Below, one piece after another: positions 1 through 29,823 of a stretch of DNA of 29,823 bases. The notes beneath the pieces were generated by a model. That model was not told the DNA's origin and made no database searches. It saw only the letters and a list, made by a program, of their open reading frames with translations. The position numbers and the translations under genes were made by a program. The first letter of the stretch is position 1; every line of letters begins with the position of its first letter. Source of the stretch: a virus; the IMG/VR virus record IMGVR_UViG_3300009503_000090, positions 1-29,823 of that record; one strand, written 5' to 3'.

Positions 1-1
1 A

Positions 2-1171
2 AAATGGCATAGAAATGTTATTAAAACAATTGATGGAAAAGATATATCAGAAGAAGAGTGGTTTGAAGAAGAACACGATAGTGATGGATATATAAAATAC
101 GACGAAGAACATTGGGAAAATCTGGAAGCGGAAGGATGGAAACCAACTTCACCATGGTACGAAAAAATGTGCCGTAAATTTAATAATGATTCACAAAAAA
201 TTGCACAAGAATTAGACGTTTCATTTATTGGTTCATCTGATAACGTTGTTTCGCCTGAAACAATAGAAATGCAAGAAAAACGTAATGTGCGTCCGTATAT
301 ATTTACTGATGAGATTATTAAAGAAACTTGGATATGGAAAAAACCCATAGAAGGACACCGTTATATAATGCCAATAGATGCTTCAAGGGGAGATGCTGCG
401 GATAATTCTGTTATACAAATATTAGATATTGATGCTATTGATGATAATGGTAATCCTATAATTGAGCAAGTGCTAGAATACTATGGTAAAATGCCTGGTG
501 ATATGCTGGGAGAGATAGCATATAGATATGGATTAACATATAATAATGCATTTGCTGTTGTTGACTGCATTGGTGGAGTGGGAGATCCATGTGTTTTAAC
601 TATGATGTCATTGGGATATTCTAATTTATATTATGATGACCCAAATTTAAAAGACTTTACCATTGAATCAAGATATATAAAATATCCAACAAATGATAAT
701 AATAAATTACCTGGGTTCCATTCATCTGGAGTTAGATTCCAAATGTTAAGTGGTTTTGCTGCTGCTTTAAGAGATAATGCAATTATTATTCGTTCAAAAA
801 GAGTAATTACTGAATTAGACACATGGATATTTAGAAATGGTAGAATGGATCATATGTCTGGATTTCACGATGATACATTAACATGTTTGGCCATGGGTTA
901 TTTCGTCTTACAATTTTCATTCAAAAAATTAGAAGCAGCTATTAGTAAAGATAAAGTTATACTAAAATCATGGATAACAGCAGCTAATTTATCAAATAAT
1001 AGTGAATCTCATTTTTTTCAAAAAAATGATGTAATTCTTCCATTTTATTCGTCCAAAATGTTAAATAAAGATATGAATGAAAATAAAATAAAAAATGAAT
1101 TATTAAAAGAAAAAAATACAAATAAAATATCAAATTTTATGTTATCCCTAATGTATCAAAACATTAAATAA
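2..1171 (+). CDS. Terminase large subunit, C-terminal part (T4 gp17-like), 5'-truncated by the window
   Basis: This is the packaging motor subunit that pumps and cuts DNA at the portal. The frame is open from base 2, so 389 residues are visible and the N-terminal ATPase domain lies outside; the ATG at 167 is internal. The stretch PWYEKMCRKFNND...FIGSSDNVV matches the region joining the ATPase to the nuclease domain in gp17 proteins. The nuclease domain shows three acidic motifs: MPIDASRGD (about visible residue 126), VVDCIGG (about 188) and GFHDDTL (about 290-291), corresponding to the T4 Asp/Glu/Asp metal site, with the middle residue Asp here. About 80 Lys/Asn-rich residues extend beyond the nuclease core. 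The portal gene follows after about 50 bp, the usual order. Family assignment is firm; the function of the tail is unknown. Confidence 0.93.
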   Translation, partial: KWHRNVIKTIDGKDISEEEWFEEEHDSDGYIKYDEEHWENLEAEGWKPTSPWYEKMCRKFNNDSQKIAQELDVSFIGSSDNVVSPETIEMQEKRNVRPYIFTDEIIKETWIWKKPIEGHRYIMPIDASRGDAADNSVIQILDIDAIDDNGNPIIEQVLEYYGKMPGDMLGEIAYRYGLTYNNAFAVVDCIGGVGDPCVLTMMSLGYSNLYYDDPNLKDFTIESRYIKYPTNDNNKLPGFHSSGVRFQMLSGFAAALRDNAIIIRSKRVITELDTWIFRNGRMDHMSGFHDDTLTCLAMGYFVLQFSFKKLEAAISKDKVILKSWITAANLSNNSESHFFQKNDVILPFYSSKMLNKDMNENKIKNELLKEKNTNKISNFMLSLMYQNIK

Positions 1172-1222
1172 CATTTACTTTACAATATAATTTCATATTT
1201 TTTTATAATAAAAATGAATTAA

Positions 1223-3295
1223 ATGGCAAATAAAAATACAAATAGGATTCAAACACTCTTTCAAGAACTAGATGGAGTATTTAGTGGAAGATGGGGTAAT
1301 AATAAACCAAGTAATGTAAAACATGTAAATAATTATTCTATCTCCCCAAATACTATTATTCGAACTTCTAATAAAGAAGAATATGAGGCGGCAAAATTAC
1401 AAGCTCAACAGAATAAATATTTATCTGCAATGTGGGTTAAAGCTAATCGGGATGCCGAATTAACTAATCTATCTGGGCTAAATAATGTTAAATTAATGTA
1501 CAGAGATGCAGAACTAATGGATGCATTTCCAGAAATAGGCTCTGCATTAGACATTTATTCAGAAGAAGCCACAACATTAAATGATAAAGGAATGATGATT
1601 AATATATATTCTAAATCTAATAGAATTAAAAGTATTCTAGAGGATTTATTTGTTAATCGTTTACAAATTCATACTGTTCTACCAATGATAGTTAGAACTA
1701 CTTGTAAATATGGAAACGATTTTCATTTATTAAATATTAATGACAGAGAAGGCATTTTAGGTTGGAGACAATTACCAGTTTATGAAATAGAGAGATATGA
1801 AGGCGATTTAACAAATCCATATAATTATATGACTGGAAATGGAAACGACAAAGATGAGTTGAAATTTGTATGGGTTGGTAAAAATGATGCAACGCCATAT
1901 AGATCATGGCAAGTATCACATTTTAGATTGTTGAATGATTCATTATATTTACCTTATGGTGTAAGTATATTAAATAAGGCTAGACGACATTGGAGAATAT
2001 TAGCTCTTATGGAGGATATGATGTTAATCTATCGTTTAGAGCGTAGTATTGAAAGAAGAGTATATAAAATAAATGTAGGTGGCATAGATGATAAAGATGT
2101 ACCTGCTTATATTCAAGAAATAGCTAATAATTTTAAAAGAACTCCAGTTGTAGATCCATTAACTGGACAACTTGATTTACGTAAAAATATATTAGGCGTA
2201 GATCAAGATATATTTGTTCCAGTAAGAAATGAAAATGCTCCTAATCCAATAGATACATTAAGCGGAGCAGCCAATTTAAATCAAATAGAAGATTTAAAAT
2301 TTATACAAAACAAAGTATTATCCGCATTGAGAGTACCTAAGGCTTTTTTAAATTTTGAAGAAAGCACTGGTGATGGAAAAAATTTAGCTCTTATGGATAT
2401 TCGCTTTTCAAGAAGTGTTATGAAAGTTCAACAATCTATTATATTAGAATTGACTAAAATAGCAACTATTCATTTATATCTTATGGGCATGGAAGATGAA
2501 TTGACAAATTTTACTATTACAATGAATAATCCATCAACCCAATCAGAGATGATGCGTATTGAACAATTAGAAACAAAGATCAGGGTAATTAGTGCTATGC
2601 TTAATGAAGGTCAAAATGGTATTCAAATTGTATCATGGTCAAGAGCTTTAAAACAAGTACTTGGATGGACCGATGATGAAATCGCAGAAAATCTAAATGA
2701 AATAAGATTGGAACATGCAATTGCAAATGAGTTAAAAAAGACTGATCAAATTATTAATAGAACAGGCGTATTTGATAGCGTTGATAAAATATATGGTGAA
2801 CCAGGATCTGAATATATATCAGGTAACTCAGAAGATAATGGAAAAAATGAAAGTTCATTTTCTTCTATAGGTGGACTAGGAGGCGGTGGTTCAATGAGCA
2901 TGGAAGATTTTGGAACTGGTAAGGGAAATGAAGGTGAACTTTCAGCAGATGAAGTTTTGAATCAAGAAAATAATAATGAAGAAGCTAATAACGAAGAAAA
3001 TAACGGCGAAGAAAACAACACTGAAGAAACTAATAATGAAGTACCAATTAATCCTGCCACGACAGAAAATAAAAAAAAGAATGAAAAACCCTTATTAACA
3101 GAAAATAGAAATAAAACTAAAGAATTATTGTTTAGCGATATTTATATAAAGAAATTAAAAGAAAGAGAACTTAAAGAAAATGGTAAATTTAATCCAGATA
3201 TTTTATCAAAAGCATTCTTGGTTAATGAAGACCTTAATAATATGATTAATGAAATTGATAATTATACCAAAAATAAACATAAAAAAAATAAATAA
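1223..3295 (+). CDS. Portal vertex protein (T4 gp20-like)
   Basis: Dodecameric portal protein through which DNA enters and leaves the head, and docking site for the terminase. Residues about 70-500 carry the gp20 pattern: MYRDAELMDAFPEIGSALDI near the start, and a core at about 363-405 (SALRVPKAFLNFEEST, then KNLALMDIRFSRSVMKVQQ). At 690 aa it is longer than T4 gp20 (about 520 aa). The excess is mainly a C-terminal tail: a Gly-rich segment (GGLGGGG), a Glu/Asn low-complexity stretch (about 580-612) and a Lys-rich end. It lies directly after the terminase and 3 bp before the next gene, so it is probably cotranscribed. An ATG ten bases upstream opens only ATG-AAT-TAA, which favours the start at 1223. 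The identity is secure; the role of the acidic tail is not known. Confidence 0.93.
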   Translation: MANKNTNRIQTLFQELDGVFSGRWGNNKPSNVKHVNNYSISPNTIIRTSNKEEYEAAKLQAQQNKYLSAMWVKANRDAELTNLSGLNNVKLMYRDAELMDAFPEIGSALDIYSEEATTLNDKGMMINIYSKSNRIKSILEDLFVNRLQIHTVLPMIVRTTCKYGNDFHLLNINDREGILGWRQLPVYEIERYEGDLTNPYNYMTGNGNDKDELKFVWVGKNDATPYRSWQVSHFRLLNDSLYLPYGVSILNKARRHWRILALMEDMMLIYRLERSIERRVYKINVGGIDDKDVPAYIQEIANNFKRTPVVDPLTGQLDLRKNILGVDQDIFVPVRNENAPNPIDTLSGAANLNQIEDLKFIQNKVLSALRVPKAFLNFEESTGDGKNLALMDIRFSRSVMKVQQSIILELTKIATIHLYLMGMEDELTNFTITMNNPSTQSEMMRIEQLETKIRVISAMLNEGQNGIQIVSWSRALKQVLGWTDDEIAENLNEIRLEHAIANELKKTDQIINRTGVFDSVDKIYGEPGSEYISGNSEDNGKNESSFSSIGGLGGGGSMSMEDFGTGKGNEGELSADEVLNQENNNEEANNEENNGEENNTEETNNEVPINPATTENKKKNEKPLLTENRNKTKELLFSDIYIKKLKERELKENGKFNPDILSKAFLVNEDLNNMINEIDNYTKNKHKKNK

Positions 3296-3298
3296 GAC

Positions 3299-4081
3299 AT
3301 GAAGAATTTTGGAGAAATATATGAAGCTATAAATAATAATGTAAATTTAATTTTAAATAAAAAAAATAAATTAAATGAATGCATATTATTAATAAAAAAT
3401 AATGATATATTATTAAATGAATGGCATTTCTATAACCAATTATTTAATGAAGAAAACGTTGATCAACGTAAAGATTTTATAAAGGAATCTATTAACGAAT
3501 TTAAACAATATTCATCTGATGATATTAAAAAAGCTAATGAAAAATTAAATAAAGCATTTGATAAATTAAAATTATCAGAAAATGTTAAATATGCCCCATT
3601 ATATGCTATTTTAGATAAACTTATTACAGAAAAATATAATATTAAAAATATTAATACAAAATTAAAATATATAGACGAGGCACATGCATATATGATTAAT
3701 GAAAAAATTGAACCAAAAACTATTGTTGAAGAAAACGAATATAAAGGCGATAAAACGCTATTATTAAATATAATGATTCAAAAATTCAATAGGAAATATG
3801 GAGAAAAAATGAATGAATCTGAAAAAGATTTATTTAAAAAAATTATATCAGCTAAATCAAATGATGATAAACATGCTATATATAATGAAGTTAAAAATGA
3901 TTGTTTATCTCAATTAAATGGACTGATAAAAGAATCAGAAGATATAGATGTTAAAGAAAAATTTTTAACTTTAAAAGAACAATTATTAAATGAAAGTTTT
4001 AATAAAGATAATTATTTAACTGATATATATAATATATTAGAAAAAAAATCTGTTTTAGATGAAATAAGTGATATTAAATAA
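3299..4081 (+). CDS. Unknown Lys/Asn-rich helical protein downstream of portal
   Basis: A 260-aa protein whose start lies 3 bp after the portal stop, so it is translationally close to gp20. Its composition is dominated by Lys, Asn, Glu, Ile and Leu, with predicted amphipathic helices throughout, no Cys pairs and no membrane segment. The sequence LNECILLIKNNDILLNEWHF followed by a run on SSDDIKKANEKLNKAFDKL resembles helical hypothetical proteins that I recall following the portal gene in some marine T4-like phages. In T4 this slot holds small prohead-core genes (67, 68), so a core or assembly role is possible, but that rests on position alone. I do not recognise a domain. Confidence 0.8.
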   Translation: MKNFGEIYEAINNNVNLILNKKNKLNECILLIKNNDILLNEWHFYNQLFNEENVDQRKDFIKESINEFKQYSSDDIKKANEKLNKAFDKLKLSENVKYAPLYAILDKLITEKYNIKNINTKLKYIDEAHAYMINEKIEPKTIVEENEYKGDKTLLLNIMIQKFNRKYGEKMNESEKDLFKKIISAKSNDDKHAIYNEVKNDCLSQLNGLIKESEDIDVKEKFLTLKEQLLNESFNKDNYLTDIYNILEKKSVLDEISDIK

Positions 4082-4090
4082 TTATATAAT

Positions 4091-4474
4091 ATGACAAAAA
4101 TTAAAAATTCTAATAATATACATATTGATAAATTAACTAAATTTGAAAAATTTGGATTATCTGTTGTTGGCAGAGTAGGTACTGTAGGTTTTTTTATTAT
4201 TTTAATATCTTGGACTGTTATATGGCTAGGATGGAATATGTTCGCTCCGTCATCATTTAGATTTGATCCATATCCTGGTTTTGTGTTATGGCTATTTATG
4301 TCAAATGTATTACAATTAATTTTACTACCATTAGTAATGATAGCTCAAAATCTTCAATCAAAACATGAAGAAATAACGGCAGAAAATGATTATAATACAG
4401 ATCTTGAAAATGAAAAATCTATTAATGAAATAAAAAATGATATTGCGGAGATAAAAAGATTATTAAATAAATAA
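4091..4474 (+). CDS. DUF1003-family inner-membrane protein
   Basis: A 127-aa protein with two hydrophobic segments, about residues 29-51 (VGTVGFFIILISWTVIWLGW) and 63-84 (GFVLWLFMSNVLQLILLPLV), followed by a charged helical tail. The pattern FDPYPGFVLWLFMSN...LPLVMIAQNLQSKHEE...AENDYNTDLENEKSI is the DUF1003 signature as I know it from bacterial membrane proteins (FDPYP, then MMSQNRQ, then AExDYxxNxKAExEI). The function of the family is not established. It is expected in the host cytoplasmic membrane with a cytoplasmic C-terminal coiled coil. It sits 9 bp after the preceding gene inside the head-morphogenesis run, which is an odd place for a membrane protein and suggests a moron-like cargo gene or a late role at the membrane. 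Confidence 0.85.
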   Translation: MTKIKNSNNIHIDKLTKFEKFGLSVVGRVGTVGFFIILISWTVIWLGWNMFAPSSFRFDPYPGFVLWLFMSNVLQLILLPLVMIAQNLQSKHEEITAENDYNTDLENEKSINEIKNDIAEIKRLLNK

Positions 4475-4475
4475 A

Positions 4476-4637
4476 ATGGACACAAAAGAGCAAATACAAG
4501 ATTTAATTAATCAAATCGGAAACGAAACAAAACCAGGGCAAAATACAGCAACAAGAATTGCAACCGTATTAAATGATATTAACTGGTCAGATATTTTATT
4601 CTATCCGAATTTATCTTCTTTTCCTGTAACTGGTTAA
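4476..4637 (+). pseudogene. 53-codon fibre-like N-terminal fragment
   Basis: A short frame whose ATG follows the DUF1003 stop by 1 bp and encodes 53 residues beginning MDTKEQIQDLINQIGNETK, then NTATRIATVLNDINW, and ending in FPVTG before the stop. In Bacteroidetes phage tail-fibre and appendage proteins, a helical segment of this kind (I..IG......NTA.RIA.VLND) normally leads into a LPNLSSFP.TG segment that continues as a beta domain (typically IYIDTA..). Here the frame stops immediately after VTG. The composition, including TRIA and the GC-richer codons, differs from the Lys/Ile-rich neighbours. I infer either a truncated remnant of a fibre gene or a very small real protein. That the homology exists is recalled, not computed. 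Confidence 0.5.
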
Positions 4638-4669
4638 ATATAAAAAATTAACATTAATTTAATATAAAT

Positions 4670-4712
4670 TTTGTTTTATTAAATAAAAATAGTATATATA
4701 TAATATAAAATA
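4670..4712 (+). promoter_or_regulatory. Promoter of the 145-aa gene, shared with the promoter at 12278
   Basis: TTTG at 4670-4673 is followed by a 19-nt spacer and TATATATAATATAAAATA (4693 on). The blocks TTTGTTTTAT and the AG-preceded TATATATA run recur at 12278-12320 with exactly the same 11-nt gap between them. The TTTG fits the Bacteroidetes -33 element; the -7 box is TATATATA rather than TAnnTTTG. The ATG at 4722 lies 9 nt past the element. It probably drives a solo transcript separate from the head operon. Confidence 0.6.
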
Positions 4713-4721
4713 TATTAATAT

Positions 4722-5159
4722 ATGTTAAGAACTGCAAAAGATATTAAATTAAAGTTAAAAAATAAAAATTTCAAAATAAGATATGGCACATTTCAAAAAT
4801 CGAATCCTATAGTTATATATATTATAGGGAATGTTTGGATAGAACCAAAGTATAAATCAGATAATTATATATCTTTATTTAAAACATTTAATAAGGACTT
4901 TAATGATGAAATAAAAAAATATTTATATAATAATAATATTTTTGATAATAAAACAATTATAAATATTGATTTATGCTCCAATAGATTAGGTTATGATAAA
5001 AAATCATATTTAACATTTGAAATACATTTAAAACAAAAAAAATTATATTATATAACAGATGATATATTAGTAAATGAAATAAATAAATTATCTAATTATA
5101 TTATACAAATACTACATAATATATTGGGTGAAAATTTTGAATTCTATCTAAAAAAATAA
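4722..5159 (+). CDS. Unknown small protein with its own promoter
   Basis: A 145-aa protein rich in Lys, Ile, Asn and Tyr. It shows alternating hydrophobic strands in the first half (IRYGTFQKSNPIVIYIIG, then IINIDLCSNRLG) and a helical C-terminus (NEINKLSNYIIQILHNILG). No signal peptide or transmembrane segment stands out and I recognise no family. It is preceded by the promoter at 4670-4712, which it shares with the 80-aa gene at 12331; the two proteins show no obvious sequence similarity. The glycosyltransferase gene starts 4 bp after its stop, so the two may be cotranscribed. The promoter type suggests expression before or apart from the late head genes, which is inference. Confidence 0.75.
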   Translation: MLRTAKDIKLKLKNKNFKIRYGTFQKSNPIVIYIIGNVWIEPKYKSDNYISLFKTFNKDFNDEIKKYLYNNNIFDNKTIINIDLCSNRLGYDKKSYLTFEIHLKQKKLYYITDDILVNEINKLSNYIIQILHNILGENFEFYLKK

Positions 5160-5163
5160 AAAA

Positions 5164-6267
5164 ATGAATAAATTAGGCGTAAATATTGTTGGCTATCCAA
5201 CAAATCAAGCAATGGGACTAAGTCAAAATTCAGAACAAATTTATAATTCTCTAGTTAACACAGATATTGATATTAAAAAATTTTATTATACATTAGATAA
5301 AGAAAAACAAATAGATGGAAATGATAATAATGTAAATATAATTTGCATGAATCCTGATATATTGAAAAATTTAAGTCAACTTGAATATCGTGGATTTAAA
5401 TGTAAAGATAAAATTAATATAGGATTATGGGCATGGGAAACGGATCTTTTGCCAAAAGAATGGATTGAAACAGGTAAACAATTCGATGAAATATGGACCG
5501 TATCTAATTATTCAAAAAATATTATTCAAAAATATTTCCCAGAAAAACCAATATATTCTATAAACATTATAGGCAGAAAATTTAATATTTTAAATAAATC
5601 TGAATATAAAAAAAAATATAAATTAAGTGATGATTTATTTATTTGTTTATATATATTTGATTTTAATTCAGACTTTTATAGAAAAAATCCAATAGGAGCT
5701 ATAAGGGCTTTTAAAAAAGCTTTTAAGGAAAATGAAAATGTTTTTTTTATAATTAAAACATCAAATGGAGAGCTGCATCCACAACAATTATTTGAATTAT
5801 ATAAAGAAGCTAATTCTACTGATAAAATATGGATTATAAATCATAAATTATCTATTGAAGAATTAACTGAAATTTATAATATAAGTGATTTATATATTTC
5901 ATTACATAGATCAGAAGGAAGTGGCTTAACTATTATGGAAATGATAATGATGGAAAAACCAGTTGTTTGTACAAATTATTCTGGTAACTTGGATTTTTGT
6001 AAAGAAAATTATACAAATTTAGTTGATTATAAATTAGTTCCAATTAATAAAGAAAGTATATATTATACAATGCTTGAAGGACGTGAGTCAAAATGGGCTG
6101 AACCTAATATTGATGATGCTGCAATAAAAATAAAATCAGTTTATAATAATTATCAAAAAGAATTAGAAAAAATGTCTATTGGTAAACAATATATAGAAGA
6201 TAATTATAATTCGTTTCAACTGTATAATTTTATAAAAAATAGAATTAATAATATTATAAAAAAATAA
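5164..6267 (+). CDS. GT4-like (GT-B) glycosyltransferase
   Basis: A 367-aa protein with the C-terminal half of a GT-B fold retaining glycosyltransferase. It has the EX7E motif at residues 251-259 (SEGSGLTIMEM), followed by MMEKPVVCTNYSGNLDFC, where nucleotide-sugar contacts normally lie. The N-terminal Rossmann half begins MNKLGVNIVGYPTNQ and keeps a Gly-rich loop (AMGLSQNSEQ). NIGLWAWETDLLPKEW (about 86-100) and WTVSNYSKNI (111-120) are typical of GT4 proteins. It would transfer a sugar from a nucleotide donor, but donor and acceptor cannot be read from the sequence. Its place between portal and protease genes suggests virion or phage-DNA glycosylation rather than host envelope metabolism. 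The gene ends at a strong terminator (6320-6347). Confidence 0.88.
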   Translation: MNKLGVNIVGYPTNQAMGLSQNSEQIYNSLVNTDIDIKKFYYTLDKEKQIDGNDNNVNIICMNPDILKNLSQLEYRGFKCKDKINIGLWAWETDLLPKEWIETGKQFDEIWTVSNYSKNIIQKYFPEKPIYSINIIGRKFNILNKSEYKKKYKLSDDLFICLYIFDFNSDFYRKNPIGAIRAFKKAFKENENVFFIIKTSNGELHPQQLFELYKEANSTDKIWIINHKLSIEELTEIYNISDLYISLHRSEGSGLTIMEMIMMEKPVVCTNYSGNLDFCKENYTNLVDYKLVPINKESIYYTMLEGRESKWAEPNIDDAAIKIKSVYNNYQKELEKMSIGKQYIEDNYNSFQLYNFIKNRINNIIKK

Positions 6268-6319
6268 AAAATATAAAAATTTTTATAAAAAAAAATAAAT
6301 AAAATAATTTTTTAATGAA

Positions 6320-6347
6320 ATAGCCTTATAATAAGGCTATTTTTTTA
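6320..6347 (+). terminator. Rho-independent terminator after the GT4 gene
   Basis: A perfect 9-bp stem, ATAGCCTTA (6320-6328) pairing with TAAGGCTAT (6332-6340), with a 3-nt loop and a T-run from 6340. It ends the upstream + strand unit just before the protease promoter. Confidence 0.88.
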
Positions 6348-6357
6348 TTTTATATAC

Positions 6358-6370
6358 TATTTATATAAGA
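6358..6370 (+). promoter_or_regulatory. Putative late promoter element of the protease gene
   Basis: TATTTATATAAGA lies directly after the terminator, with 12 nt between it and the ATG at 6383. It matches the TATTTATATWAAA element found before several other genes in the window at a similar distance. Confidence 0.55.
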
Positions 6371-6382
6371 AAATATTTATTA

Positions 6383-7081
6383 ATGAAAGAACAACTTCAA
6401 GAAATAAAAAGGGGTCAAACTGGTACAGGTTTACTACTTGAACGTGACGATTATAATTTTATAAACGCAAATGAAACAAGGGATGCGTTAAAAAAATATC
6501 TAAAAGAAGCTTCTAATAATCCAACAGAAGAAGCAAGTCCATTTATATTTCCAGCTATTTTTCAAAAATATGGAGTTGAAAATGCAAATGGTAGAATATA
6601 TCCTGAACATATTTTAAAAAAAGAGGTTGAACGCTATCAAATTAAAATTGCGGAAAAACAAGCATATGGCGAATTAAATCATCCGTTAAATTCTTCTATT
6701 GATGGTAGTAGAATATCGCATAATATATTGGAACTTAAATGGGAAGGAGTAACATTAGTTGGTAAATTACAATTAATTGTTTCAAAAGCCTATATAAATA
6801 CTGGTTTAATTTGTTGTGTGGGAGATATTGTTGCTCAATTAATTGTTGAATACGGGCTTAAAATAGGCGTTTCATCTCGTGGTGTTGGTTCGGTTGAAAC
6901 TAAAATGGGAAAATTAATAGTTCAAGATGATTATGAAATTATTTGCTGGGATATTGTAACAGATCCATCAACGCCAGGTGCATATATTGGTAAACAATTT
7001 AATGATATTAAAACATATGTTGAAAATAAAGATATAAAATCACAGCTTATTTTAGATAAATTAAATAAAATAATTATATAA
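6383..7081 (+). CDS. Prohead core protease (T4 gp21-like, peptidase family S77)
   Basis: A 232-aa serine protease that matures the prohead by cleaving scaffold and capsid proteins. The conserved features are NANGRIYPEHIL (about 67-78), the catalytic His in YGELNHP (H100) and the catalytic Ser in IGVSSRGVGS (S164/S165). WDIVTDPSTPGA (189-200) is also typical of these proteases. The length is close to T4 gp21 (212 aa). It lies between a terminator/promoter pair and the scaffold gene, the conserved 21-22-23 order, although two unrelated genes and a fragment separate it from the portal. Self-cleavage of the enzyme is expected from the family. Assignment is firm. Confidence 0.92.
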   Translation: MKEQLQEIKRGQTGTGLLLERDDYNFINANETRDALKKYLKEASNNPTEEASPFIFPAIFQKYGVENANGRIYPEHILKKEVERYQIKIAEKQAYGELNHPLNSSIDGSRISHNILELKWEGVTLVGKLQLIVSKAYINTGLICCVGDIVAQLIVEYGLKIGVSSRGVGSVETKMGKLIVQDDYEIICWDIVTDPSTPGAYIGKQFNDIKTYVENKDIKSQLILDKLNKIII

Positions 7082-7135
7082 TAAAAATATTTTAATAAAA
7101 ATGTTAATTTTTAAGCATTTTTAAAAATATATTGA

Positions 7136-7148
7136 TATTTATATAAAA
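7136..7148 (+). promoter_or_regulatory. Putative late promoter element upstream of scaffold
   Basis: TATTTATATAAAA is an exact match to the recurrent element, but it stands 62 nt before the scaffold ATG, leaving an unusually long leader. That leader contains the hairpin at 7154-7172. Confidence 0.45.
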
Positions 7149-7153
7149 ACAAG

Positions 7154-7172
7154 ATTATCAATAATTGATAAT
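7154..7172 (+). repeat. Inverted repeat in the scaffold leader
   Basis: ATTATCA (7154-7160) pairs with TGATAAT (7166-7172) around a 5-nt loop. It begins 5 nt after the promoter-like element, so it would sit at the very 5' end of the scaffold mRNA. No T-run follows, so it is not a normal terminator; a 5' stabilising hairpin or an operator is possible. Confidence 0.4.
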
Positions 7173-7210
7173 TTAAAAAAATAATTATACATATTAATTC
7201 ATTATTTCAA

Positions 7211-8422
7211 ATGAAGAAAGAAATTAAAAGTGATATTCTAAAAGATTCATTGATAGAAGCAGAAACTATCAGTGCCTTAATGGAAGAAAATACAACCGAG
7301 CTTTTCCGTAATATTGTAACTGAAAGTGTTCAAAAGAAATTAAATCAGTTAATAACTGAAGCAAATGAAGATGAAGACAATAATGATGACGATATTATAA
7401 AAGGAAAAGACGATGATAAAGTGGAAGATATGAATACTGACGATGTTGAAAAATCAGATGAAAAAGACGACGAATTAACTGTTGTAGATGATATAACAGA
7501 TAAAGATTCAATGGAGGGTTCTGATTTAGATTCAGACGAAGATGAATGGTCTAAATTTGATAAATATAAGATAAATCAAGATTCATATGACTTTAGTAAT
7601 GCAAAAGAAGAGGATTTAGCATCCGTGTGGAAACTCTTAGACGATGATGATTTAATTCATTTAAAAAAAATCGGAGACGATAGTTTCGTTCTTGACGATG
7701 AGGAAACTGACAACAAATATCTTATTGATGTTAATAATGAAATGGATTCCGATGAATCGGATGATGATAACTTGGATGATGATATAACTGATGAAAACAG
7801 TGATATGGATGATGATTCTATGGTTGAAATTATCTTAAATGATGAAGATCCTATTTCAGAAGAAGATATTGAAGAAGGTGGAGGAGCTGGAAGACAACGT
7901 GGAGCTGCTGCTAATCACGTGGGAAGTGTTGCTAATGATGGTAAAAATTTACCAGATGGAAGACCTCACAGAGTAGGAGCACAAAGAGTTTACGAAGAAA
8001 TGAAAAAAACTTTAGTAAATGCTTTAAATGAAACTAAAAAAATTAAAGCAGAGGCTATTGCACTTAAAAAAGAAAATGAAGATTTCAAAAAAGTATTGGG
8101 CATATTCAAAAATAAATTATCAGAAGCTGCCATGGTTAATTATAATCTGGGACACATTGTGAAAATTATAACTGAGAATGCTACAACACAAGATGAAAAA
8201 AGAGAAATTGTTGAACGTTTTCAAAATGAAGCTAAAACTATCGCTCAAAGCAAAGCTCTTTGCGAATCTATTTCGGCTAACTTGAAATCTAAATTAAATG
8301 AAAAACGTAAACTTGACACAATATTGACAGCTGAACCTCAAAAAATAAATGAAACTACCATATATCAAGATGATGAATTAAATAAAATTAAAGACATGTA
8401 TAAAAGATTGTCGTTAATTTAA
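7211..8422 (+). CDS. Prohead scaffold/core protein (T4 gp22-like)
   Basis: A 403-aa scaffold protein that shapes the capsid shell and is degraded by the prohead protease. Residues about 50-225 are extremely acidic (long Asp/Glu runs). A Gly/Arg/Ala-rich hinge near 225-255 follows (EEGGGAGRQRGAAANHVG), then a long basic coiled coil from about 260 to the end. The C-terminal part FKNKLSEAAMVNYNLGHIVK, followed by TTQDEKREIVERF, is a recognisable motif of myophage scaffolds. Potential [LI]xE cleavage tripeptides occur near the N-terminus (LIE, LME, ITE). Its position between gp21- and gp23-like genes supports the call; sequence identity to T4 gp22 itself is low. Confidence 0.85.
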   Translation: MKKEIKSDILKDSLIEAETISALMEENTTELFRNIVTESVQKKLNQLITEANEDEDNNDDDIIKGKDDDKVEDMNTDDVEKSDEKDDELTVVDDITDKDSMEGSDLDSDEDEWSKFDKYKINQDSYDFSNAKEEDLASVWKLLDDDDLIHLKKIGDDSFVLDDEETDNKYLIDVNNEMDSDESDDDNLDDDITDENSDMDDDSMVEIILNDEDPISEEDIEEGGGAGRQRGAAANHVGSVANDGKNLPDGRPHRVGAQRVYEEMKKTLVNALNETKKIKAEAIALKKENEDFKKVLGIFKNKLSEAAMVNYNLGHIVKIITENATTQDEKREIVERFQNEAKTIAQSKALCESISANLKSKLNEKRKLDTILTAEPQKINETTIYQDDELNKIKDMYKRLSLI

Positions 8423-8467
8423 TTTATAAAAAAAAATAATAATAAAAAAAAATAAAAATTATAAAAC

Positions 8468-10393
8468 ATGAGAGAATTTTTAAATTCAGGTCAAGTCGGT
8501 AATATCGAATTGAATGAACAAAAAAGAATCCGTTCTTTAGTTGTTGAACGCTGGGACAAACTTGGCTTCACTGAAGGATTGGAAGGCCAAATGAAAGAAA
8601 ATATGGCCACGCTTTATGAAAATGAAGCAAAAAGTTTGCTTAAAGAATCTACAAATGCAGATAGTTCTGGATCATTTGAAACAGTGGTTTTCCCAATTAT
8701 CCGAAGAGTATTCTCTAAATTATTGGCTAATGATATTGTATCAGTACAAGCAATGAACTTGCCTATTGGTCGTTTATTCTTTATTTTGCCAGTAACTTCA
8801 GAACGTCAATGGACTAATGAGACTTATTCAGCTGATGTTCCAGGCGGTGTGGCTCAAAGTGGATCACATGCTGGATTAATGGGCTATGATCGAATTAATC
8901 GAAATCAAAATAGCGCATATCCTAATACTACTCCCACTGATACAAATCGTTATTATTTGCCAGACGCAGTTATTCCCAATGTGGGAACTGTAAATGCTCC
9001 ACAAGTAACACAATACATGCAAAAAAGTTTATATGATCTGTTCTACAATGACTTTTTGTTTGATCAATCAAAGGGTAAGATTAATATTCGTGTAGCTGCT
9101 ACGGCTGATCCTGTAATAATGAACGGTCCTACTGGTTATAGTAATACTGATCAAAATAATGGAGACATTCAATTTGCTCCCATAAGTGGCGTATATCCCC
9201 CTTCTCCTATTGATGGTACTGTAAGAGCAATTATTTTGAAAGTATCTGGATTTAGTTCATTCAATGCTGGTTTATTAACAGGTCCTGATGGTAATGAAAT
9301 GGATAGTGAAAGTTTCTTAGCATCTTTGAAAGTTCTTAATAATGTAGCTTTTACTGATCCTAATAATAAAGGTTATGCTACTTTTGCTCAATACAGTTCT
9401 TTGCCTTTCCGTTTAGTAACTCAAAAATATGGTCATGCAATTGTAGATACCACAAGTCCTGCTGATGGACAAGGAAATTTATATCTTGAAGTTGATTTAA
9501 GTGTACCTAATGCTTCGGCTGATAATAAAACTATAGATGGTTTTATTGGAGTAGATCCTACTACGGTATTTAATGCATCTACATCAAGTGGAGTAACTTC
9601 TTTCTTGGTAAGCTGGGCACAATATGATTCTTTGGAATTGGAAACTGAAATTGGAGAAGTTTCTTTCAAATTAGATTCTGTTACAGTATCTGTTGAAGAA
9701 AGAAAACTTAGAGCTACATGGTCTCCTGAATTAGCTCAAGACGTTGCTGCTTTCCATAGCATTGACGCTGAAGCTGAATTAACCGCTATTTTGTCAGAAC
9801 AAATTGCTGCTGAAATTGACCGTGAAATATTACGTGACTTACGTAAAGCTGCTCCTTGGCAAGCTCGTTGGGATTTTAATGGATGGAGACGTATGAGTGC
9901 TTTCTCGACCAACTATACTCAAAAAGACTGGAATCAAGAATTGATGACTAAAGTCAATCAGATAAGTGCACAAATAAATAAAGCAACTTTACGTGGTGGT
10001 GCTAACTTTATTGTTGTAAGTTCTGAGGTTAGTGCTGTATTTGACAACTTGGAATATTTCCACGTAACTGATGCAAGTGCTGAAAGTGATCAATACAACA
10101 TGGGTATTGAAAAAATTGGAACATTAAGTGGACGTTATCAAGTTTATCGTGATCCATATTCACCTGCATGGTCTGTTATCATAGGGCATAAGGGAAAGAG
10201 CTTATTGGATACTGGATACATCTATGCTCCATATGTGCCAATGCAACTTACCCCAACTATGTACAACCCATTTAACTTTGCACCTGTTAAGGGTATATTA
10301 ACCCGATATGCTAAGAAACTGGTAAATAACCGTTATTATGGACATATTCGTGTAGATGGTTTGGTTACTTGGAACATTAACGAATTGCGTTAA
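8468..10393 (+). CDS. Major capsid protein (T4 gp23-like)
   Basis: A 641-aa HK97-fold shell protein. The strongest match is the segment ERKLRATWSPELAQDVAAFH, then AEAELTAILSEQIAAEIDRE, which aligns by eye with T4 gp23. The C-terminus TLSGRYQVYRDPY, LLDTGYIYAPYVP and NPFNFAPVKGILTRYAKK is also gp23-like. About 120 residues more than T4 gp23 lie in the middle (about 130-400), probably an inserted surface domain. A likely maturation site is L58-K-E60, before STNADSSG, matching the T4-type [LI]xE rule and the depth of the T4 cut (E65). Codons are GC-richer than in its neighbours, as expected for the most expressed gene. A terminator follows 26 bp downstream. Confidence 0.95.
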   Translation: MREFLNSGQVGNIELNEQKRIRSLVVERWDKLGFTEGLEGQMKENMATLYENEAKSLLKESTNADSSGSFETVVFPIIRRVFSKLLANDIVSVQAMNLPIGRLFFILPVTSERQWTNETYSADVPGGVAQSGSHAGLMGYDRINRNQNSAYPNTTPTDTNRYYLPDAVIPNVGTVNAPQVTQYMQKSLYDLFYNDFLFDQSKGKINIRVAATADPVIMNGPTGYSNTDQNNGDIQFAPISGVYPPSPIDGTVRAIILKVSGFSSFNAGLLTGPDGNEMDSESFLASLKVLNNVAFTDPNNKGYATFAQYSSLPFRLVTQKYGHAIVDTTSPADGQGNLYLEVDLSVPNASADNKTIDGFIGVDPTTVFNASTSSGVTSFLVSWAQYDSLELETEIGEVSFKLDSVTVSVEERKLRATWSPELAQDVAAFHSIDAEAELTAILSEQIAAEIDREILRDLRKAAPWQARWDFNGWRRMSAFSTNYTQKDWNQELMTKVNQISAQINKATLRGGANFIVVSSEVSAVFDNLEYFHVTDASAESDQYNMGIEKIGTLSGRYQVYRDPYSPAWSVIIGHKGKSLLDTGYIYAPYVPMQLTPTMYNPFNFAPVKGILTRYAKKLVNNRYYGHIRVDGLVTWNINELR

Positions 10394-10418
10394 GCATTTA
10401 GATAGTTAATAAATATAG

Positions 10419-10450
10419 AAAAAGGACTGATAAATTCAGTCCTTTTTTTT
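10419..10450 (+). terminator. Terminator after the capsid gene, possibly bidirectional
   Basis: A perfect 10-bp stem, AAAGGACTGA (10421-10430) pairing with TCAGTCCTTT (10436-10445), with loop TAAAT and eight T residues on the + side. The A-run on the left gives a shorter T-run on the - strand, so it may also end the convergent homing endonuclease transcript. Confidence 0.92.
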
Positions 10451-10509
10451 GTTTATAATGTTAATAAAGAAATAGTATATGATTTTTATATTTATTGGAT
10501 ATTTGAATA

Positions 10510-12186
10510 CTAAATTTTCATTTCATATTTAAATAATCCGCAATCCCAAATTCGATCATATCCTAGAATTTTTACCATTTCTGTTTCCGTTAAATTGATG
10601 TCTAAATTATATTTTTTAGCTAAAACTTGTTTTCTAAACATAAATTTATGAAATCTTTTGTAGGGATCGATTTTATCATTATAATATCTATAATCTGGAG
10701 ATATTATTTTTGCAAGACTAAAACCAATTTTTGTATATAAATTATTGTCTTTATCTAATGTCCATCGTCTATCTGCAAAACTAACAATTTTTCTAACATT
10801 GTGATTTGTTATTAATTTTTTTATGAAACGGCTACATAACCCTGGAATTATATAATTATAATTTACGGCAAATCGTTTTAAATCCCATACATATTGTTTA
10901 TTATTTATTAAAGTAAAACCACTAGCACCTACTAATTCATTATTATAAAAAGCTCCTATATAAACTGTAGAACTACATTCACCTTGTAAATGATATTTAT
11001 TCATAAATGTTTTAAATTCAATACCATTAATTTCTTTTATAATACATTTTCTAGCGCCTATTTTAATTTTTTTGTCTAAATCTATATGTAATATATATTT
11101 TAGTTTTTCAAATATTAATTGTTTATTATTAATAAATTCATCTTCAAAAATGTGTATTAATGAATAACCAGCTTCATTAGCTGCTAATGTTTTATCTATA
11201 TGATAATTTTTATTTTTTTTACCAAACCATTCAGTGTGCCACTTATTACCATTATATTCAATAGCTAATTTTTTATCTTCTATAAGAATATCTAATTCTT
11301 TACCATTTAATATTGTTCTATCTCCAGAAATTACTTCTATACCATTTAATTCTAAGAAATTTCTTATTTCTTTTTCAGCTAATGAAACATTCGCATACAT
11401 AATATTGTTAGCGTTATTTGCTTTCATATTATCACTTAATTTAGTAAATAATGTATTTGATATATTCTTATAACCGTATTTTTCTTTATATTCAATAAGT
11501 GTTATATTATGCACCGATAAATGTCTCCAATCAATACGTTTTAATTTTTTACCACATATTTCGCATTTGATCCACTCATTTTCATTTTTTTCAAAATCTT
11601 GAATTGCTTTATCTTTTTTAAAAAATTCTATTTCTTCTGGAAACTCTTTTAAATAATCTTCTATTGAAATGTTATGATATTTTAAAAGATGAGATTTATA
11701 AGCTCCTGATTTATTATCAATATCAATTGTTGACCAATTACAATATTTACATTTTTTTGTTTTTTTCATTTCTTTTTTAACTTCCACAATATCATAAAAT
11801 TGTTCATGCCAATATGAGCCATTTAACGCATAATAAGCCCGTCTTTTGAAGCTACTTGGTATTTCCATATCTGGATTCAGTTTTAATAAATAAGCCGTTA
11901 GAGAGCCACTAATATTGGCATAATCATTAAATATTTTTTTAGTTTCTTTATGAATTGCTATATAATTTTTACCATCATCATATTTCTTTATATCTGGAAG
12001 TTTACCATTACCAACAATTGTTTTTCTTTTTACTGTAATTCCATTTTCTTGTAATATTTGTTTAATTTTCTTATGTCCCAAATGAAATATTTCTCCTATT
12101 TTATGAGTTGATATATTATCAATTTGATATAATTTAATTATATTATTAATTTCTTCTTCAGTTATTTTTTTTGTTTTATTCATCAT
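10510..12186 (-). CDS. Homing endonuclease, Vsr-like (EDxHD-type), with zinc fingers and GNAT-like C-terminus
   Basis: A 558-aa free-standing selfish endonuclease, inserted convergently behind the capsid gene. Domains in order: an N-terminal helix-turn-helix (about 8-55, STHKIGEIFHLGHKKIKQIL); a first C2H2-like finger C146/C149/H166/H171; a second finger C208/C211/H222/H226; a Vsr/PD-(D/E)xK-type nuclease core at about 270-350 (KELDILIEDKKLAIEYNGNK with D299 and E310, then WHTEW with H317); and a C-terminal domain (375-558) with an acetyltransferase-like strand pattern (VYIGAFYNNELVGASGFTL) ending in LGYDRIWDCGLFKYEM, which recurs in phage Vsr-like homing nucleases. It has its own host-type promoter (12209-12240). 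The capsid gene beside it is intact, so the element is intergenic. The start is the first of two adjacent Met codons. Confidence 0.85.
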   Translation of the reverse strand: MMNKTKKITEEEINNIIKLYQIDNISTHKIGEIFHLGHKKIKQILQENGITVKRKTIVGNGKLPDIKKYDDGKNYIAIHKETKKIFNDYANISGSLTAYLLKLNPDMEIPSSFKRRAYYALNGSYWHEQFYDIVEVKKEMKKTKKCKYCNWSTIDIDNKSGAYKSHLLKYHNISIEDYLKEFPEEIEFFKKDKAIQDFEKNENEWIKCEICGKKLKRIDWRHLSVHNITLIEYKEKYGYKNISNTLFTKLSDNMKANNANNIMYANVSLAEKEIRNFLELNGIEVISGDRTILNGKELDILIEDKKLAIEYNGNKWHTEWFGKKNKNYHIDKTLAANEAGYSLIHIFEDEFINNKQLIFEKLKYILHIDLDKKIKIGARKCIIKEINGIEFKTFMNKYHLQGECSSTVYIGAFYNNELVGASGFTLINNKQYVWDLKRFAVNYNYIIPGLCSRFIKKLITNHNVRKIVSFADRRWTLDKDNNLYTKIGFSLAKIISPDYRYYNDKIDPYKRFHKFMFRKQVLAKKYNLDINLTETEMVKILGYDRIWDCGLFKYEMKI

Positions 12187-12208
12187 AATTAAGTTTATAA
12201 TTATTTTA

Positions 12209-12240
12209 CAAATATAACGCTTTTATTTTATAATACCAAA
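12209..12240 (-). promoter_or_regulatory. Bacteroidetes-type promoter of the homing endonuclease
   Basis: Read on the - strand: TTTG (12240-12237), a 20-nt spacer, then TATATTTG (12216-12209). This matches the Bacteroidetes housekeeping consensus TTTG/TAnnTTTG. It starts 23 nt before the first Met codon and is divergent from the promoter at 12278. Confidence 0.7.
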
Positions 12241-12277
12241 TTTATAATATTAATATTCTATAAAAATATTTAAATAA

Positions 12278-12320
12278 TTTGTTTTATAAAAAAAAGTTAG
12301 TATATATATAATATAAAATA
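12278..12320 (+). promoter_or_regulatory. Promoter of the 80-aa gene, shared with the promoter at 4670
   Basis: TTTG at 12278-12281, a 19-nt spacer, then TATATATAATATAAAATA (12301 on). The layout is the same as at 4670-4712, including the 11-nt gap between the two identical blocks. The ATG lies 10 nt past the element. Confidence 0.6.
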
Positions 12321-12330
12321 AAATATAATT

Positions 12331-12573
12331 ATGGAAAATCCACTAGAAAATACAATTGTAATTGTATCCTGTCCATTATCAATGGATAAAAATAAGGTTT
12401 TTAAATTATTACAAGATGATAAAGAATTAGTTGATGCTATAAATTCTTATTCAAAATATATTAAGATAAATGATGATATAGAGACATTTAATAATATTAG
12501 TAATATTATTATAACAGAAAATGGTTATAATATAGCTGTTTATGGCGAAGACATAAAAGGCGTTATAAAATAA
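12331..12573 (+). CDS. Unknown 80-aa protein
   Basis: A solo + strand gene between the homing endonuclease and the kinase-like gene, both on the - strand. The protein is small and acidic, probably an alpha/beta fold: a strand (NTIVIVSCPLS), a helix (NKVFKLLQDDKELVDAINSY), then strands toward the C-terminus (ISNIIITENGYNIAVYGE). I recognise no family. It has its own promoter, the near twin of that before the 145-aa gene at 4722, and a hairpin immediately downstream. The length, the lone orientation and the promoter type fit a small early or accessory phage protein, but nothing in the sequence gives its target. Confidence 0.7.
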   Translation: MENPLENTIVIVSCPLSMDKNKVFKLLQDDKELVDAINSYSKYIKINDDIETFNNISNIIITENGYNIAVYGEDIKGVIK

Positions 12574-12576
12574 AAA

Positions 12577-12612
12577 AAATACTCACAGGTAGCGAATCTG
12601 ATGAGTATTTTA
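12577..12612 (-). terminator. Hairpin terminator at a convergent junction
   Basis: AAAATACTCA (12577-12586) pairs with TGAGTATTTT (12602-12611) around a 15-nt loop. On the - strand the stem runs into an eight-T tract, giving a strong end for the kinase/phoH transcript. On the + strand it lies 4 bp after the 80-aa gene and may also act there, with a weaker T-run. Confidence 0.75.
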
Positions 12613-12669
12613 AAATAGCCATAGCTATAACAGTCCTAATTGAACTTTTAATTTACCGTATATTTATAA

Positions 12670-13314
12670 TTATTTTCTAGCGTAATAATCTGTAAAAACG
12701 CCATTCGTTAAGCCATAATCAATAAGAACAACCATATCAATGCCTTCTCGTTTAACTATTCCATAGGAATTTAATCTTGTAACATCTCCTATTGGCATAT
12801 CATAATCGCCTATTAATGAGGTTAAATCATATAGCCACTCATTGTTATCCATCATTTCTTTTGTTTTTGGCTCAATATACATGTTTGGAGTATTATATTT
12901 TTTAAACATATTATTTAAATATGGAAATAATAAATTAAAATCAAATCCCACTATTTTTTTGAATTGAGAAGGTGAACATCTCTGTGCCAATTCCATTTCA
13001 ACAAACATGCCATTTTCATCTGAATCAAAGCATTTAGCTACTATGGGATAATGATCCTGAAGATAATATTCAGATTCAACATTATTTTGTGCAATTCCTT
13101 TTTGATTTTTTGCCAATTTAAGTACTTTTTCATTATCAATTTTATAAACAATTCTAGCACTTCCAGACGATATTCTTTGCAAATGCTCTTCGCAATACTT
13201 GATTCTACCAGAAAATGATTTTATTGATTTAAATGTTTCCATATTAAAAGACTGTGGATATGGCATTTCTTTTAACATATATTTTATTTGTTCTTCTGTT
13301 ACTAAAATTTTCAT
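12670..13314 (-). CDS. Minimal protein kinase-like protein
   Basis: A 214-aa protein with the catalytic landmarks of the kinase fold in correct order: a short glycine loop GSARIVYKI (51-59), the nucleotide-anchoring Lys in KVLKLAK (K66), a helix-C Glu (E80 or E82), a hinge-like FVEMELA (about 105-110), a catalytic-loop match DVTRLN (D177 and N182, spaced as in HRDLKxxN) and a DFG-like DYG (D199). The His/Arg before D177 is replaced (IGD). It is shorter than typical kinases, with a reduced C-lobe. The N-terminus MKILVTEEQIKYMLKEM is common to a group of hypothetical proteins of Bacteroidetes phages. It lies downstream of phoH with its own TATTTATATAAAA element. Kinase fold likely; substrate unknown, and activity is inference. 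Confidence 0.68.
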   Translation of the reverse strand: MKILVTEEQIKYMLKEMPYPQSFNMETFKSIKSFSGRIKYCEEHLQRISSGSARIVYKIDNEKVLKLAKNQKGIAQNNVESEYYLQDHYPIVAKCFDSDENGMFVEMELAQRCSPSQFKKIVGFDFNLLFPYLNNMFKKYNTPNMYIEPKTKEMMDNNEWLYDLTSLIGDYDMPIGDVTRLNSYGIVKREGIDMVVLIDYGLTNGVFTDYYARK

Positions 13315-13330
13315 ATATATATAATATTAT

Positions 13331-13343
13331 TTTTATATAAATA
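13331..13343 (-). promoter_or_regulatory. Putative late promoter element of the kinase-like gene
   Basis: TATTTATATAAAA on the - strand ends 16 nt before the ATG at 13314. It falls in the 46-bp gap between phoH and this gene and matches the recurrent element. Confidence 0.5.
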
Positions 13344-13360
13344 TTTTAAAAAAAATATTA

Positions 13361-14137
13361 TTATTCATTTTTTTCTAATCTATTCAATATAATATCTATT
13401 AATGGGTGTCTTATGCTTTTTGCATCTTTAAAATCTACAATTCCTATATTATCTATATCTTTCAATGAATTAATAACAGTTACTAAACCAGAATTTTTTT
13501 TGTTAACAACTTTATTATCAATTTGATTCGTATCACCCATAATTATCATTTTGCACCCATCTGATATTCTAGTTAATAATGTTTTCATTTGAGTAGAAGT
13601 GCTATTTTGCATTTCATCTGCTATAACTATACAGTTTTTTAAATTTACACCTCGTAAAAAACCTAATCCTAATATTTCTACAATATTATTTTTCATTAAC
13701 TCTTTTCTATATTCACTACCGATTAATTCATCCATAACCATATAAAAACTAAGCATATATGGATCTAATTTTTCTTGAAGTGTTCCAGGTAGTGATCCTA
13801 ATGTTTCTCCAGCTTCTACTGCTGGCTTTATAAGATATATTTTTCTATAACTATTATCTTTTTGTAGTAGTTCTAATGCTCTACTAACTGCAATATACGT
13901 TTTTCCAACTCCTGATTTTGCAGAACATAGTGTTATGTCATTTTCATTTATAGTCTTTAAAAATTCTTTTTGCTCAATATTTTTACATTTTAAATTTATT
14001 TTATAATTTGTGGCTTTATCAAAAATCATTGCATAATTAATTTGTCCCCCATATCTATTTTCATTATTATTCATTTTATTATTAATAAATTCTAAATCAT
14101 CATCACTCAATTCTTGAAAAATTTTTCTCTTTCCCAT
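13361..14137 (-). CDS. phoH: PhoH-like P-loop ATPase
   Basis: A 258-aa cytoplasmic ATPase of the PhoH family, common in large phages. Residues 53-65 (NIEQKEFLKTI) and the P-loop AKSGVGKTYIAVSRA (73-87) are followed by LIKPAVEAGETLGSLPGTLQ (102-121), LGFLRGVNLKN (158-168), Walker B CIVIADEMQN (169-178) and MGDTNQID (200-207), which is the standard PhoH order. The usual first Gly of the P-loop is Ala73, giving A-x4-GKT. The N-terminal 40 residues are variable. The in vivo role is unresolved: nucleic-acid-linked ATPase/helicase activity and phosphate-starvation links have both been proposed for the family. A TATAAATA box (14157-14164) precedes the gene and the kinase-like gene follows. Confidence 0.92.
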   Translation of the reverse strand: MGKRKIFQELSDDDLEFINNKMNNNENRYGGQINYAMIFDKATNYKINLKCKNIEQKEFLKTINENDITLCSAKSGVGKTYIAVSRALELLQKDNSYRKIYLIKPAVEAGETLGSLPGTLQEKLDPYMLSFYMVMDELIGSEYRKELMKNNIVEILGLGFLRGVNLKNCIVIADEMQNSTSTQMKTLLTRISDGCKMIIMGDTNQIDNKVVNKKNSGLVTVINSLKDIDNIGIVDFKDAKSIRHPLIDIILNRLEKNE

Positions 14138-14156
14138 AATTTTTATTTAATAATAT

Positions 14157-14164
14157 TATTTATA
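14157..14164 (-). promoter_or_regulatory. TATAAATA box upstream of phoH
   Basis: TATAAATA on the - strand, 19 nt before the phoH ATG and just past the terminator at 14179-14214. It matches the T4 late -10 octamer exactly, but in this AT-rich sequence chance is a real possibility. Confidence 0.35.
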
Positions 14165-14178
14165 GACTTTTATAAACG

Positions 14179-14214
14179 AAAAAAAGGTCGAAAAAACATT
14201 GTTTTTCAACCTTT
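14179..14214 (-). terminator. Terminator between the zinc-ribbon gene and phoH
   Basis: AAAGGT-C-GAAAAA pairs with TTTTTC-A-ACCTTT, a 12-bp stem with one mismatch and a loop around 14197-14201. On the - strand a seven-T run follows (14179-14185). The stem overlaps the stop codon of the candidate mini-ORF at 14206-14256. Confidence 0.8.
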
Positions 14215-14256
14215 AATTGTTAAGTTATTATATATACAGCTCTTTTTAATACGCAT
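14206..14256 (-). CDS. Candidate 16-aa mini-gene between a late-type promoter and a terminator
   Basis: A - strand ATG at 14256 opens a 16-codon frame (MRIKKSCIYNNLTIKG) whose TGA falls in the terminator stem. The ATG lies 13 nt after a perfect TATTTATATTAAA element (14270-14282), the spacing seen before real genes here. Promoter, start and terminator therefore bound a transcript of about 80 nt. It may be a micro-protein, a small RNA with incidental ATG, or the debris of a deleted gene. Nothing in the peptide identifies a function. Confidence 0.28.
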   Translation of the reverse strand: MRIKKSCIYNNLTIKG

Positions 14257-14269
14257 ATAGTTTGTCTAT

Positions 14270-14282
14270 TTTAATATAAATA
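14270..14282 (-). promoter_or_regulatory. Putative late promoter element in the intergenic gap before phoH
   Basis: TATTTATATTAAA on the - strand matches the recurrent element. It lies between the end of the zinc-ribbon gene and the terminator, with no gene other than the 16-codon frame to serve. Confidence 0.42.
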
Positions 14283-14333
14283 TCGGTGAATAATATAAAA
14301 TAACATAAAAAAAATTAAAATAAAATTAAAATA

Positions 14334-15104
14334 TTAATATATTTTATAACCGCATGATGGACAATACTTATATCCTTTTTTAATAACTTTTTTTCCACAT
14401 GATGGACAATATCTTTTCTCATTATTTAAATCATTAATATTAATAGGCTTTTCAGATATTGGTAAAATTTTATAAAATATAGTAAGAAAAGAATAATATT
14501 CAAAATTATAATTAACTTCATCAAATTTTTGTTCTGATTTCTCTCCTTTCTCAATAGTTCCAGTTTCTTTGAATGCTTTGTTAACATTAGCGTCACATGT
14601 TGTTGTCACATAATGTATACCTCCTGTCGTTTGTGTTATTGTTAAGTATGTTGGATAGTATGTTGGATAGTATGTTGGATAGTATGTTGGATAGTATGTA
14701 TTGGGCGTAATATTAATAGTGTCATTATAAAGATTATTATTAATTTTTTCTTTATAAAAATCTATTTGTACAGCACCATTATTTTTAATGGATTTATCAA
14801 CAATTGAATTATTGTCTTCTACTTTATATGTTGAAAATTGAAATTTATCTGGTGTATCCAAATATCGATCTAAAAATATTCTTTCTCCTGGTCTTAAAAC
14901 AATACCTCTTGATGAAATATTATATCCATTAAGAGTGATTTTTGCCATAACTTTTTCTTTTGTCGGATTAAATAATTCAATCTCAAAATTTTGTTTATCT
15001 TTTAAATAAACTTGATTGGATTGATTAATTTTAACTCTGCCTTTTCCAATTGTGATATATGCAACTGGATTCGAGTTGTTACAACTCACGTAATTTGTTT
15101 CCAT
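14334..15104 (-). CDS. Zinc-ribbon protein with beta N-domain and YPTY repeats
   Basis: A 256-aa protein in three parts. Residues about 14-115 form a beta-rich domain (VYLKDKQNFEIELFNPTKEK, then LRPGERIFLDRYLDTPDKF) that I recall as a conserved N-terminal domain in hypothetical proteins of large phages. A linker carries four tandem YYPT units (about 136-154). The C-terminus is a compact double Cys-pair zinc ribbon, CPSCGKKVIKKGYKYCPSCG. It has its own unit: a TATTTATATAAAA element about 108 nt upstream and a terminator downstream. The linker looks like repeat-generated spacer between two folded ends. Function unknown; a virion-associated or adaptor protein is plausible from the beta domain, but this is inference. 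Confidence 0.78.
   Translation of the reverse strand: METNYVSCNNSNPVAYITIGKGRVKINQSNQVYLKDKQNFEIELFNPTKEKVMAKITLNGYNISSRGIVLRPGERIFLDRYLDTPDKFQFSTYKVEDNNSIVDKSIKNNGAVQIDFYKEKINNNLYNDTINITPNTYYPTYYPTYYPTYYPTYLTITQTTGGIHYVTTTCDANVNKAFKETGTIEKGEKSEQKFDEVNYNFEYYSFLTIFYKILPISEKPININDLNNEKRYCPSCGKKVIKKGYKYCPSCGYKIY
14645..14700. repeat. 12-bp tandem repeat inside the zinc-ribbon gene
   Basis: AGTATGTTGGAT occurs four times in perfect tandem (14645-14692), followed by a partial fifth copy AGTATGTA. It is in frame and encodes the YPTY repeat. The identical copies suggest recent slippage expansion. Confidence 0.95.
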
Positions 15105-15212
15105 AAATAAAATTTTTTAATAATGATTATTAAAATTAACTATTTCTTTATATCAATATTATATAATATTAATATTCTAAAGCCATTTTGACTTGAAATA
15201 ATTAAAGTTTTA

Positions 15213-15225
15213 TTTTATATAAATA
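15213..15225 (-). promoter_or_regulatory. Putative late promoter element upstream of the zinc-ribbon gene
   Basis: TATTTATATAAAA on the - strand, 108 nt before the ATG at 15104, past the terminator of the upstream fibre-like gene. The leader is unusually long for this element and holds only a 5-codon frame. Confidence 0.4.
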
Positions 15226-15273
15226 TTAATTATTTGATATTGCATTATAAATATACTATTTTTATTTTATAAA

Positions 15274-15310
15274 ACAAAAAAATGCTTCATATATTATTAT
15301 AAAGCATTTA
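15274..15310 (-). terminator. Terminator after the 488-aa fibre-like gene
   Basis: AAATGCTT (15280-15287) pairs with AAGCATTT (15302-15309) with a 14-nt AT-rich loop. On the - strand the stem leads into a seven-T run. It separates the fibre-like gene from the zinc-ribbon gene. Confidence 0.8.
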
Positions 15311-15323
15311 TAATTTATATTAC

Positions 15324-16790
15324 CTAATAATTATTAATTATTTCAAATTGAAGAATATTTTTATAAATTCTTATTTGATTATTTGCATTTATTTTAATAT
15401 CAATTATATATTTTCCAATTAATAATGATGATATGTGTAATAAAAAATAATTGTGATTTAATGCTTTATTAACTGGTTGATAGTCAATAACGGTTAATTC
15501 ATCTTGTCCCTGTTTAACATATAAACGATATTCCATATTATCAATTAATTCTAATTGATTTGATGTATAAGGTATTCTTGCATCAACAAAAATTTTTCTA
15601 ATTTCGTTTTGTGAATTTTTATTTTGTATTATCTTCTCATTATTATTTATACCATAAATACTTGGTACTAAATCATATGATTCTTGTTCTTCAAAATTAT
15701 AATATATATTTGAGTCTTTTGTTACAAAATCTAATGTTACTGGATTTAATGTAATTGTCGAACCCGATGTTGATCCTGAATATGTTATATTACTCCATTG
15801 ATCATAAAGCATTATATTAGAATTGTAATCATTAGATGATAATTCTAATGTAGCACAATATACCCCTTTAGTAATTTGTGTTACATTGGGATTTGATATA
15901 ACTGTAACTTGATCTTCTGCTAAAATTGCACAAGTTGGAAGTTCTACTAAATTTACTGGATTATTTAAAATATTAGTATATAAGTACAAATTATTTATCT
16001 TATTTAAATAAAAATTATTTCTGTCATCAGAAATATAATTATTATATATCGTTTCTAAAAATGGCTCATAAAATGTTGGAGTATTCTGTGTAAAAAAACC
16101 AACATATTGTAAAATATCTGTTGCTAACATTTCATATTGTGGGGCAAAACATAAACAATAACCATAATTATTAGTATTATTTAATAGTATATTATTTATA
16201 GAATTAGTTAAATCTATTTCCAAATTTTCATTACCTAAATCAAATGGAAAAGTTGCTATAATTTTACTATCTAGTCCATTTTTATAATTATCATATTCAA
16301 TAGCAAGTTCTTCTGTAGAATATATACCAGGACTATCAGACCAAGAAGTAGCTGTGGTTGCATGATACCAATTAGAACCATTAGTAGATATATTTTTAGC
16401 GCCAGTTGAAAACCCATCACTATTAAAATCAAATCCAGTCCCCCCATCCCAGTATTGTTCAATTGGAAATAATATTAATTCAAATGAAGATGTTCTTTGT
16501 TTTTCGCTAGGATAATTTGCATAAACCATACTATTTATTTTATTTACAACAGTTTCATCAGTTAATCCAATTGATGCACAGTTAATAAAATGTAATTTAT
16601 GCGTTAATAGATTAATATTAGGATAAGTGCCATCATTAATAAATGATTGTATATTTGATATATCAAATTGAAAAATAAATCTTGAATATATACTGCCATA
16701 CATCAAGCTAGCTGTGGGATTAAGTCCTAAATTAATTTCTGAATTTGAGACAATTGTATTGCTTTTAGATAAAAACGTTCTTGTTACCAT
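15324..16790 (-). CDS. Fibre/appendage-like structural protein (DNRLRE-like N-domain)
   Basis: A 488-aa beta-rich protein. The N-terminus MVTRTFLSKSNTIVSNSEIN, then LGLNPTASLMYGSIYSRFIF, is characteristic of a family of Bacteroidetes phage virion proteins with a DNRLRE-like jelly-roll domain, as I recall them. GGTGFDF, NWYHATTATSWSDSPGIY and DLTNSINNILLNNTNNYGYC (about 115-215) fit the same fold type. The C-terminal 200 residues form further beta modules (VILAEDQ..-type strands, KIFVDARIPYT). No catalytic motif, signal peptide or membrane segment is visible. The gene follows the gp5-like baseplate gene, has a clear late promoter element 12 nt upstream and its own terminator. A distal tail or neck appendage is the likely role; receptor contact is not demonstrated. 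Confidence 0.72.
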   Translation of the reverse strand: MVTRTFLSKSNTIVSNSEINLGLNPTASLMYGSIYSRFIFQFDISNIQSFINDGTYPNINLLTHKLHFINCASIGLTDETVVNKINSMVYANYPSEKQRTSSFELILFPIEQYWDGGTGFDFNSDGFSTGAKNISTNGSNWYHATTATSWSDSPGIYSTEELAIEYDNYKNGLDSKIIATFPFDLGNENLEIDLTNSINNILLNNTNNYGYCLCFAPQYEMLATDILQYVGFFTQNTPTFYEPFLETIYNNYISDDRNNFYLNKINNLYLYTNILNNPVNLVELPTCAILAEDQVTVISNPNVTQITKGVYCATLELSSNDYNSNIMLYDQWSNITYSGSTSGSTITLNPVTLDFVTKDSNIYYNFEEQESYDLVPSIYGINNNEKIIQNKNSQNEIRKIFVDARIPYTSNQLELIDNMEYRLYVKQGQDELTVIDYQPVNKALNHNYFLLHISSLLIGKYIIDIKINANNQIRIYKNILQFEIINNY

Positions 16791-16802
16791 TTTATATAAT
16801 TC

Positions 16803-16815
16803 TTTTATATAAATA
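16803..16815 (-). promoter_or_regulatory. Putative late promoter element of the fibre-like gene
   Basis: TATTTATATAAAA on the - strand, exactly 12 nt before the ATG. The surrounding sequence CTATTTATATAAAAGAATTA is nearly identical to that before the 139-aa gene at 20229. Confidence 0.65.
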
Positions 16816-16830
16816 GTTATTTATATAAAA
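16803..16830. repeat. Perfect 13-bp inverted repeat formed by two promoter elements
   Basis: TTTTATATAAATA (16803-16815), GT, then TATTTATATAAAA (16818-16830). The left arm serves the fibre-like gene on the - strand; the right arm is the same element facing the + strand, toward the 3' end of the baseplate gene. It could be a bidirectional promoter or a hairpin in the intercistronic RNA. Confidence 0.85.
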
Positions 16831-16845
16831 ACTATTGAATAAGTG

Positions 16846-17697
16846 TTAATTAATTCTTATAGATTGAGACAACATATCATTTAAATTAAATGTTAATAAA
16901 TTTGTCATATTTTTATCTATTATAGGTGGATTTCCAGGATAACTATGAACATGTGCCGTATAACTCTTTAAAAATAATTTTAGAAAATCCACTAATATAT
17001 CTCCATAAGGTAATACATGGGCTCTGTCTAATATATCTTGCATAACAGCATCTGTGATTAATTCTTTTCGGTCTGTTGTATTAAATCTTACCGCACTCTG
17101 ATAACTTATAAGATTAATTTTATCACCAACAATATTAATAGATGTATTATATGGATTATTCCCATTTTTATCCGTTCTGGATTTATATACCATCTGAACA
17201 AATCCTATATCTTTTGTATTAAAAGAGGTTTTATCAGTTTGCGAAGCTACTCCACATCTTATATTTAATACATTGTCTTTATGAACAATATCTGTATTAT
17301 GTCTACCAATCATTGCTATATCATCTCTATCTGGATATATACCTATTGCATTTTTATTATGTAATGGATTTTCTTCTGGCAAAACATATCCACTTGATAA
17401 AAATGATCTAGCTGAATAATAGAATGGGTCATAAGATATTTTATTTAATTGAGATATAATAGGACCAATCCAAAACCTATCTTCAAAATATTTTCCACTT
17501 CTAGATACAAATATAAATACAGATTCGCCTGGCTTAGGAATAATATAATTCATCTTAGGCAGCATAGGAAAGCACCATGGAAGATCCTGATCAGCAACAT
17601 TAGAATCTTCTTTTAGCCTAACCTTAATGCGGTCTCCTCCATTGGGATCATCGCCAGGACGAACTTCACCTAATTTAAATATATAATCATTAATCAT
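16846..17697 (-). CDS. Baseplate hub/spike OB-fold protein (T4 gp5 N-domain-like)
   Basis: A 283-aa protein. Residues 1-85 show the gp5/VgrG OB-fold pattern: FKLGEVRPGDDPNGGDRIKV, LPWCFPMLPKMNYIIPKPGE, SVFIFVSRSGKYFEDRFWIG. No lysozyme domain and no extended beta-helix follow; the rest carries IGIYPDRDDIAMIGRHNTDIV (a second beta domain) and ends in a helical region near YTAHVHSYPGNPP. It would form the adaptor between the hub and a spike at the tip of the contractile tail. Its ATG overlaps the stop of the 62-aa gene (17694-17697), so the two are coupled. The OB-domain call is good; whether the spike itself is a separate protein is open. Confidence 0.8.
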   Translation of the reverse strand: MINDYIFKLGEVRPGDDPNGGDRIKVRLKEDSNVADQDLPWCFPMLPKMNYIIPKPGESVFIFVSRSGKYFEDRFWIGPIISQLNKISYDPFYYSARSFLSSGYVLPEENPLHNKNAIGIYPDRDDIAMIGRHNTDIVHKDNVLNIRCGVASQTDKTSFNTKDIGFVQMVYKSRTDKNGNNPYNTSINIVGDKINLISYQSAVRFNTTDRKELITDAVMQDILDRAHVLPYGDILVDFLKLFLKSYTAHVHSYPGNPPIIDKNMTNLLTFNLNDMLSQSIRIN

Positions 17698-17882
17698 TTT
17701 TTTAACCTAGTATTTAATATTTTTACAGATTCATTATATAATATATCCATGGCGTCTAATTCATCGCATAGATCCATTATTAATTTTTTTTTAACTTCAT
17801 ATTCATTTTGTAATTCTAATTGTTTTATTTGAATTTCATTATTTGAATAATCGTCCCAATTAATTTTATAATTCTTTTTCAT
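17694..17882 (-). CDS. Small coiled-coil protein coupled to the baseplate gene
   Basis: A 62-aa, highly charged helical protein (IQIKQLELQNEYEVKKKLIM, then DLCDELDAMDILYNESVKIL) with a single Cys. Its stop overlaps the ATG of the gp5-like gene by 4 bp (ATGA) and its start lies 6 bp after the 130-aa gene, so it belongs to the tail operon. I do not recognise it; its size and helicity fit a small assembly factor or chaperone for the hub, but that is inference from position only. Confidence 0.72.
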   Translation of the reverse strand: MKKNYKINWDDYSNNEIQIKQLELQNEYEVKKKLIMDLCDELDAMDILYNESVKILNTRLKK

Positions 17883-17888
17883 ATCTAA

Positions 17889-18281
17889 TTATCTTAAAGT
17901 TCCTATACCAGATACTGGTAACTCATTTGTTCCAATACTTACCATTGGTCCACCCGCATTTGCCCCATTACTTATTATTGATATACTATTAGGCGGTATA
18001 ACAATATCAACTTTGCTGTTTTCTATTATTTCATTAATAATTTCTTCTATAGCAATACGCCACATAGCTTCCATTACATTAGCGCTTCCATCAGGCATTG
18101 GACCGAATGCAGCACCTGCTTCTGCTTGTCTTTCTATAATCCTTGAAGCTATATCAGAAGGCGATAACCCAGATCTAATCTTTGCACCAACTAATAATAA
18201 TTCTGATGGAACTTCTGGTGCTGGAGTTTTTACACTTGAAAAAAGCTTATTAATTGAAGAAATAATGCTATTTATATCCAT
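17889..18281 (-). CDS. Unknown tail-operon protein, 130 aa
   Basis: The protein has an N-terminal helical part with a Pro-rich break (SVKTPAPEVPSELLL), a helix (SGLSPSDIASRIIERQAEAG), a Gly-rich turn (GAAFGPMPDGSAN), a second helical stretch (MEAMWRIAIEEIINEIIENS) and a C-terminal beta/Gly region (VDIVIPPNSISIISNGANAG, then GTNELPVSGIGTLR). The composition is much less Lys/Asn-rich than most of the window, like a structural protein under tight constraint. It lies between the 498-aa gene and the 62-aa gene with short gaps, in the same transcript as the gp5-like gene. The family is unknown to me; a baseplate component is probable from context. Confidence 0.78.
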   Translation of the reverse strand: MDINSIISSINKLFSSVKTPAPEVPSELLLVGAKIRSGLSPSDIASRIIERQAEAGAAFGPMPDGSANVMEAMWRIAIEEIINEIIENSKVDIVIPPNSISIISNGANAGGPMVSIGTNELPVSGIGTLR

Positions 18282-18306
18282 ATTTTTTATAAAAAATTCG
18301 CTTATA

Positions 18307-19803
18307 TTATGTAATTGTTTTCATGTAATCTTGTGATAATTTTTCCATGTCATTGAATGCCGTTAAAGTTTCCATGTATTGTTCATGTAATTTCTTTTTC
18401 TCTTTAGCCTTTTTAATGATAACTTTCTTCACTAATTTTCCAACATATATTAATAAATCTGCCATTAACGCCTCAATTATAATATTCATAATACCTTTTA
18501 CTATACTTGATATAAACTTTTTATTTTGACTTAAATAATCTATTGCTGTATTGGGGGTGTTAATCCCAAGCATTTGATTATTCATGACCAATAATATATA
18601 AATTTTAGGCGACATAAAGCTAGACGTAGCAATTAATGTAAATTCTTTAACTATATTTGTTATAATATTTAATTTTAAATTATATATATCATTATCACTT
18701 ATATTATTATTTGGATCTGATTCAATTAAAGCTGTTACCGATTGATCTATGATTGTATTAAATATATTATTTTGTTGAACTAATGTTGCATCATCGGTCA
18801 TATCATATAAACTTGATGTAATTGTGGATAATGGCAAATTAATACCGCCGATGGATGTTCCAGTATATGAATATGCTCCAATTCTTTTCAATTCACTTAT
18901 ACGTAATAATTCATTGTATTGATCATTTGAAAATGTGAAATATGAATCATCAATCTCTTGATTATCTTCTAATTCAGATATATTATTTATTATTTGATTA
19001 ATTTCCTCTTCTAATAATATTTCATTTTGTGTTTTATTTAAGTTAAATGATATTGAACCAAATATATTGTCAAATATTTTAGCAATTACTGTTTTTTTAT
19101 TAAAAATTTTAATGCTATTTATATAATCAGAATTAAATTGTGATAATGGTAAATTTTTATACTTAGTATTTAATTTTATATTAATAACATTATATAATAA
19201 TTTATTATTATATGTAATATTTTCATAAAATCTAACTGTAATAATATCATTCCAATTTGCCTCAGAATCTGTTAATAAAGATGATGGAGTTGTTATTACA
19301 TTCCATAAAAAAGTATTAAAATCACTTGATTTAAAAGTGTTAGCAGTATCAAAATATAAAAGTTTCCCTATGGATGATGTCGGATTTATTTTCATCAATC
19401 CAAATAAATCTACATCTTTAACAGATAAATAAATACCATCTGTAAACAACGTATCTAACAATGATGGATCAATATTACATGAAATATTTTCTTTTATTGA
19501 TCTATTTAATATATCTTTAATGTTATTTTCAATTGCATCTAATTCATTAATAATAATTTTATTTATTGAATTAAATAATTCTTCTATACCAGCTAATGCT
19601 TTAAATAATGAAATAATAAAATCTTGTAATTTGGATTTATTAGAATTATTATTCGATAATTTAGGATAATTATCTACTAATGTTCTATATGCTGAAATTT
19701 TGGCAAATAATTTATTCTCTTTTTGCTGTATAGCATTTGATTTTTGCTGTATAGCGTTTGATTTTTTCTGTATGGCGGCCGTTTGTTGTTGTATACCAGA
19801 CAT
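18307..19803 (-). CDS. Large unknown tail/baseplate-operon protein with heptad repeats
   Basis: A 498-aa protein. The N-terminus contains three near-identical 7-residue units (AIQKKSN, AIQQKSN, AIQQKEN, residues 10-30), a perfect heptad length for a short coiled-coil oligomerisation stalk. The middle is mixed alpha/beta (SIGKLLYFDTANTFK; YSYTGTSIGGINLPLSTITS). Near residues 425-455 there is an unusually hydrophobic helix (SSIVKGIMNIIIEALMADLL, then IYVGKLVKKVIIKK), followed by a charged C-terminal helix. It sits 6 bp after the 139-aa gene and 25 bp before the 130-aa gene in the late tail operon. It may be a baseplate wedge or hub component. The hydrophobic helix could instead mean membrane contact during ejection. 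I do not recognise the family. Confidence 0.75.
   Translation of the reverse strand: MSGIQQQTAAIQKKSNAIQQKSNAIQQKENKLFAKISAYRTLVDNYPKLSNNNSNKSKLQDFIISLFKALAGIEELFNSINKIIINELDAIENNIKDILNRSIKENISCNIDPSLLDTLFTDGIYLSVKDVDLFGLMKINPTSSIGKLLYFDTANTFKSSDFNTFLWNVITTPSSLLTDSEANWNDIITVRFYENITYNNKLLYNVINIKLNTKYKNLPLSQFNSDYINSIKIFNKKTVIAKIFDNIFGSISFNLNKTQNEILLEEEINQIINNISELEDNQEIDDSYFTFSNDQYNELLRISELKRIGAYSYTGTSIGGINLPLSTITSSLYDMTDDATLVQQNNIFNTIIDQSVTALIESDPNNNISDNDIYNLKLNIITNIVKEFTLIATSSFMSPKIYILLVMNNQMLGINTPNTAIDYLSQNKKFISSIVKGIMNIIIEALMADLLIYVGKLVKKVIIKKAKEKKKLHEQYMETLTAFNDMEKLSQDYMKTIT
19714..19776. repeat. 21-bp tandem repeat, three copies, encoding heptads
   Basis: Three imperfect copies of a 21-bp unit (each containing TTTTTGCTGTATAGC or a close variant) encode the AIQ(K/Q)K(S/E)N heptads at the N-terminus of the 498-aa tail protein. 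Confidence 0.85.
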
Positions 19804-19809
19804 TGTAGA

Positions 19810-20229
19810 TTATTTTTCTTTTAAAATATATTCTTCAACTTCTATGGAGTTATCCATTTTCTTTAATTCTTCTTTTGCTAAATTTCTAAGCTGTGTAATA
19901 TCAATACTACTATCTTTTCTAAGTTCCAAATTTCGTAATGCTTCTTCTGAGTCTCCATTATATTTTAATATTTCATTCATTATCTTTGCAACGTCAAGTT
20001 TAAGACGAATGGCTTTTTCTTTGTCACTATGAAAATCATGCATTGATTTAGAATATTTTGCTTTTCCGTCCATAGTTTCATCCGCTAATTTTGTTGAACT
20101 TTCCAATGAATTAATAGATGTTTGAACTTCATTAATCATGTATCTTGCTTGATCATATATTTCTTGCAATAAAACTTGTATACTTTGAGCATCATTTAAT
20201 CTAACTTTAAAATTTTTTTCCATTCCCAT
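19810..20229 (-). CDS. Unknown helical protein at the head of the tail operon
   Basis: A 139-aa protein, almost entirely predicted helix (VLLQEIYDQARYMINEVQTS; SDKEKAIRLKLDVAKIMNEI; LRNLAKEELKKMDNSIEVEE), with no Cys and no hydrophobic segment. Two in-frame ATGs (20229 and 20223) are possible. The first lies 10 nt and the second 16 nt after the promoter element, both within the range seen elsewhere. It is the first gene of a run of five leading to the gp5-like gene and has its own late-type promoter. A structural or chaperone-type tail protein is likely from context; no family recognised. Confidence 0.78.
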   Translation of the reverse strand: MGMEKNFKVRLNDAQSIQVLLQEIYDQARYMINEVQTSINSLESSTKLADETMDGKAKYSKSMHDFHSDKEKAIRLKLDVAKIMNEILKYNGDSEEALRNLELRKDSSIDITQLRNLAKEELKKMDNSIEVEEYILKEK

Positions 20230-20239
20230 AATATAATTC

Positions 20240-20252
20240 TTTAATATAAATA
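20240..20252 (-). promoter_or_regulatory. Putative late promoter element of the tail operon
   Basis: TATTTATATTAAA on the - strand, 10 nt before the ATG at 20229. The flanking sequence (C before, GAATTATAT after) is the same as at the fibre-like gene (16803), making this pair the clearest example of the element. Confidence 0.65.
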
Positions 20253-20268
20253 GTTAATATTATATATT

Positions 20269-20997
20269 TTATATATCTAAAAGTTTATTTTTTGTTTTAA
20301 AATATACTGTTTTATATTTTTTCATGCCATCCCTAATTTCTTTAGTTGATAAAAGAGTTGTTTCTTTAATAAAAAACAATATTGAATTTTTATTAAATTT
20401 ATTACTGCCAGTCTTTAAAAATAATTCATCCCAATTTTCTAATAGATTAATTAAAGCATGTCCTATTTTTATTTCATTTTTAGATAATTTATGCGTATTC
20501 CCATTTAATATATTATTAATTCCAACAATTGTATTTTTAATTAACTCATTAAAAAATGCTATATTATTTTCATACGAATTTACATAACTAAAATCCTCAT
20601 TATTTTCTATATCACTAGATATATCTTCATATGAAATTGTTCTATTCCTATTTTTAGTGTATTTTTCATTTTGAAAAATGAGATAATTTTTTACAATTGT
20701 TTGATAATATGAATATGCTTTCTTGTTTTTTTCGGGTTTAAAATTATTCACTTTTGTTAATAAAAATGACATTGTATCATTAAATGTATTTTCAAAAGCT
20801 TCATTTGGGATATTTAATTTATACCTTTTAATGATAGATTCTATCATTTTAGTTAATGGTATTTTTAATTCAATAAATATTTTATCTTTATCTTCTTGAG
20901 TTAATGCCTCATTATATGCTATCGCAGCTGCTTCTTCTGGTTCCCAAAAATATCCAACCCGTTTGTTTGGATTTGGTTTTCTGCCTCTTTTTGCCAT
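20269..20997 (-). CDS. Late-transcription sigma factor (T4 gp55-like)
   Basis: A 242-aa protein. It begins with a basic patch (MAKRGRKPNPNKRVGYFW), followed by helices. Its core KPEKNKKAYSYYQTIVKNYL, then IFQNEKYTKNRNRTISYED (about 100-135), matches the region-2-like segment of gp55 proteins (aromatic SYF/SYY followed by a long basic helix), which binds the -10 region. It would direct host RNA polymerase to phage late promoters, normally with the sliding clamp as activator. The C-terminal 60 residues are Lys-rich helix (LSTKEIRDGMKKYKTVYFKT), where gp55 carries its clamp- or polymerase-binding end. It is placed directly upstream of the tail operon. The recurrent TATTTATATWAAA element is the natural candidate target. 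Confidence 0.75.
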   Translation of the reverse strand: MAKRGRKPNPNKRVGYFWEPEEAAAIAYNEALTQEDKDKIFIELKIPLTKMIESIIKRYKLNIPNEAFENTFNDTMSFLLTKVNNFKPEKNKKAYSYYQTIVKNYLIFQNEKYTKNRNRTISYEDISSDIENNEDFSYVNSYENNIAFFNELIKNTIVGINNILNGNTHKLSKNEIKIGHALINLLENWDELFLKTGSNKFNKNSILFFIKETTLLSTKEIRDGMKKYKTVYFKTKNKLLDI

Positions 20998-21086
20998 TAA
21001 TAATGTTATTAATTATTTTATAATTATAATTAAATAACATCAAATTTTTTACATAATAATATGTACTTTTTTTTTATATTTTTTAT

Positions 21087-21102
21087 ATGGTTAAAAAACC
21101 AT
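21087..21102 (-). terminator. Weak hairpin between the GT2 and sigma genes
   Basis: ATGGTT (21087-21092) pairs with AACCAT (21097-21102) with a 4-nt loop. The T-rich tract on the - strand is interrupted, so termination would be partial at most. The rest of this 142-bp gap (20998-21139) holds no other structure I can support. Confidence 0.3.
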
Positions 21103-21139
21103 CTTACATATTTGATGAATTTACATAATGTTAATTTTA

Positions 21140-21928
21140 TTAATTTTTAGTATATCCTATCTTTCTGTCTTCTAAGAAATTATATTCTTTTTTAGCTAAA
21201 TCAATCCACCAAGCTCCTTCTTCTGGAGATAATTCTTGTGAATAATATTTCATCAATGAATCATCACGTCCTATTAGATGATGATATCCAATTTTTGGAA
21301 TCACATAAATAAATTGCCCATTATTTGTTGCTCTAAGCAAATATTCATACCAAAATGATAATTTAATAGAAGGTTTTAGCATTCCAACATCAATAAAATC
21401 CTGAGTATTAAACACAGCTCCATCTACTTGAAAATCAAAATATACTTTCAGACAATCATTATCAATATATCCAAGTTCATTTGAGAATGCATTTGCCCAT
21501 ATTACTTCATTTGAAAATGAAGTAAAGTTTCCAGATACTGCGTCATATATATTATTAATGGGTATAAATACACTGACATCTGTTTTTGATTCAATATATT
21601 TTGATACATTATCAAACCAAATAGGCGCATAAACATCGTCAAACTCTAATATACTAAACCATTTTGTGTCTATTTTGTTAACCCCAAAATTTATTTGTGA
21701 AGCAAAATCTGATAAACCATCATTATATATAACGTCTATGTTAATGTCTTTTTTATATTTCTCTATAAAATTATTTAATTGAATAATATTATTATTATCT
21801 GAAAAAATAATTTTAATAAAATCTGGTTTGGATTTTTGCTCAATAATACTATTAATAGCATTATTTAAATAATTTTCTATTTCTTCATTAAATTTATGTA
21901 GTGGTATAATAACTGTTAAATCTTTCAT
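21140..21928 (-). CDS. GT2-family (GT-A) glycosyltransferase
   Basis: A 262-aa enzyme. It opens with the GT-A start pattern LTVIIPLHKFNEEIENYLNN and ISDN-like FSDNNN (42-47), and has the metal-binding DxD-type acidic pair in SILEFDDVYAPIWF (D97, D98). About 15 bp separate it from the GT4-like gene upstream, so the two form a glycosylation pair. The C-terminal region has HHLIGRDDS and EEGAWWIDLAKKEYN. Donor and acceptor are unknown. Located beside the tail operon, it may decorate virion proteins; DNA-base glycosylation is the alternative, since many T4-like phages hypermodify their DNA, but no base-modifying enzyme was seen in this window. Confidence 0.85.
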   Translation of the reverse strand: MKDLTVIIPLHKFNEEIENYLNNAINSIIEQKSKPDFIKIIFSDNNNIIQLNNFIEKYKKDINIDVIYNDGLSDFASQINFGVNKIDTKWFSILEFDDVYAPIWFDNVSKYIESKTDVSVFIPINNIYDAVSGNFTSFSNEVIWANAFSNELGYIDNDCLKVYFDFQVDGAVFNTQDFIDVGMLKPSIKLSFWYEYLLRATNNGQFIYVIPKIGYHHLIGRDDSLMKYYSQELSPEEGAWWIDLAKKEYNFLEDRKIGYTKN

Positions 21929-21942
21929 TGTATAATATATTT

Positions 21943-23061
21943 TTAATTTTCTTTTTGATTAATTATTTTGACAATTTCTTCTAATTCTGAAATTCTTTGC
22001 TTAACATATCCCTGATAAACTGTTTTTATTTCTTCAATTTGTTGTTCAACAGTAAATTTATCCGATAATTTTTTCATGTCATTCAATATTTCTTCAGGCA
22101 TGGCATCTGACATCCATGCTTTTACTGCACTTGCAATAACTTTATGTATGTCATTTATATTATCAACCCATAAACCACTATTTGAAAGAGTTTCTCTCTT
22201 ATTATCTTCATACATCCAGTCTGGAATATTATTAGGTAGTTTACCAATAACAATGTTACCACTTTTTATTGCTTCTATTGGGGCATATCCAAAACTTGTT
22301 TCGTCATCTATCCAAACTGTTATTGCTGATGTTCTTAATATATCTGCATAATCTTCTCTATGTAGTCCTCTTAAATCTTTAAATGTAATCCATTTATAAA
22401 TTGGATATTTCCAATAAAAAGGTTTAACTATTTTATTAATATTAGATTGATCTTTACTTAAAATAGCTACTGTTAATTCTTTTGGTTCTACATTTGGCCT
22501 AAAATAAGAAGGAATGCTTGGAGATACAATTTTTGTTCTAATAAATGGAAATAATTCTTTTAATAAATTACTTTGTAATTCAGAAGTAGTAATAACATCT
22601 ACAATGCCATAATCATACCATGTTTTACCAAATGGGATAAACTCTGTAATATATTCAAAATTCTGAGAAATTACAATACGCTTACATGGTAAATTTTTCG
22701 TTTGTTCCATTACATTTGAAAATACTTCTGGTATAAATAAAAAATCTCTTACTCCAACTTTAAAATCTTCTCCTCCGTCGTCTTCATCAACCTTCATTTG
22801 TACATGCTTTAAACTACTATATTTAGTTCCAAGCCAACTTTCTACGCCTTTAAAATCCTTATCTTGATGTAATAAGATTACCTCATAACCTAAAGTGTGT
22901 AATTGAAATGCTGTTTCATAGATATATGCAATACTTCCATTGGGATTGCCTTTTGTATCTAGAATAAAGAATAAAAATCTATAATCATTGTTTTTTAATA
23001 ATTCAATTTCACTATTTATTCTTTCTTTAGCTTTATTTTCTTTTTCTTTTTTTTCTTTCAT
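21943..23061 (-). CDS. GT4-like (GT-B) glycosyltransferase
   Basis: A 372-aa protein. The N-terminal Rossmann half shows NDYRFLFFILDTKGNPNGSI, with the Gly-rich loop and AFQLHTLGYEVILLHQDKD; the C-terminal half has VAILSKDQSNINKI and DDETSFGYAPIEAIKSGNIV, then IGKLPNNIPDW. The EX7E-like second-domain motif is reduced to FGYAPIEA, where only the second Glu is clear. It begins with a highly charged helix (MKEKKEKENKAKERINSEIE). The ATG overlaps the stop of the 122-aa gene (4 bp), and the GT2 gene follows. The fold call is good; the donor-binding Glu change leaves some doubt about mechanism. Confidence 0.78.
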   Translation of the reverse strand: MKEKKEKENKAKERINSEIELLKNNDYRFLFFILDTKGNPNGSIAYIYETAFQLHTLGYEVILLHQDKDFKGVESWLGTKYSSLKHVQMKVDEDDGGEDFKVGVRDFLFIPEVFSNVMEQTKNLPCKRIVISQNFEYITEFIPFGKTWYDYGIVDVITTSELQSNLLKELFPFIRTKIVSPSIPSYFRPNVEPKELTVAILSKDQSNINKIVKPFYWKYPIYKWITFKDLRGLHREDYADILRTSAITVWIDDETSFGYAPIEAIKSGNIVIGKLPNNIPDWMYEDNKRETLSNSGLWVDNINDIHKVIASAVKAWMSDAMPEEILNDMKKLSDKFTVEQQIEEIKTVYQGYVKQRISELEEIVKIINQKEN

Positions 23062-23426
23062 AATTTTTTTTTATTTATTATAAATTCATATTTTAATAAT
23101 GTATTAAATGATATTGCAGCATTATAAGTAAAATCATTAGGGCTATTTACTGCTATAAATTGAGTATTTTCAATAAGCATTCTAATAAATTCATATCTAA
23201 AAGTTGATATTTGATTGCCATTTGTAACACTTAGTTGCCTGATCTGTTTAGTATTTAAAGTTTTAGTTGTATTATTATCATCATCCCCTTCTGGAACTTC
23301 GTATTGATATAAATCAGTTATTTCCTTTTCTGATGAATTATTGTCATTATCTTTAAATATATAATCTTCAATTTTGTCTAAGTTAATAAAATATTCTTTG
23401 TTATTAATTTTTATTGTATTTGTCAT
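23058..23426 (-). CDS. Unknown 122-aa protein coupled to the glycosyltransferase
   Basis: The protein starts with a short beta hairpin (TIKINNKEYFINLDKIEDYI), followed by an acidic linker (FKDNDNNSSEKE; PEGDDDNN) and a helical C-terminal half (TFRYEFIRMLIENTQFIAVN; FTYNAAISFNTLLKYEFII). It lies 8 bp after the HAD gene, and its stop overlaps the GT4 start, so translation is coupled. I do not recognise it. The order HAD, this gene, GT4, GT2 within one transcript suggests it belongs with the modification or assembly set rather than standing alone. Confidence 0.75.
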   Translation of the reverse strand: MTNTIKINNKEYFINLDKIEDYIFKDNDNNSSEKEITDLYQYEVPEGDDDNNTTKTLNTKQIRQLSVTNGNQISTFRYEFIRMLIENTQFIAVNSPNDFTYNAAISFNTLLKYEFIINKKKL

Positions 23427-23434
23427 TTTCTATA

Positions 23435-24028
23435 TTATATTTTTAAAATGTTATTTTCTAAATTAATATTATCATTCAAAAAATCTGCTAAACTATTAAA
23501 TGTATAGTCTGAAATAGAATCCTTATTATATGGAGCATTTATTTTGATAGATATTTTACCTTCTGGTTTCTTTTGTAAAAGAAAAGGATTAGCAGTAATT
23601 AAAGCATCACAATAATTCCAAGAATCTAATGAATCCGTTGGAAACATTAAGTTTCTAATTGCACACCCTGTTTTACTTAAAAAATATAACGTTGAAGATA
23701 TTGCTAATCCCCCTTCTTTTACAGCAAAAAAAACTAAATTAGGCATTTTATCTTCATAATCAGATAGTTTATTAATCCATGAATTTAATAATACACCTAA
23801 ATTTCGATTCATAAAAGTAGCACAGCCATATATCTCATATGCATAATCTGTATATAAAAATTCATTATATTCCTGTAATGATTTAAATTGTAACAATTCA
23901 AAATAGTTATTTGTATCTATATCACTATCATTTAAATCAAAAGATTCATCAATTCCTTTTTTATACTGTTCAATTAATTTAGCTGTGAAAGCTCTTAATG
24001 TGTCATCAATGTCAATTCCTAAAGTCAT
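23435..24028 (-). CDS. HAD-superfamily protein, 5'(3')-deoxyribonucleotidase-like
   Basis: A 197-aa protein with the HAD motif I at the extreme N-terminus: GIDIDDTLRAF, nucleophile D6 and acid/base D8, followed by T10. NT5C-type phage nucleotidases begin the same way. Later, IRNLMFPTDSLDSWNYCDAL (about 143-162) sits where motif III and the following Asp are found, and DALITANPFLLQ matches the usual DxxITxxP-type loop. The central part (52-110) is a helical cap. A classic motif III Lys is not obvious, so catalytic competence is uncertain. Dephosphorylation of deoxynucleotides would fit the dUTPase and purine enzyme upstream in the same transcription unit. Confidence 0.65.
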   Translation of the reverse strand: MTLGIDIDDTLRAFTAKLIEQYKKGIDESFDLNDSDIDTNNYFELLQFKSLQEYNEFLYTDYAYEIYGCATFMNRNLGVLLNSWINKLSDYEDKMPNLVFFAVKEGGLAISSTLYFLSKTGCAIRNLMFPTDSLDSWNYCDALITANPFLLQKKPEGKISIKINAPYNKDSISDYTFNSLADFLNDNINLENNILKI

Positions 24029-24079
24029 TTTTAATATTATTTTTATAAAACTTATTATATTAATTCAATATGTAAATAT

Positions 24080-25096
24080 TTATTTATTATTTTCATATAA
24101 ATATTTTTTAAAACATTCTTGACACATGCCTTTTCCGTATGTGTCTTTTGTTATTGCATAGTCATATTTATTTGCTGGTTCGTGGCAAACATCACATAGA
24201 ACGCTTTCATCATTGGTAAAAATCTGTGTTGCATCAAATTCAATATTTTTTTTCTCCTTAGTCATATATTTATTTTCCATAACACTATCATGTAATGGCA
24301 ATAATAAATCTTCTCCATCAATTAAAACTGTTGCATTATATTTTATTACATATGACCCATTATATTCATCTATTTTTATAAATTTAATATTATTATATGA
24401 ATATTTTAATAAATCTCTTTTACCATATGCTTTATTTGTTATAAATGATAATGTTAATAATTCCAATATATCTGGTTTTATTAAATTATCTTTTATTTTA
24501 ACTATTTCATTTATAAAAATTCTACTTAAACGATTTATTGGATCAATATATTTACTAACATATATTTCTAATTGCTTATCATTATCGTTTATTTCTTTTA
24601 TTACAACCTTTTGTATAAAAGCTTCCATTTTAATTCTTGGAATATCTTCCCTTGTGAGCTTAATTGTATAATCTACTGGAATAAAAGACTTACCAACACT
24701 ATTTAACCCATCTAATACACTACTGGTTAGAGTAAAATTTTCTTGTATAATTTCAATTTTATATTCGTCTTTATTTTCAATGTCAGATTTTTCAATATCA
24801 GATTTTTCAATGTCAGATTTTTCAATAGGAGTATTAAGCACAACCTGACCATCACCTATATATTTATATTTTTTACTCTCCTCTGAAATCATATAGGTTC
24901 TATATCTTAATTCTTTTACTTCTTGTGTAACTTCTCCTTGCTTTAATGCTTGAGATAATCTATTGGTCTCTAATTGTTGTGCAATACCATTTGTTTCAGA
25001 AGAACTGCTTGTCGTCGTAAACATTTTATCATTAGCATCTTTTAATCCAAATGATAAACCAAATATAATATGTTTTAAATTGTTAAATAATTTCAT
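24080..25096 (-). CDS. Unknown protein with IEKSD repeats and C-terminal Cys4 zinc knuckle
   Basis: A 338-aa protein. The N-terminus (about 1-75) is helical and polar, and is followed by a linker with three perfect 5-residue units (IEKSD x3, about 92-106). The centre is beta-rich (YKIEIIQENFTLTSSVLDGL; ITSLTREDIPRIKMEAFI-like strands; VIKYNATVLIDGEDLLLPLH). The C-terminus has two Cys pairs, CDVC and CQEC, about 20 residues apart, a typical Cys4 zinc knuckle (DVCHEPANKYDYAITK...GMCQECFKKYL). It shares a TAATG stop/start overlap with the 90-aa gene. Architecture suggests an interaction module plus zinc-binding end, but I recognise no family. Confidence 0.72.
   Translation of the reverse strand: MKLFNNLKHIIFGLSFGLKDANDKMFTTTSSSSETNGIAQQLETNRLSQALKQGEVTQEVKELRYRTYMISEESKKYKYIGDGQVVLNTPIEKSDIEKSDIEKSDIENKDEYKIEIIQENFTLTSSVLDGLNSVGKSFIPVDYTIKLTREDIPRIKMEAFIQKVVIKEINDNDKQLEIYVSKYIDPINRLSRIFINEIVKIKDNLIKPDILELLTLSFITNKAYGKRDLLKYSYNNIKFIKIDEYNGSYVIKYNATVLIDGEDLLLPLHDSVMENKYMTKEKKNIEFDATQIFTNDESVLCDVCHEPANKYDYAITKDTYGKGMCQECFKKYLYENNK
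24779..24823. repeat. 15-bp tandem repeat, three copies
   Basis: AATGTCAGATTTTTC, AATATCAGATTTTTC and AATGTCAGATTTTTC are in tandem with one substitution. In frame, they encode the IEKSD linker of the 338-aa protein. Confidence 0.92.
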
Positions 25097-25368
25097 TAAA
25101 AAATATTTAAATCATTTAAATTATTCAATCTTTTATTAAATTCTTCTGTTAGTTTTTTATATATATTTAAAAATCTACTAAATTCTGGAATTGGAGCTTT
25201 TCCTGGCAAACACATTGGTTGCAATTCATTCATTTCTGCTCTAACTTCTTTTATAAATGCAGTTAAATCACTATTACTTAAATTTTGTATACTATTAATA
25301 TAATCAACACTATTTGATTTAAATTCATTAATAGTTTCTTTATTATCATTTAATTTTGTTTTTTTCAT
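25096..25368 (-). CDS. Unknown 90-aa helical protein
   Basis: A helical protein with two helices (ETINEFKSNSVDYINSIQNL; NSDLTAFIKEVRAEMNELQP) separated by MCLPGKAPIPEF from a third (SRFLNIYKKLTEEFNKRLNN). No metal-binding or membrane signature is visible. Its stop overlaps the ATG of the 338-aa gene (TAATG), implying coupled translation, and its start follows the 114-aa gene by 13 bp. Not recognised; real on the evidence of spacing, coupling and composition. Confidence 0.72.
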   Translation of the reverse strand: MKKTKLNDNKETINEFKSNSVDYINSIQNLSNSDLTAFIKEVRAEMNELQPMCLPGKAPIPEFSRFLNIYKKLTEEFNKRLNNLNDLNIF

Positions 25369-25381
25369 AACTATTTTTTTT

Positions 25382-25726
25382 TCAAAATGTAAACAGTTTT
25401 TCTATAAGGGATGCGTTTGAATTATCAACAGTATAAGAATGATCTGATAAATATTTATCTACCATTGTTTGCAGAAATAATTCAATTTCAGAATATGACA
25501 TACCAAATTGATTATAAAATTCATTCCAAAATTTATTATATGAAAATATATATTTAGCATTTGGTATGTCTTTTAAAGCATACCAAATACCATTTTTATA
25601 AAAATTAATTGTATTATCATCTATTTGTATACTACAATTATTAAATATATCTTTAAATAATTGTTCTTTTTTTAATTCTAAAATTTTATTTTCTAAAATC
25701 TTAATTTTATCATTATTATTTTTCAT
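25382..25726 (-). CDS. Unknown 114-aa protein
   Basis: The protein opens with a charged coiled coil (KIKILENKILELKKEQLF, about 7-25). A small beta segment follows (CSIQIDDNTINFYKNGIWYA), then an aromatic-rich helical C-terminus (YNKFWNEFYNQFGMSYSEIE, then LFLQTMVDKYLSD). It is the gene after the IMPDH/GMP reductase-like enzyme, 18 bp downstream of it. I recognise no family and see no catalytic motif; a small adaptor with an N-terminal dimerisation helix is one reading. Confidence 0.72.
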   Translation of the reverse strand: MKNNNDKIKILENKILELKKEQLFKDIFNNCSIQIDDNTINFYKNGIWYALKDIPNAKYIFSYNKFWNEFYNQFGMSYSEIELFLQTMVDKYLSDHSYTVDNSNASLIEKLFTF

Positions 25727-25744
25727 AAATATTATTTTTTTTCC

Positions 25745-26851
25745 TTATTTATTAAAAGAATTTGAAGCATTTTGAGATAAAACAATATAACTTTGTTGCC
25801 CAATAAAATTAGCTAAATCTTTACAATTTGAATAACTCATAGCAGATCTTAAATAATCTTGAAAATTCTCTGTCCATTGTTCTATTGTATATTCTACATC
25901 AACATATTTTATAATACCTTCAGATGTTTTAAATTCTGTTTTTCCCATTTCTTTTTGTGCTAATTTAGTAGACATTCCATAAGATAATTTTTTTAATGAT
26001 AACCCGCTTCTAAAAGCTTTTTTTGTTTTTATATTATATTGATCCATTTCAATAATTGAATTATCTCCAGATATATATTCAGTTTTAGCAGCACTTTCTA
26101 GCATTTTAACAAAAACACTTCCGCACATCACATAATTTGAGCCTAAATTTAATGATTTAATAATGTCAGAATAACTTTTTATTCCGCCATCTATAACTAA
26201 TAATGGGGCTTTTTTAAATTCTTGTGTTGTGTTATTGTTATTATGCCTTCTTATATTTTCTTTTACATATTTTTTATTTTTATAAGTTTCTATTAATAAA
26301 GTTACATAAGGATAATGAATACCCGTATTTGATGAGGTTATACAATATGAACCGCCACCAATTCCTAATCTTAAATAATCACATCCAACCCTAGCATAAT
26401 CAAAATATGTTTTTGGATTTGCTATGTTGCCTCCCATGATAATAATATTATCGTTATGCTTTTGTTTTGCTTCGTCAATATAACGAATAGCCTTCATTAA
26501 ATGCCCATTAGCTATATCAAGTACAACATATCTCGGATAATTAAACATATTAACATCAATAATGTGTTCTTTAAATTCGTCCAATCCCAATGCTACCCAA
26601 ATCCCTTTATTCATTAATTCGATTCTTGTGCTTAAAGATGTTGTTCTTGGAATTATTGGCGTTATTTTGTTTTCTAAAAATATACTATAATTGTATTCAT
26701 TAATAACACTACTCATCGGTGCTGTAAATAATGGTAACATACCTTCTTTATCAAATGGAATACACTCTTTTCTACTTTCTATATCACTTGTTATAGCTGG
26801 TATTATTGAAATATCATTTAATGATAACCCTAATTCAATATTATTTAACAT
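25745..26851 (-). CDS. IMP dehydrogenase / GMP reductase family enzyme
   Basis: A 368-aa TIM-barrel enzyme of purine interconversion. Typical elements in order: LGLSLNDISIIPA (7-19), PLFTAPMSSVIN (40-51, cf. PIIAAPMDTV), LDIANGHL (111-118), IIMGGNIANPKTY (137-149), the phosphate/active-site loop RLGIGGGSYCITSSNTG with catalytic C170, LLVIDGGIKSYSDI (207-220) and YVMCGSVF (230-237). The later FRSGLSLKKLSYGM sits where IMPDH/GMPR have the second IMP-binding region. There is no CBS pair, and the length is like GMP reductase. Sequence alone cannot separate IMP to XMP from GMP to IMP. It follows dUTPase in the same operon, pointing to nucleotide-pool control during replication. Confidence 0.85.
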   Translation of the reverse strand: MLNNIELGLSLNDISIIPAITSDIESRKECIPFDKEGMLPLFTAPMSSVINEYNYSIFLENKITPIIPRTTSLSTRIELMNKGIWVALGLDEFKEHIIDVNMFNYPRYVVLDIANGHLMKAIRYIDEAKQKHNDNIIIMGGNIANPKTYFDYARVGCDYLRLGIGGGSYCITSSNTGIHYPYVTLLIETYKNKKYVKENIRRHNNNNTTQEFKKAPLLVIDGGIKSYSDIIKSLNLGSNYVMCGSVFVKMLESAAKTEYISGDNSIIEMDQYNIKTKKAFRSGLSLKKLSYGMSTKLAQKEMGKTEFKTSEGIIKYVDVEYTIEQWTENFQDYLRSAMSYSNCKDLANFIGQQSYIVLSQNASNSFNK

Positions 26852-26872
26852 TAATACTTTATATTTAAAAAA

Positions 26873-27328
26873 TTATTTATTTCCAGTTGATCCAAATCCA
26901 TTAGATCCTCTTTTAGATTCTAAAATAACATCATTATTATTTAATAATTCTATAAAATAGCTATTATAAACTGGCGATATTATACCTTGAGCTATTCTAT
27001 CTCCATTATTAATAATGATATTTTCATTTGATAAATTAATAGCTATAATACATATTTCTCCGCAATAATTACTATCAATGCTACCTGGAGAATTAACTAC
27101 AGATAGCCCATATTTTATGGCCATTCCGCTTCTTGGTCTAACTTGCATTTCAACATTATACGGCAATTTAAAATATAATCCTGTATGAATTAATTGTCTT
27201 TCTAACGGTTTTAATATTATTGATTCATTTGAATTTTCGATCCAGCATCTTAAATCAAATCCACTATCTCCTTCATGAGCATATATAGGGTCTGGATTAT
27301 TTGATAAATTTTTAAATTCTATTTTCAT
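26873..27328 (-). CDS. dut: dUTPase (trimeric dUTP diphosphatase)
   Basis: A 151-aa trimeric dUTPase of normal length. All five motifs are present: EGDSGFDLR (motif 1), RPRSGMAIKYGL (2), NSPGSIDSNYCGEI (3), NNGDRIAQGII (4) and RGSNGFGSTG (5, the C-terminal arm that closes over the substrate). It hydrolyses dUTP to dUMP and pyrophosphate, keeping uracil out of DNA and supplying dTMP synthesis. Its ATG overlaps the stop of the pseudo-HD gene (TAATG), and the IMPDH-like gene follows after about 20 bp. All key residues seem intact, so it is expected to be active. Confidence 0.96.
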   Translation of the reverse strand: MKIEFKNLSNNPDPIYAHEGDSGFDLRCWIENSNESIILKPLERQLIHTGLYFKLPYNVEMQVRPRSGMAIKYGLSVVNSPGSIDSNYCGEICIIAINLSNENIIINNGDRIAQGIISPVYNSYFIELLNNNDVILESKRGSNGFGSTGNK

Positions 27329-27939
27329 TAATTTTCTTTTATATTATTGTTTTTCTCCTTATTTAATTCTTTTTTATAATTTATTCTTGCTAAATTATAT
27401 ACTAAATTCGTTGCGTTTTTAATTAATACTGATAATGTTGATGAATATATTTTACTATAATCATCATCTGTTTTATCACATATTAACATAGCTTCAAATT
27501 CTTCTGGAGTAAACTGAATACCATATTTAGAGCATAAATATAAAGACCTTTCTCCAGTTCTTAATGCCACATCGGTTTCATTATATTTCCATGCAATTCC
27601 TCTATTTTCAAGTTCCCATTTATTAGAATTTGGCTCAAATTGTATTGCTTTTGATATTTGATTTAATAATGCTACTTTTACAATGGAATTTTTATCCACT
27701 TTTTCGCTTTCATCTAACTTTTCATTTTCTAATACTGCATAATATGCGATCTTTCGCATAGAATTATATATAAATGCTCCTAAATATGCTAAACCACTCT
27801 CTATATAAGCGTTCATTGGAGCATTTATTAAACGTTCACCAATTTCAGAAAATAATTCTTCTGAATAGCCACCTACTGATTGTAATTTATTTACATAAGT
27901 TACGTAATTAATTTTTCTTTGATCTGCTGTTAAAAACAT
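27328..27939 (-). CDS. HD-hydrolase-like protein lacking the metal-binding residues
   Basis: A 203-aa protein that aligns by eye with phage HD-domain hydrolases over most of its length: RLINAPMNAYIESGLAYLGA corresponds to F..AP.S..YH....GGLLEHS, VALLNQISKAIQF to VALLHDLCKANFY, and VALRTGERSLYLCSKYGIQF, then TPEEFEAMLI, to LPLGHGEKSV.L....I.LTDEEA.AIRWHM. At each metal-ligand position the residue is changed: HD is N93-Q94, GHGEKS is RTGERS (T128), RWHM is ICDK, and the early His is absent. I infer a pseudoenzyme that keeps the fold. It is the first gene of the unit starting at the host-type promoter at 28026-28056 and is coupled to dut. The family comparison is from memory. Confidence 0.65.
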   Translation of the reverse strand: MFLTADQRKINYVTYVNKLQSVGGYSEELFSEIGERLINAPMNAYIESGLAYLGAFIYNSMRKIAYYAVLENEKLDESEKVDKNSIVKVALLNQISKAIQFEPNSNKWELENRGIAWKYNETDVALRTGERSLYLCSKYGIQFTPEEFEAMLICDKTDDDYSKIYSSTLSVLIKNATNLVYNLARINYKKELNKEKNNNIKEN

Positions 27940-28025
27940 AATAATAATTTTTAAAATGGTTTATAAATAAATTTGTCTCTTGTTATTAAAAATAATTCAA
28001 ATTATTTTTTCTATTTTATCTAATA

Positions 28026-28056
28026 CAAATATACTAACATTATTTGATAAACCAAA
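28026..28056 (-). promoter_or_regulatory. Bacteroidetes-type promoter of the nucleotide-metabolism operon
   Basis: On the - strand: TTTG (28056-28053), a 19-nt spacer, then TATATTTG (28033-28026). It fits the TTTG/TAnnTTTG consensus and would give a leader of roughly 80 nt ahead of the pseudo-HD gene at 27939. Confidence 0.72.
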
Positions 28057-28078
28057 ATAATAATTTTTATTATATAAT

Positions 28079-28105
28079 AATATATGATAATTTATATTAA
28101 AATAA
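28079..28105 (+). repeat. 27-bp repeat, first copy
   Basis: This copy matches 29672-29698 in 26 of 27 positions; the shared core GATAATTTATATTAAAATAA is identical. The core contains ATTTATATTAAAA, close to the late element, so it may be a promoter variant duplicated on both sides of the fibre gene. Confidence 0.7.
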
Positions 28106-28216
28106 AGGTTTATTTCTATGAAATCTATTTATTTTTTTACTAATTAATAGTATTTATTATATATACATAAAATTTTTATAATCTGATTAAATATAAAATA
28201 ATAAAAAAAAAGAAAG

Positions 28217-28235
28217 TATTTATAATATATAAATA
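28217..28235 (+). promoter_or_regulatory. Putative late promoter of the fibre-like gene
   Basis: TATTTATAATATATAAATA contains both TATTTATA and the T4-type octamer TATAAATA (28228-28235). The octamer ends 33 nt before the ATG. It is a looser match to the recurrent element than the other sites. Confidence 0.4.
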
Positions 28236-28268
28236 AAATATAAAAAAAATAAATTAAAATTAAATTAT

Positions 28269-29597
28269 ATGGCAATACCTCAATCTGGCATAACAACAAC
28301 TTTAGTGGGTCAAACAATTGGTTTAGGTTCTAATGATGTTGGAACATTATGCAAAAGCACAAAAATAAATCCATGGTCAAGATATAAACCAGGATATTTA
28401 TATGTAGATTCAAATAATCATATGCAATTTCAATTGCCCAGAGGAATTGGATATGCAGACCCTCGAGGATCATATTTAGGTAGAACTGATGAAGGATATA
28501 ATTTAGGCGATTTTAGGGGTTATAATCATACAGCAACAGCTCCATCAGTAACATCTCCTGGAACAGTTACTGCATATACTAATACTTCATCCGTAGCAAA
28601 TGTACAATTTATGATTGGAGAAATAGATTGGTTAAAAACAGAAAATAGTTTTCATCCAGCAATGAATAATTTGCCTATACTCCCTTATGCAATGTTGTTA
28701 ATGACTAATAGTTCGGGGATTATTTTGCCAAATATTTATTTTACATTAAGTTGGACTGCGGCTGGTTCAATTACAATAACCCCATCTAGTACACCATCAT
28801 CTCCTACAAGATCAACATTAATATTTAGTGTAAAGTGTTATATGTCTAATTCAACCATACAATATGTTAATATTACTTTAAATCCATCAGATCTTAGTGC
28901 AGCAGGTAGTCCAAATACAAGTGGAGATACTTTAACAATGTTAAATTGTTCATTATTAGGATGTAGTCCAACTTTTGATAATAATTATAATTATAGCGCA
29001 AATAAAAATGCAGCAAGTTTATCTGGTATTACTCAAAATGGTAATATATCTATACCACTTCAATTACCTGCACAAAGTTCAACTGGTACTTATACATATT
29101 ATTTTAAAGTATTTTTATCAACTGATGGATTAAGTTCACTAATAGACATTAATTCATTGGCTGGAGCAACTTCTACTGGATCAGCGGTATTAAATGTAAC
29201 TAATCCGCCTATAGCAGCTTCATTTACACTAGTATCTTTTTACAAACTTACTTCTACAGATATAAATAATGTAAGTGAACTTCAGGGAACTGATTCAAGT
29301 TTAACTTCTAATGCTGGAGGATATAGTTATAACGCTGGAAATGATTCAAATACTGCAAATAACTTGCAATATCAAAATTATTTATATGCTGGTACATCAA
29401 TGAGTGCAACTGAAGCGCCTACATCTGGTTATATGGCTGATGGATTATATACACCTCCAGGACTTCCAGGTTCTAAAACTTATAATAAAGGAACATCTAA
29501 TGAATATACAGTATATACAAGAAGCGTTAGCCAATATTCAGGAGGCAAAGTTGTTGCAACTAATACAGCAACATGGACAGAATACGTTAATAATTAA
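28269..29597 (+). CDS. Fibre/appendage structural protein
   Basis: A 442-aa beta-rich protein, high in Ser, Thr, Gly and Asn and low in Lys, unlike the enzymes around it. The N-terminus NDVGTLCKSTKINPWSRYKP (about 22-41) is a module I recall from Bacteroidetes phage virion proteins (VGTLC.S..IN.WSKYKP). Two or three Ig-like or beta-sandwich segments follow (SITITPSSTPSSPTRSTLIF; GNISIPLQLPAQSSTGTYTY), and the C-terminus carries TPPGLPGSKTYN. No signal peptide, membrane segment or enzyme motif was seen. It is probably an appendage or fibre on the virion surface. A strong terminator follows, so it is a single-gene unit. Confidence 0.72.
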   Translation: MAIPQSGITTTLVGQTIGLGSNDVGTLCKSTKINPWSRYKPGYLYVDSNNHMQFQLPRGIGYADPRGSYLGRTDEGYNLGDFRGYNHTATAPSVTSPGTVTAYTNTSSVANVQFMIGEIDWLKTENSFHPAMNNLPILPYAMLLMTNSSGIILPNIYFTLSWTAAGSITITPSSTPSSPTRSTLIFSVKCYMSNSTIQYVNITLNPSDLSAAGSPNTSGDTLTMLNCSLLGCSPTFDNNYNYSANKNAASLSGITQNGNISIPLQLPAQSSTGTYTYYFKVFLSTDGLSSLIDINSLAGATSTGSAVLNVTNPPIAASFTLVSFYKLTSTDINNVSELQGTDSSLTSNAGGYSYNAGNDSNTANNLQYQNYLYAGTSMSATEAPTSGYMADGLYTPPGLPGSKTYNKGTSNEYTVYTRSVSQYSGGKVVATNTATWTEYVNN

Positions 29598-29617
29598 ATA
29601 ATAATAATAATAATAAT
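29597..29617. repeat. (AAT)7 microsatellite
   Basis: Seven AAT units start at the last base of the fibre gene stop codon and lie between the stop and the terminator. Confidence 0.9.
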
Positions 29618-29625
29618 AACAATTA

Positions 29626-29666
29626 AAATAACTGATATATTTATTTATATCAGTTATTTTTTTTTA
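29626..29666 (+). terminator. Terminator after the fibre-like gene
   Basis: A perfect 14-bp stem, AAATAACTGATATA (29626-29639) pairing with TATATCAGTTATTT (29646-29659), with a 6-nt loop and a nine-T run (29657-29665). It is the longest stem among the terminators in the window. Confidence 0.93.
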
Positions 29667-29671
29667 ATAAA

Positions 29672-29698
29672 AATATAAGATAATTTATATTAAAATAA
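29672..29698 (+). repeat. 27-bp repeat, second copy
   Basis: This is the partner of 28079-28105 with one mismatch, located just after the terminator. An ATG lies 12 nt past its ATTTATATTAAAA core, at 29708, in frame with the gene starting at 29732. Confidence 0.7.
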
Positions 29699-29710
29699 TA
29701 TTTTATAATG

Positions 29711-29723
29711 TATTTATATAAAA
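29711..29723 (+). promoter_or_regulatory. Putative late promoter element of the last gene
   Basis: TATTTATATAAAA ends 8 nt before the ATG at 29732, slightly closer than at other genes. If the upstream repeat is the real promoter, translation could begin at 29708 instead. Confidence 0.42.
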
Positions 29724-29731
29724 AATATATT

Positions 29732-29823
29732 ATGGAAACAACGCCTATTAAACTTGAAAATAACTGTCCTTATAATTGGGGAACTGATAATACTTATACT
29801 TTATATAATTTTGGTGGATATTA
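29732..29823 (+). CDS. Start of an unidentified gene, truncated by the window end
   Basis: Thirty codons are visible, beginning METTPIKLENNCPYNWG and continuing in frame to the last base. An alternative in-frame ATG at 29708 would add eight residues (MYLYKKYI). The visible part has no recognisable motif. Its position after the fibre-like gene and the late-type promoter suggest another structural gene. Confidence 0.55.
   Translation, partial: METTPIKLENNCPYNWGTDNTYTLYNFGGY

Follow-up and report, generated by a model that had tools for sequence, protein, structure and literature searches.

Phage T7 gp0.7 is a kinase that acts on host proteins; it is made early in the cell and is not packaged. 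The internal proteins of phage T4 are made with propeptides of 10-19 residues, which direct them to the core and are removed afterwards. In Alt, an ADP-ribosyltransferase, and in IPI-III, the short N-terminal propeptide ends in L/I-x-E, the cleavage motif of T4 gp21 (PMC9026906). Polyvalent proteins, which are thought to be injected with the DNA, include kinases without a C-terminal subdomain (Iyer et al. 2017, PMC5512222), and these kinases are found mainly in phages and prophages of Bacteroidetes and Verrucomicrobia-Chlamydia (PMC5512222). Multidomain polyvalent proteins are thus known to hold truncated phage kinases, and the protein described here is a variant of that kind of kinase.

The DNA analyzed, hereafter the window, is 29,823 nucleotides long and comprises positions 1 to 29,823 of the IMG/VR virus record IMGVR_UViG_3300009503_000090. 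It is a T4-like head-gene region with genes for terminase, portal, head maturation protease, presumed scaffold and gp23-type capsid protein, among them the following:

6383-7081, plus strand: gp21-type prohead (head maturation) protease (phrog_207, E = 1.8e-38)
7211-8422, plus strand: presumed acidic scaffold/core protein, between the protease and capsid genes
8468-10393, plus strand: major capsid protein, gp23 family (Pfam Gp23, 4e-72)
8639-8647, plus strand: putative end of the capsid propeptide, L58-K59-E60, followed by S61 (pattern conserved in relatives)

The acidic protein at 7211-8422 is presumed to be the scaffold from its position and composition, and had no match in PHROG. The presumed capsid propeptides of the window and its relatives end in (L/I)xE before A, S or T, after which comes a conserved SGSFETVVFP segment. 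The capsid gene is separated from the kinase region by a gene for a 558-residue homing-endonuclease-type protein (10510-12186, minus strand; phrog_3339, 9.1e-83).

A preliminary description of this DNA had reported an ORF of 214 residues with the signature of a protein kinase. The ORF exists, begins with ATG and lies on the minus strand, which that description omitted; K66, E80, E82, D177, N182, D199-Y-G and the N-terminal MKILVTEEQI are all where it placed them. The features of the kinase domain are:

12670-13314, minus strand: mini-kinase ORF (phrog_4301, E = 3.7e-12; AlphaFold2 pLDDT 91.1, pTM 0.83)
13153-13170, minus strand: glycine-rich loop, S49-S-G-S-A-R54 (G51 and R54 in 45/45 relatives)
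13117-13119, minus strand: K66, the β3 lysine (45/45; β3 is residues 63-68)
13075-13077, minus strand: E80, the helix C glutamate (44/45; helix 71-80)
12784-12786, minus strand: D177, the catalytic-loop aspartate (45/45)
12769-12771, minus strand: N182, where kinases have their metal-binding Asn (variable among relatives)
12712-12720, minus strand: D199-Y-G, the metal-binding DxG motif (D199 and G201 in 45/45; 13 residues remain after the motif)

Conservation was scored over 45 aligned relatives with 28-51% identity to the window protein. K66, D177, D199, G51, R54 and G201 are invariant in this alignment and E80 is kept in 44 of 45 sequences, which upholds most of the 'complete catalytic signature' claimed previously; E82, which had been counted as part of it, is not conserved. 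Similarly, the canonical D-x4-N spacing is present in the window protein, but N182 does not stand as an invariant catalytic residue, its column holding Ser in 23 relatives, Asn in 19 and Asp in 3. Among relatives farther removed, XacN1 for example, the Asn comes one residue later. Conservation across homologues rules out a chance origin of the signature.

The window protein thus has the glycine-rich loop, β3 Lys, helix C Glu, catalytic-loop Asp and DxG of PF00069. Because only 10-19 residues follow the DxG motif in all 45 relatives, the protein lacks what is usually the C-terminal half of a kinase C-lobe; in the AlphaFold2 model the activation segment and helices F-I are absent, and one helix (residues 204-210) lies past DxG. 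This loss, together with the mixed Ser/Asn/Asp column, is what might be expected of a pseudokinase with an ATP-binding or scaffold role and no catalysis. Phages that are otherwise very divergent nevertheless keep the Lys, Glu, Asp and DxG positions all but unchanged, a sign that catalysis has been retained. We therefore consider a pseudokinase very unlikely and predict with good confidence that the mini-kinase is catalytically active.

When the window protein alone was searched against Pfam, no match was obtained at E ≤ 10, and scans of Pfam, NCBIfam and PHROG gave it no named function. A profile built from six divergent family members matched PKA and other kinases in the PDB (E ~ 1e-4), and four of the six matched Pfam Pkinase, the best at 7.4e-05. 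The best single sequence match in the PDB was a SteC-type effector kinase, over the glycine loop and β3 region (E = 0.085 and 0.0071); the likeness to these small secreted effector kinases is weak and confined to the N-lobe. AlphaFold2, run with the 45-sequence alignment, returned the strands and helices in kinase order at the scores listed above, with K66 in β3, E80 at the end of helix C, D177 between helix E and β7, and D199 after β8. Judged by this order and by the fold matches, the predicted fold would bring K66, D177 and D199 together, as the preliminary description had expected. The Foldseek comparison with kinases and aminoglycoside phosphotransferases, which it had also suggested, found both TTK/MPS1 and APH(2''). 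The best 50 Foldseek matches in the PDB are all of kinase type (probability 0.9-1.0, E from 7.6e-05). TTK/MPS1, APH(2''), methylthioribose kinase, SAICAR synthase and LicA were matched at E-values of 7.6e-05 to 6.7e-04, with low query TM-scores of 0.30-0.41, and the viral matches comprise many short phage kinase-like proteins, some of them annotated as kinases of phages and viruses. The kinase identity is supported alike by residue conservation, the profile searches, the AlphaFold2 model and the Foldseek matches, and a kinase fold, as read from sequence and model, is almost certain.

These fold matches do not divide the substrate class between proteins and small molecules; the sequence profiles favor protein kinases. 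The kinase fold class includes AMP-transferring members, and the protein could be an enzyme that transfers AMP, or that phosphorylates a small molecule in the manner of aminoglycoside or choline kinases, given that Foldseek matches it to APH(2''), methylthioribose kinase and LicA with E-values close to those for TTK/MPS1. APH-type kinases, however, have an H-G-D-x4-N loop and a C-terminal helical substrate domain, whereas the window protein has neither that His nor that domain, and the sequence profiles match protein kinases, not APH. We regard an enzyme of either sort as unlikely; the suggestion in the preliminary description that the putative kinase modifies host or virion proteins is plausible.

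The match to phrog_4301 spans residues 39-212 of the window protein. This family is annotated as of 'unknown function', and its jumbo-phage members (RaK2 ORF356, K64-1 gp473, Munch 046, XacN1 ORF170 and RM378 p120) share whole-domain homology and the same invariant residues with the window protein. By tblastn, the closest named phage was XacN1 (1e-17), with weaker matches in RaK2-like and PBECO4-like phages, Munch and RM378. The named-phage members tested fall in phrog_4301, the jumbo-phage homologues at 2.4e-25 to 3.5e-37, and two named-phage relatives are annotated as protein kinases, K64-1 gp473 as 'protein kinase' and Munch 046 as 'putative protein kinase'. Rhodothermus phage RM378 has two family members, L005 and L093 (RM378 62357-62950). 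A scan of IMG/VR found at least 163 relatives, 80 of which were kept, and a scan of bacterial genomes found only two contigs, both in metagenome-assembled genomes and possibly binned phage.

The window kinase stands alone, and some of its relatives are parts of long proteins. One is a 1387-residue protein (L161:7776-11936) that combines the kinase with a GNAT domain and an Acb1/2'-5' RNA ligase-like domain; in L183 and L184 the kinase is fused with nucleotidyltransferase domains, and in L116 with DUF5824. Such fusions follow the domain plan of the injected polyvalent proteins, a point in favor of packaging. The PF18762 (Kinase-PolyVal) kinases resemble the present family in keeping the active site, losing the C-terminal subdomain and occurring in both stand-alone and fused forms, and their predicted injection is proposed for the window kinase as well. 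Two marks of PF18762 are missing here, namely a conserved Gln in the last N-lobe strand and a conserved His before the Asp with an insert. The last N-lobe strand (residues 104-108) ends in E106-M107-E108, with Gln at 108 in 7 of 45 relatives, and among the same 45, residue 175 is variable and 176 mostly Gly, with no His at either. PF18762 did not match the window protein in the Pfam scan at E ≤ 10; a search of 13 records with PF18762 also gave no match, a weak result as the controls were silent too. Because the His and Gln marks are missing and no PF18762 match was obtained, we do not file the mini-kinase under the polyvalent kinases, although it would work like them.

Probably the most informative part of the protein is the segment that precedes the domain:

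13267-13314, minus strand: leader, residues 1-16 (MKILVTEEQIKYMLKE), capsid-targeting-like (modeled as a helix, with low confidence)
13267-13275, minus strand: L14-K15-E16, putative prohead-protease site (L/I-x-E) immediately ahead of the conserved domain (E16 in 45/45)

Its 16 residues end in L/I-x-E, as do the propeptides of T4-type internal head proteins such as Alt and IPI-III. A hydrophobic residue (L/I/M/V/F) stands two positions before E16 in 43 of 45 relatives. The pLDDT is 60-67 over residues 1-20 and 95 or more just past them; mean pairwise identity is 24% in the leader versus 43% in the domain, and the leaders of relatives vary from 10 to 33 residues. In XacN1 ORF170 the N-terminus reads MKQVRLSQFLSE, followed after the putative cut by APLP. 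The motif [LIV]xE[ASG] occurs within the first ~23 residues of 26 of 61 kinases, compared with 3.9 in shuffled sequences (maximum 8 in 100), and of 305 of 2091 other genes in the kinase loci, compared with 100, a weaker excess; these shuffle statistics overstate independence, since homologous leaders are correlated by descent. Consensus leader-like peptides gave no tblastn match in the phage collection, so that none of the named phages there could be shown to have exactly these leaders.

Some of the evidence speaks against cleavage and packaging. E16 is followed by D or E in 30 of 45 relatives and by M in the window protein, whereas A, S or T follows the capsid site. E16 and Y19 are invariant, and hxE(D/E)YP is retained even when the kinase lies inside a longer protein, so hxE could have a structural role and not mark a point of cleavage. 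The leader is absent from the RaK2-like and RM378 homologues; the RaK2-like members of phrog_4301 are leaderless and have D-x4-N, whereas the clade of the window has a leader and N, S or D in that column. In ~15 of 79 loci, near-identical contigs included, the kinase gene has terminase, portal, capsid or sheath genes close by, in more than one arrangement, which speaks for packaging; in the other 64 it is not near recognized structural genes. The observations against packaging would suit an active mini-kinase that is made and acts inside the infected cell like T7 gp0.7, unpackaged, with the leader serving as a structural or docking helix. Such an account fits less well with leaders that are interchangeable in sequence and length, of low confidence in the model, common to unrelated proteins and terminated by the motif of the phage's own protease; we hold it to be possible but doubtful.

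The leaders on unrelated proteins were found around three kinase relatives (L117, L127 and L132, 16 kb each), where many unrelated ORFs begin with similar segments of the types MKIIITESQ..., MNLQEQIxRIKEMMG... and LTESDLHRIV...; a further type, MKxLIKKLLRESL..., occurs elsewhere. Among the proteins tagged in this way, both there and in other related loci, are a CCA-adding-type polymerase, a GNAT protein, an ART-like protein, a peptidoglycan-binding protein and a HAD-SAK RNA-repair phosphatase. A conserved segment of the scaffold family, EIxxLVKESL, resembles the MKxLIKKLLRESL type. Using a matrix of this segment built from 70 scaffolds, with a threshold of 8 over the first 35 residues, we found N-termini scoring at least 8 in 17 unrelated families, compared with 1-6 for 35-residue stretches taken elsewhere in the same proteins; the excess is consistent, if modest. 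Exchangeable leaders that imitate a scaffold helix and end in a prohead-protease site could form a general code by which large uncultivated T4-like phages load a battery of unrelated effectors into the head, with the truncated kinase as one of them, a proposal that we make tentatively and rate as somewhat short of probable. In the L127 locus, two adjacent small proteins (L127:11677-12225 and 12230-12772, minus strand) have MK-II-TE-type leaders and a glycine-loop-like LGRGAMHKVY...VYKIG; they are possibly a second, unrelated mini-kinase family, and the one member tested had no match in Pfam, NCBIfam or PHROG.

The surroundings of the kinase gene bear on its expression, through the following features:

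12576-12611, minus strand: A+T-rich hairpin and then a T run, candidate terminator after the kinase stop (fold z-score -2.6 for 12560-12625, minus strand)
13361-14137, minus strand: phoH (Pfam PhoH, 3.1e-60), upstream of the kinase gene with a 46-base gap
14157-14164, minus strand: TATAAATA, T4-late-type, upstream of phoH, candidate promoter of a phoH-kinase unit
14183-14214, minus strand: terminator-like hairpin, upstream limit of the unit (pattern scan: 1 found, 0.2 expected)

The kinase gene had been described as lying under a late-type promoter. That claim fails in its original form, because the TATAAATA copy nearest the gene, at 13336-13343, is on the opposite strand. The correctly oriented copy is the one upstream of phoH, which would make the kinase gene the second in a phoH-kinase unit. 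With a hairpin and TATAAATA upstream of phoH and a hairpin with a T run past the kinase stop, the two genes probably belong to the same transcription unit; the downstream hairpin was missed by the terminator pattern scan. The late-promoter idea is itself weak, since the window is A+T-rich and its 33 copies of TATAAATA are only a mild excess over the 21.7 expected. The proximity of phoH, also remarked upon in the preliminary description, holds in the window but not as a general rule: none of 79 relatives has a recognizable phoH nearby, and we rejected the linkage as a functional clue. The protein encoded at 14334-15104 (minus strand) of the window contains a YPTYYPTYYPTYYPTY repeat and has a zinc ribbon at its C-terminus.

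In the course of events that we infer, from activity and late expression through cleavage, packaging and ejection to the target, the protein would be a minimal phosphotransferase of the protein-kinase fold, with a full N-lobe and catalytic loop and almost nothing past D-x-G. It would be expressed late, probably from the phoH-kinase transcript, and its 16-residue leader would dock it to the scaffold core while the head is growing. The gp21-type protease would then cut the leader off after L-K-E16, and the mature kinase (residues 17-214) would be packaged with the DNA and later ejected. In the host, it may phosphorylate host proteins early, an action like that of T7 gp0.7, much as T4 Alt ADP-ribosylates them. 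Head targeting, protease removal and ejection are here read from sequence by analogy with Alt and IPI-III, and no sequence relation between Alt and the kinase domain is claimed. We favor a kinase that travels in the head and leaves it with the DNA, as T4 Alt does, and judge the chances of such packaging to be about even. In the parts of the XacN1 study available to us, a chitinase, a lipase and an M23 peptidase are named as virion-packed, and ORF170 is not named in the text; the leader is absent from the chitinase (ORF272) and lipase (ORF279), the two of these three enzymes compared. The passages covered of the literature on RaK2 and CBB virions do not mention the kinase homologue.

With this analysis phrog_4301, annotated as of 'unknown function', gains a testable function, and the family shows that a kinase may need very little of its C-lobe. 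A head-delivered protein kinase, if the proposed role is true, would be a new activity beside that of T4 Alt. Should the leader prove to be a capsid-targeting sequence, the sequence of a large phage could by itself reveal which effectors it carries as cargo.
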